From contig JAHLJZ010000036.1 of NCBI GenBank assembly GCA_025602915.1, positions 124,001 to 188,000 of the forward strand: DNA of 64,000 nucleotides, written 5' to 3'. A program made the position numbers and the translations under genes. The notes under the pieces were generated by a model. The model saw nothing but the letters and a program-made list of their open reading frames with translations, made no database searches and was not told the origin of the DNA. This DNA is from Paraphysoderma sedebokerense (Eukaryota; Blastocladiomycota; Physodermatomycetes; Physodermatales; Physodermataceae). Shown one piece after another: positions 1-64,000 of this stretch; positions within the stretch are counted from its first letter, which is position 1, and each line of letters opens with the position of its first letter.

Positions 1-246
1 TCTCCTTGGTTATGGGTATGTCGGATGGACATTCAACTAATTCATTGTAGAGATTGACTCACTTCGCTATCCATACTTTTGCGCCTAAAACATGACTGCT
101 TGCAACTATAAGCTCATTAAACATGCCAGTAGCGGCCAACTCGAAATTTAATTCGTCTATATTTATTATATGATTACAATTCTATATTATCCGTCAAATA
201 ATAATAAATAAAAGATGCATCGGTAACATAAAAATTTTCAACAATT

Positions 247-3200
247 TCACTCTTTTTTCCCTTCATCATCTGGTAATCCATAATATTGCTTTCTCAACGC
301 TATATCTGCTAAATCTTGCACTGATCCATATTTGTGTACATTGTCCGGAGTAAAAATCTGCAATAAATGGGTGTATTCGATCTTCCATTGAGTTGCCTGA
401 TTTCTACTTGTGTGGTTTTCGCTGCCGTTTGAGTTTTTGGAAGGAACGGTGATTTGTAATGAATTCGGGTTGCCTCGATTTCGTATCGAAATTGATGATG
501 GCGTCTGGGGGTAAATCGAGTCTGGATTGGACGGCTGTGCAGTTCCTGGCAAAGATTGCGTTGGAATCAACGGTTTCTGAGAAGTCTGAGGCTTTTCGTT
601 ATGAATATCTATTAATTGTATGTCGGTCATCGTCATTCCGTGATTTTGCGTTAGAGATGTCTCCCCATTATTGTGACGGCTTGTATTGGGCGACGCTGGT
701 TGCGATCCAGTCTTCATATGAACATAGTTCATGTGGTAGAATTTTAATGCACCCATGTAAAATAGAGGATCAAGAATACTGTATTCTTGGTGCATAACAA
801 CGGGTGAAGGCCATGAGATAATAGATTTGAAGTGACCCAACAGTATCTAATGAAGTAACTAACATCAGCCAACCAGGCGGAAAGAAATACCAAAAAAAGA
901 AAATACAAACTGGAATAGTCATCCCACAGAGAGTCAAAATCCTGAATCGAAGACCCCATGAAGCCATCTCAATGAAAGGATTATCAAAGGCAAACGGAAT
1001 GATGAATGCGAAGTAACTCATTAAACTAAAAGCAGCAAGAGTGTTAATGCGAGATGTTAACCCGACGTACATGAAAAATATTTCATCTGCAGTCATCCTT
1101 ACCTTAAACAAATACAGACAGCAACAACACTCCAAAGAAGCAGATACTCTTTCAGAAGATACACCATTTGAATATCTTTGTAGTAAACAGTTGCCCCAAA
1201 CAGTACCTTAGCCCAATAATGGATTGCTCCTACTTTTCTTCTGCCTCTCTGACTAAGACTGATTCCCCTTGAACTTTCATTCGTGTCGATCGCCTCCAGA
1301 TCATACTCTGATCGACCAACGGTCCTGATCACAGACCAGTCGACATGGACCAAGACGAACAATTTCTCAACGACATATTGTGTGACCCAGCTTGTCAGAA
1401 TCACCGTAACAAGATAAGCGGGTAGCACTTGCGGAGTATGAAGAATGGTAGAGTCTACAGTTCCAACTTGACCATAACCCTTAGTTCCGTAATAAGCGTA
1501 GAAAATGATATTGATTAACGCAAACTGCAGTAAAACAGCGAAAAAGGATAGAATCATGGCTCTTCGATTCTTGAGTAAGGACTTGTGAACTTCTGCGCTA
1601 TATTCATGCTTGGAATGGTTAAAGTTGAATAGGGACACGAAACAGAAGGGCGATGCGAAAGTAAAATACTCCATAAGGAAAATGAATGTTAAAATAGTAA
1701 TAATGTTGAAAAATATGACAAGAACGACATTGCGAATGATGAAGCGAGAGTTCCAATCTGACCGAGCCTGCGAATACGCCTTGATCAGTTCAATGGACTC
1801 GGCAAGGTACTGATGAGACGGATAGTCCGGAGGGTCCTGCAAATTTAAATACAAATTAGATTAACCAACATCGCAAAATAGAAAGATCAGAATAATCATT
1901 AGACCCCTCACCAAGTCTGTATTCCTTCGCAGTGTCATATTACCAATGGCGAAGGACATTCCAAGTTTCTTCAATAAAGCCGAGACATATACTTGCTTCT
2001 GTTTGAATAAATCCTTCATCACCAATCGCTCATATTCTGATCTGTTACCATCGTTTACCAAGGAGAACGCTTCTGGTACTATGTAACCTTGCGTCATAGC
2101 CGGAATAGGGTAGCCGAGAAGCATGTCAATAGTGCCAGCGACATCCATGTTAGAGTATTTTCCAGCTAGTTGCTGCCACAGCAATGGTGGGCCAGTAAGT
2201 GCAGGATTGCTGAAATTTGAGTTCTTGCGGTAGAAGACCAGTGGTACTTCCATATTAAAAGGGGATGTGCCACCATGTCCGCCCTATATACAAAATTTTA
2301 ATTGTTAAGATGGAGTTCAACAGCAAACCGGTACACCACAACGTACGGCATCCACTTGACCGTGATCCGCCAACACAATAACAGTTGTGTTCTCGTCCGC
2401 TGCGTTCAGTAACTCATTAACAAGTTTCGCCTTATGTGTGATCGCTTTATAGTACGTGTTGTCCTTGTTAAATTGGGGAGCAACACCGAAATTGTGGCCT
2501 TGAATATCAATATCGCTAAAGTGAGCCAAGAAAAGTCGATATGGACTTTCGGTGGCTTTAATGGCAGCCAGTGCTTGCACATATCTCTCTTGATCTGCTC
2601 CTTCGGCAGAAGTTGCGTTAGAGTTGTAACTAATTGCAACGGACCTATCATCAAAATTTTTGTTTAAGTATTACAGAAAATAATTTACCCATAAGGAAAG
2701 TAACAATTACCCATCCCCTTTTAACTTTGGAAGAGAGCTTGCAACGAGGCCAGCGAAAGTTGGAGACCCAGTGATTCCAGCAGTGTCATTATTCTGTCGG
2801 GCTCGTCGGAAGATGTTATCATATGTGGTTTCTGGAGCCGCGATACTGAAGATAAAATGATATTCCGTTATGAAGGCGTCCCACAACATAGTTACAGTGT
2901 GACATACTTGTTCAATAAACCAGTCACTTCGGGAGGTGCGCCTGCCATAATAGTAAGCCAATTCGGTAGACTCATACTTGGCAATTGACAAGTCATGGTC
3001 CATTTTTTCATATCTTTGACCAATGGGCCAGTCTTAAACACGGCGGCCATATCTGGGTGGTTGTCAAAGTAGTCTTGTCGCAGACCGTCTAATAGTATGA
3101 CCAAAACTTTGTTTGATCGTATTGAATTCATTTTAAGGCGGGCCAGAGTTTCCGGCGAGATAGTCGAGTTTTGATCTCTAATCGAATTCATTGTCCCGAC

Positions 3201-4460
3201 AGACTGCTCGAGGAGTTCGCCCTGACTAAGCAAGAAGATTATGTCAGTCCGAACCCAACAAATATCATCTGACGTAGTTCGCAAAATTGTGGAAAATCAA
3301 AAAGCAATATACCTATTCAAAATCTTCAGAAACTCGACCAAAAAGTTAGACACTGCTAAAAAAACTAAAAACGCCGCAAACACCATATAATATATTTTTC
3401 CCTTTTTATACAGCTTCAGCATTCTTTTTCGTGCCTGCCAAACTTCAAAGGATTTATCGATAGATTCAAGAATATTTTCGTAAACCCGGAAAGTCGGATG
3501 AGATGGTCTATCGATCGAATAAGCATATTGCTCTTGCCCGGCTTTCATTGCTTTGAGCACTTGAGTATGAATATAGTTATCGACAAGATCTTTCACTGAC
3601 ACATGCTTAGTTTTACCAATAGCATATTTCGAAAACACTAGTTTCTTCAAAATGTACATCAGGATCGGTACACTGGCGGCGGTCACGGCGGCTAATGTGG
3701 TGAGGACAACAATTTTCGAATACGCCGGTATTTTTAACATGGCGGTATAAACGATAATTACAAATAATTTAATCAATATTCGAATTAAGACGTTCTTCAG
3801 CATCGGACTCTGCCTGGACTTATAATGAAGAAAGCCAGTGATGAAGGAAAGCGCAAGACACAAAGCATACAGGCCAATGTCTACATTCGTCGGATGATAG
3901 TCTTCGAGATCAAACGTCGTTTTCTGCAGTTCAACATAAGATTCAGAAGTTGACCAGGCAAAGTAAGATAATCCTGGCACTGTACTCGAAATTGACGGCT
4001 GAGGACTAATCTTAATAACATTTAGGAAGATGGGGAGGAAGACAAGGGATAGCAATGGAGACAATATTTCTAGAGCTGTGAGCGGATAATACCAATGCTT
4101 TTTTATTTGAACAACAGAATCTGGATTCACTTCAATGTCGAGTTCTGAACCTTCATTTCGCTGAATCGTAATAGGAAGGACAGCGTGGGTAGAGAGTTTC
4201 GGTAGAGTGGTGGGAGAGCCGATCGGGTCTGCTCGTAGGGATTCAATCCGTTCTTCAACGTTCTTTCGAAGGAGCACCATTATTTGAGCGACAATTCCTT
4301 TTACCTTGAGCGAAAAGATGGTGCACTTTTTCCAAGCGAAGAGTCCGGCAGATAAAGCAGTCGTCAACCCCGAGCGGAAGCGGTTAAAGTGACTGCCAAA
4401 AATAGACCGAACGCAGCGCGGATTTAGATGGCTATTGTGGTGGAGTTCAGATTCTAACAA
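247..4460 (-). CDS. Polytopic membrane phosphodiesterase, GPI ethanolamine-phosphate transferase-like
   Basis: A multi-exon gene for a protein of roughly 1,200 residues. The first exon (from 4460, or from an internal Met at 4280) encodes about five membrane segments. The alkaline-phosphatase/nucleotide-pyrophosphatase fold follows: VILLDG near 3089 (first metal aspartate), MSLPNW (nucleophile region), SDIDIQGH, LADHG and GGHGG, so the expected metal ligands all appear present. At least four more membrane segments follow between 770 and 1854, then a polar tail ending at 247. In GPI-anchor ethanolamine-phosphate transferases (PIG-N/O/G) the catalytic domain lies near the N terminus with the membrane bundle after it; here it sits between two bundles. 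A role in adding or hydrolysing phospho-head-groups in the ER or secretory lumen is inferred. The DHG and GGHGG parts join across an intron near 2284-2353. Superfamily assignment is firm; the substrate is unknown. Confidence 0.75.
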
Positions 4461-5227
4461 TTACCGAGATGTCAGACTACGGTCTTCATACACTCTGCGA
4501 ATGATAATATGAAATGAATTGTTTGAATACATCTTATCAGACTTCGACTGTGCAATAAGTATTACCGTTGCCAGTGAATCTGCAGCTTCCACCTAGTGAC
4601 ATAGGAAATCAAACAACGGCCGTATTTGTCGGTATTGAAAATGTTAAAATTAAATATGCTACAATTATTACAGATTTTTTCATGGCATATTCCATCCACG
4701 TACTTCCTTAGTCTCGCCTACCATGTGCTTAGGTTTTTAGGGGGTTAGGTATAATATATAATATATCATATATAATACCTGGAAAAGTGCAATATTAGAA
4801 TTACACTTTTCAGTACACTTTTCAGTGCTAATTTCTCCAAAACCGACGGAGGATGGCCCTTAGGTATGCAGTGCTGTTCTGCGGCCCCTTCACCATAATA
4901 GAATAATACTCCCGAATACATGAAAATCCACAAATCCATTTCGTAACCTATACAATATGATCTTACATACACCTGCCCAAATCTTCTGTTTGAAATGTTC
5001 AGGTCTGATTTACGACTTCAATGGCTGTCATATCGGATGCTCGCAACTTTACACTCGGATAGAGCCCAAGGGACGTCTCCAAATTATTAATCAAGAAATG
5101 TGAGAGAGATGAGTTGACAGCTACCAGTGTACCATATACCGGATGGCTACATTGTCGAACCATAAGAGAGATTTTCAGTTAGAGTGAGGTCAAGTGAAAT
5201 GGCAGGGAAAACAGTATAGTAGAAGAC
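4461..5227. other. Intergenic, no gene seen
   Basis: About 770 bp between two minus-strand genes. It holds an AT dinucleotide-rich patch at about 4748-4780 and no open frame with recognisable coding character. It probably contains the promoter of the phosphodiesterase gene. Confidence 0.5.
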
Positions 5228-5638
5228 TTAGATGACGTACCCTTCCTTCATAATTATCCTGATCCGATAAGCCTGCTTACATAAATCCAACCAGAACTTT
5301 AATAATTCTAATCTTTCGTATGCGTACTTCAGTCGAGGATTGGTCTGCGGCTGATAGGTTCTTGGATCATAATGGTCATCAAAAGTATATGGGATCGGTA
5401 TGCGAAGGATTGTATCGGATTCAGACATTTCATTTGCACTGATATGAAGAAAGGTGCTGGTGGATGGATTTGCACAAGTATTAACGAATTCTGACATTTT
5501 GGCAAAACGACACGTGGAGAATTCTCTGCGCTGCCCGCTTGCCAATCCAAATATTAGAGCGAAATTTGAGTGCACAGTTGGTCGAACGAGAGAGTTACTT
5601 TTCAAAATAATTATTAATTTTCCTTTGACGATGATCAT
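5228..5638 (-). CDS. Hypothetical small protein, possibly mitochondrial
   Basis: Single-exon frame of 136 residues on the minus strand. I do not recognise it. An N-terminal part rich in basic and hydroxylated residues includes RREFSTCRF, which resembles a mitochondrial presequence cleavage region. The remainder is polar and ends in a probable helix with LELLKFWLDLCKQAYRIRI. A second Met about 47 residues in could be the true start, which would remove the presequence. No membrane segment is evident. It lies between the large phosphodiesterase and a secreted repeat protein, all on the same strand, but spacing does not suggest co-regulation. Confidence 0.4.
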   Translation of the reverse strand: MIIVKGKLIIILKSNSLVRPTVHSNFALIFGLASGQRREFSTCRFAKMSEFVNTCANPSTSTFLHISANEMSESDTILRIPIPYTFDDHYDPRTYQPQTNPRLKYAYERLELLKFWLDLCKQAYRIRIIMKEGYVI

Positions 5639-5766
5639 GTTTATATATGCCCATCATTATCTTACTTCTTGAATATGATTACATTTGTCAATATATACTA
5701 ACTATACTCCCATAAATGACTTCTACAGCTATATGCTTCCTATTGCACACTACTCGATATCCCTCG

Positions 5767-6132
5767 CTAATTGGTAGCTTGTCCATTAGCACCGGCTACT
5801 GCTCCCTTCCAAGCCCCTTTTGCAACATTCCAAACTCGACCGGTGACTTGCTCAGTAGCCCGAGTAACTTGACCGACCGCTTGACCGGTAGCGTCAGTAA
5901 CTTGACCGACTACTCGACCAGTAGCCTGAGTAACTTGGCCAGCTACTTGACCAACGCCTTGAACGGCATTTTTGGCATTGTCGGCAGCTCTCGCTGTTTT
6001 GTCGGTTACCTTTTGCGCAGCCCTATCGATGGCCACTTCAGGATTCCAAATTTGGGGAGCTGGGGCGGCAAGTGTCGAAGCAATCAAACACGCAAGAACA
6101 AGGGCAAAGTATTTTGAGTAAAACATGTTCAA
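5767..6132 (-). CDS. Secreted 11-residue-repeat amphipathic protein
   Basis: Intronless frame of 121 residues. The first ~22 residues form a classic signal peptide (short basic start, hydrophobic core ALVLACLIASTLAA, cleavage around AAPA). Residues ~35-60 are a charged Ala/Lys/Asp segment. Residues ~60-100 form at least three tandem units of 11 residues with the consensus GQVT-x-ATG-x-x-V. Undecad repeats are known from apolipoproteins, synucleins, perilipins and LEA proteins, where they make 11/3 amphipathic helices that lie on lipid or protect against desiccation. The mature protein has no cysteine and no obvious enzyme motif. Secretion is well supported; lipid or surface binding is inference. 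The gene has its own TATA-like box and an inverted repeat just upstream. Confidence 0.8.
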   Translation of the reverse strand: MNMFYSKYFALVLACLIASTLAAPAPQIWNPEVAIDRAAQKVTDKTARAADNAKNAVQGVGQVAGQVTQATGRVVGQVTDATGQAVGQVTRATEQVTGRVWNVAKGAWKGAVAGANGQATN

Positions 6133-6184
6133 ATTTCTAAATATTATTTTGAGAGTTGCAAAGTCGAGTGTTTACTTTGATCTA

Positions 6185-6220
6185 AGCAGTGAAGCCTTTG
6201 TCTGATATGTCTTCACTGCT
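6185..6220. repeat. 10-bp perfect inverted repeat upstream of the secreted gene
   Basis: AGCAGTGAAG at 6185-6194 is matched by its exact reverse complement at 6211-6220 with a 16-bp spacer. It lies 53-88 bp upstream of the start codon at 6132 and between that codon and a TATA-like box, so it would sit near the transcription start or in the 5' leader. It could be a dimeric factor site or an RNA hairpin. Confidence 0.5.
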
Positions 6221-6234
6221 AAGGACGTCGATCC

Positions 6235-6242
6235 TTTTTATA
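6235..6242 (-). promoter_or_regulatory. TATA-like box of the secreted repeat protein gene
   Basis: The minus strand reads TATAAAAA here, about 103 bp before the ATG at 6132. Position and sequence fit a strong TATA box for a highly expressed secreted protein. The assignment is from sequence alone. Confidence 0.4.
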
Positions 6243-7039
6243 GAGATTCTCTATGCTTGTCCATCAGACACTTCGTTTCAGAATTGATTGCACCCCTGCT
6301 GCATTGATGCAACGGCAAGTCAACAAGTATTAATTCGCTGTTGAAACAATACTGGGGGTTATATGAGCCGAAAGATGAAACATCCAGTTTTGAGTTTAAA
6401 ATAGAGCACAAACACAGCGCTTACGAGAATCTTCAGCCCTGCAGCGGGATGTCGGTTTCGAAGTATTGATTTATGCAGCAGCACCGCCGGCCATCTTCCG
6501 GATAGAAATACAATTCTTGAAAACTCTAATTTTGCTGAAATCACGACACAGCTGACCACATTGCATTTCTTTCGCCCTTAAAGTACCGCTTATATCTTGA
6601 GTGGAAGGAATCGGCAATTCTATGGATCTTCCATATCCCTGTAATTTAAATTATCCCTGGCACTCTTACACATAGTTTGTAGCGTATGAGAAGTGCACAT
6701 CACTGAATTGAGAACGCATTCATTCGATGTCCGAGTTTCCTGATAAAGTATCGACTTCCCATAATACTTAAAAACTAATAGACTCATGCTGATTCAATTA
6801 GGAAAAAAGATTTTAATTTTGTTCTTTATGTGATGAATCGGAATTCGCAGATTGTGTAGATGATGTATATTCAAATAATTAAATTGATAGACTGGGATGG
6901 ACCGAGTTCGTGCTCCACCAAGCACCTCCGCTTTTTGCTCCTTGCGATTCCCCAATCAAATTTCCACTTCCACCTTCTTCCCTCCTCCCGTCCACCGTAT
7001 ATTCGCTCACTCTCATCGATAGAATTTCTACCTCCCAGC
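6243..7039. other. Intergenic, no gene seen
   Basis: About 800 bp between divergently transcribed genes. It probably holds both promoters. Pyrimidine-rich DNA (C/T tracts around 6940-7035) leads directly into the HMG-protein start codon. No other gene is supported. Confidence 0.5.
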
Positions 7040-8107
7040 ATGTACTCTCTCATCGCTTCCGTCCGCTCCCTCTCACTTCGCTCCTCGGCTCACGTAAACA
7101 GCATCGTTATCCCCCTCGCCTCTTTCTCCTCCGCCAAGAAAGCAAGCTCAAAACCCCGCACGGCCCTCAAAAGTACCAAAAACTCTTCAGAATGGGCCGA
7201 AGTTGCTGCCAATATGGCTCCAAAAGCCTTTCTTAAGCTGGAACCATCCGCCGGTCCCCAACCGAAGCGAAACTTGAACCCTTTCGGATTTTACGTCCGA
7301 GACAACAAAGAAGAGTTAAAGAGATACAAAGAATATAATGTCAAGCCTGAAGAAATGATGAAAAGGGTTGCGGAGAAATATAGAATGCTGTCTGCTTCTG
7401 AAAAGAAGGTAAATTTCACATTTGATTGCATGTAATTTGTATTTGTCTCAGTTGTGTACATGCTCCACACGCTTTAATATTCGCGGCTGCTCCACTTTGC
7501 CCACGTTATTTCCCGACAGATTTATATTTAAGTGAATGCATCCTACTAATAATTTGCTGACTAATTATATTCTACTTCTTTGGTACCGTTAGCGCTACGA
7601 AGATCTTGCCGAAAATGACAAAGCTCGATATCGCAAAGAGCAAGATGCATGGTCCAACAGCCTCACAGCTAAAGATAAATCGCTTATTCAATATCAAGAA
7701 TACATTCGCCGCAAACTCGATGGACGTCATCCAAGAGTACCTCGAGATCCTAACGCTCCTAAAATTCCCCTGAATCCTTATATCTTGTTCTGTCAAGATC
7801 AACGAGCAAAGCTTCAAAATGATCCGACCTATCAAGGTTTGAATTCTCAGCAGAAGGCTGCTCATTTAGGTCAATTGTGGAAAGGTTTAGACGAGGCGAA
7901 GAAATCGGTATGTTATTGATTAACATGATTTCAATAGCTGTGAATTAACGTACTTTGAACTCCTGTTCTTGTCTCAAATGTGCCGTGCCTGCCTCCAAAT
8001 CATTTGCGTACGTTCGCCATTTTATATTACCTCCCGAATAGGAGTACAAAGCCTCTTTTGAATCCGCTATTGCTAAATACAGAGAAGAAGTCGATCGACT
8101 CAAATAG
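7040..8107 (+). CDS. Mitochondrial two-HMG-box DNA-binding protein (TFAM/Abf2-like)
   Basis: Three exons (7040-7408, 7593-7907, 8042-8107), both introns phase 0, give 249 residues. The start chosen at 7040 yields a basic, Ser/Arg-rich, acid-free N terminus (SVRSLSLRSS), typical of a mitochondrial targeting sequence. Two HMG boxes follow: box A from NPFGFYVRDN (~residue 83) across the first intron into KARYRKEQDAW, and box B from DPNAPKIPLNPYILFCQDQR to KASFESAIAKYREE. Paired HMG boxes with a presequence are the hallmark of mitochondrial nucleoid proteins such as yeast Abf2 and animal TFAM, which bend and package mtDNA. The box order and length fit. A nuclear HMGB-like role is the main alternative and would require the short N-terminal extension not to be a presequence. 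Confidence 0.85.
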
Positions 8108-8862
8108 GTGACTAGACTCGGGATTACATTGCCGGCGTGCAGATGGTCCGAGTTAGAGAAATATACTTGATTTGGTACACGGAAATGTGATGAGACAGAA
8201 TTTTCATGTTTATACTATTTGCTTATCTGTACACACTTCATCATTCATACTTTTTACTTTGCCTCTCCTGGAATGCCTATGCTTTTATGGTTCGTTGTCA
8301 AAGTTCGACCTCGATCAGTTTGTTGCAGAGTTTGTAATTCCGCTGTGCATATTTTGGCCTTGATGGTTTGGAAACCTTCGTTTTCTACTCTTGCTTTGCT
8401 CATCATGAATGTTAAATAAAGTCTGTTCCGCGGGACGATGTTAATCAAGCCATCGCATTGGTTTACAAATTATCAAAACATAGTAGTGGCTACCTCGTGG
8501 TCTGAAACCCCACAGAACGAGATAAAGATCTGGTACAGATCGTTGAAATACATCATCTGTTTGAGATTCGGCCGTCAAAAACCTACATTTTTAACATCCG
8601 CTCTCGAAAATCGAAGAGAATCATTTCTAGGAATGACAAGTAAGCTAAGCGGCATGTAGGAATGCGGATCTATACGATCGATTGACTACAACTTTGGAAG
8701 AATACAAGACTTGTCCGCATTTACATTTTAATCTAATGTAACTTTAAGAACCGTTGCGATCACAGGAAAGTATTTCAATCTTTAGAAGTCGAATATCTAA
8801 GTCAGAAAAAATTAAAGATCTATATGGTTCTGTACAAACACAAAACATGCAAAATTACAGTC
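8108..8862. other. Intergenic, no gene seen
   Basis: About 750 bp after the HMG gene. Open frames here overlap on both strands and show no domain or convincing codon character. Its first part is presumably the HMG gene's 3' UTR. Confidence 0.5.
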
Positions 8863-8945
8863 TGCACAGACTGGGACTCGAACCCAGGCGGGCGTGGCCC
8901 ATCAGAACTTAAGTCTGACTCCTTAACCAACTCGGACATCTGTGC
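8863..8945 (-). tRNA. tRNA-Leu (anticodon UAA), copy 1
   Basis: An 83-nt class II tRNA on the minus strand. The acceptor stem GCACAGA pairs perfectly with TCTGTGC, with discriminator A. The anticodon stem TCAGA/TCTGA closes the loop CTTAAGT, giving anticodon TAA. A long variable arm (GGGC/GCCC) is typical of tRNA-Leu, and the T-arm CTGGG TTCGAGT CCCAG is perfect. No intron. It appears identical to two further copies at 48262-48344 and 48824-48906. Confidence 0.97.
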
Positions 8946-9367
8946 TGGTATTAAAATTGGATCAATTATTTGATTATATTCTATAGAAGTATTATTGCTA
9001 GCTCCAATCGACGAGTTCAGTGTGCTACATTGACACAAACCGTGGAAACATATCCAATGAAGCCAGTACTCTACAATTCGAGAGAGACATCTTACTTTCG
9101 CTTCTTATGTCGCTGTCAACTATTCCTTTCTTCGGGAATCGTTGAGCATCAAATCCAAGGAAAGGAATAATTTACCAGAATGTTGGATCTAGATCTGAAT
9201 TTTACGAATATCCATATCGCAATGCCACGTTACTTTTATTCCTTGGATAAAGACTTGGTAAAAATTGACTTCTTACAATAAACATAAAATAGTGAAGCCC
9301 AACGGTCGATCCTCTTCAATCCGACTTTTCATTGACTGTTCGAATACAAGACAAAACTGCCTTCGCG
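8946..9367. other. Intergenic, no gene seen
   Basis: About 420 bp following the tRNA gene with no supported coding frame or repeat. Confidence 0.45.
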
Positions 9368-10109
9368 ATGTCTTCCCCAAAGATCTATGTCCGGTTTAGT
9401 AACAATGATTTGCAAAATCAGTGCCGATTTTCAGATAGTACAGTCGTTAGAACAGCGAAGCGAATCGGATCGAGTGGTGATGTACATATTGGACTCAACT
9501 TGAGCTAACCAATAATTGAGATAGAAGGTGATTATAAATTAAAAAGGAAACACACCTGCTCAACCTTATCTCTCAACCTTGCTTCGCCATTCAAGTAATC
9601 AAGGAACGATATTGTAATTTGGGATGGATAAACAGATTGATTTGCAATTGCTTGAGAGTACCGCAAACGAGGCCAATCGCGCAGAACCTAGATATAAAGG
9701 AGATATTTCAGTGCACCATGCATGCTATTACACGGAAAGCAAAGGCAAGAATGAGATCGCAAGATTTTAAAACTGAAATCGAGGATGACGCACCACTTTG
9801 TGGTCACTTTGAACGAGGACCTGATAGTAAGTGTTGCCGGGAGATGGTGCAATTAGCCGGCTGTAAGTTTTTTTTGTAGAATTAAAACGATGTGGATTAG
9901 CGAGCACAGTATGCCACAAATTTGAGGAACTCGAATGGTCACCTTTCGAAGATCGTTTTGACGGAAGGATTCGTCGAATCGGGAGTAGAGAGTGTGTCCA
10001 AAGACTGGGCAGAGATGGAATGGCCAGTTTGCGCAGACATTCCTTACTTATGTATCGAGACCGAGACAGATGGAGGAAATGCGAGGAATCCAAAGTCTCT
10101 TGTGGATGA
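9368..10109 (+). CDS. Doubtful small gene or gene fragments
   Basis: Several short frames look protein-like but do not join into one confident model. One option is exon 9368-9489 (MSSPKIYVRF...) spliced to the frame MDKQIDLQLLES... near 9630. Another is the frame ending GHFERGPD near 9827 joined through a 53-bp intron (GTAAGT...TTTTGTAG) to a 76-codon frame beginning KRCGLASTVCHKFEELEW that ends at 10109. No family is recognised. It could be one gene with exons I have misjudged, a decayed gene or chance. It lies between a tRNA-Leu gene and TRIM37. Confidence 0.25.
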
Positions 10110-10453
10110 TGAGAGACGGAGACAGTTGTCGTTGCATTACACGCAGAATGCGACATCTCAGAGATCACTTGCAGCTCTGCTACTCTCTAAAAACTATGAC
10201 ACACCGCATTCTGCTGAAAGCAATTTCCACAAAGTGTCTACAACAAAGTAGTTCATAGATTGTATTTCATCCATATCCTCATTGTCTAATGGTAGTCCTG
10301 CATTCCCCTTCAACTGAGCAGAGTAATTCACTTTACCAACGACAGACGCGTCCTTCAAGTTCCTCTTTCCCGGCCCACCCCGTCCTCGACTCTCGTTCAA
10401 AATTCCATCGTCATACATTCACAACCCAAATACACAATCCGATATCGGCCTCA

Positions 10454-13400
10454 ATGTCATCTAGAAACCATACGCACTTTTCGTCTTCCCCTCCCCCCTC
10501 ATCCCCGTCCTCCGATTCTCAATCATTTTCCCTCCACGAGTCCCACCTCTCTTACGACAAATCCTCTGTCTTCTCTTCAAACTCTAATCTGGATGAATTA
10601 TTGAAATGCTTTATCTGCTTGAGCCCCTTGAAGAGAGCCGTAATGTGCCCAGAATGCTCAAAGATGGGCTGTGAAATGTGTTTAGTGGTCTGTTCTTTGT
10701 TTTTGTTTTCTCACTCGTCCGTGTCAAACGGACCGAAGAATACCTTGTTGTACACTGAAATCTTTCACCACCCTCTTTCCCGGTATTCAGAATAAAACAA
10801 ATAGTTATAGATATTGACTATTGCTCTGCACTTACAATCGTAGAAATGGCTCACAGAGCAGAAACGGGAATGCCCGCATTGCCGAGCTCAGCTCTTGATT
10901 TCGCAACTGGTGCATTGCAGATTTATTGATGAATTACAACAAGTACGTCCGTCGTTATTAGCCGAATCACCATTTCGCAGGAACTGACACTTAATATAAT
11001 GGCAGCAACTAAAGAAAGTAGCGCTTCGGGATGTCATGGACTCGAAAGATATGTGCAAATCGCATAAGCAAAAAATTTTCTACTATTGTACAACTTGTTC
11101 AGAGCCAGTATGTTCTGACTGTGCAATGTTTGATGCAAAGGTGATCTCGATTTAGTCCCTGATATGTTGTGCGAGCGCTCACGCTATGATTAATGCACAG
11201 CACAAGAATCACAGCTTTCAACATCTTCAGGCTATCTACAATGATCATGCAAAACTGATAATGACTCATGTGAGTAAACTCAAAAGAACGCTCAAAATGT
11301 CAAATGAGAGGATACAAGCAATCGAGAAGAACATTATCGCCGTGAACGACGCCAAGAAACAGGTTCTTTCAGATTTACAGACGACTTTTAAGAAACCACT
11401 GAGTTAAAACTAAACTTATATCTGATGGCATTTCTCTACAGTGTGACATTGAGCTGAAAGCTGCGCTCGAGCGCGCTCAAAAGAAAATCGACGCTCAATT
11501 ACGACGAAAATTAATGCGATTGCTCGGTACTCATCATTTTCCAAAAACTGTTAATCTCCTCCGCCCGTTATGTACTAACCTGTGGAATTCTAACCTGTCC
11601 ATCTAATCTTAGGTAAAAAAACATCATTTTCAAACTTTACATCATCCCTCGACTCTGTCAGCCGTAAGCTGCAGTCTTCTTTGCAATCATTATCTCAAGT
11701 TGAATTGATCTACAACTCCGACACATTAACCAAACTGGCGATAGAGTATGAAAAAGTTCCAGATGCCGCCAATGCGGGTTGTGAGGGGGATGAAGAAAGA
11801 ACCGAAGTTGAGTTTGAAAGTGAAGTTGTGCCCTCATTTGAGGGTACCACCGTAAAAATTGTGAATTTCTCGTGTGTAGTACTGCATTCGATATAGTCTC
11901 AGTGAACACTCTGTTTCGCTAACTTGGATATCTAGGGCGTTCGAACAACAAGGATCTGTTTTTTATTCCGAACCATTCATTGCTTCCGGAAATACGTGGA
12001 GGTTGAAAGTGTATCCTGCTGGTGGGTGGCGTCCCAGAGTCTCATTGCCTTGACTTTGTATCCGCTACTATATTCTGACTCGCCAATCTATTATGCTCGC
12101 TCCCTAAAATCTCACAGGCAACGGACAAGCTCGGGGAAACTATTTATCTATTTTCGTTGAACTGGTGGAGGGATCACCTGGTCCAATTGAATACCAATAT
12201 CGAATCCAATTAGTAAGTCTGATGATCATATTCTACCGTTCACATCGTCGCGTACTGCCATTGTGCTAACTTGATATCGCGTATCGTCATTTTTACTCTA
12301 CTGTTACGATTTAAGATAAACCAAACCAACAAGACCGCGTCGCCGAGCTACAGACTCGACGATTTGGATGTGCAACTGGAGTCGAGAGATTCTAGAGGTA
12401 AAGGGCCCGGTCATGAACACAGGGATCATAATGTTACACGAGAATTTTCTTCAGAGTTTGAAGTAGGCGAATGTTGGGGATATAATAAATTTTTTCCATC
12501 GGAATTGCTGGTATGTTAGTTCTCCTTCATGCAAAGAATGAGGTTTCCATTCCTAATTACGACATTGAAATTTCATTCTAAAACCGACAGAAAAAGGATG
12601 GATTTCTTGACATAAGCGACACGCTGGTAATTAAATACTATGTCCGAGCGTTAAGTTATCATCAGAAGTGCTCAGATTTGTCTCGGTGCTCTACTCTATT
12701 TCATTACTACTCGCGCTTCTTTTCTCCGCTTACTGATTTACTAATCTTCGTTACTTATTTAATGACATATCAACAGATACGTTGTTGGCCTTCAGGAAAG
12801 TTTGTCCAAAAAAGATGCGGAAATCAAGGACTTGAAAAGCAAATTACAGGAGCGGAACGAAAGATCGGAGAAAAGTAACGAGAAAACCCACGGACTTGAT
12901 ACATTAAGCGCATCAGCTGTTATGCATGAAGACTTTGACAAGACGAGAGCAAACAGCATACATACCAAAAGGCGTAAAATAAGAGGATGGAGGAGCTATG
13001 GTTGGTGTCTGACAGTATTTTCATCTGATCAAAGTCGGCCAACGGGTTGCATCAAGATTAATTTTATTTTATTTCTGCATCATGTTTTTCCCTGCCATGT
13101 CTAGATGAACTGCAACTCGATAGCTCTTGGACGGCCGATCGCAATGGAGCCAAAACCACCCAAATTACTGCACAACAATCTCACATTTTCTCGACGTCAA
13201 CATTGAGTTCCTCGTATCCAGATAATTCTAATCAAATCACGTCCACTGATAATTCACAATCCGATCATTCCCCTTCTCTTCCTCTACTGCATACTACAGA
13301 CAAAGTCCTTTCTTCGTCATCGTCGTCAGACACAAAATTACCATTGCCACATGCAGAATGTACGACAGCGAAAAGAGGTTCCGCTTCAGACATTGATTCA

Positions 13401-14336
13401 GAAATAAGATTGATATCAATTCAGGAACATGTGGACGGGGATGCTGGTGATGATGGACTGGGGACTCCACAAATGGTTGAGCTCAACCCGTGGGTTACGG
13501 GACAGGTCAGTCATGGACAATTGGTGGCTAGCGAAATCCAACAAGAGGAAGCAATGTTATTATCAGAGTTAAATCACCCTCATATATCAATTAGAACTGA
13601 CACTCGACAGTCAACCAATTGCCAATCCCGTTCTGACACCACAGATGTCGACGATAGAAGTCTAGACGACAGTGTACAATCGAAACTTATCGCCCTTCAA
13701 GAGGAAATGGAAGAGATGGAAGAAGTTGAAGTCAGTTTAGAAGTCGACGCAATAGACGATTCTGTTGGAACCTCTAACTTTAAGACTGACGAGGTAGAAC
13801 ATGTTGACAGTCATCGAGAATGCACTGATGGCAACGAAGAGTTCGATATCTCTAGTTCTTCCGTACACAGAGACGGTACTCTCACCGAAGACTATGAGCA
13901 GAACGATGGTACCGCAGATTGCGAAAAGTCACAGAATCGCGAAGATAGCATTGGTGACGAGGAAGAGGAAGAAGAAAGTGATACCCACTTCGACTTGCTA
14001 ACACAGGATTTTGAAGAAATGACGATTGTCAGGCATGGTACATTTGAGGATGATCGATCTGACGACGCTTGTGAGAGTGAAGAAGATGACGAAGAGGTAC
14101 TCGTAATTTTTCAACTCATTGCACCCTCAATAGTCTTTCCTTGCTGCAAGTTCTGATGTTATGTGTTTATTTTTGTCATTGCATTTGGTGTACACAATTA
14201 GGATTCGACTCTAAAACCGCCACATTCGCATTTGGGCCTTGATTCACTTATAAACGCTACATCAACTCTATCCAATCATTCGAGTGGTACTGCCGTTACG
14301 GTATCATTTGAGTTGGATGCCAGCGAAGAACGATAG
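10454..14336 (+). CDS. TRIM37: TRIM37-type E3 ubiquitin ligase (RING, B-box, coiled coil, MATH)
   Basis: Multi-exon gene; the upstream in-frame Met at 10289 is an alternative start. After ~50 Ser-rich residues comes a RING finger, [20 protein letters not shown], which continues across an intron into [17 protein letters not shown]. The B-box at ~11055-11220 has [15 protein letters not shown] and HKNHSFQHL, followed by a coiled coil to ~11520. The MATH/TRAF domain (~11940-12660) includes [19 protein letters not shown] and [13 protein letters not shown], both very close to what I remember of human TRIM37. The C-terminal third (~13100-14336) is disordered and very acidic. TRIM37 in animals ubiquitinates histone H2A and peroxisomal import factors and limits centriole-like assemblies. 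RING and B-box ligands look intact. The substrate here is unknown. Exon borders in the C-terminal part are the least certain. Confidence 0.9.
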
Positions 14337-14843
14337 GAGATTTTGGCCTGGACATAACAGATGATGAATAGAAATTTGAAGTTTCGGGCAGATTGACAGC
14401 ATATCACAGAATGCTGATGGACTGATAAGGGGTTTTAAGGGACCATGCATTAAACTAGGATACCAGAGTTAAATTGGTCTGTCAAACGAAGGCCTGCATT
14501 GCTATTTGACGGAGAGAAATGTATAGCTGGTGAGATCGATCACATTCAATAGCGATGAAGAGGCAAATTGATTAGTTTGACCACTTTTGGGTGCATGTCC
14601 ATGATTCAGAAATTGTTGAACTGAAACCTGTCGCGTAACTGAGGTCAGAACCTAAGCAATTGGGCGGAGTGACGTAATAAATGGAAAGCTCGTGCGACAT
14701 GCAAAGCTATAAATCCTCGAACCTTATACATTATTCATTATACATCTCCATTCGTAGCGTTAAACAGGTACAGATATTCTCAATTTTGACGACCTTACCC
14801 TGCCAATTGCGAAAAACCGACTTTTTACAGCAAACGTATCAAC
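14337..14843. other. Intergenic, no gene seen
   Basis: About 500 bp between TRIM37 and a small plus-strand gene. No frame, repeat or RNA gene is recognised; it likely contains a 3' UTR and a promoter. Confidence 0.5.
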
Positions 14844-15317
14844 ATGTTTCATATCGATCACTCTCTCGAATATCGTCGCAACCCACATTATCAAAAGCAT
14901 GCACATTTGCCGCATAAAGGTTCATTGGAAGATTTGCCAGATGAAGAACTGTACGCATTGGAAAAAGAATTTATTCGAAAAAGCCATCTGAGCGACAGAG
15001 AGATTTGGGCTTTGCAAGACCATACAGGCCCAAGAGATACCGGGGACTGGAGAATGCGTTTCGGCGAAAAGGTAACCCGATAGTCTGGCCAAGACTGAAT
15101 TTTTTCTCTGGTGGTAAGCATAGTATATACATGTATACTGACTTTCAAACACAATTATGGTTGAACGCGGCCATACCTGCAGGCCTCTCAGATCCACGAA
15201 ATCCGAACTGGCAAGTCACTCAAGTATTCTCCAAGACGTGGAGTGTATGGGGAGACGGCGGGGAACCAGTTCTATCGCAGGGAAGAAGGCAAGCGAGGAG
15301 AAAGGTACCGAGGATAG
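14844..15317 (+). CDS. Conserved-looking small basic protein of unknown function
   Basis: Two exons (14844-15071 and 15183-15317) joined by a phase-0 intron (GTAACC...CCTGCAG) give 120 residues. I do not recognise the family. The N-terminal half is His/Tyr-rich (FHIDHSLEYRRNPHYQKH). A helical acidic stretch follows (EDLPDEELYALEKEF), then the turn-rich segment HTGPRDTGDWRMRFGEK. The second exon encodes a strongly basic Gly/Arg/Tyr-rich tail containing YSPRRGVYGETAGNQFYRRE. No signal peptide or membrane segment. The perfect frame continuity across a clean intron argues it is real. A nucleic-acid- or ribosome-associated role would fit the charge but is only a guess. Confidence 0.55.
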
Positions 15318-15727
15318 GCAGGATGTAGCATTTCTCTGTAATTTCTGTAATGATGCGAGTACGAATTTTGTGTCGGTGATAATTCGAGAGCGTGTGCGCG
15401 TCGTTGGAAAGGAAATGTCAAAAATCGCGTTGGAATTTGAAGAATGGAAAGTCCGTGCTCGCTGCTCATGAGAAGGAACGAGAAGGGCATCTCTTATGTG
15501 AACTAAGACAGTCCATTTCTGCTGCAAAATTCTGAAATTATATTCTCGCCCATTCTCTCCTTTCGTCTGCAACCCCTCTGCCCACTCTGCAGTCGCAAAA
15601 AGTTTTCTGCCCGTGAAAGCTGTGCAACATTCTGTTCGCGAAATTCCAAGCCTGTCCGAGCCAGGGCTTTTCTCGACTTTAAACCCGCAATTTCATTAAA
15701 CACCACAAATTTGAGCAAGACCACAGC
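15318..15727. other. Intergenic, no gene seen
   Basis: About 400 bp before the LIM-RapGAP gene. Overlapping short frames exist on both strands but none has recognisable features. Confidence 0.45.
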
Positions 15728-18700
15728 ATGAGCTCAAAAGTAGACGTCCACTCTGTTGCTGAAAAAGCAAAAATATTCAGTCGGACAATGTCCGATAACA
15801 GAATTTCTTCAAGATGCGAGAGTTGTCAAAAGACGGTGTATGTCATCCGAGTGAAGAGTTGAATTTCATCTTAGATAGATAATATACTTTTTATTGATAT
15901 ATTCTAACTGCCTTTTTCTTTTATCTCATAATTTATAAATAATAGCTACGCTGTCGAACATTTAGTTTTTGACGATAAAACGTATCATAAATCGGTTTGT
16001 ATTTCAAAATCCACACTTTCCATCTAGCAGTCTTCAAACGACAGTAAAATGTTGAGCATCCGTCTCTAACTATTAGCTTGTCTTTCCGTTCAACTATTAC
16101 TTTGTATTAATTGGGTGAATTTGTTATAACCCTGCCATATTTTTTTCGAAATTACCGCAACCAACTCCTCTCATCGACATTCACTTTGTGATGCACTTTG
16201 AAATTTGCCATCCACAGTGCTTCAAATGTTGTAAATGCCAAAGACCACTCGGAATTTCCAACGCAATATCAGCTGCAGGTGCTATCTACTGTATTAATCA
16301 TAATCCCAACATGGATAAGCAAAATCGCTTGACCAGACGAAGTTCAGTTCGAAAATCCCGACGACCATCCGGTGGTGCTTCAGGCATTGGTATCATTGCA
16401 GAAGGAAACTCCAATAGTGACTCTATCAATAATTCGACAATGAGTTTGGAAGCTTCTCGTTCTTCATTAGAGAGATCTTGGAATGTTGGGTCAAGAAACG
16501 GTAGCAATTCCAGAGCTTCAAGTGGGAGGGACGAGAATGGAGACTCGAATGGTGGTTCATCCGACCTGTTGAAAATTAAAGCTACTTCATTGCGACCTTC
16601 TTATTCAGTCTCATCACATCTTGGTGGACGAAGAACATCAGAACCGACCTCCGTTCTTCATACAATCGAAGCAAACGCTCACCAAAGGGCCAAAACCATT
16701 TCTGTTATCCCAGAAGGTATATCTGAATTTTCTTGATATCACACATAGTCAACTTATTTTAGTAACAACCATACATTATATAGTCAAAGAATCTACAGAG
16801 AAGAAAGGCGGGATTGTAGAAGCAATTAAACAACAGCAGCAGAGTAGAAAAAGCTTTGAAGATGAAATTTTAGAGAATTTAAAGAATACTGATGCGTTCC
16901 AGTTGCTTCTCGCCTCGAGCCGCTCCCCTTCAACAAATGATTTGCCGGACAAGCCGGCAGTTCATAGAGGAGGAAAAGTCGCCGAGCTTGTGGGTAGATT
17001 GAATCTTAATGCCGATGTAAGACATGTTCCAGCGTCATCCCTCCTTTCGCAATAACGCACTAACCGTGCGCTTTCCCCTGTCTTTTGATACCACAGCAAT
17101 TGCAGCAGCACGGCTCCCACTTCTCTCGTAGGAGAGGTGATTCTATTACGAGAGCCGACGGTTTCAGAATTGAAGAAACCTCCGCTGATTATTTCTCGGA
17201 ACCAACTGCTAGTACCGTTGACCAGTTGTCAAGCTCCGGTTCTTCTGGATCATGGGATCGTGATTATGGCTCTAAGAATGTAGCAGCGGAATTAAGAGAG
17301 ACTTTCTTGAATTTAGTTAAATCCAACTACCACGAGTATGTGATGGAGCATGTGGATGTTTTATCATTGTATTATCGCGAACATTTCTTCCAACGAGGTA
17401 TATTATTATTGATGATATGAAATTTAACGGTGTATTGACAACAAATCCTATTCGTAGATCATAATAACTACATTGGGATCATGGAAGTGATAGGACCGGT
17501 CGTCATTTCGGTTGCTCGCGAACCAGTTGACGACGGGGATAATCGATTTCGCATCATTATAAGACAAAAAGATGTTCGTTCTCTCTATATTGTATTCAAG
17601 GTTATATCTATGCTTTTCATTAACAATCATTTATTTAATAGTCGATCGATCAACGAATGGATATTCTCGAATCTAGCATCAAAAATCAAGTCAAACCAAA
17701 GGGAAAATTATCTAGAAAGAGCGTGCTGCAATATGTCAGTCCCAGCATTAACATCACGAAATTGGTGAAAGTCAAAACGACGAGGATTGAAAAAGATATC
17801 CTGAAGTTGGACGAGTTGAGAGTATGCACTCTTTTGCCTTTAATCACTTCTCTCAAATTTCAGTACATCTAACTTCTCTCATCACACTAGCTATGTTATC
17901 AATACAAGATAGGTTTATTATATTGCAAAGCAGGACAAACAACGGAAGAAGAATATTTTGGGAATGGTATGTGATTTAAACGTTTAAGGGTCGCGATGGT
18001 CCTTTTTTTTCCAACTGCATTGGAAATAAGCTCACTCTGCATTTTCTTGTTCACTCTTCTGCAGAACATGGATCCCCGGCGTTTACGAAGTTCATGGAAG
18101 TACTTGGAGATACAGTAGAATTAGACGGATTCCAAGGATTCGCTGCTGGTTTAGATACAAAGAGTAAGTGATTATTATTGCCAATCTAAAACATTGCAGT
18201 ATATTGTAAATTCTGACGGCATTCCGCCTCCGTCACTAGATGGCAATACGACAGGAAAATATGGCCTCAACACGCGATACGGCATTTACGAAATCACATT
18301 CCATGTGTCAACATTTTTGCCCTTCATTAAAGAAGATCCGCAACAGATTCAAAGAAAGCGCCACATAGGAAATGGTTAGTTCATACTTGCTTCATTTCAA
18401 TTTCCTCCACTAAAGCATCTTTCTAATTATTCTTTATGATCTGCAGATATCGTCTGTATAGTTTTCATGGATGGAAAGGGCACATTCGATCCTACAGCAA
18501 TCAAGTCACACTTTTTGCACAGTTATATTGTAGTTTCAGAACATGGAACGAACAGCAACGGAGAAATATCTTACAAGTACGTCATGCAATCATTTAGTGG
18601 GGAATTATCTGCGTTTTATTAACATATATTTCGAAATCGTTAAAATAGGGTCAGCACTGCAAGTATAGCTGATGTACCGATGTATGGACCAGGTTTACCG

Positions 18701-19428
18701 GAACCACCCGTGTTCACTGATAGAACTGAATTAAGAAATTTCTTGTTCGCAAAAGGTACATTCAGTTCCTTCAGATGGTGTCCAGTACTATACGGGCAAT
18801 TTCTGAAAGTCTTAATTTCTTTAGCTATCAATGGCGAAAACGCCTGTTATCGTGCCCCTCGATTTTCCAAGCTTTCATCCCGAACTCGTCATGCGCTTAT
18901 AGACGATATTGTAAACACTTACTTAAAATCCAACGGAACGGCGCCCGAGGGATCAGACAATAATGAAGACGGCGCAGAGGAAGAAGGTGGTCTGACAAAG
19001 GGAAAATACAAGAGTGATTTCAATATGTTCAAGAGAGCTAGACGTCGAAGTTCCCTGAAGAGTGCAGACGAAATCGACAGAACCTCAAAAGGTGTGTACT
19101 TTGCCTATTTGATTTGCTTCGCTGTATCATTCCCTTACTGCAATATCTGTACCACTTGCGAACGTTTTAACTCACTTCACCGTTTATGTTTTCGCTTATC
19201 AATTTTATAGCTTCATCTCAACTGAAAATGAAAGCCCAAAACTTCCTAGCATCCATACGCAAGAAATCAGTCGGATCAGAGAGTTCCACTGACTTGAGTA
19301 ATTCCGAATTGGACAGTTCGTATTACTTCTTTCGTTGTCCAAGTATTTTTCAATTACTAACCTGTGACAATTTGGTAGTTGCCCGTAACTTATCGACTTC
19401 AATGGGACAGCTCCCAAAGAATAATTGA
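15728..19428 (+). CDS. LIM-domain Rap GTPase-activating protein
   Basis: Multi-exon gene starting at 15728 and ending at 19428. Residues ~25-85 form one LIM zinc finger: CESC, HKSC, FKCCKC and a final YCINH, assembled across two introns (the second ends just before 16218). A long Ser/Asn-rich linker follows (16300-17200). A complete RapGAP domain runs from ~17280 to ~18915: [39 protein letters not shown], then RKRHIGNDIVCIVF carrying the catalytic 'Asn thumb', and [15 protein letters not shown]. The order matches human Rap1GAP closely. It should stimulate GTP hydrolysis on Rap-type small GTPases, which control cortex, adhesion and polarity. The LIM finger probably provides a docking site on actin or junction-like complexes. 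The C terminus is basic and disordered. An alternative is a GAP for another Ras-like GTPase such as Rheb or Ral. Confidence 0.9.
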
Positions 19429-19939
19429 AACAAGTCTTAACCGTTTTTATTGACTCTTATTATTTTATTTGTAAAAACAAGAACTATGCAGAGTACATAC
19501 ATAAGAAGTTTAAATTTTATATTGTTGTCGTTTGAATGAGTTTTGGATTTCTGAATGCATAATGAGATCATCTGTTTGGTCTAATAGCTGTTTGTCTGCG
19601 TTCAAGTGAGTTTGTTGAAACCAGTTATCTTTTAATCATTAGTTATTACATTGTAGAATTACGTCTCCTTTGTATAAATGTTACCAGTCTTTTCTATATG
19701 ATGATTACTTAAATGAGTATAATTTTATTATTTTATTTATTGCTGGGGGCCGACTTTCAAGGGGTTGGATGAGGTCATCATGTGCCTCGCAAAAGGAAAT
19801 ACATAAATGCCAACTCGAAATCTTTAACGAATGGGCAGTAATTTATTTCTGAATTAGGTTCCAGGTGCACGGACAAAGTTCCCTACTTTAAAGCATGATA
19901 CTCGGGCCACTTTTCTTGTATAATCATCAGTATCTTTCA
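19429..19939. other. Convergent intergenic region
   Basis: About 510 bp between the 3' ends of the LIM-RapGAP and uL2m genes. AT-rich, presumably both 3' UTRs; no gene supported. Confidence 0.5.
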
Positions 19940-21214
19940 CTATTTAACTCTTCGCCTATCCTTTACAATCCACCACGTCGGTTTGCTCTTCTTCCTGGTC
20001 TTGAAACCCTTAGTTGGTACACCCCACGGTGTCACTGGATGTTTCCCTTTCGTTTTACCTTCACCACCGCCATGAGGATGATCTACTGGATTCATAGCAA
20101 CACCCCTAACTTTCGGTCTACGGCCCATCAGATTCCTCTTACGCCCCGCGGATCCTAACACTCTGTGTTGCCAGTCCAAATTACTGACCATCCCGATTGT
20201 AGCGACACAAGCAACGTGAATTAATCTAACTTCCCCAGATTGTAACCGAATTTGAGCATATCCAGAGTCCCCAGTTTGGATGACTTGGGCGTATGTTCCT
20301 GCAGATCTACACAGCTGAGCCGGTCCCCAGGGACGGATAGCTATATTATGGATGAGTGTACCAACGGGAATATGACGAAGTTGAAGACAGTTTCCACGCT
20401 CGTACAGACTTGAGGTTGAAGTCCCAGGTTCAACATTCAATAATTCAGACGGAATACCTGTGTTGAAAATTATAATTTTAATGTAAGCAACAGATGTATA
20501 CCGCACTGAATAATGAATAGGCTTACCTTGACGAAAAGACTGAATTACATCACCCGCTTTAACTTGATGTGGTGCAACGATGTAACTCAACTCACCTGTC
20601 CCTTGGTGTTTCAACAACGCTAGAAACCCACTTCTAAAAGGATCATGTTCGATTCTGACAACTTCATGAGGCCCTTTTTTATTACGATAAAAATCGACGA
20701 TTCGAATCCTTCTTCTTGGACCTCCCCCTCTTCCTCTCACCGTTATCCGACCATGTGCGTTTCTTCCGCCACTCCTTTTTTTGACTATGGTCAATTCGTA
20801 AATTGGAGGTCCAGTGTATACATCAAGTGCTTCTAGATCAATATCTCGGCGGTGACGAAGTGCAGGCGTGACTGGCTTATAGGTGACGAACTTTCCATCT
20901 CGTTTGACGACTTTAGGATGGACGTACCGTCGAGACAAGAAATTAATAACCGGCTGCCGTGTGAGAGAAGACAAAAATGATGATCGTGTAAATGCTGATT
21001 TCGATGTCCCTGAAGACGATGAGCTGGACAGACGAGAATATAATGAAATCTGGCGATGGTGGGGTGAACTCAGTTGAAAATTTTGAGCGTGCCTGATTCT
21101 CTTCGTAAAATACGGTATAACATTGTTTGGTATCCTACACGACATCATTGGTATTTTACCATCACAATGATATCTTTGGTTGGTATCAAATCTAAACTTC
21201 AGATATCGGCCCAA
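19940..21214 (-). CDS. Mitochondrial large-subunit ribosomal protein uL2m
   Basis: The frame runs unbroken from 21214 to 19940 (424 codons), but a 69-bp intron at 20458-20526 (GTAAGC...AACACAG) lies inside it in frame without a stop. Removing it joins SFRQG directly to IPSELLN, as expected for L2. The N-terminal ~110 residues are a Ser/Arg-rich presequence plus extension. The L2 core follows: RSGGRNAHGRITVRGRGGG, HIPVGTLIHNI, and the near-invariant NPVDHPHGGGEG loop with the conserved histidine at the peptidyl-transferase centre. The C-terminal basic tail is typical. It is an essential RNA-binding protein of the mitochondrial 54S/39S subunit. Confidence 0.95.
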   Translation of the reverse strand: MGRYLKFRFDTNQRYHCDGKIPMMSCRIPNNVIPYFTKRIRHAQNFQLSSPHHRQISLYSRLSSSSSSGTSKSAFTRSSFLSSLTRQPVINFLSRRYVHPKVVKRDGKFVTYKPVTPALRHRRDIDLEALDVYTGPPIYELTIVKKRSGGRNAHGRITVRGRGGGPRRRIRIVDFYRNKKGPHEVVRIEHDPFRSGFLALLKHQGTGELSYIVAPHQVKAGDVIQSFRQGKPIHYSVRYTSVAYIKIIIFNTGIPSELLNVEPGTSTSSLYERGNCLQLRHIPVGTLIHNIAIRPWGPAQLCRSAGTYAQVIQTGDSGYAQIRLQSGEVRLIHVACVATIGMVSNLDWQHRVLGSAGRKRNLMGRRPKVRGVAMNPVDHPHGGGEGKTKGKHPVTPWGVPTKGFKTRKKSKPTWWIVKDRRRVK

Positions 21215-21761
21215 CTAAACAAGCGCACGTGATTAGTTTCCTAGAAACGGAGCCATTCCCCTCTTCTTGCTGATTTGACTTTTGAGCGTGCGATCATTAT
21301 CGAGTAACGAAGGTTCTTAATAGCAGTAACTATATTGGCACTTTAGAAAATTTCAAAGTTCGTTATGAACTCACAAAGAAGCTTGCAACCGACTTGGGTT
21401 TCCCAAATCCCCTATTTGAGCTGAAGTTTACGCCCTAATAATTCGCGACACAGAGTTTCAAAAGCAGGGTAATAGAAATATAATGAATCTGAAAATATGA
21501 ATACTTTTGGGAATAGTTTTGGGATTGTGCATAAAGTTGCGTTAAACTCGTTGCTTTAGAGTGCAGGTTGGGCTGGACATCGTGGTTTTGTAAAGCAACG
21601 GCCGTCTTTTAGGGCCACTGGAAGGAAGCCCTCGCTGTGGTTGCCCGCCTAACTGCTACACCTAAATCTAACCGAGAAAAAGCCATTTGCTATAAGAAGT
21701 TCTTGTTGTCAGTTTCGCTGCATTCATAACAACTTTCATTAGCTTTCCGACTGACATCTGA
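21215..21761. promoter_or_regulatory. Shared divergent upstream region, uL2m and SLC35F
   Basis: About 550 bp between head-to-head genes. It should contain both promoters. No TATA box or specific operator can be assigned with confidence and no other gene is seen. Confidence 0.35.
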
Positions 21762-23346
21762 ATGAACATGACGACGGCGGAAATAAAATCAGACTCGGTC
21801 GGCCGTCGATCCTTCCTTAATGCGATCCTTTCTTCTCGCCTTCGCCATTTCATTCTTCTCATCTTCCTGGGGCAACTGGTTTCTCTCAATATCACCACTA
21901 CCATAGTATTAACCAATAAGCTCTATATATCTGTGCTGCCTGCGGGCATGCTATTTTCTAACACGATGTCAGTTTTAAATTATTTGTTACTGTTCATTAC
22001 ATTTACGATGTATTGGATAGTAACCCGTCCTAAGAAGTTTCTGCAAGTGATGAAACGGTGCTGGAAGGTGTATGCAATTATGAGTTTCTTTGATTTTGAG
22101 GCTACTTATTGTTTAAATAAAGCATTTGGGTTGACTAGTAGTTTGTCCGCTACAGTTTTGGTACGTTGCTGTTAATGGAGTTCTTGCATTATTCTATTTT
22201 CCCTCAACTCTGTAACTGTCATATTTCATTATTCAGATAGTTATTAACAGATATCATGCCACAGAATAGCTCCACAGTTCCGTTCACCGTCTGCCTTTCG
22301 TACGTGTTCCTGAAGACTCGCTACAGATGGAAGCATTATATGTCGATCCTATTATGTCTGGGTGGTATGGGCATTCTAGTCTTTGAAGACTTACGACAGA
22401 ACAGAATATCAAATGATGTATCGCCATTCGGTCAGTTGTATTCTCTTGGGACGTTTAATCTCCATTAACAGCGGTAACCTAATAAATTCGACGGTACCAC
22501 AGCAAATATACCATTAGGCGATGCTCTTGCGCTCTTTGCGGGCTTCAGCTACTCAGTTGCAGCGATTTCTCAAGAATATGCCATTAAAAGTTTTGGCAGC
22601 CCAGCAGAATACTGTGTATTTCGTAAGTATTCTTACTATGCGTTTGGTTAATCAATTTCTTCGTATTCACGATTATTGTTTTTGCAGTCGGTTTCTTCGG
22701 CTCAATTTTTTCACTGTCTCAACTTCTGGTATTCGAGCGACAAGAGCTAAGTCAATGGTCACAGTTGTCTGCCGGTAAATCTCCTTTGATATTCAATCAT
22801 GAAACCGCTCCAGATTGACTGACTATCGACCCGTCATTGAAGAAACATTTCATTCTACTACTTTGTATATGGGTGTTTGGTTGATTTTTATGTGGACATT
22901 ATACAGCGGTGCTCCGTATTTCTTTCATATGGGCGGATCAGCGACCTTGTTCAATCTTAATTTATTGACAGTGAATTTCTACACATTGGCGTTTACAGTG
23001 CTTCTGTTTAAACAGTTTTCAGTAAGATATGCTTTATTTTCTGTCTGTTGGCGCTAGATCGCTAATATATGACCGCAATATATTGGCACCGCCCATTTTT
23101 CTTGACCTAATCATTCCACTTCGTAATATTGATTTACAATAGTTCACCCCTATCTACTACTGCGCGTTTGCCGTGATCATTGCATCTCTTGTGGTATTCA
23201 ATTGGAACCCAGAAGACTTGAAAACTTTGTTTACAGAGCGGGCGGAAGAAAGAAAGACACAGGAAAAATCTATAACGGATATAGGGGAAAAGTGTGACCT
23301 GGCGAAAAGTGAAAGTATAGAATTGAATGCTGTGAAGTACATGTAA
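21762..23346 (+). CDS. Solute carrier family 35 member F1/F2-like transporter
   Basis: Multi-exon gene for a polytopic protein with about ten predicted membrane segments in the drug/metabolite-transporter fold. Recognisable SLC35F motifs: FLGQLVSLNITTTIVLTN in the first segments, FDFEATYCLNKAFGLTS, then TVPFTVCLSYVFLKTRYRW in the substrate half, GDALALFAGFSYSVAAISQEY in the second repeat, and GSATLFNLNLLTVNFYTL. The C-terminal tail is charged and cytosolic (ERAEERKTQEKS). Members of SLC35F are orphan or nucleotide-type transporters (human SLC35F2 takes up queuine-like compounds), so the substrate is not assigned. Three internal introns are clear (e.g. after 22158, near 22430 and 22620). It is divergent from uL2m. 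Confidence 0.85.
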
Positions 23347-24311
23347 ATATACATAATATAACAACATAACAACATAATAACATAATAACATCAGTCAAAA
23401 TCTGCTTAATCGGGACCAATGCCGAATAAGATAGTGCAAGCGACATTGATTAAAGGCTTTTTATCAGCGATATAAGACTCGAAATCAAAAGGAAGTTACT
23501 TATAATTGTAAGGCCCAAATACGACCGTAATCAGATGTTAAAATTATCGAAAGCGATCTAACCCGCAGAAAAAAGATAAAATTGAGTCGTCAATTTAAGA
23601 TCAGTGGAATCGTTTTCTTAAACTGTTCGCTGTTATTGGAACTGTCTTCAATCAAAATCAGCAGTCGATGCAAAAATCACTCGTCAAAGTGCCGCCAGAT
23701 AATTTATGCAATTGCCACTGATATATCAAAACAATTTTGAAAATGTTTTAGTTCCTTTTGGGGTTAGAAGCCACTCTCATACTCGCTTTATTTTTTATAT
23801 TTTATTGTCATTTGTAAAAATCATTGACTACGATTGCGTTTACCGTTAATTATACTACGGCGTGATGACACAGGCAATTTTAATTTTTGGCGTTTAAATC
23901 TAAAGATTATGACTAGTAGAAATGGATTTCATGTATGTGTATGTGACTATTAATATTTTGGGTAATAGATGTGGCTCAGAAGCACATAAATGGTAGTCAT
24001 AATTCGCAAGAATAAGCTGGTGACCCGTTCTTCGGATGTCATCTGTCCGTTTCAAATCAATAATTGTTGAAATTACCCGACGCTCCAAAAGCATACTAAC
24101 CTCAAACGACACCATACACTAATAATATCCGCCCCTGAAATTTTCATGAGGAACATTGATATGGTGGCATGCATCCCTCTTCGAACCACAATAGCTTTCA
24201 ATATATATAGCTTTTGTAGGGAGAGCAGGCCTCTTCCTTATCTTTCTACCACATCTGCAAATTTCCACTGAATTGCACTCTCACATCACTTATTCATTAT
24301 AGATCATTAAC
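23347..24311. other. Long AT-rich intergenic region
   Basis: About 965 bp without a supported gene. Its left end carries a short irregular AACAT/ATAAC microsatellite (about 23353-23392). The rest is AT-rich with no convincing frame. Confidence 0.5.
23353..23392. repeat. Short ATAAC/AACAT microsatellite
   Basis: Imperfect tandem copies of units such as ACAACAT and ATAACAT directly after the SLC35F stop codon, hence in its 3' UTR. Seen directly in the sequence. Confidence 0.7.
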
Positions 24312-25030
24312 ATGAAGTCTGAACTTGAAGTTCGAGTTTCAATCATAAGAATTTTGACGATTCTTTATAACCTGTTTTCCTTCGGTGTAAACAGTTACAA
24401 CATTGTTGCATTAATTATTAATGTCATATTTAAATTGTCAGAGTTGAAGCAGAAAGAGTTAAACTTTCGTACAGGTAAGGCAATACATCTATTACAACTC
24501 ATTTTACCGTTTGGTTGTTGGATCTGGTTGCTTCAGATTTTTGTTTTCCGAATTAACGGAAGAATGTATGACTTGGAACAGATCTTGACGAATAACATTT
24601 TTTTTCATCCTAAACAGACGTATACGAGAATAAATTCGATCCAAATCGCCATCTCATCATTTTATGTCCAGAGTGGGCCATCATCGAACTTATTTTTTCT
24701 TCGTTAGCGTTACCTTTACTATTTGCGGGTTTGTTGGGTGCCATACGTCGAAAACCTCAACTATTGAAGTTCTCTGTTGCGTGGGCTATATTTAAATTGA
24801 TCTCATACTTTGTGATCATGACTGTTACGGTGATTTTGATTAGGAACCAAGTTGGACAAATCAAAGTATCCCTATTGGCAGCAGTACTCAGTCTTGAAGC
24901 ATTGATTTGGTTGGTAGTGTTTGCGATTGGCTTTGGTTTGAATTATTTGTGTTATTCTCGATTGAACCAACTTCAGGAAGAGTTTGGCCGAGATGGCAAT
25001 TATGTCGGTTTTGACAGAAACAAGGTGTGA
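24312..25030 (+). CDS. Four-TM membrane protein of unknown family
   Basis: Two exons (24312-24474 and 24618-25030) joined by a 143-bp phase-1 intron (GTAAGG...TAAACAG) give 191 residues. Four hydrophobic segments are visible: ILTILYNLFSFGVNSYNIVA, then IIELIFSSLALPLLFAGLLG, then FKLISYFVIMTVTVILI, and LIWLVVFAIGFGLNYLCY. Short charged loops and a polar C terminus (QEEFGRDGNYVGF) follow. The layout resembles MARVEL- or tetraspan-like vesicle proteins, but no signature motif is present, so I leave it unassigned. An apparently open reading-through of the intron gives a different frame with a stop, which supports the spliced model. Confidence 0.65.
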
Positions 25031-25454
25031 GAAAAATTAATTATTAGTTTTGAGCGTCAAAGCTGTATATATATTATGGTTGAATATTTTGATATAATTC
25101 AGGTTTAGATTTCTGTACAATTGAACCTCTTCCAATGCGAGTCGATTTTGGTTCAATACTGCCATTACTTGACACAGACAGAACGACTTTCACATGCACA
25201 CTGCGCAGATACTCCAACGTTGAAAATAGTGCAAATCTATTTCTCTGTGCTTTCGCCTTTTTGAGTGTAACAGTCTATTGTGCAGATTCTGGGACCGCAA
25301 AATACTCAAGGCAACGCGATTGGCTCAGCCGTATGACTTTAATCCGCAGCATGACTTAGTGATGACTCCCTTATAATTTGCGTGAGGACGACGGATAGGA
25401 AGTTAGCAAAGAGTTTTCTAAACACTGGATTGGAGTAAACTTCTTACGCCTTAA
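25031..25454. other. Intergenic, no gene seen
   Basis: About 420 bp between two plus-strand genes; probably 3' UTR of the four-TM gene and promoter of the secreted gene. Confidence 0.5.
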
Positions 25455-26080
25455 ATGACTTCATTCCCGCATATATTAGCCCTTGTTGCTGTCATATCCT
25501 TGTGCGGATGTGCCTCTGCCTTGCCAGGCCACGCCGGCTATAGAACATCGCAATATTCGAGGTTTACGGAGCAAAATGTATTGCAGAAAGATCCGGAAGG
25601 GGAACTAAGAATTGGTACGTGAATCCAGTTATATTTGCCATCCGTGCAATGCTTAGCTGATTGAAAATACAAATTGTGTTCGTTTTAGAGCTTTACCGCC
25701 AACCGTTCTTTCAGGGAAGACCGTACACAGTTTCAATCGAATTACCCTCTTCTCCTCCAAACTCCGAACAGACTTCAAAATCGAAGGCAACGGATGTTGC
25801 ATCACATTGCCATAATTTTGCAGGAGGAAGTATCAAACTGGGGAGCTTGAAGACCTCGATGAACACGGTGGCTAAATTTTACACGGAATCCAATTGCCTG
25901 GACGACGAGTTATCAGACACAAGAGACCAAAGCAACGGGGCCATCAAGAATTCAGAGAGAGACAATAAGAAAATGGTTCTTCAATTGGGCGCACCAGGTG
26001 ATTTTGTGCGATTCAGTAAGAAATCATTTGATGTCAAAAGCGTTCGAATATGCGAATATAAGAAAGATGCAAAATGCTGA
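25455..26080 (+). CDS. Secreted beta-gamma-crystallin-like protein
   Basis: Two exons (25455-25614 and 25689-26080) with a phase-1 intron give 183 residues. Residues 1-23 are a signal peptide (hydrophobic LALVAVISLCGCASA, cleavage near ASA-LP). The mature part shows two Greek-key-like halves: ELYRQPFFQGRPYTVSIEL with CHNFAGGSIKLGSLKT, then VAKFYTESNCLDDE and a closing FDVKSVRICEYKK. These resemble small secreted single-domain beta-gamma-crystallins known from fungi and plants, which bind calcium or act at the cell surface. The second half carries an insert of ~30 polar residues between its strands. Cysteines are four in the mature chain, compatible with disulfides. Secretion is clear; the fold is inferred from motif pattern only. 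Confidence 0.6.
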
Positions 26081-26158
26081 ATTGGAGATCTTATTTACAT
26101 ATTATAAGTATTAATGTACATAAATCTAATCCGTTGTGTTGTGTTAATCAAGAGAATT

Positions 26159-26680
26159 CTAGACACCTAATCCGTCCCTTTTCTCCTCTGCGAGATGTTC
26201 CAGCTGTTGAAGGTTTTCTTGACTGCCACCGACGGGAGTTGCACTTTGAGAATTAGCTTCCTTTTTCGTGGGATTCTGCTGAGTCTGCACAACGGATACC
26301 ATCTGAAAATCAATTGATACCAAAGGTTAATGACTGCTTCCGTCATCATCGCAAAGACGAAAGGAAATGGAATCGAGGCGTTACCCGTTGCTCCACAAAT
26401 GCAATTCTCCGTTCCAACTGCGTTAGTTTTCTATCGATGTGAGCAATTTGACTGCGGGCCTGCAATTCTGTACATCATCTTTGTTAGAATACAAATTATA
26501 GCTTGTTAAGCTGAAATATACTTCATAATAGAGAGGTACAAGAAAGAAAAACTGAGAGTGAAATTTGGACGGGTTACCAAAATTGTTCAAGAAATGGGCG
26601 AGTTTCTTTATGCCGACCGAGATGGCTTCGATAGTGTCTCTATTCGCCCAGTCTTCTTGAATGAGAGTGCTGTTTGGCAT
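26159..26680 (-). CDS. BRK1: BRICK1/HSPC300 subunit of the WAVE (SCAR) complex
   Basis: Three exons on the minus strand (26578-26680, 26385-26467, 26159-26302) encode 109 residues. Residues ~7-60 match animal and amoebal BRICK1: QEDWANRDTIEAISVGIKKL, then LNNFELQARSQIAHIDRKL across the first intron, and LERRIAFVEQR. The rest is a Gln/Glu-rich tail longer than in the ~75-residue animal protein. BRICK1 is the small coiled-coil subunit that trimerises with WAVE/SCAR and Abi in the complex that activates Arp2/3 for branched actin. Its presence suggests that the organism can build Arp2/3-driven protrusions. It is head-to-head with the AP-2 alpha gene 198 bp away. Confidence 0.93.
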
Positions 26681-26878
26681 ATTTGTGCTTCGAAATTATA
26701 TGTATTAGAGATATCTTTTGGTCGCTAATGGATTATAAATGAGAAACGGTGGAGCGAGAGTACGACCAAATGCGCACTGATCAAGGTCAGCTTTTCTCCC
26801 ACCCAAGAAAACTCATTCCTCCACTTCCCCTGTATTTGCTACAACTCCCACAATATTATAATCGTATAATCAGCGGAT
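26681..26878. promoter_or_regulatory. Bidirectional promoter region BRK1 / AP-2 alpha
   Basis: Only 198 bp separate the two divergent start codons, so both promoters must overlap or lie inside neighbouring transcripts. No specific element can be named. Confidence 0.5.
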
Positions 26879-29800
26879 ATGTCTGGCAAGAGCTCCTCTA
26901 TGCGAGGTCTCACAGTCTTTATTGCTGACATCAGAAATTGTTCGTTTCTCCCTTTCCTTGCCCTCCCTTTAATCGAACGCCTGAACCCTTCCCAGCTTCG
27001 ATTCGACCAGTTTCCTCCTCTTAATTAATCATCACTGTATTTTTGTCAATAGGTCGCTCAAGAGAACAGGAAGAGAAGCGAATCAACAAAGAACTCGCTA
27101 ATATTCGTGCTAAATTTAAAGGTTGGGCTCTTTCTTTTCGAGATTCGAGATTATCAAAGACCATTACTAAATATAGCAATCTGTGGTCTGTAATCATTCA
27201 CTTGACATTATCTGTTTGGATAGAGGGAGGACTTAGCGGATATGATCGCAAGAAATATGTTTGCAAATTGCTGTATATGTATATCCTCGGCTGGGACGTG
27301 AATTTTGGTCACTTGGAAGCTGTCAACCTCATTTCCAGTAGCAAGTACAGCGAGAAACAGATTGTAAGCCGTCATTTGTGTTCTATAAAGTAAGAGCTAG
27401 TCTGACTTCTTCATTTTGTTCGTTATACTAGGGATACCTGGCAGTCACTTTGCTTCTTACTGAAAATTCCGACATGGCGAGATTAGTTGTCAATTCCATG
27501 AAGAAGGACTTGGAGGACCTAAACGAAATTAACAATTGCCTCGCTTTACATGCGATTGCTAACATTGGTGGTCGCGAGATGGCTGAAGCGTTGGGCGCAG
27601 ACGTCAATAAATTATTAATCTCCGGGTATGCAACTCTCTACTGAAAGCTGGTTTTTTATACAGTGTTTGGGTTTAACGTGATTAAATTTATTCTCTAGCA
27701 ACACCAAATCATTTGTAAAGAAGAAAGCAGCACTATGCTTGCTTCGCTTGTATAGAAAATATCCGGACGTCCTGCCCGTCACTGATTGGGCGGAAAGAAT
27801 CGTTTCAATCATGGAAGACCATAATCTGGTGCGTGGCATGATAATTGATAACGACTTCAACTCTCGTGAATATACTGACACCTGGCTTCTGAAAAGGGAG
27901 TCGCTCTCTCAACGACAAGCTTGATCATTGCTCTGTCACAGCAGTATCCAGACGCCTATGCGAGATGTGTGATTAAAGCAATTGACAGGTTGCATAGGGT
28001 GAGTTGTCTTTCTCATTCTATGACTCAAGTCTCAGTGAATAATTATCCTTTTGGTATCAGATTGTGATCGAAAAAGATTATAGCCCTGAATACATTTACT
28101 ATAAAGTTCCCATCCCCTGGCTTCAAATCAAACTTCTTCGTCTTTTACAGCAGTATCCACCAACCGGTAAAGTTTCTTATACTGTATAATGCTCGTGATG
28201 ATTCGATTGCTTACAGTGTACTGTTTATTCAGCTGAACCTGGACTTCTCGGACGGCTATATGGCGTACTGTCCAATATCATCAATGCGCCGCAAGAAGCG
28301 TCAAAGAATCCTCAACATAATAACGCCCAAAATGCTGTGCTATTCGAAGCAATCAATTTAGCGGTACATTTAAATCCGGATTCCGAACTTGTTCAGCAGG
28401 CATGTGGCATTGTCGGCAAATTCCTTGAATCAAAGGAAACGAATTCTCGCTATCTTGCCTTAGAATCCATGGCCAACATTGCAAATTACATAAGTTCCCT
28501 GGAGCCGCTCAAAAAACATCAAACAACTGTTTTTTTGGCCCTTAAGGATAAAGACGTCTCAGTTCGTAAACAAGCCTTGGACTTGCTATACTCGATGTGT
28601 GATAGCAGCAACGCTAAGGCGGTCGTGGCAGAATTGTTGGGACATTTAGCTGGTGCAGATTATGCGATGAGAGAAGAAATGGTTTTGAAAATTGCTATTT
28701 TAACGGAAAAATTTGCCACTGATTTTGAGTGGTATGTTGACAGCATCCTCACACTCATCTCGTCGGCTGGTGATAGCGTCGGAGACGAAGTGTGGTATCG
28801 CGTTGTCCAGATTATCACCAATAATCCCTCACTGCGATCTTACGCAGCAGAGAAGTTACTCAACTCGATCAATCAGCCGGCATGTCACGAAATGACCTTA
28901 AAAGTGGCTGCATATATCCTCGGAGAATGTGGTCACGAACTTAACAGGAATCCGATAGATTTATTCAGACCGCTGCATGCCAAATTTAACATTGTCTCAC
29001 AACCCACAAAGGCACAACTGTTGACGACGTACGCCAAATTTGTGAATTTGTTTCCGGAAATTAAAGGAGAAATCATGCAGATATTTAACGCTCATAAACA
29101 TGTGCTGGATGTGGAACTTCAACAAAGAGCGTGTGAGTATTTGACTATTGCGATGAATCCGAATGAAGATGTCATGGCGGAATTGTTTGACGCTATTCCT
29201 CCTGCTCCATTGCGAGAATCTGCATTGCTTGCTAGACTCGCAAAGAAGCAAGGCGATGCAAACGGAAAAGTTCAATCTGCGGTCCGACCGACCCGACCAA
29301 CTCCGACAGCTACTTCGTCCACACCTGTGAACGCAGGGGCTGGAAGTGCCAATGCAGATAATCTATTGGACCTTGGTGGAAATATGCCGCCAGCCGCCAG
29401 ATCTGGACCCACTGGTGGAAATGGCAAGGATATCGACTTATTGGGATTAGATTTTGGATCCGATTCAACATCTTCGGTGCTACCTAGCCTGTCACCTGGT
29501 CAAACCGCCGTCTCCCCTATCACCGAAAAACTATTTATGAGGTTTTATTACGCTGTAGACGGCGTCATCTATGAAGACGCAACCCTTCAAGTCGGTATCA
29601 AATCACAATTTCAGACACATTACGGTGGCATCGCCTTATATCTCGGTAACAAAACCAACTCGCAATTGTCTGATTTTACCATCTACGTACACCCGAGTTC
29701 CGAAGTAAACTCAACTGTCGGTTCCACTTTTGGTTCTGCCATTGCCCCAATGAACCAAGTCCAGCACGTTATCAACCTCGAATGCCTTAAAATCATTACT

Positions 29801-30349
29801 ACTCCGCCACTTGTCACGATATCATTTACAATTCAAGCTAGCAATCAAAAGTTTTCCACGACTATCAAACTTCCTCTTTTGATTTCTAAGTTCCTGGAAC
29901 CTGTTCCCCCAATGTCTGCGGCCGACTTTTTCAACAGATGGCAATTACTTGGACCGGGACCTAAAGAAGCTATGTCGATTGGAAAATTCAACAATGGCGT
30001 TGTGAATCATGCTTTCATAAAAAGTGCGTTGACAGGAATGAAATGGAGTATTCTAGAGGGAATCGATCCTATACAGACCAATTATGTTTGTGCCGCAGTG
30101 TTGCACACAAGTGGAGCCGGTAAAATTGGGTGTCTGATGAGAATCGAGACATCGGTAGAAAACGGGGTTTGTTTCAATTTACTTTCGATCTTTGCCGGGT
30201 AAGGAATAGAAAGACTGACCGATCCATTGTCTATGTATATCCGTAATCGCCAACAGCAATATCGAGTGACAGTTAGAACAACAAATGAGCAAGCTTCTGC
30301 TGCAATGAAAGAAGTTATGGATAAAGTTTTATCAATGCCAATCAATTAA
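26879..30349 (+). CDS. AP-2 adaptor complex alpha subunit
   Basis: Many exons in the first half and one long exon (28337-30164 region). The start at 26879 gives [20 protein letters not shown], matching alpha-adaptin. Further matches: [49 protein letters not shown], the armadillo-like trunk, a Pro/Thr/Gly-rich hinge at ~29270-29520 containing [10 protein letters not shown], and the alpha ear from ~29530. A final intron (30165 to ~30258) joins the ear to [17 protein letters not shown], ending MSMPIN-like at 30349. Alpha-adaptin binds PtdIns(4,5)P2, dileucine cargo and endocytic accessory proteins during clathrin-mediated endocytosis. Some donors deviate from GTRAGT (GTTCGT, GTTGGG, GTTTGT). Confidence 0.95.
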
Positions 30350-31013
30350 TCTTTGTTTCACTTTCACTGTGGACCGACCCCTTCATGAAGTCTCCGAGGA
30401 GGCAGCTCGCTGAGAAAAGAGAAAACAATAAAGCTATTATACATTATATTTGTACATAGATGATGAATGTTGGGTTGTTGATAAGTATTAAAGGAACATA
30501 TTCATCTGGTTTGTGCATCGTCGGCCGATATCTTCCATGAATCCAGACAGCATATACCGAGACGCGACTTTTTTGTTACGCGTCGCGTTGTTCTCCTTGA
30601 CAGTCCGACTGGGCTTCCGTTTTTCTTCATTCCTTTCTCCAATTTCCACCTCTATCAATATCGTACCCTCCGTAGATAGACCACTCAGGTGTGTAGAATA
30701 TTCATACCGGATTTTGAGTGATTTCGTCCAGTCCAGTCATTTGAGGGTTGTGTTCGAGTAGTCGATATCGTTATCAGGTTTTCCTTTCGTTGTTCGTAGT
30801 CCTTCGACAATTTGTAAGTTATTTGGGTTTCTTACTCTACATAGCATTTTGCCTAACTCTGAATAGCTATCTTAAATTCAAATATCTGTCACATACTGTT
30901 ATTGTCTTTTATCCGGTTGTCAACTATCCTTAAACTTGTGCGTTGTTTCGCACCAAAATTCTCGTTATTTCCTGCTCGAGGCACGCCCCCCTTTCCTTCT
31001 TCTTCATTCTCAA
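30350..31013. other. Intergenic, no gene seen
   Basis: About 660 bp between the AP-2 alpha and phosphatase genes. T-rich on the plus strand; short frames exist but none is convincing. A leader exon of the phosphatase gene could lie here. Confidence 0.45.
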
Positions 31014-33449
31014 ATGAAATTGCCTTATATTTTACATCAGCAAGACAATTCTCAAGTATTGAACAATCAAGAAAAAGTACAAATCATCCCTGAACATAAA
31101 TCTAAATCTAGTCACTGGAACGACTACCTTGATAGACATAGACAAGCAGTTTCTGTCATCAAAAAGATCCCGAGAAAACAAGACACTACGGCTGTTTTAA
31201 AAATACAGTCAACCGCAGAAGATAGTATAATCGGTTCGAAACGTGAAGGTATGTAAAAGTAGCTCGTTTTGTTTCGCATTTCCGAAGCTGGATGCAACCT
31301 CTTACCACACAACTGATGGGATTAAGAGAATATCGTCGGGGAATAATTTAAACTTCTAAAATACCATGCTAATATTTGAATAATTTTGCAAACTTTATTG
31401 ACTCTTCTTCATTGCCTCATTTTAAATTTGTGTTGCTTGTAGAATCTCTTTCTCCCACCGCGATTTACGACTTGCCGACGACAGCAGCAATGCTTTTAGT
31501 TGAAGATCTCACACCGTCATCAACTTTCACTATCGAAGCAATAAATTCTAACACACCATCCGTCTCGCAAACCCTCGAAATCAATCCATCGTCTCCGATT
31601 AATCAACCAGACACTCCTAATCAAACTTACCCCCCTCAGTACACCACTTCAAAACAAAGCCAAACTTCTCTGCCAGACGAAACGTCCTCCTCTCCAAGAC
31701 AAAATATCAATAACGGTTCGCCTACTGTTTCTGAATTCTCCTTTTCTTCACCGCTAGCAATTGTTGGGGTTACTATATTCGCTGCAATGAGTATATTAAT
31801 TTTGGGGTACGCTGCTGTGAGCATGTACAAGCGTAGATGTATTGACAGCGACAAATCGGTGCAACAGCTCGAAGTCGATGAAAAAGACGACGCAGCTGAA
31901 AAAGAAGGCAGTGGCGATAGTGGGAGCGAAAGTGAAGGCTCTAACGCAATCCTCAACACTGGAAAACTTCCAAAGAAAGGCAACATGAAAAAGAAGCAAA
32001 AGAAGAAAATTACAAAAAAGAAGTCGAGCAAATTTGAGTTAGATAGCGTCAATACAAGCACACAATTAATTGATGACGCAGAAAAATTGAAGCGTTCGTC
32101 GAGGAGTAGCAAGAAGTCCAAGAAGCAAGAGTCGTCTACGGAGATAAAAGCAGAACTTCCTCTTGCGGAATGTAAAGTGTCCGACAGTGACACCACCTTG
32201 AATGAAGATCAAGCAGCCAACAAAATCATCCCCGATGCAGTCGAAGGAACTGACAACGAATCCCCTGTTGCATCAGATGCAGCAAAACAATCAGGTATTT
32301 AGCAATAATTTTTTATCATCTATTATTTACTCCATGCTAACTGTATTTCGTCTTCCGTCTGTTAGACCTAGAAAAACAGCCTGGCGAACAAAAAGCCGAT
32401 GATAGGACAAGTGGATTACCTTATGTCGTCCTTGACATGCCTATGGAACAACCCTCTCATCAGATTGAAGGCCCATTCTCATCATTCGCTCAGCAAGCAG
32501 AACACTACTCTGCTGCTATTCGATTCTTTGGTTCCAACCCTCTTCAGTTCTCAGACTCGAAATCACCGATTCCAACCCCTCCTCAATCACCGGTCAAACC
32601 TGAGCCTGTTGCGCGTAGAATCAGGGATTGCGCGATTCGTCATCCAAGCTTTGATTCTACCAAACCTATTCTCGTTTTAGGTATGCAATTTTCCGTTTAT
32701 AGAATCTCTTCAAAGTCCAAGCACTGACGTTAAATATTAAAGATGTCGATGAGACATTGATACATGCTCACTCTAAAATGATTCCAAAACTGAAATGCGA
32801 TTTTATGATCATGGTGAAATTCGGCAACGAATCTTGTGAAGCGTTTTACGTCTACAAGCGACCATACGTCGACTTTTTCTTGCAAGCAGTTAAAAAAATG
32901 GTAATAATTAGTAATGCTTTGTGGCTTTTTAAATGGGTTCACTAATTCGTTTGATTTTTGCAATTGTTCGATTGTAGTATAATGTTGTCGCATTTACGGC
33001 GGGAATTCGAGAATACGCTTCTCAGGTTCTCGACAGACTGGACGTCCATAATGATATATTTGTTGCCAGATATTATCGCGATGTAAGTCCTTTCATTTCT
33101 GAACAAGTGAACTCTCGTTCAATTATCCTGATTATACTCTATCTTATATTACAACTGCCATTAGTTCTGCGACGAGAAGAAAGGCATCTACGTCAAAGAT
33201 CTTACAAAAATTACTTTTGATCTCGACTCCATCCTATTAATTGACAACACAGCCACATGTTTCAGTTTACAACCTGCGAATGGTTTACACATCAAGTCAT
33301 TCTACTATGACATGTCTGATACACAGTTACCTCGCGTGCTCGAATTTTTACGAGAATTACATCAAGCTAAAGATGTTAGAACCGAATTGACGAAATGGAA
33401 ATACGATGATCCAACATGGGGAATAGATACTTTCGAATTTGGATTCTAA
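31014..33449 (+). CDS. Membrane-anchored CTD-type (FCP1/SCP/Nem1-like) phosphatase
   Basis: Multi-exon gene starting at 31014. The N-terminal ~200 residues are Ser/Thr/Pro/Asn-rich. One membrane segment, LAIVGVTIFAAMSILILGYAA, lies at ~31755-31820. A Lys/Ser/Glu-rich, strongly charged region follows to ~32300. The C-terminal HAD phosphatase domain starts at VLDVDETLIHAH (joined across an intron at ~32680-32743), where DxDx(T) supplies the nucleophile. It continues with KRPYVDFFLQA, FTAGIREYASQVLDRLD, KGIYVKDLTKI and LLIDNTATCF, ending at 33449. The family dephosphorylates serine in the RNA polymerase II CTD or, for Nem1/CTDNEP1, lipin on the ER/nuclear envelope. One TM plus a C-terminal catalytic domain favours the Nem1/CTDNEP1 role, but Nem1 normally has its TM nearer the N terminus. 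Confidence 0.85.
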
Positions 33450-34375
33450 AACACAATCTATTTACGTTTCAACAATCGGAACTTAACCAACTCACTACGC
33501 AAAACGAAAACAAATCGACAAAACTACTTTAACTATAATTGGAAGTGTGCAACGAATAATAGATTACATTAGATCAACGACTTAAAGATTTATGCGATTA
33601 TCAATGATACAGTACGACAATACTTTTCGGAAATTCTAAAAATGTTTATTAATGTAGAGTTAGAAATTTAGAATTCTACCATATAAAAATGATTATCTTA
33701 TTTTTGATTTTATGTCTTTTGTATTTTATCTCCCCTTTTTTCTTCGTCTCCAGCCTGCCGAATTATTCGTAGATTTAAGTTAAATGAAACCTGACTTCTG
33801 GCAACGTTAAGTAACTACATTTAATTTCAGAACTTAAATATATCATTGTTTGCCTTCGTAGGTTATTATTGTACTGGAGGATACTAGAAATGGTTGCATG
33901 GAAGAAATGCTTTTCATATCTTTTGGTGTGCATATATTGTTAATTTACTTTTTGGGGAGATATTAGAACTGTACTATTAAATACATCTTTGTTTCACTGA
34001 TTTTCTTACTCGCTTGCCATTTTAATGGGAGAGAACGTTCGCAAAAGAAATTATGATGACTGGCTCATGTCATGTGGTCAATTAAGGAACTCGTTTAGTA
34101 TTCATAATTAAAGATCTTGGACAAAGATTAAGACGATGTTCACCGAAATACTGACAAAGAGAAAGGTACGAATGTTATTATACAAAAATTCAGTTGAGCA
34201 TTTCGCAACGATAAAAAATCAAAAGTGTCCATATGTACAAAATAATAAACTTTGAATTATTTTTTTTACATTCTTGTTTCTTTTCAACCCATCGTTTCAC
34301 ATTAAAATGATCAATCCTTCCTGTGCTCATCCACGCTTACCAGCTTAAATTACTCAATTCTGAAATCAGATCATT
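33450..34375. other. Convergent AT-rich intergenic region
   Basis: About 925 bp between two converging genes. AT-rich throughout with no credible frame, repeat or RNA gene. Long 3' UTRs are likely. Confidence 0.5.
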
Positions 34376-37300
34376 TTACTGACCCTTCAAAGCAATAGCG
34401 ATTTGTTTCTTTCTAAATTCCCTAGCAGGGAAATACGATCCCAATACCGAGACCAATAAAGACATCCCCACGACAAATATAAACAAGTAAGTTGGGAATG
34501 AGAACGAAAAAGGCATTTCGGTGAAGAGATTGAATTGTAACGATAATGTAATGGCAGTGATAATACCTGTTTAAACAATGGAAGAATATAAATGACACAT
34601 TCCACTGGAAGAAGAATGGAGAAGCAACATACCAATAGCGGTACCAATAACGATGGTGGCAAGGATAATACATAAAGCTTCGTAGATGTATATTCTTACG
34701 ACTGCCCCTGCCTATAAAAGTGACGTCACATTGTACAGAAGTCAGCTCAAACTCATCCAAAGGATTGACTAAGAAACAACAAGAAAAGAAACCGTACGTT
34801 CAAACCAATGGCTCTCAAGACACCGAATTCCCATGAATTCTCACGAATGTTGGCTGTGAAAGATAACCACAACACAAAGAAACTGAGAATGATGCCGACA
34901 ACAGCAACTACATCGCAGGAATAAAAAGCAAGGGTGATTAGGTAAATCCAAGTGAAATTAACAATAGACCAAAAGACACAAAATAACTCAATTCAAATAC
35001 CAATGTTGAATAATAATGTGATGAACTGAGCGGCACTCTCTGTACTAGTAAGCTGCTCTTTCAGATTCTTGACTTTGACGTTTGAATCAGTTATAACCGT
35101 GTTCAACTCATTAATCAAAGCCTCGACCTGTAAAGTTCCGACGCCTTGTTTCAATTTAATCAACAACCATCCTTTTGGTACATTTACGCCGGTAAACGTT
35201 GTGACATTGGTTTTAGCGAGAGTATCCACCTGATTTAATAAATATTGATATTGATTCTCAGAAACAATGACCGGTGTATTCGATGACTGGAGTCTCATGA
35301 TAGTAGGAAATGACGGGAGCTTTTGTAAAAATGCGACAGGTCGCGTAAGAAATATTTTGTTGCTGGTCCAAACGGAATTAGTGGGTCTGTAATCGATTTG
35401 TAACAGGCACTTGGAGAAAACATCGATATAGGCATTCGAACGCAACGATTCCGATACCAGAATTGGAATAGATGAATTGTAAAAGGATGTTAAATTTCGA
35501 GATGGATCCGAAGGCACGATTATGGGTTGTGGTACTTGAAAATTCGATAATCCAGTGCGCGGATCAATAGACTCGTTTAATCGTTTTACTACATCTGGTT
35601 GACCCAGATTCGTAGTATGGTTGATACCAAGAGAATAGTCGATTTCGGAAGGCATATAATACTTGTTCAGCGTCACGTCGAGGAAATTTTGTTGAACGCC
35701 AAAGAGACGAACACTAGGTCGTGAAATTGAAGCTAATCCTGACAAATACATATTCGTAACAGGGTAATAGGAATTTAGAGCGTAAGTTGTGAACGTGTAA
35801 TCTTGGACGATGTGGTCAAATGATGTCTGGTTTTCTTTCATTTTAACTCTTTCAAGAAAGTTAACGAGTTTATCTTCAGGTAACGGATACTGAAAACCAC
35901 GACCTTCAACCGAAATATCAGCGCCGTAAGTCCATTCAATGTTTTGAGATAACGAATCGGATTGAAGTCGGAACATTGTAGCCGCGAAAATGATATATGC
36001 GAGACAAAGCGTAAACATGAGGGCGGTTTTGCGGTTACGTTTCAGATGACTCGATAGATTTTTCGCCACCACATCTCGCAGTTTCCTATCTGTACCCCAA
36101 ACGCACAATCTCAAAGCTATGAGTTCTAAACCGTGTTGCAACACTTGGCCGAGTAATGTTTGTCCCAGGACCATACCTACAAACAAAAAGCCGACTATCA
36201 GTGAGAGTCCTTTTAATAATCAGGTGAGCAAAGACACGCACCAAGTAGAATAATCGTCAAGATTCTAAAAAACAATCCCAAATTGTTGAAAATAAACGAC
36301 AAAGGGACCATATAGTACACCAGGAAGCCAATCGCAACTAACAACACGCTCAACAATGTTTCGTTCAGACTCAGACCGATATCTTCCAATCGCTGAATAT
36401 GAACGATAGTATCAAAGACAACGTTATGATATACATCTAACGCATCTCTCAAAGTTTTTGTGAGCGCTCTGCGAATCGGAATCACCATGCCGACGATTGG
36501 GAGTACGAGACCAATGATTACTCCTAAAGTCCATGCCGATGGATCAAGTTTGAGTGACATGGGGATATTGGCGAAGCTGGAGAGAACGTATTCTATTGGG
36601 ATATACAAGATGAAGCAAAAGAGGAGACCGAGGAGAATCGCGGGGATAGAAAAGTAAAGTGACTATAAGATTAAATTTCGGTGGTTAAAAATGAGTGTAC
36701 AATTCCGCGAATCAAAGCAGAAACAGAACCCAGAACAAACCTGTAAAATTAACAGCGTAACAAGATTTCCTTGTTTCAATCCTAATGATCGTAGCATTCC
36801 GTACTCGAATGTTTTCTCCTCCACATCTGCGATGAGCAGAGAATAAATCAGCAAGATCGCCAGTAACGCCAATACTGCAATAACTGTAAAGAAAATCTAT
36901 CAAATAAGCCTCTACGTTAGCGAACTCGGATTTTGCTTTTTATGACTGAAAAAATGTCTCAAACAAACCTCGTCCATGAAAATTCGGATAAACAATGAAA
37001 TATTCAATGCTTGCGACAAAACGTCTATGTAATCGGCCGGATAATCTATCCCTATTTTACTAACTACTTGATTGGAAAATTTAATCATGTCCGATTTTCG
37101 AGCATCGTCCGCCTTCGTGTATGTCGATATGCGATCGGTTTTCTGGATAACCACTGACATTGCGTAATCCTACAAACATTGGCAGATAATTAAGCTCAAA
37201 TTCACACTGAATCAATCTTAATGACCAATGAAAGCCCATACATTCATTGTGAAATTCTCTAACTCTCTAGGGTCTGTAGGCAAGCCAAGTTGTCGCGCAA

Positions 37301-39931
37301 CGGCTGGGAAAAACGGGTTATGGGTATACTGTTTTAGAGTTCTCGTAACTAACAGTTGTGTAGGTTTTAATTCCATGACTATGACGTTGCCCAAATTCGA
37401 GGGATATTTTCCATAAGTTTTGTCGATGGCATCAATCACTGTCGTCACATATCAGGGTAGCAATGAGATGCAAAAATACATTTGCCGAAGAGTGAATAGA
37501 GAAGGGATTTATCAGCAAATTTTACTACATAGCGTCAATTGAGAATGTGAACATAAAAGACACCAACCAGTAAATTCTTGTTGGAACGATAGCAAAGAGT
37601 TTTCCGTATTCTGTTCTGCGAGAGCGGTCACATTGAAAACATAGTTGCCTTGGCCATCTGCAAATGTCACAAAAGAGTGAGTTACATCACCCTCAACAAT
37701 TGTGCGATCATAGACAAGAACAACAGAAGATAATACCATCTGTAGCGTTTTGTAGCACCAAACTCCTATTCAACCCAGCGGCAATAATCATAATTTCAGC
37801 TTGAGCTTTTGGTATAGTCACATTTAAAGGATTTCCCCCATTTTCCAAAGCGGCACTTGTGCCGTTAACAGTGGAATTGGTTGTGGACCCAGCATTTTGT
37901 CCTGCAAAGTTACGATTGAAATCTTCCACACTAAACGTGACAATAATCTTATCGCCAGAGTTAGGGCGACATTTGAGTGCTCGAAGAAGTGAGGATGTAA
38001 CGTGAACTTCGTTTTCCCCAAGAGGACGGAAGGGCCAAGCGGTCCCAATTCCAGCGTCCTATGAAAGTACATTAATGTCAATAGTGTCGCCAACGTAAAA
38101 ATCCATAACAGATTTCGACCAAACCTTTTCTTGATAAGAGTCTGCCACTAACAAGAAGGCGGCACTGTTGAAAGATTGCACACTTGATTGATTTTGGCCA
38201 TCTTCTTTTTTTGATACTTGTGCAGGGACCAACCACCTAGGACTGGAGCCAGCGACGCCGGCCGTCCCCGTTAAGCTTCTATTGACATAAGTATAGTTGA
38301 TAAATGAACTTTGTCCCGTCGACAGAGGTGGAGTCATGAGCTAAATCATAGTCAGTAAGTAACAATATGTTCAGTCCTGAAGTACGCAAGTTGTGACGCA
38401 CCAAATCAATCTGACCGACAAGATCTTCCGACAATTTGACAAAGACAATTGAAGATCGAACCAATGCATTTCGAACCAACCTGAATAGTGCAAGAAAGAT
38501 GTCAACAGTCGAGTAACACCGTAACAATTGCAGTTCGACATACGTTAAAAATGTGACCACCAAGAAGACCGTAACTAAACCAATTGCAAACGACCGGTAA
38601 TTTCTTTTATTATCAGCTTTTAAATAATTCACTAGAATTTTGAAAGTTCCCCAGTTTTCCCTGATGCGTGACCCTAGACTCTTTTTACCCTGAATTGTAT
38701 ATAGTTGGGGAGCTGTGCTGATGCTTAATGCCGGCCTTTGTAAGGCATCATATTCGGACGACGACACCGGGTGAACTTGAGATGGCTTGCTAGCGACCGT
38801 GGCCTGGGATGGTGACAAAGATGATGATTGATTGGGAGCTTGGCCGGGAACGGACTGGTTCCTATGATGGCGACTCTCAGAATATGTACTAGAAGTATTC
38901 CGTTGATGCTGTTGATGATGAGAAGGTGTTGCAGAAGTATTCCTCTGATGGTGACTTTGGGACTGGGACAAATTGCGGCCCGCATTGGTTTGCGAAGCAA
39001 CAGACATATTTCGCTGATGTTGCATCTGCGACGATACCGATTGTGAAATGGAATGTGATGGTGAATGATTCCTCGATTGCAAAGGTGAACTCGTAAATGT
39101 AGGGTTGAACTCATTTTTGGTGATTGATCCTTGTCGCAGGTGGGGATCTGATCTGAGTGCCGGTGAGCTGGCCACATTGTGGGGACCAAAGACCGGATCC
39201 ATTTGGTTTTGTAAAGCAGTCCCCGACAACGACGACGTTTGTAAGGGAAGGGATGTGGATGTCGAAGTCGAGGTTTCACTTTGAGGTTGTGAAATGGCAT
39301 TTGGAACCGTGTCAGTTAATTTAATTAGCGCATTTGTCAACGGGTTTTGATTTTCATTTTGCGATGAGGACGGAAAATGCGTGGACGGGGGGAACTCAAA
39401 ATTGGGAGCTGAAGATGTTGATTTTTTTATTCCCCTTAATGAGTTTGAATGCATATTCGTGGCAGCAAAATTTCCTACATCGTTCGCACGGCGACTTTCT
39501 TGACTCATTCCAATGAAGGGATTGGTATTCGTGGGTTCGCCAACGAAGCTTTGTCGATGAGGCGAAACAAATTGATATTGCTTTTGCGTTGGTCTATAAG
39601 CAGAGAATGACTGTGATTGCCTAGTGTGAGTGTAACGATGCCCCTCTCTGGAAGTCGGATAAAGATTAGGGGGTGGGTTCGTCTTTTGGAGGTTCGGAAG
39701 AGTGATAGTAGCGTTCTCCGGAAGAGAATAAGGGGACGAATTCGAAGTTTGAGGAGCAGTTTGAGTCTGTTGTATGCTTGAATCCGAAGGATTTTTTGAA
39801 TGTTTGAAAGGATTAGAGGATGAAGGACTGGATGTGGAATGGGGTATTGTCGATGGCTGTTGCTGCTGCTGTTGCTGCGATATCGACGATGTCCTCGAGT
39901 CGGACGCTGACGGCGGGGAGTGGGGCTGCAT
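34376..39931 (-). CDS. Double FtsX-like permease family protein with Q/S-rich N terminus
   Basis: A multi-exon gene for a protein of ~1,600 residues. Residues 1-~430 are low-complexity Ser/Gln/Asn/His (including QQQQQQQP) and probably cytosolic. A first TM (SFAIGLVTVFLVVTFLTYVE) leads into a large extracytoplasmic region (38400-37000), then an FtsX module: LLAILLIYSLLIADVEEKTF, EYGMLRSLGLKQGNLVTLL and following TMs with IPIRRALTKTLRDAL. A second TM/ectodomain/FtsX unit begins at ~36050 (TALMFTLCLAYIIFAATMF) and ends with ENSWEFGVLRAIGLN, IYIYEALCIILATIVIGTA and a terminal PAREFRKKQIAIALKGQ. FtsX/MacB-type permeases normally pair with an ABC ATPase; none is encoded nearby. Substrate and partner are unknown. 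Family assignment by the conserved (E)xG(M/V)LR(S/A)(L/I)G motif, present in both halves. Confidence 0.85.
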
Positions 39932-40496
39932 CTCTTGTTAGTTTGTGGAGAGCGGAAATCAATCTATATCATGACAGGGATGTGTTTGTTACTTGCTAGA
40001 TAGATTTCCCAGAGATATAGACACGGCCTCGTTCCTAGACGGGGAATGATTGCATCCATCTGCGGTCGGATCAGAATGGAAGTATCCATCGGTGTCACTA
40101 CAAATGATATGAATCGAATGGGGAATTGTGATTGTATTCATTTGCCATCGCCATTGTCATCATCCCCATCGTCATCAGTGCATGCAAATCTATATGTCCA
40201 GTTTACTCATTCATCATCATCACCATATCCATTAGATACTCTCCGATCTCGTAGAAGCAGCGACAACCGGCATTCCCTCGCGCGCTCAGACAATTTCATT
40301 TGAACAATTCATGGCATCACAGATTCACAGATCACACTTCGACACTATACATATTCAATACCAGATATAATATAAACTGCAAAATTAGACTGAATTTAAT
40401 ACAGAGCCGTCACTCAAACAGCAAGCTGCAGCCTGCTACGCTCTTGAAATTCATGTGCGATCGCTTTGATACAGTTGCCAGTGTCTGGAATTCAAA
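39932..40496. other. Intergenic, no gene seen
   Basis: About 565 bp upstream of the FtsX gene and downstream of the small heat-shock gene. Contains short CATCATC-type triplet runs (about 40156-40220) but no gene. Confidence 0.5.
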
Positions 40497-41481
40497 TCAT
40501 GACGCTGGCCGCTCTCCTTGAGTTCCTCTCCATCCATACACTAATTTCTCCACCTCACGCACATAGTCTTTAATCTTCCACTCTTCTTCTTTCCTCTTTT
40601 CCGTTCCCTGCTCTTGCCGCCATTTTTCTTCTTCTTTCAATACCGCATCTTCCATCTCTTCCCTTCTTGGAAACAGCTCTCCTCCAACGTCTTTAACTTC
40701 AATCAACACTACGGGTTTCCTAATTTTCTCACGTTTAGGAAACACAACAGTCAACACTCCATCTCCTACGAATGCGTGTATTTTTTTAGCTTTCTGGGTT
40801 TTGACTTGTTTGTGATCTTGCTCTTCGGTGACTGAAATTTGGCGTGTAGAAATATCAACGTTATGAAACAATGGTGCCGCAATGGAAAACGATCTCGGGA
40901 TACAGTGAGATCCATCTTGAGCTCCGCATGTTTTGTTTGCCTGTTGAATACAAATGAGAATGAAACCATCAGTCCGAGTATCTTAATGAATTCTTATCTA
41001 TCTGCAGCAGGCAAAGTAGACCTACCCAAACACTCAAGACCCCTTGATCAATATCTACCGATACTTCAATCTCGTCCTTCTTTATCCCAGGAACATCAAG
41101 CACATAGATATAACCCCACTCAAAGTCACCTATTCTAAATGATTTAGATGTGCCAGATGGGTGTCCATGGAGGTAAGATTGTGGTAAACCGGCGGGTCTA
41201 GTTTAAGTGGATACATGTATTACATAGTAATTGATGGATTGGTTAAAGCAAATACAAACGAATATAAGATATTTATGAGTTGGCTGTGCCGCGAAAATGA
41301 GTTGGGACACCCCAAGCAAAATGGCGCCAAAGTTTCATTCCTGTTTGACGTACCCGAAATGGTAACTGTATATTCCATCTTGGGATTGACTTGAAAATTG
41401 AGAATTTCGAGTTTCTTGGACTTCTGCATTCGAAAATGCATCAATCGAGAGAACACAGAACAATGAAAATATGACCAGCAT
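40497..41481 (-). CDS. Secretory-pathway small heat-shock protein (HSP20/alpha-crystallin)
   Basis: Three exons (41354-41481, 41026-41197, 40497-40940). The start at 41481 is preferred over the in-frame 41559 because it gives a clean signal peptide (MLVIFSLFCVLSIDA, cleavage near AFS/NAE). The alpha-crystallin domain follows: FRIGDFEWGYIYVLDVPGIK, KDEIEVSVDIDQGVLSV, then across an intron RSFSIAAPLFHNVDIST and the diagnostic GDGVLTVVFPKRE. The C-terminal ~65 residues are charged, Glu/Lys-rich. Small heat-shock proteins are ATP-independent holdases; a signal peptide implies work in the ER lumen or outside the cell. No KDEL-like retention signal is seen (the protein ends GERPAS). Fold assignment is firm; location is inferred. 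Confidence 0.85.
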
Positions 41482-42012
41482 GAGTGGACGCGAATGAATT
41501 TCAAGTCTGCCGGAATGCCAAAATAGTATTTGTCGGATGCCACCGAGAATTAGGGACATTATAAAAGGTGTGTCATATACTTAACTATTGCCGAGCGAGA
41601 GGACGCATTGACGACAGTGCTTCGGTGCGAGTGATAAATGAACAGATTGTTCACGTTACGACCGCAAAAACCAACTCAAAACGGTTCTATTTTATTTTCT
41701 ATTACAATGAAACACAAAACAACATACGCAACAACAAAGAAAAAAAACAAAACAACAAATATAGAAGTATAGTCACACTAAATTTAACCTGTGACTTTTC
41801 TTTGACAATAATATGGGGATGGAAAGCACGATGATTAGCGGTTTCTGTATGGTAAGAGTTAAAAGTACAATAATGCCCTTTCCATTACACTACACTTTTT
41901 TCGCATTCATCAAAATCACTGTACAAGTGCATGTATGCACTGGCCCTACTGACTTTTATCTTCGACACTCGACATCTCATGAAACACATCCCAGCACACA
42001 TCCGTATCAGAT
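41482..42012. other. Intergenic, no gene seen
   Basis: About 530 bp. Includes an A/C-rich low-complexity stretch at about 41705-41765. A short plus-strand frame overlapping it has no recognisable features. Confidence 0.45.
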
Positions 42013-42818
42013 CTACTCTTCTTTGTTGACGACAGGAGCAGCTTGCTTTCTGTTCACCTTGACGACTTTTTGTCTGCCATCTCTACCAATGCTCTTTATC
42101 CATTTGAAGACACCGAAAGCCAATAGTCCTAATAAGACTGCTAACAGATTAAACTTGACCAAACCACTTTTGACAACGATATCAGCATTTTGAGCGAGAG
42201 CTTTCTTATCGAGAGAAGAACTGTACAACATAGGGATTAATGCAGCATGTTGAATGAAATCGACGAAGTAGATGACGATGGGGAGAATGTTGAAGCTGTG
42301 GGGGATGAATTTGAAGCGAGATGGTGTAGAAGGGATTTCATAGAATGCAGTCAACATGATGGATGTCAATGCAGTCAAGAGTGGGGCGAAGAAGACTAGA
42401 TCAAAGACTTCATAGTAAAAATAATGAATCATTCCTTCAGGACCAAGCTGAGAGAGTGATTCATAGAGAGAGGATGGTGTGAGATTGTAAGTTCTAGTGG
42501 GTGGCACCCAGGTGAGAGGTAATTCAGTGGGATGAGTGGATGCACGAGCGGCGTTAATGTTTTTCAGAGAAGAGTGGTGGGTAATGTACGATAAATTGTG
42601 ATAATTCACAGCCAGATGCGATGCACCGTAGATGGAAATCAGAATGAAGAAGTTTGACCTACGTATGCATACGAATCAAAGTTAGAACGGAGTTGTTTGG
42701 GGGCACGGTGGGAACACAACGCAAAACAACAACGAACGAAAGAAACGAATCGGGAGAAAGCAACGAATACAAACCAGCGGGAATGCGAGGCAATTGCCGA
42801 CGATAAATAGGCAGACAT
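42013..42818 (-). CDS. Multi-TM protein of unknown family
   Basis: Two exons (42775-42818 and 42013-42658) joined by a phase-2 intron give 229 residues. Hydrophobic stretches: NFFILISIYGASHL, VFDLVFFAPLLTALTSIMLT, FNILPIVIYFVDFIQHAALI and LVKFNLLAVLLGLLAFGVF, so four TMs are likely. The C terminus is a basic/polar tail (IKSIGRDGRQKVVKVNRK). I do not recognise the family and see no catalytic motif. The start at 42818 is chosen because it splices cleanly to a frame-consistent second exon. It is head-to-head with the Dhr1 helicase gene, 265 bp apart. Confidence 0.6.
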
Positions 42819-43083
42819 CTTTGGTACAAATGTGCTCTGGATATGAATCGGAGAGAAGAGATCAAATAAAGATACGACAGAAGTTTGGGGAGAGAGGATG
42901 AGAAAGTTTTGGTTGCTTAAAATGGATTCCCACGTGTAAGACGCGCCCACCATCTCCATGGCAACAAAGTCACGTGGAGATAAACACCTGTCCGGGTCGG
43001 TCCTTACGATGCGGACCCATTCTGAGGTCTATACTTCTTTCTATCTTGTCAATACCCCAAAGAACCTATTTCGGAACCACAGC

Positions 43084-46000
43084 ATGGGTAAGCGACATCC
43101 GAGGTACAATGCAAAAGCCCGCGCTTCGTCGCATTTAAACCCTAGACCAATCCCCGCAGACGCGGCGAACGATAACTCCGATGCCTCCACAGATCCTGCG
43201 GGTCCCAAGATGACAGCCAAAAAGAGAAAACGTCTGGAGGCCTACATCGTTTGTTGAGATTTTGTACAGTTCTAAATACGTAATGTGACTTTCATTAATG
43301 TAATAATGATATTACAGGCCAAGAAGCTTAAAAAGGAAGAACGAGTCGACTTATTTCAAAAACTCTCTCACTCTTCATTCGAATCAGAATTACTGAAATC
43401 TTCAGCTAGAATTGGTCAAAAGGTATGTTTTCCATCGGTATTTGCATTAAGTCCACCATAACTCAACCTTCATTATGAATTTTTGTCATTTCATCAGCAT
43501 GATACAGCAAAAGATAAGCTTCGCCGAGCATTACACGAAGAACGACTCGGGTTTCAACGCTCCGATCCGTCTGTTCGATTAACATCAACTGTTATGGTTC
43601 CCTCTATACCACTAGAAAAACCTATAGAGGAAATTAAATCTGACAGTGACCCTATGAAAACCGAATCAAAACCGCTTGATCTGTCCTCACCAATAGCAGG
43701 AAGCGCATTAAAATCGTTTACGCCGCAAGTAGTGACATTCAATCATACTAAAACAGAAATCACTGATAATATTCAACCTGTTCCGGTATATGGATCAGCG
43801 CTAAAAAGGAAGGCGGCCGATGACGAAAGCTTAAAAGGGTCAGAGCTGTCTGCAAAGAAGAAGTCAAAGAAAAACAAAAAGAAAAAATCCACCGTATCAA
43901 CTGTTCAAACTGTCGTGAATAGTAGTGATAGTGACAGTGATAGTGGTTCCGAAAAAGAATCAGCATTCGAGATTGAGCGTGATGTCACACACTCGAAAGC
44001 AGACGACAGCCCGCTTGGAGGTTCTAATTTAGAACAGATCGCGCAAATACAGTCCACTTTAAAACTCGCTACTGTTTCGTCGAGCGTTAAGAAAGATTCT
44101 GCATCTCAAAACGATTGTATTGCACATGGTGGACCAAAGTCATCAAAGAAGGCATTTTATGTTGTGGTTCAGCGCGACCCAGAGATACAAGCTCAGAGAG
44201 AAGCATTACCAATATACGGGGAGGAACAGGTTCGTCATGCCTTACTCTCCAATAATTGTCGCCGTTTAGAATATCATTTCTCATCTTCCCCCTATAATTA
44301 GCAAATCATGGAAACTATTAACAATCATGCGGTCACTATCATTTGTGGTGAGACTGGTTCCGGTAAAACTACCCAGATTCCCCAGTTTTTGTATGAAGCG
44401 GGTTATGGTCATCCTGATAGCGGTACGTGTTCTCAAACAGTATACATGCTAAAACATGGTAAAGGTGCTAAATCTGTGTTTTCAAAATAGATAACCCTGG
44501 TATTATCGGAATCACCCAACCCCGACGTGTTGCTGCCGTTTCTACCTCTCAGAGAGTCGCACAAGAACTCAATACCAACGGATCAGTAGTGTCTTATCAG
44601 ATTCGTTACGATACGACAGTTTCGTCCAATACCGTCATCAAATTCATGACTGACGGTATCTTATTAAAAGAGATATTGAGCGATTTTCTGCTGACGAAAT
44701 ATTCAATTATCATACTAGACGAAGCTCACGAGAGGAATTTAAATACCGATGTTCTGATAGGGTTGTTAAGCCGGATTGTCAGATTACGAGCTAAAATGGC
44801 GGAAGAATGGGTTGCAAAGTATAGTGGCAAAGATCATAAGGAACCGAAAGAAGGAAGAGTGCGCCCTTTAAAACTTGTAATTATGTCTGCTACTTTGCGA
44901 GTTCAAGACTTCACGGAGAATCGTAATCTCTTTGATGACCCTCCACCCATTATTAATGTGGAGGCCAGACAATATCCGGTAGGTTACCTCCCATTATTCC
45001 ATTTCGTTCGTGAAAATTTTCTTAATAAAGATGGCTGGGACAGGTCAACATACATTTCAATCGTCGAACACCTCATATCGATCATGTTACCGAAGCTTAC
45101 AACAAAATTTGCAAAATTCATTCACGACTACCGAAAGGCGGAATTTTGGTTTTCCTTACCGGTCAAAATGAAATTCAGAGTCTAGTGAAAAAGCTTCGGA
45201 AGAAATATCCAATCCGGCCACAATCTGAGAAAAAACCCAATTTTGAGGGCAGATTTAAGGCATTATCCGCCAACAGTCACCAAATTGATCTTGACAGTGA
45301 AGACGTGACAAATGACCAATCTAACCCCGAAATCGACAGCTTGGATTTCGTTGATCCGATTGACGACGATGACTCAATTTACGATCTTGATTCTGATTCC
45401 GATTCCGATTCTGAAGCGGATTCCGACAGTGAATCCGTACGCTCGCAATTTTCCGATGACTTGTTATTCTCATCCGACTCTGACGACGAAGAGGATTCAC
45501 CCGATTTAACAGTTGCCCCATTACATGTTCTACCATTATACTCTTTGCTACCGACTCACGAGCAACTCAAAGTCTTCCAAAATCCTCCTGAAGGTACAAG
45601 GTTGTGTGTGATTGCTACAAATGTTGCAGAAACCAGTTTGACCATCCCAGGCGTGAAGTATGTCGTTGATTGCGGTAAAGCCAAAGAGGTATCACTATCC
45701 GGATTCATTCGTTTCATGATTTGCTAAGTTCAATCGTTGACTTGTATCTCTCCATTACATTATCTCACTAGCGTCAATACGATCCGCTCACATCGATTCA
45801 ATCTCACGTCGTGACGTGGACGTCTCAATCTTCTGCAGCGCAGAGATCAGGTCGAGCCGGTCGTACCGGTCCAGGACATTGCTACCGTCTGTACTCGTCT
45901 GCAGTGTTCGATAATATGTTCCCGCAGTTCTCGAAGCCAGAAATTCTGAAAGTACCGATTGAAGGTGTGGTGTTGATATTGAAGACTTTGGGTGTAGAAA

Positions 46001-47895
46001 AGGTGTCGAATTTTCCTTTCATTACGAAACCAGAATTGGGGGATGTAAAGAACGCGGAAAAGGTTTTGAGCTCGCCTCTTCTTTTTTAAATATTGCCACA
46101 GGGATTCGGTATTCTAACATGGAGGTACTCTTTGGTAAACGCTAGATGCTTGTTTGGCTTGGGGCCTTATCGAAAGATAACCAACGAATTACGGAACTTG
46201 GCAAAACCATGTCACAATTTCCAGTGCATCCTCGATTTTCAAAAATGTAATTTTCTTTCGTTTCATTATGAAGTTTCCATTGTTACTAATATACGCGCTG
46301 TTTCTGCCGATCATTTCAGGTTGATATTAGGTCATCAGTATGATCTTCTCCAATATATGATTGCCATCGTTGCTGCATTGTCAGTTGGAGATCCGTTTTT
46401 GCGGGATATTCTGTTAACAAAGAAGGGAGACAAGGAAGATGGCGATGACTCTGGTGATGAGGATTCTGAAGAGATTCGAAGTGAAAAGGAACAGAATAGA
46501 AAATTAAGAGAAAAGTGGTATAAAGTTCAGCAGGTTCGTACTTCTCCCCGAAATATTTACCCGACAGTGCTTTCTTAACGTGTCATTGCTAAATGTCTAG
46601 TCATTTACCGATTCCCCACCTACGTCCGATGTTCTTAAACTCCTCACTGTCGTTGGAGCTTTTGAATATTCCGGCGGCACCGAATCTTTCTGTCGTCAGA
46701 ATTTTCTTCGCTACAAAAGCATGCTCGAAATCCGAAACTTGCGTAAACAATTGACAACCATCTCATTAGATGTTTTCCCGTCTTCTTCTTCGCCGAATTA
46801 CGCTGACTTGAAAATGGCACCTCCAAATCCGAAGCAAAAAAAGCTTCTACGACAGATAATTCTTGCTGGCTTTGCTGACCAGGTTGCGATGGTTTCGGCG
46901 TTTCATATCTCTCAAAATCAGTTTAGTAAAAACCGGAGACTGCCATTTCAAACTCTTAAGACTGCCCCTGAAGAAGCTGTATACATTCATCAAAGCTCTT
47001 GTCTGAACGGTGTGCGAGATTTGGAAGCTGTCGTCTATTTGGAGCTATTCAAAAGCTCAGCGGGCGGCGGAAATTCAGTAGAGAACTTAGGCGTGGTAAA
47101 TGATGAAGATCAAAAGAAGGAGAATGTTTCGATGAAAACGATCAGCAGCATAGAAGCTAGTTGGCTTCCGAAGGTGGCGAAAGGGCTGTGTAGTTTTGGG
47201 AAACCAGTTGAAAGTCCTGCACCTAGGTTTGTCTCTTGCGACTGCAGTCCTACTTTTCGCGATTACTTGCAGAATTCCCTGACCCGCCTCGTATTTTGTA
47301 TTTTGCAATTAGGTACAACCCCAGTCTCGATACCATCACCTGTTATTGTCATCCCTCTATTCGACTGTCCCCGGATCCTTCCGCGCCGGAATTCGCACTT
47401 CCATTGACAGAACTGCCGATATCGGAAACTCTGCCATCCTCTGATGCAGCGCTAATTGAAGAATGTAGACATTTTGGAAAAGAGTTGCTCGAGGGTAACA
47501 TCATTCCCGCATTTAAAGTATTCGGCGAATCAAATCGAAGATCGGGACAGATGCGTAAAAAATGCGGATTTGAGTATACCACAAAACCGAACGTATTGGT
47601 GAAATCCAAGTTTATTAATATATCAAAGGTATCGGAGATGGTGAAGACATTGGTTAAAGAAAATGTAAATTCAAAGAAAAAGCTCCTTGAGGTTTGGTAT
47701 GTCACTATTTTCTTTCGTTCTTTCTTCTACTATGTATTAAATTCTGGAGAAAGCCAATTTCTAATACCTGTTCAAATTGATAGGTCAAAAAGTCCTAAAT
47801 TTCTGTTACCACAGTTCTTACAGTGGGTGCCGGCCGAAATTCATCCCAAAGTCAGAGATTCGTGGCCACCAGTGGAAAATTCTTTCAATCTATAA
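43084..47895 (+). CDS. DHX37: DEAH-box RNA helicase Dhr1/DHX37 (Ecm16), 40S ribosome biogenesis
   Basis: Multi-exon gene starting [17 protein letters not shown], like other DHX37/Dhr1 proteins. Helicase motifs in order: Walker [16 protein letters not shown] (~44347), [15 protein letters not shown] (motif Ia), DEAH in [13 protein letters not shown] (~44720), SAT in VIMSATL (~44883), an acidic Asp/Ser insert (~45300-45500), [19 protein letters not shown] (motif V region) and [17 protein letters not shown] (motif VI, ~45838). The winged-helix/ratchet and OB-fold regions follow, and the end ([20 protein letters not shown]) matches the family. Dhr1 unwinds U3 snoRNA from pre-18S rRNA, stimulated by Utp14, in the nucleolus. 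All ATPase motifs appear intact. The family call over other DEAH helicases rests on the N and C termini and the acidic insert. Confidence 0.93.
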
Positions 47896-48261
47896 ACTTT
47901 AAAATTACAAGCAATTGGTCTTGGGATTCCCATTGTCGAGATGCTATGATAATTAGTTTTGGCAGGCATGAAGTTATTTATGTTACAGATCGTATAATAT
48001 CGCGATATGTGTTGATAGATGTACGGTTATACAAAATATATCTAAGAATTGTATCCAAAAGCATGTTTTTGTCCAAATGGGTTGACAAATTGCTAAAGCT
48101 TTAGGAAGAGTTGGTTCCAGCACGCCCTGATCAGGTCATCACCATTTCTCTTCGATCGGCTCGCCACAACAGATATTTAAACTTTAGCTACGCTCTGCCT
48201 GGCTTTGGCGTCTCCGTTTGAAATCAGAACCAAAATAAGTACTCAATGTAAGGTTGCGTAT
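47896..48261. other. Intergenic, no gene seen
   Basis: About 365 bp between the Dhr1 stop codon and a minus-strand tRNA-Leu gene; no other feature supported. Confidence 0.5.
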
Positions 48262-48344
48262 TGCACAGACTGGGACTCGAACCCAGGCGGGCGTGGCCCA
48301 TCAGAACTTAAGTCTGACTCCTTAACCAACTCGGACATCTGTGC
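48262..48344 (-). tRNA. tRNA-Leu (anticodon UAA), copy 2
   Basis: An 83-nt class II tRNA that appears identical to the copy at 8863-8945: perfect 7-bp acceptor stem, anticodon loop CTTAAGT, long variable arm, perfect T-arm. Flanking sequence differs from the other copies, so the conserved unit is the mature tRNA only. Confidence 0.97.
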
Positions 48345-48823
48345 TCAGATAAGCCCGGGTCAAACCATCAATCCACATTTAAATTTTAGGGATTTCATGA
48401 TCTACGTCTCAAACCAAATGATTTTTCTTGTTACAGACCCTTTCAATGTTGGATATAAATCTCGATCCATGCAAGTGTGCGCAGTCGTATTCATACTATA
48501 AGCTACTTTATATTTTTCTGTGGCTTTCCTTTCGCAGATTCGTAATAAGTTATTCGCTGCTTTGTTTGATTTTTCGCTTTGTCGATGTTCAGCTTCCCAT
48601 AAGAGCATGTCGAAACATCGGTAGCGAGACAGCTAAAAAAAAACCAATTCCTCTGGAACAATGCCAGACTTGAATCAAGTTCTTTTTTGTGGTCCGTACT
48701 CTCGTCCTCTAATATAGCATTTGGACCGCCGTACGGAATGAAATCAATTGAAAATTTTCTGTGGAGTGACCAGGACAAAAAATACAATTATGAATATGAC
48801 AATTATCTGAAACAGGAGCAAAT
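48345..48823. other. Spacer between inverted tRNA-Leu genes
   Basis: 479 bp between two divergently oriented tRNA genes. Short frames exist on both strands but none shows a protein family. Confidence 0.5.
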
Positions 48824-48906
48824 GCACAGATGTCCGAGTTGGTTAAGGAGTCAGACTTAAGTTCTGATGGGCCACGCCCGCCTGGGTTCGAGTCCCAGTC
48901 TGTGCA
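48824..48906 (+). tRNA. tRNA-Leu (anticodon UAA), copy 3
   Basis: Plus-strand 83-nt copy with the same sequence as the other two. GCACAGA acceptor, anticodon TAA, no intron. With copy 2 it forms an inverted pair. Confidence 0.97.
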
Positions 48907-49099
48907 GACTGAGCTTTAAATAATCATTGCATGATCTTTTTGCCATTTTAGATCTAAGATAAGAGTGGTATGAATTGTATCAAACACAACATAGTTTTCT
49001 CGGCTGCAATCGTGAGACCTCGTAAATTTGAAATGCTTAGGAAAAGATTCAATCAATAAGTTCTATGATCAGATTTATTACAGTCTTTTACATAAATTA

Positions 49100-51502
49100 T
49101 TATAAAAGCCCGTCAAACAATTCAGCGCATAAATCTTTCTCAGTGAAAAGTTGCTTCGAAATATCAAAATTCAGGGCGGGCGGTTTCTTGATTGTTGTTG
49201 CACAGGATGTTTCCACCAGCTGAAGTTAGGTCGATAGCAAAACAGCCAAGCGGTAATAAAGAGTAAAGTAAGATGACAACACAGTTAGCACAAATAGTTT
49301 TACAGACAAAAGGACCAAGGAGTTGATTAAGCTAGGATGACTAACCTTACTGTACCCAAATCCTGTCCATTCCTCCATTTTAAACTCCATTTTGGTTAAG
49401 CGCTCTTCAAATATGCCAATTAGGGTTGATATATTTGGGTAATAATGGCTCTTAAGGGTTTGTAGCTCCCATAATGATGACGAAAGAGCGTTAGTAGCGT
49501 ACGGATCCGACGTATCGGGATCGTAAGGATCTGTGGTGGAGTCTGAATATTTGGTGCACAAGGATGAGCATGAATACGGTCAGTCCGGGTGGACGGTTTA
49601 TAAAAGAGAAATAATAGTATTGAATTACCATTATCGGTCTCGCTGGTTCTATGTATTAGTACCATGCAACTGGGGTGTCGTTTTAACAGATTATAAATCA
49701 TCGGAATAATGATTAATATGCCACCCGGAGGAGATGTCAGCGTTAGGCGGGCCATTCGCTTAATAAACGCAGCCACGAGATAGGAGGGTAGTTTTCTGTG
49801 GAGGTTTCAGACAATGATAGAAAGGAAAGATTTAATATGAAAGTCAGCAAAAGTAACACAATAGATAATGATTTAAAAATACATACGGGGAACGTAGAAA
49901 CAGATCAACTAGAGTATAGAATTTTGATCTGTATTTAACGTGATTTAGATTTCGATCAAAAAGGGCGTACAGCTTTTTGTAAAAATCAGGATAATCTCTA
50001 TTATTGAAAAGTGAGATAAATTGAACCGAGTCAGCGGGATAACCCATAGAGTCAGGAAAGCTTTCAGTCAGAGAAGGGAGCTGACACTTACAAATTATAG
50101 TCCTTAATTAAAGTAAACACGCCATTCAGCGCCAACAGACTGACACTACCCCCGAGATTATAGCTCTCTGTCAGAAAACTCATCAAAACTTTAGGGTCCG
50201 GTAAATTCGGTAGAATCTTTTTATGCATCATTAGCAAAACTCTTTTGTATATAGGGATAGTGAGAGTAGGGAGACGAAGGTAGGATAATACGAAGTTGGA
50301 GAAACTTTGCTTGTGCTTCGTCAGTTGGTGAACAGGTTTGGAAGAAGCGATAGTATTAGAGGAGGAGCTGATGGAAGTAATGGGTATGAGGAATGTGTTG
50401 ATGTCATCTGGTTTGGACGGAAATCGACTGAGTTTGTCAAGAACGACAAATGCATTCTCTGCTAGTAAGTCTAGCTTACTTCGGATTTGGCGCGATTCAG
50501 ATTTTTTGAGTTTCTTTGTTTGCAAATCGGTTAGAAGACGAAGCAAGTATTGCTTAAAACTTTAGTTAGAGTCAAACTCACTTTTGACGGTCGCTTATCC
50601 GCCTCTTCTTTTTCGAAACCATTGTCACCCGGTCCTGCGGCCATTTCCTGGTCAATAATTTTCCTATTGAAAAATTGCGTCCATTAGCAACATCGTTCAG
50701 TCGAGCATTAAGAAGAATCCTCACCCTAAATCTTTTAAAAGCCAGAACCGGAGATCATCAAATACGTTCACATATTTCTCCATTAACGCTTCAGCGAAAA
50801 CATCATTGAAATTTTCGTTCAAAATGATGAATCTGAGCACATTCACGAAGAACTCATTATTGAATGATTGGGTCTCATCATGCTGATTTAATTGAATAGA
50901 TTCAAGTCGAGTTAAATCCATCAAAAGATTCAACGATGCAACCTGAAGACCCGGTTCCGAATGGGATAATAGAGATAGTAATCTGTTGGTGTATTTAATA
51001 TAGTTTGATCGTAACCATGCATTTACTTTCAATTTAGGATCTTCGGATTGCGAGTCATTTGATTGAGATCGAGATAAGTCTGAATCATCAGGAAGTGTCG
51101 TGGAGCTATTTTTTGGTCTTTTTAAGTCCCCATTCTCAAAGAATTGAGAGTATATTCGATGAAGAGAGTGTATCGCTCCGTAGATCACCTTAGGGGGATG
51201 TTCGTCCTGAATATCGACCAAGCGTTAGGTTCATGTCATCCGGAACTAATATTCACCATACGCCGAACAAACCTCAGAGTAACTATAGATAGACACAATA
51301 TTGTTCAAATTAGCTTTGCTATTTAAAACTGCTCGTTCGAGGGATCGGATATTGGCAACGATTTCTTTGCAATCTTCTTTCGAAACCTATCATTGCGACA
51401 TAAACTGTCAGAAATCGTAATTCATTGGAGTCGAGAAGTCGGCAAGCATACCTTTGTTCTTTTCTTGCCGGCTTTTGGGAGAGATGATGGAATCGGCGCC
51501 AT
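49100..51502 (-). CDS. NOC4: Nucleolar complex protein 4 (NOC4), 40S assembly
   Basis: Multi-exon gene from 51502 (MAPIPSSLPKAGKKRTK) to 49100. Helical N-terminal and middle repeats include EIVANIRSLERAVLNSKANL, KVIYGAIHSLHRIYSQFF and SLLALNGVFTLIKDYNL. The C-terminal CBF/Mak21-type domain has YPDFYKKLYALFDRNLNHVKY, RFFTLVDLFLRSPY-like sequence, AAFIKRMARLTLTSPPGG, and then PYDPDTSDPYATNALSSSLW and LQTLKSHYYPNISTL, the signature order of NOC4/NOC4L. The last exon gives KKPPALNFDIS and ends at 49100. Noc4 binds Nop14 and is part of the SSU processome. Small introns interrupt it every 200-500 bp. It is head-to-head with mL50. Confidence 0.88.
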
Positions 51503-51657
51503 TGTGAATATATGATTGGATTTACGTTCAAATGCTTGTAGCCATGTAGAACTCGGAACATTTCTTTATTTCACGTGACCGTTGCTACGCTACATCCGAA
51601 ATTTTCTTTGGAGTAAACTCCTAATGCAATTGCGACGAACAAACGGCAAAAGACAAA
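51503..51657. promoter_or_regulatory. Bidirectional promoter region NOC4 / mL50
   Basis: Only 155 bp separate the two divergent start codons (one for cytosolic and one for mitochondrial ribosome production). The TTTCACGTGACCG around 51570 contains a palindromic CACGTG E-box, a binding site for bHLH factors; its function here is inferred. Confidence 0.5.
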
Positions 51658-52506
51658 ATGATTCGACAAAAGTGTATTTATTTAATGCGACCTTCCCGTA
51701 CAATTCTGCGGCATCATAGCCTTTCGTCAAATGAATCAATGATATCAGTTCAGAAAGAGATTTTCAGGCGGTATCATGCATCCGCCCCTTCAATGTCAGA
51801 GAACAATTGGTTCAAGCGGATGAAGGATATGGTTTTAGGAAAAGAGGTGACGAAGGAGGGTACTGTGTTGGAGAAGAGTCCAGAAGCAAAAACGGTAGAA
51901 CGTAGAAAGAAATTGGAAGCAAGAGCCAAGCAATATGTGCAACCACAAAAATCAAAATCAACCGAGTATGTTCTCTATCCATTCTTTGTCAAGGATTTTG
52001 ACTTCGGTTTTATTTGATTGCTACTTGTAATATTGGAGCTAACCGAAATCAACTGACGATGGGGGTTATACTAGGCCTCAAATAGCGCATAAGGCGTTAA
52101 AAGATGTATTACCGCAGATACTATCATCCAACGGGATGCCGTCGTCGCCAGAACCTTATTCTTCAATACCGCTAACGGATGATTCTTTGAAATTTAAGGT
52201 AACGGTAGATGCATTTGTTAGAAGGCGGCACATTGAGTGACTGACATGGTCCCCTGTTCTTAGGTGTTGTCTCAAGTTGCGACACTCACTGGAGTGATTA
52301 TACCCAGCAAAGAGTTGATGAATATTCATACAGTTAATGATATAGTAGAGCAATATAATGTGACGAAAGAGGGGATGAGGTCCGATGTTGTTAAGCATCC
52401 GGTGGCGGCGTGGTTCCAGGATCAACGGAGACGGAGACAGCTGCCGGGGAATGTTCGGTTCATTGAATATCAGAAACACCGCAAGTTTACGGAGCTGTTG
52501 AAGTAA
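51658..52506 (+). CDS. Mitochondrial large-subunit ribosomal protein mL50
   Basis: Three exons (51658-51965, 52075-52198, 52264-52506) give 224 residues. The N terminus is Arg/Ser-rich with RRYHASAPS, a typical presequence end. The C-terminal half, FKVLSQVATLTGVIIPSKEL, with IHTVNDIVEQYN after it, matches the mL50 pattern of a folded module with a conserved 'P-(N/S)-x-x-L' and 'TV-x-D-(I/V)-V'. A basic C terminus follows. mL50 sits near the central protuberance of the mitoribosome. Family assignment is from remembered motif pattern and is less certain than for uL2m. Confidence 0.65.
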
Positions 52507-52945
52507 TAAAGCCCAGATTCAATGTAGCTACATATTAATCGGAATTACTGAGCGAAATAATGCCAATTTCCGGATTAGCTGTTTATTGCCGGTCTGGGTC
52601 CCACTCCCGAGAGCCGAGCGTCCGAGTCTTCTGACGCGTGAGAAGGCAACTGGACACAAAAGGGAAACGCAAAATTGTAATGCACAGAAATCGTACTTTT
52701 GCATCCAAAATTCAAATTCGCTGTGAAATACATTCCCTCCACCGTGCTCTTGTAGTATTGCATCTCCTCTACAGCCCTGCGACATCGCTTTTCCCTTTGC
52801 TACCCTCCCCCGCTCGCCATTCGCAATGCCCTTGGTGCGTCCTCTGAAAGCTTACTGACTCTTGTCTCCCCTCCCTCCCTCTGGCTGACTCGTATATTCT
52901 CGCCCCGGAAATACCCTTTGCAATGTAATTGTATGTATTAGGAAT
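52507..52945. other. Intergenic, no gene seen
   Basis: About 440 bp, with C/T-rich runs near 52795-52880 on the plus strand. Long frames on the minus strand look like shadows of composition. It presumably holds the septin promoter. Confidence 0.45.
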
Positions 52946-55062
52946 ATGCCCTGCAACACCGCGGTAAATTCGGGTCCGCTTCCCCTCACATAACTCAGAC
53001 GTTTGGAAGGATGCGCCTGAATGGGCCCTTAGGAATAGATATTTTGCAAAATGTGTACTTGTTACGAAAGGTAAACCTTCATTATCCGAAGTGGGCAGCG
53101 TCGCATGGATATAAATAACAAATAATATTACTATCATAGTCCAAGCGAAAACCGTACACTTTGAATATTATGGTCATAGGTAACTAAAAATCACTTGCAT
53201 TCCCAAATAACAAAACAAACTATTAACATCAACAACGACCATACGCCAATTTGCTAATCCATACAATTCCTCAAATTGTGCTTTATTTTTATTAGGGGAG
53301 TCTGGTACTGGCAAAAGTACTTTCCTCAATACACTTTTCAATTCCCCCTTAATCAGTCACGACAAGAGCCGGAGTTTGAGAGATTCAAAGACAATGGAAA
53401 TCGAAGCTCATTCTTTTGCCTTGGAGGAAAACGGCGTTAGAGTTAAATTAACGGTCGTTGATACGCCGGGATTCGGTGACGGATTGCAAAGGGATAAAGA
53501 GTATGCTTTTTCTTTCTGATGTGAACTATCTCGTGTCTTCTCCGAAATCCGAGCTTCCCCTGTTGATTTGGAAAGCTAACTTAAATATTCTACGCACAGT
53601 CTTGAACCCATTATTACATATTTAGATGAACAGTATGACAAATATTTGAAGCAGGAATGCAACCCCGAGTTCAGAAAAGACATTGTTGATACCAGGATTC
53701 ATGCATTAATCTATTTCCTTCGACCATTACGACCAAAGTACGCCAACTTCATGTTGCTCCTTTAAATCTCTATTCCGTTTTTCTACATCGTTTCACAAGC
53801 TGACTCTAAAATGTTTATATCAAAGACTAAAGGAATTCGATATCAAAACATTAAAGACTCTGTGCGACAGAGTGAACGTAATTCCAGTCATTGCGAAAGC
53901 TGACACATTAACACCTGAAGAAGTGGAAACATTCAAAGAAGGGGTGCGTTCTCTTTAAACTAATCTTCTTTACGGGAGCTCCTTTCCCCTCGTTTAAAAG
54001 CGAATGAAACGAAATGCGCTGATCACCAGATAATAGATTTTGGCGGATTTGGAAGGAAACGACATCAAAATTTATCCAAACACATACGCTGAAGACCGTG
54101 ACGCAATTGAAGATCTCATCGTATGTTTCCTGCTATTTTATAATCCATGTTATGAATCCATTAAGTTGATATATCTTAATCCTCTAAAGCCGGCTGTACC
54201 GTTTGCCGTCGTCGGAAGTGAGGATGTAGTGACGACGCCAAGTGGGAAAACAGTCCGTGGAAGAAAATATAGATGGGGAGTCGTAGAAGTTGACAATGAA
54301 AAACATTGTGACTTTTTGAAGCTGCAGCGACTTGTTATTAGGTATGTCATTTAAATTCGTTTTCCTGGCACCGGACACTGCCCTCAGCGATTAGACTGGG
54401 GACTCCCAAAGTCCATGGTCGTATTGACCGATCGCGTTTAATGTCTCTTTCTGACGCCTTTCTTTACAAATAAATTTAGCGAAAACATGATTGACCTTAT
54501 TGAGACCACAAATTCGATTCATTTTACCTCCTTCCGCGGTAACCAATTGAAAGATACAAACCGACATAGCCATGTCGGAAAATCCGCCCCATCCGTTCCC
54601 AAGAAAACGGAGGATCCGAAATCAGGCAAAAATTTTGAATACGAACGTCAAAAGGTGTTATCACAAATGGTATCTAAAGAGGAAGCCATGCGTTCTAAAT
54701 TTATGAATGTAGTCAAAGAGAAAGAAGTAGAGTTAAAGGGAAGAGAAGAAGCCCTGGTCAGAAAAGCCAAGGAGTTGTCTTCAGGTTTGTTTCCTTTCAC
54801 TCTTCGCGTGAATTAATTAATCATCGCCCCGTCATTTACCCCGGGTTTTTAACTTTTCATATTTGTATCTCTCATACCACGCCTTCCATACATCTTCTGT
54901 TTACTTCACTCAAAAGAATTGGAGCAAGAAAGAAAGCGTATTGAAACTGAGATGGCTGAAATAGAGGCCAAGTTGGAACAAATATACATCTCGTCAAAAC
55001 AGCCCAGTGCTGGGGCCCCACCTGTTCCTGAAAAGGAGAAAGGAAAGAAATCTAAAAAGTAA
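52946..55062 (+). CDS. Septin GTPase
   Basis: Multi-exon gene. The first certain exon is 53140-53179 (SKRKPYTLNIMVIG), with a polybasic patch next to the P-loop. A six-codon leader exon at 52946-52963 (GCG/GTAAAT donor) is plausible but unproven. GTPase motifs: G1 GESGTGKSTFLNTLF at 53296, G3 VVDTPGFGD (~53460), septin HALIYFLRPLRPK (~53700), G4 IPVIAKADTLTPEE (~53885). The septin-unique element follows, with GRKYRWGVVEVDN and HCDFLKLQRLVIR. The C-terminal ~120 residues are a charged coiled coil ending in a Lys-rich KKSKK. Septins polymerise into hetero-oligomeric filaments at the cell cortex and septum. The subgroup is not assigned. Confidence 0.92.
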
Positions 55063-55403
55063 TATTAAAGCATCATTTGAAGAGAAAAAAAAATGGAGTT
55101 TTCGATGTATTAATATCAAGAATGCTATGCATGCTGATTTTGGGCGGATTATAAAACGTTGGGAAAGTCATATTGAGGATCTTTTTTATTTAAAATACTT
55201 TTTTCTATTCATTTTATAATTATTATCCAGGCTAAAACCTTTTATGCTTGGCTGTGAAAATTTCGGAGAGATAAGGTGATGATTATGCTTGTGATTTTCT
55301 GATTTCTGTCGATTGACAGAACTGTGAACAACTCTTTCTTGTTGATATCAGTTATCAATAAATCTGACTATCGTTATTATTATCTCATTGCCCTCTCATA
55401 AGT
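55063..55403. other. Intergenic, no gene seen
   Basis: About 340 bp of AT-rich sequence following the septin stop codon, likely its 3' UTR. Confidence 0.5.
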
Positions 55404-55628
55404 ATGTTAAATTCTTCTGAGCGAAGGTACATATTCGATTGGCGAAGCTTATCCGACGCCTCATTGCATGCGTTGATTGTATGCATGACTGTAAGCATTG
55501 ATGAATCAGCTCACGCTGATAAATTCAAGGATGTAATTCATTTATCTTTGTCTCAACATTACACGACACTATTTAAACATTTCAATAGTTTCGAACCATT
55601 TCCGTTACTAAATGCCATTAATTTATGA
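55404..55628 (+). CDS. Doubtful 74-residue frame
   Basis: An ATG-initiated frame of 74 residues (MLNSSERRYIFDWRSLSDAS...) between the septin and mS29 genes, whose stop overlaps the mS29 stop region tail-to-tail. No family, signal or membrane segment. Real small gene or chance frame; chance is slightly more likely. Confidence 0.25.
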   Translation: MLNSSERRYIFDWRSLSDASLHALIVCMTVSIDESAHADKFKDVIHLSLSQHYTTLFKHFNSFEPFPLLNAINL

Positions 55629-57355
55629 ACTGTGGTATCTGATGGTTCTGTAATATTGCGTCATGATGTTAGTCATCCGACCAGAATTTAATAAAGGGCG
55701 AGATCTAAAGGAACTCAAATGGGTACCTTCCCACAACACTTTCACGGCTTTATAATAGCTTAATAAACTCTTGACTTCTTTTTTACTGTATTTCGGAACT
55801 TGAATGTGAATTGATTTGTCTTTATTCAAAACACTTTCTATGGGTGGTGATTGAATGAAAGAATTCGTCTTTGAGAGAGCTCCGATTGTTACGGTTTTCG
55901 GCTGTGTAGAGTTAGCCAGAAAATGAGAAATAAATTGATTGAGGTCAAAAATCAGGGGAAAAGGACGACTTTGAACTAATGAGTTTGTGTATCTTACAGA
56001 TTTAGGGGACTCCCCGAATATTTTGGAAAAGCTATTCGAGAGGGCTAAATCTCGTCCAGTTAGTCTATTACTTTTCTTATCGTGGTAATTGGTGAAGGCG
56101 AACAGCGCGTTGACTTGATCAACAGCAACAAGGACTGGGATTCTGAAATGATGGTAAGTGACTGTTAGTTAAGCAAGCAGAATCGGAAAGGAGTTGGTCA
56201 AGGTGGAATGAGAATATCATACTTGGTGTTCTTTGAAGCTTCCTCCAGAACTGTTTCAACAGCCGAAGTGGCGATTTTTGGGTTTTTAATACCGGCTTCA
56301 ACTATTTGTAACAAATTTGGATTTTCTAGTTTTACATTTTGAGCGCGGAATTGTTTTGCTGTTATCTAAGAAAATGTGATCTGGTGTTATTGACTTGTGT
56401 CCTTGAGCTGGAGGTTAAAACTCAACATGATTGAAGCGAACCTTTGAGAGTAAATTATTATTCCATGCTTTGATTTGTTGCAGATACTCTGCTGCTAAAC
56501 TTTGTTGCTCGAACAAAGCAGTAGTGCCGTAAGGTTGAAATGGGTATTTCCCAGAAGTCCATTCTGCCGCTGTCAAATCAAGATAGTTATTAAACCATTT
56601 CATTTGAATTGATTAGCGAGATATATCATATTTCAAACACAAACCATTCGGTACATAAAATACGAGCCAATCAGAAAGAGCAAAATGATTAACAATTTGC
56701 AACAATGTCGCTGATTTTCCGGCGCCTTGAGGTCCGTCTAAGTTTGAGATTTAGTATAACTTAAGTATGGCAGCTGATACGAACAACGGAGAAAAATAAA
56801 GAGAATTACAAACCCAAAATAAAACTTTTTCCAGGCTGGGATTCAGCTGAATTGCCGATTTGGTTTATTAGGTCAATGGTCGACTGTCGAAGAAGCAGAC
56901 CGTAGGTTTCGCGAAAGGGAACCTACAAAATAATGCATTGGAGCGATTATAATTAAGTAATTCGTTGAAAAAAACAGCTAGAAAAGAATGCGGCATTGGT
57001 TAAGAAATATTTACCTCTTCGTCCAGAAATTTTGGAAATCGAGATGCCTCGAACTTCTTCACTACTTCCGGCTGGAATGTGAATATTCGATTAACACTGT
57101 CTGCTTCTTTCACGAATTCCTATATGGTTTGGACGCTTAGACGATCGAAGAATATATTGATGTTGTATTATGTATACGTACAGGAGAAAGTGCATCAAGA
57201 GTTATCGACGGGGCGGATTTAGTTGGAGCTGGCTTCGATCGAGACGGGGCAGCAAACGTTCTCCCAGGAATAAGGGGGCGGGCGAAATGAGAATTGCAGC
57301 ATCTCGTCCTAGAAGAGTGCAATATAGAAGTAAATAGTGGTCGAATTATTGTCAT
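55623..57355 (-). CDS. Mitochondrial small-subunit ribosomal protein mS29 (DAP3)
   Basis: Multi-exon minus-strand gene. The first exon from 57355 encodes a basic presequence (FTSILHSSRTRCCNSHFARP). Later exons give VPFRETYGLLLRQSTIDLI, a P-loop ILDGPQGAGKSATLLQIVNHF (~56720-56840), WTSGKYPFQPYGTTALFEQQ, the Walker-B-like VPVLVAVDQVNALFAFTNY, and a C-terminal FHS-like module ending YRTIRYHSS at 55623. mS29/DAP3 is the GTP-binding protein of the mitochondrial small subunit head, where it contacts the large subunit. The P-loop lysine and serine are present. The assignment to mS29 rather than another P-loop ATPase rests on motif order and the presequence. Confidence 0.88.
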
Positions 57356-57680
57356 GTTAGAGTTGATTAATTTCTATAATACATAATAATTGCCAAACGT
57401 ATCGCAACGAGTTGTTTTCAAACGGTGCGTGTCGTGTTGCTAGGGAAACGTCGCGTCTTTGTAGAAATAGCAAATAATTATATACTTTATTTAAATAAAA
57501 TTCTAGCAGCAAATTGAATACCGGAATCACTCCACTGTATGCAGATTCTATTTACATGTTTTAATCCATAACTTACTACCAACAAATGATAGCTAGGAAC
57601 ATCACCCCCACACTTCTACCCTTCTAAATACGCTTTCGAATATAAATATCTCCGTAACTGTCATATTCCATCAAGAATGC
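57356..57680. other. Intergenic, no gene seen
   Basis: About 325 bp between two minus-strand genes: the mS29 promoter and 3' UTR of the WOPR gene. No further feature. Confidence 0.5.
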
Positions 57681-59251
57681 CTACATTGCACTTTGGTTTG
57701 CTCCATGTTCCATTCCTTGATGCTGTTGTTCCAGTTGGTCCGGCACCCACAAGTTGGAATCATGATTGGCTTCCCAATATTCAGCTGATTGCAACGGCTG
57801 TGCTTGTTGCGATGTAAGCAACGGAGAAGTGTGAGAATGAGTTCGAAGTCTGTCTATGTGTCGAGATAATTCTGCAGACATTTGTGATAAACTTGAAGCA
57901 ATCGAAGTTGCCGGTGATTCAATTTTGACAGATTGACTAAATTGCGAATCAGACTGTGAAGGTAAAGATGATATCCACGATTGTTCACTTTGAGTGAGCC
58001 CAGGAACATTCTCGGCCAGCGATGTAAAACCAGATTGATTCATCGCGGAAGAATGAACAAACGGATGAATTCTCGAGAAATTGGTACTTCCAAGCGCTGC
58101 AGAAAGTGAACCAGAATTAGCTATTTTTGGCTGTAACTCCATCTTAGTGAGGTTGGAGGAGTGAGACAGCCGGTCGTCTTGGGCAGAAACGAAATTGCTA
58201 AGATTTTTAGGAATCGAGTATGGCGCGAATCTGCTGGAAACGGATTGCATTTGGTTGCCAACATTATGAGGATAAGAGGGTAGTGTACCCAATGGTGCCA
58301 TGTTTGGCGAAGGAAATGGAGATGGAAGAGTTTGCGAGACGCTGAATACGTTAGTTCCGCTGGTTTTAGTCGACCTGGTTCTATATGACAGAATGTCGCC
58401 GTAATTCACAATAGATTCGTCTGGAAGTTTATAATAATCTCGTGGAATTGAAATAGTCCGAAAGGCATCACATTCTTTAGCTTTGAATAACGGTGGAATG
58501 TTGTCAGGGTTCTTATAATAGTACGATATTAGTCGGAAACGATCACCCCTAATGGTTCGAATGCTGAGGGTTTTCTTCATAAGAGGTGAAGATTGAGGTT
58601 TGATTTTGTCCTTCAGGGATTCTCGATAAACAAGGAATGCTCCCTGTATTCGACTTGAAGTCCACTGCCTGTCATCATTCCTACAAATGAAGGGAGGATT
58701 AATGAATTGCACACTTGAGACCGAGGTCTGATTCGTGCAAATGCAGGAACAACTTACCAACGTCGAATAGCGGCTTGTGATTCTGATGGACGTAGAAAAG
58801 CAAAGGAATAGTCAATTAAACTGCAAGACCGGGCAATTGATGCGAAAAGGCATACCTTCATAGACGAATATGCTTCCGTGACGAATCACGCTTGTTCTTT
58901 CATTTTCTGTCAACCGTCTGACTGTTCTGGGTAGTCGGCCAATTCTGGTTGCTTCAATAACGAGTAGCGCATCGTCCAGATCCTGTATGAAATTACCGCA
59001 TTAGCAGAGGTTGCAGATTAACTTTAGACAATGCTACTTACAGAGATATAAGCGTTGAACGTTTCTTGAGCATTTCCGTCTACGGGGACCAGATTCTGAG
59101 AAGGAAATTCGGTTCGACCTGGCGGGACAGTTGGAACAGGAGAGGGCAATAGCAGAGGCCGCTTCAACCGCGCTTTCGCACTGGAGATATAGGGCGGCAG
59201 TTGAGCGTGAGTGAAGGGGGGAGAAGCGCTTTGCGGAAGAGTTCTTTCCAT
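57681..59251 (-). CDS. WOPR-domain transcription factor (Gti1/Pac2, Wor1/Ryp1 family)
   Basis: Four exons on the minus strand, including a 25-nt exon near 58757-58781. After ~65 residues the WOPR fold begins: DLDDALLVIEATRIGRLPRT, RRLTENERTSVIRHGSIFVY, then AAIRRWNDDRQWTSSRIQG with AFLVYRE directly after, and the second WOPR half LMKKTLSIRTIRGDRFRLIS with YYYK next. These are the family's signature lines, and both halves appear complete. The C-terminal ~240 residues are Ser/Gln/Pro-rich, typical of activation domains. WOPR proteins are fungus-specific DNA-binding regulators of morphological switching, sporulation and nutrient response (Wor1 in Candida, Ryp1 in Histoplasma, Gti1/Pac2 in fission yeast). 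Target genes here are unknown. Confidence 0.92.
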
Positions 59252-60070
59252 TGTCCGACAATAAATGCAAGCTCGAACAAGTTTCTTGATTCTGCGGGGA
59301 GGAGGAGAACAAAGGACTTTTAGAGTTGAGATGGAGTTGAGCGATGCGCATTTGCAAGCTTAATATGGCGCGTTGTCCACTCAGACGGCCCGCTCCAAAA
59401 AGGTTGTTTTCAACCGGCGTGCAAGCCCCACTCTTCAGCCGATCCACGGTGGTCGGTGGAAATGAGACAATACCCTGAATTTATCCTTGAATGATGAATG
59501 CCGGTTGCGGCTCTCATCGAATATGGTCCGTAGTTTATCCCTTTGATCGAGGTTGACTCGATGCTTTAATCTTTAGACCTCGGATAAAGTTTTCTCAAAC
59601 ATGAATTGGCCGTCGATTAATTGCATCGGCACATTATCTATCTCAACGAATAAGAGTTGAACGTTAGAGCTTATTATTCCTCAATGAATCCTTTGATTGT
59701 GTATGCATATAGCGCCGGTGCGGTAATCATTATATAGCAATATATCCGTGACGATTTTCCGAACCGAGTGTATCGGACCGAAAAATTCGCTTTGTCCGGT
59801 AACAATTATTTTCATGCGTCTTTCAATTATATGCACTTCGACACAACAATAACTTTTGTATTTTTTGCTTAATGGTATTGGTGATGATCTAAAAATTAAA
59901 GATGTCTTACTATGTTGCTGTCGCGGATACATTTTTGTCGGGGATACTCGGAAGGATGTGAGGCGAAGAACCAACACAGGTTCAATTGAATCAAGTCGTA
60001 TCAATATCCACCTGGATCCTGGCCGAACCAGACTTGGCAAAATTATATCAATACTTTCAATAAAAGTAAT
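59252..60070. other. Divergent upstream region, WOPR and ACAD8
   Basis: About 820 bp between head-to-head genes. Long upstream regions are common for WOPR regulators. Frames on both strands lack recognisable features; a non-coding leader exon cannot be excluded. Confidence 0.45.
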
Positions 60071-61843
60071 ATGTTTCGAGTTCTGCCTTCCACTTTAAGC
60101 CGTCTTATTCATTCTGCCATCTCTACATCGTCGCGGCGGCAGCTATCCACAATTCCTCTCGTTGATCGTGGGTTATTTCAAGACTCTTCATTCTTTGTGG
60201 AAATAAATCCAACTAAGTTAGTAACCCTCCTTTCACAGCCACATTGGGATTAAGCGATGATCAAACCGAATTTTATCTGACAGCAAAATCGTTCGCCGAT
60301 AAACACCTGGCTCCGTCGATGCAACATTTAGATGAAGTCGAAACGGATTTACCCCATGACGTACTGAAGCAAGCGGCCGAATTAGGATTTGGCGGAATTT
60401 ATGTCGATTCTGAGTGGGGTGGATCAGGATTAACTCGAATGGATGCAAGTGTTGTGTTTGAAGGATTGGCTCAAGGGGACGTCTCGACGACAGCCTACAT
60501 TACCATACACAAGTATGATTTTTCTTGGAAGGCCTTTGATACGAAAAGTACTCACCCTGATCTATCATTCTCAATGTTTAGTATGTGTGCATGGATGCTA
60601 GACTCTTTTGCATCGACAGACCTGAAATCGAAATACCTCCCATCGTTAACATCTATGGAGGTTTGTATAAATAGTATGTGCGCAGGGTGGTTACTCAAAT
60701 TCTAATGGTTTCTCTTCTTTCGACGAATGCAGAAACTAGCCTCATACTGCCTAACCGAACCAGGCGCAGGATCTGACGCTTCGTCATTGTCGACTACTGC
60801 TAAGCGGGAAGGAGATTATTATGTTCTTAATGGATCAAAAGCCTTCATCTCTGGCGGTGGTCAAAGTGATATCTACGTCGTCATGGCCAGAACAGGCGGA
60901 CCTGGTCCAAAAGGGATATCTTGCTTTCTTGTAGAGAGAGAAACAGCGGGCTTATCATTCGGTAAAAAAGAAAAGAAGGTAACATTTTTATTGTATTCAC
61001 TCCTACCTTGTAGTCTAGCAATTTGACACCTCCTTCGTGCTAGGTTGGCTGGAACTCTCAACCTACTCGTGCTGTGATATTCGAAGGTAAAATAACCCTC
61101 TCCTTATTTCTGTGTTTATCAATCTCCCTTGAGGCGTTTATTAAATGAGATCGTCATTCGCTGTTTCTAGACTGCAAAGTCCCGATCACGAATCTAATAG
61201 GTGAAGAAGGACAAGGGTTTAAAATCGCAATGAAAGGTTTAGACGGTGGCAGGATCAACATTGGTAAGTTTTACCCAGATTCCTTTCCCGTCTCTTTTCT
61301 CAATCATCTCCATTTCCCGACTCCATTCTCATTTCGTTTCCAGCATCCTGCAGCCTCGGTGGTGCACAAGCAGCCCTGGAGTCTGCTCTCGACCACGTCA
61401 AAGTCCGTAAACAGTTTGGAACAACGCTTAGCACTTTTCAAAATACTCAGTTCAAGTTATCAGAGATGGCGGCAGATTTGAATGCATCGAGATTAATGGT
61501 ACGAAACGCAGCGAAATTGTTGGACGAAAAATCGCAGTTAGCTACTGCAAGTTGTGCTATGGCCAAAATGTTTGCAACTGAAAAATGTTTCGATGTATGG
61601 TAGCCTCCCTCTTTGACTTCACATCTTCACTGAATTTGTTTTTCCTACTTTCGTGATTGAGCTTACCGCTAAAATTATATCTTTTTACAGATTACGAACC
61701 AAGCACTTCAGCTTCATGGTGGATACGGATATTTAAAGGATTATACAGTACAACAATATCTCCGTGATTTAAGAGTTCATACCATTTTAGAAGGTACGAA
61801 TGAAATCATGAGAATGATCGTGAGTAGAGAATTATTGAAATAA
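60071..61843 (+). CDS. ACAD8: Isobutyryl-CoA dehydrogenase, mitochondrial (ACAD8-like)
   Basis: Multi-exon gene. Exon 1 (60071-60167) encodes a presequence rich in Arg/Ser ([16 protein letters not shown]), and a 71-bp intron joins it to [20 protein letters not shown]. The acyl-CoA dehydrogenase fold is complete: [33 protein letters not shown] (FAD/substrate loop), [46 protein letters not shown], and [20 protein letters not shown], ending [19 protein letters not shown]. The Glu of ILEGTNE is the catalytic base position. Close agreement with human ACAD8 ([32 protein letters not shown]) favours isobutyryl-CoA dehydrogenase of valine breakdown over short-chain butyryl-CoA dehydrogenase. Confidence 0.94.
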
Positions 61844-62201
61844 ATTACCGCTTTTGGTGTGTTGATATTTATACCCATAAGCGGGAGCTTAAATATGTTG
61901 ATAGTAAACACTCGATCTTCTCATTGAGCTCAAGCACATTTTGCTGTGACCGAGCTCAGGAACCAGTACATAGATGGAGAACTTTTTAAATAATTTTTAT
62001 TTTAATACCCATGTGACCCATCTATCGCCGGGTTAGATCCACATATATGAATTTACGAAAAGAAAAACTTAATCAATCCAACACAAATAAATCATCTGTC
62101 TAACATTCAGAAATCTTCACTTCACATACGTAACCAATCCATCACTTAGACACCAATGCATTCTTATTTTCCAGCTCCACCGTAATGATATAGCCTTCGA
62201 C
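61844..62201. other. Convergent intergenic region
   Basis: About 360 bp between the 3' ends of ACAD8 and the GPI-protein gene; no gene supported. Confidence 0.5.
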
Positions 62202-63998
62202 TTAAGCTTGCAAGAAAACTGCAGCAGCAGCTCCTAAAATGAGAGATAATTTGACAAAGATGCCAGCAGCAAATGCAGACTCGGCATCGTTTTCTGTTTG
62301 ATTGTTAATTTGAATGAAGGTAGACGACGACAAGGTAATTAAGACGTACTCTTATTGCCAAAGTCTATAACAATGGTGAAGTCATTTGAGTTTAATTGAG
62401 GTGACGGAGTTCCGCAACAGATATTGTCAGTAATCACATTATCAACGATACATCAGACGGCGGTTGGAAAAAGAAGTTCACGAAATTACCATCTGCTGTT
62501 TTCGCTATTGTCGAATAAAAAAAAAGAATCAAAAGTTAATAGTTAGCAATCACTGAGTGTTGAACCATTATTACATGGCGGAACGGACAAAGGAAATCGT
62601 CATTCTTTACGTACGTCCAAGTCCGCCTTCTAAATTGCCGATGTTAAAAAAAGAGAAGATTAGCATGATGAGAAACCACTTCAAATCTCATATCTGAATG
62701 TCACAACTCACCAGTTGTAGTATCCTCGGCTATTAATTCGACGGAGCGATGTGATTAAAGGAATGGAGATTAGAAACGTCACGCCTAAGGTGGACAGCCA
62801 TAATTATGACAGAGAGAATAAACGAACCAGGAGGGTCATTTGTCGCTATAAGTGCAATGCAATGTTGAAACCAAAGTAAGACGCGAGTTGTTAGATCAAA
62901 GTAGTGTTCATGATGTCTACAGCAGCAACATTAACGAATGAAAAAACGCACCAATTTGATCGACGTTGCCTTATAATGTTATTATAAGAAATAGCAATTG
63001 ACTGTTAGAATGCCGAAGTAATTTAGTCGCAATTGTCGCTGCGATTAATGAAAGAACTCACTTGTTCGAGGTGCGGTAGCTGTTGATCAATAACCATTCG
63101 AAACGAAGGCGAGACAGCAAAAGTCCGTTTAGAATGCTACTATTTCATAGATAAATAAGGACAATTGGACCATAGTGGAAAACTTACAAGTTTGGGTGGT
63201 AGTGCCTTTACACAGGAAGAGCAATAATGAATGCAGAATTGTCAAAACTACGAATATTATTTGTTTAAATGCATGAAGAACGCACCAGGTTGATCAGTAG
63301 TGCCTATGTATGCAGAGGAAAATCGAGGTCAGAGAAATTCAGAAGATATTTGAAATCAAAAGGAAGCATTTGAATGATGAGAAGACTAAAACGTACCGGG
63401 TTGGTTGGTAGTAGCTACTTGTCAAAAGAGGAAAAGTTCGGATGACGAAAGTGTCGGTTAGAAAGAGTACTACGTCTTGCGCAGCAGACCAATGAAAACT
63501 TGATGCATTACCTTGACCATTCCCACCACCTTTTCGTATTTTAGATGTTGAATGGCGAGAGGAAACAATTAAATATTGCTCAATCATATGTGATGGTTCA
63601 ATAAAATTTCATACCGTATGTGAAAGTAGTAGCTGTTGAACGCGGAGTTGAACTCGTGGATTGAGAACCTGCAGTGAATAAGCCTCAAAGTTAACAAAAA
63701 TCTGGCTTTGCAACTTATCGACTCTCAAGAAAATGTAGAATTTACCCGTTTGTGTAAACGAGAAGTTGTCTTCATCGGCGAAAGTATACCTTTGCCCAGT
63801 GGCACCTACAGCATTGATTTGGAGGAAAAAATCATCTCCGTATCCTGACACAGAAAGGTCAGGTGTAATGAAAGCACCAGTGCGTTCATTGAATTGTTGA
63901 TGGGTTGAAACAACGAATGCAAAGTTCGGATCAGATCTTCTGAAAATGCTGAGAGAGTATGACAGAACGTCGTTCGGAAGGGTAAACGAAGGACTCAA
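62202..63998 (-). CDS. GPI-anchored surface protein with micro-exon-encoded stalk (partial at window edge)
   Basis: Minus-strand gene whose upstream exons, presumably including the signal peptide, lie beyond the window. The first visible exon (63746-63998) encodes ~84 residues of a beta-rich domain (e.g. FAFVVSTHQQFNERTGAF, GYGDDFFLQINAVGATGQRY). A 77-bp intron leads to a 54-nt Ser/Thr exon (63615-63668), then eleven micro-exons, then a terminal exon (62202-62293). The last 23 residues, from AAGIFVKLSLILGAAAAVF to the stop, with small residues just before, form a textbook GPI-attachment signal. The stalk is Thr/Gln/Pro/Asp-rich with hexapeptides such as ATTNQP, GTTDQP and GTTTQT, suitable for O-glycosylation. 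All introns are phase 1 and all internal exons are multiples of three. The domain family is not recognised. Confidence 0.8.
62350..63529 (-). other. Array of eleven symmetric micro-exons (18 and 15 nt)
   Basis: In transcript order: 63512-63529, 63397-63414, 63286-63303, 63188-63205, 63062-63079, 62952-62969, 62828-62845, 62712-62729 (all 18 nt), then 62615-62629, 62490-62504 and 62350-62364 (all 15 nt). Introns between them are 80-125 bp. Each exon is preceded by AG and followed by a GT donor such as GTAAGT, GTGAGT, GTGCGT or GTACGT. Each carries a phase-1 junction, so the frame stays open through all eleven into the GPI signal. The first one has the weakest acceptor (GAAAAG). The regular size makes chance matches very unlikely. 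Confidence 0.85.
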
Positions 63999-64000
63999 TG

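Follow-up and report, generated by a model that had tools for sequence, protein, structure and literature searches.

What is a series of exons of five or six codons each doing in a fungal gene, and does such a series belong to a gene at all? The question is raised by one edge of a 64,000-nt stretch of DNA from Paraphysoderma sedebokerense, called the window below (contig JAHLJZ010000036.1, positions 124,001 to 188,000). A preliminary description of this DNA had proposed eleven consecutive phase-1 exons encoding the stalk of a GPI-anchored protein. These exons, eight of 18 nt and three of 15 nt, are present, phase 1-1 throughout, on the minus strand (none had been named), at the coordinates given below. 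The gene crosses the 3' end of the window (64001 and upwards are outside); its 5' part was read from the adjoining 7 kb of the same contig.

The gene model (64400..62202, minus strand) comprises 17 exons and 744 coding nt including the stop, and would encode a protein of 247 aa leading from a signal peptide to a GPI-type tail. All 16 introns are GT..AG introns of 56-125 nt. Exons 1 (64400-64318), 2 (14 nt, 64244-64231) and 3 (31 nt, 64148-64118) are outside the window, exons 2 and 3 being uncertain and asymmetric. Exon 4 (281 nt, 63746-64026, with 63746..64000 inside the window) encodes a globular, probably all-beta domain. It is followed by intron 4 (77 nt, 63669..63745, GTAAAT..CTGCAG), then by exon 5 (54 nt, 3 x 18, 63615..63668), which is Ser/Thr-rich (GSQSTSSTPRSTATTFTY) and also phase 1-1, that is, symmetric; an in-frame acceptor at 63633 would turn its last third into an 18-nt exon. 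The array had been placed between the globular-domain exon and the GPI-signal exon, which is its position, but exon 5, ahead of the first 18-nt exon, had gone unmentioned.

The eight 18-nt exons, which belong to the model and are also found by the gene finder presented below, are exons 6 (63512..63529, GGGNGQ), 7 (63397..63414, ATTNQP), 8 (63286..63303, GTTDQP), 9 (63188..63205, GTTTQT), 10 (63062..63079, STAPRT), 11 (62952..62969, SNVDQI), 12 (62828..62845, ATNDPP) and 13 (62712..62729, AEDTTT). The first 15-nt exon, exon 14 (62615..62629, EGGLG), is found in both ways too. The two 3'-most 15-nt exons, 15 (62490..62504, PKTAD) and 16 (62350..62364, DFGNK), are less certain and are the weakest part of the array: 62504-62452 could be a single 53-nt exon and 62348-62202 a 147-nt terminal exon. 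Exon 17 (92 nt with the stop, 62202..62293) carries the hydrophobic C-terminal GPI-type signal (KNDAESAFAAGIFVKLSLILGAAAAVFLQA). The array and exon 17 share a single open frame down to the stop at 62202, just as had been claimed. Micro-exon 7 is preceded by a tandem acceptor, AAGTAG (63417-63414), whose upstream use would add one codon and give a 21-nt form.

The 247-aa model bears out the idea of a fungal, predicted secreted protein with a stalk and a GPI-type tail. By inspection, residues 4-20 form a hydrophobic segment of the signal-peptide kind, which is the top hydropathy peak of the protein. The last 22 residues have a mean hydropathy of 1.90 and include one Lys; the protein ends there, so that, again by inspection, a hydrophobic tail follows small residues and no cytoplasmic part follows the tail. 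This suggests a GPI signal; GPI attachment, O-glycosylation and a surface location of the protein would also seem plausible. The stalk has 81 residues, 63 of which come from the eleven micro-exons. Thr makes up 15 of these 63, whereas over the 81 residues Ser and Thr together account for 35% and V/I/L/M/F/W for 6%.

Could such a chain of exons arise by chance? Between 64000 and 62200 (1801 nt), there are ten open phase-1 candidates of the form AG-18 nt-GT and all ten fit in one chain, whereas no chain exceeds three in 200 dinucleotide shuffles of the same segment. Two of these ten are not separate exons of the model, one lying inside intron 4 and the other being the last third of exon 5. A wider scan covered 321 kb of the 27.3 Mb genome, made up of the window, its adjoining 7 kb and 25 stretches of 10 kb each. 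There, chains of 15/18-nt exons with bare GT/AG borders reach 6-11 in five shuffles (11 in one of the five) and 10 and 11 at two other loci, where only 1/10 and 1/11 donors are GTNNGT. Since shuffles and other loci match its length, the bare chain by itself would not convince.

When GTNNGT donors are required, the array still gives a chain of 7-8, and the next longest real chain in the 321 kb has three exons. At the 18-nt setting, one such 3-exon chain is part of the array read in a different frame and the other is due to a repeat in locus L032. Five shuffles of the 321 kb give 1-2 exons (18 nt), 3 (12-24 nt) and 3-4 (6-36 nt). Donor quality is thus what sets the array apart from other chains, bare GT/AG borders being indecisive over the 321 kb. 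Within these 321 kb (of 27.3 Mb), which include the window, no second micro-exon array was found, and others could exist elsewhere. A 4-exon chain at 7280-7011 of the window, as well as chains in L032 and L035 with weak donors, looked like chance because, by reading, they fall within a repeat or an extended open frame. The repeat in question (L032:6400-7250, identified by reading) imitates a 10-exon chain with bare GT/AG borders and weak donors, besides its 3-exon GTNNGT chain.

Splice signals point in the same direction. The gene region contains 121 GT sites; only 14 of them read GTNNGT, of which 11 serve as donors in the model. Within the array, 9/11 donors are GTNNGT (hypergeometric probability 9e-9, a figure uncorrected for any selection made in the first reading of the sequence), and the types GTTCGT, GTGCGT and GTGAGT recur as donors of AP-2 alpha, a gene on this contig. 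A CTAAY motif lies 10-60 nt upstream of the acceptor in 6/11 array introns against 1.4 expected (shuffle fraction 0.001), and YTRAY in 10/11 against 6.1 expected (shuffle fraction 0.0115). Intron 15 has no YTRAY in this interval, and intron 9 has just one, 11 nt away from the acceptor.

Composition also separates the two types of segments, array exons having 50.8% GC and 16.9% T versus 36.5% GC and 38.6% T for introns. Two frames of the array, those of phases 0 and 1, are open. With a codon usage table drawn from 32 long open frames of a genome sample, the joined array exons score +20.5 bits in the phase-1 frame, which joins both flanks, against 4.5 and -43.6 in the other frames, while 2000 random sets of intron pieces, each taken in the best of three frames, do not exceed 14.2. 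If retained, 11 of introns 5-16 (12 introns) would bring an in-frame stop, the exception being intron 6. Splice-signal and codon statistics, as independent signals, support the predicted array.

The array was also recovered by a small spliced-gene finder that has no preference for exon length beyond a minimum of 6 nt. Three other genes supplied the 14 introns used to train its splice matrices: six from AP-2 alpha, fixed exactly by a public protein, and eight read by eye in two genes with five and three introns, which we take, by reading only, to be acyl-CoA-dehydrogenase-like and DHHC-like. At intron costs of 0, 2, 4 and 6, the path ends at 62202 and includes every 18-nt exon plus the first of the 15-nt ones (exons 6-14), i.e., 9/11 array exons and 11/17 exons of the model. 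For the control, the stretch between exons 5 and 17 was shuffled and the path forced to the same stop, 91 of 100 shuffles giving a solution: at cost 2, the real sequence scores 84.2 against a mean of 29.6 and a maximum of 63.2, and at cost 4 it scores 56.2 against a maximum of 43.8. On AP-2 alpha, 5/6 introns were recovered, with the reservation that they belong to the training set; no exon of 24 nt or less was called there at costs 2-8, and five were called at cost 0.

The gene finder departs from the model at both ends, which are uncertain (exons 2-3 and exons 15-16). At the 5' end, it merges exons 2-3 into a 131-nt exon and shifts the start of exon 4; at the 3' end, exons 15-17 become exons of 53 and 147 nt. 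Totals calculated with no intron cost are 111.9 for the 5' alternative, 110.1 for the 3' alternative and 109.9 for the model. The model was retained at the 5' end because exon 3 yields an NY..G start that is found in one KNH-type domain of the genome. At the 3' end, the array could be smaller, exons 6-14 being genuine and followed by the 53-nt exon and the 147-nt terminal exon. This version, which is the choice of the gene finder, equals the model in total score and has a higher codon score. The model was nevertheless retained because the alternative needs an acceptor scoring -3.1, the worst in the three models compared; furthermore, the hydrophobic segment NFVNFFFQ would then fall in the stalk. 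A shorter array of this kind is a possibility of some weight, although an unlikely one.

Taken jointly, a real gene for a secreted surface protein of the GPI-anchored type, with a stalk coming mostly from the eleven micro-exons and a full-length stalk as the default, has a probability of about 0.82 in our estimate. The anatomy, the open frame and the splice-signal and codon statistics can be read directly from the sequence; the array introns would presumably be removed by splicing. The predicted protein would consist of a signal peptide, one globular domain (probably all-beta, perhaps Kre9/KNH-like), a Thr/Pro/Gln/Asp-rich stalk and a GPI signal. Fungal introns as short as these are removed by intron definition, and tiny exons are tolerable when the intron ends are good. 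The spliceosome would thus see each intron of 56-125 nt as the unit, in which case exon size would hardly matter, and the introns could be taken out singly, with the aid of the strong GTNNGT donors. The default product would include all the exons. As the array exons and exon 5 are symmetric, the omission of any of them would keep the frame and shorten the stalk, with a loss of 5 or 6 residues per array exon and of 18 in the case of exon 5.

These exons may therefore be optional, and a stronger proposal is that they are used combinatorially, regulated or stochastic skipping giving a pool of stalks that differ in length and sequence, a behaviour described in schistosome micro-exon genes and reported in truffle NACHT-ANK genes. 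Symmetry, a property of exon 5 and of every array exon, is lacking in exons 2 and 3, but it is equally expected from the duplication of one phase-1 unit. The tandem acceptor at exon 7 and the internal acceptor in exon 5 are in favour of variable splicing; the strong array donors, on the contrary, favour constitutive inclusion. Antigenic variation would go unrewarded in a microalgal host, which is not known to have adaptive immunity. The biology of the species is of interest here. P. sedebokerense (Blastocladiomycota, Physodermataceae), a parasite of green microalgae, is reported to parasitise Haematococcus and two other microalgae and to form amoeboid swarmers and flagellated zoospores, its propagules attaching to the algal cell and encysting (PMC7912770). 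The infective amoeboid swarmers, described there as attaching straight to algal cells, count in favour of combinatorial use. On balance, combinatorial use seems doubtful. Its extended form would have an alga-parasitic, early-diverging fungus evolving a combinatorial micro-exon gene independently of schistosomes, the in-frame skipping of up to twelve symmetric exons producing stalks graded in length and composition under a binding domain on the infective swarmers; we regard this scenario as improbable, if worth keeping in mind.

A much shorter gene is very unlikely. In this case, exon 4 would run through intron 4 to a stop at 63609 and encode a secreted domain with no anchor, the array being a product of chance or a relic. 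The frame is indeed open to 63609 if intron 4 is retained, which would give a secreted form devoid of stalk and anchor, and the gene finder ends there, with 3 exons, when the intron cost is raised to 7 and 8. However, the donor of intron 4 is good (score 3.2, sixth best of 16) and the intron has a TTAAC branch-type motif. Moreover, the downstream splice signals, the codon bias and the GPI-type tail would all have to be coincidental.

With the full gene retained as the preferred reading, the similarity between exons bears on the way the array was formed. In register, the 18-nt exons share on average 7.39 identities of 18, against 6.47 with permuted codons, a value reached by 0.64% of permutations. 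This similarity, which keeps the codon register, is driven by exons 7, 8, 9, 11 and 12: they provide all the pairs with at least 10/18 identities, namely six pairs at 10-12/18. The 15-nt exons match any 18-nt exon at 8/15 at best; among themselves, they share 4 positions at most, and they do not clearly belong to the same family as far as these comparisons indicate. The equation of one exon with one repeat unit is consequently clear only for the five exons cited, out of eleven. The introns are unalike (mean z 0.18 within array introns and 0.11 between array and other introns). It is hardly credible that the locus is a decayed tandem repeat of a unit of about 110 nt with an exon-like core by accident, since the likeness of five exons, which could recall such a repeat, keeps the codon register while the introns are mutually dissimilar and Tandem Repeats Finder reports nothing at the array.

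A minisatellite was also rejected on this blank result and the dissimilar introns. An introner, i.e., copies of one mobile intron, is not supported, the introns being unalike and the locus having a single match in the genome and no second copy (in a search that skips very common words). A pseudogene was likewise rejected, the frame being unbroken and the codon bias intact. The array could derive either from ancient duplication of an exon-intron unit with later divergence of the introns or from a pre-existing 18-nt repeat that introns entered; exon 5, with its unsplit 54 nt, is compatible with both. Elsewhere in the window, an imperfect 33-nt tandem repeat of 3.3 copies is located at 5846-5953.

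The nature of the globular domain is less clear. Pfam gave no family over the cut-off for the 247-aa model, no NACHT or ankyrin match, and no PF10342 among matches up to E 10. In the genome, PF10342 has eight matches at E up to 1, six of them over the cut-off, and the array gene is not among the eight. By eye, the domain resembles Kre9/KNH domains. Its alignment by hhalign with a profile of 6 KNH-type domains from the same genome gives P 0.0025 with a probability of just 12%, and P 0.0034 with the alternative 5' end of the gene, so that membership is only a perhaps. The single-sequence model of the 84 domain residues encoded in the window is all-beta with low confidence (mean pLDDT 66); a fold search with it found no significant structural match, and the absence of KNH structures there shows nothing.

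The search of a protein database with the 247-aa protein gave no match at E up to 10, among entries of 136-432 residues and with shared 5-residue words needed, and exon 4 by itself gave none in the same database. This negative result leaves room for a fused model of more than 432 residues or for a partial proteome in the database. As the latter contains the AP-2 alpha of this species and lacks the array protein, the gene was probably missed or wrongly modelled in public annotation, and it may be an example of a gene overlooked by automatic annotation. Searches of the genome and of the protein database revealed no paralogue or relative with the micro-exon pattern.

If transcripts confirm the array, it would represent a micro-exon array in the phylum Blastocladiomycota, where none was found described in the literature searched, whose coverage lacks most subscription journals. 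If true, its presence in a lineage far from schistosomes and truffles would suggest that the assembly of low-complexity stalks out of symmetric micro-exons evolved more than once. The gene would, besides, offer a clean natural system in which to study how the spliceosome deals with eleven consecutive exons of 15-18 nt.

Among known proteins, the predicted product is like Kre9/KNH (PF10342) surface proteins in having a secreted domain and a C-terminal anchor, with a weak profile similarity. Unlike them, it is below the reach of PF10342, and the stalks that are readable at other loci (L006, L008 and L009) are in long open stretches. The eight PF10342 loci (25,764 bases, with about 1.5 kb of flank on each side) contain no comparable micro-exon chain: the longest GTNNGT chain has 1 exon (18 nt) or 2 (12-24 nt), and at the loosest setting (6-36 nt) L008 reaches 4, as do shuffles of the 321 kb. 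Two observations were made on these KNH-type genes. L006 and L007 (contigs C58 and C136) have the same open frames, pointing to haplotypes assembled separately or to a recent duplication. At L004/L010 (C2:538550-542205), six-frame reading reveals a gene with several consecutive KNH-like stretches, two of which are matched by PF10342, one over the cut-off.

Micro-exons are not new in fungi. The primary paper on those of the Tuber melanosporum nank genes is said to be that of Iotti et al. in 2012. The claim that no fungal case had been described does not stand, since these truffle NACHT-ankyrin genes are cited in a survey as having multiple codon-sized micro-exons that are reportedly alternatively spliced (PMC4986451). 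The array gene is comparable to them as a fungal gene with multiple micro-exons (PMC4986451). It differs in that theirs, as summarised by the survey, are codon-sized and belong to NACHT-ANK genes of an ascomycete, whereas here exons of 5-6 codons encode the predicted stalk of a secreted protein in a blastocladiomycete. In the P450 genes of Phanerochaete chrysosporium, exons of 2-10 residues are reported between short introns; they are scattered over many enzyme genes, and the accessible portion of that paper describes no array of near-equal units (PMC1184071). Other reports concern one switch-like micro-exon in Trichoderma Xlr2, whose authors call prior fungal knowledge limited (PMC11121469), and a one-nucleotide exon in Fusarium (PMC12940212). 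Judged on the DNA, the array is real; what would be new is a stalk array in a blastocladiomycete, fungal micro-exons being already known.

The closest layout is that of the schistosome micro-exon genes (MEGs), whose coding region is described as consisting mostly of very small symmetrical exons that are alternatively spliced (PMC4350168). The protein database showed no sequence relation to the MEG family at E up to 10, MEGs being covered only through that word-based search. The parallel drawn in the preliminary description is justified for the layout, with tiny symmetrical exons in series, and not for the share of the coding region: unlike in MEGs, micro-exons 6-16 account for just a quarter of the coding sequence (189/744 nt, or 243/744 with exon 5). 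Exon length is also nearly uniform here (18/15 nt), and a globular exon and a GPI-type tail are present. MEGs are reported to be differentially spliced (PMC4350168), whereas the array gene is known from its sequence. Like MEGs as they are presented in that source, it has runs of tiny symmetrical exons that could be omitted in frame, in a gene predicted to encode a secreted or surface protein of a parasite (PMC4350168).
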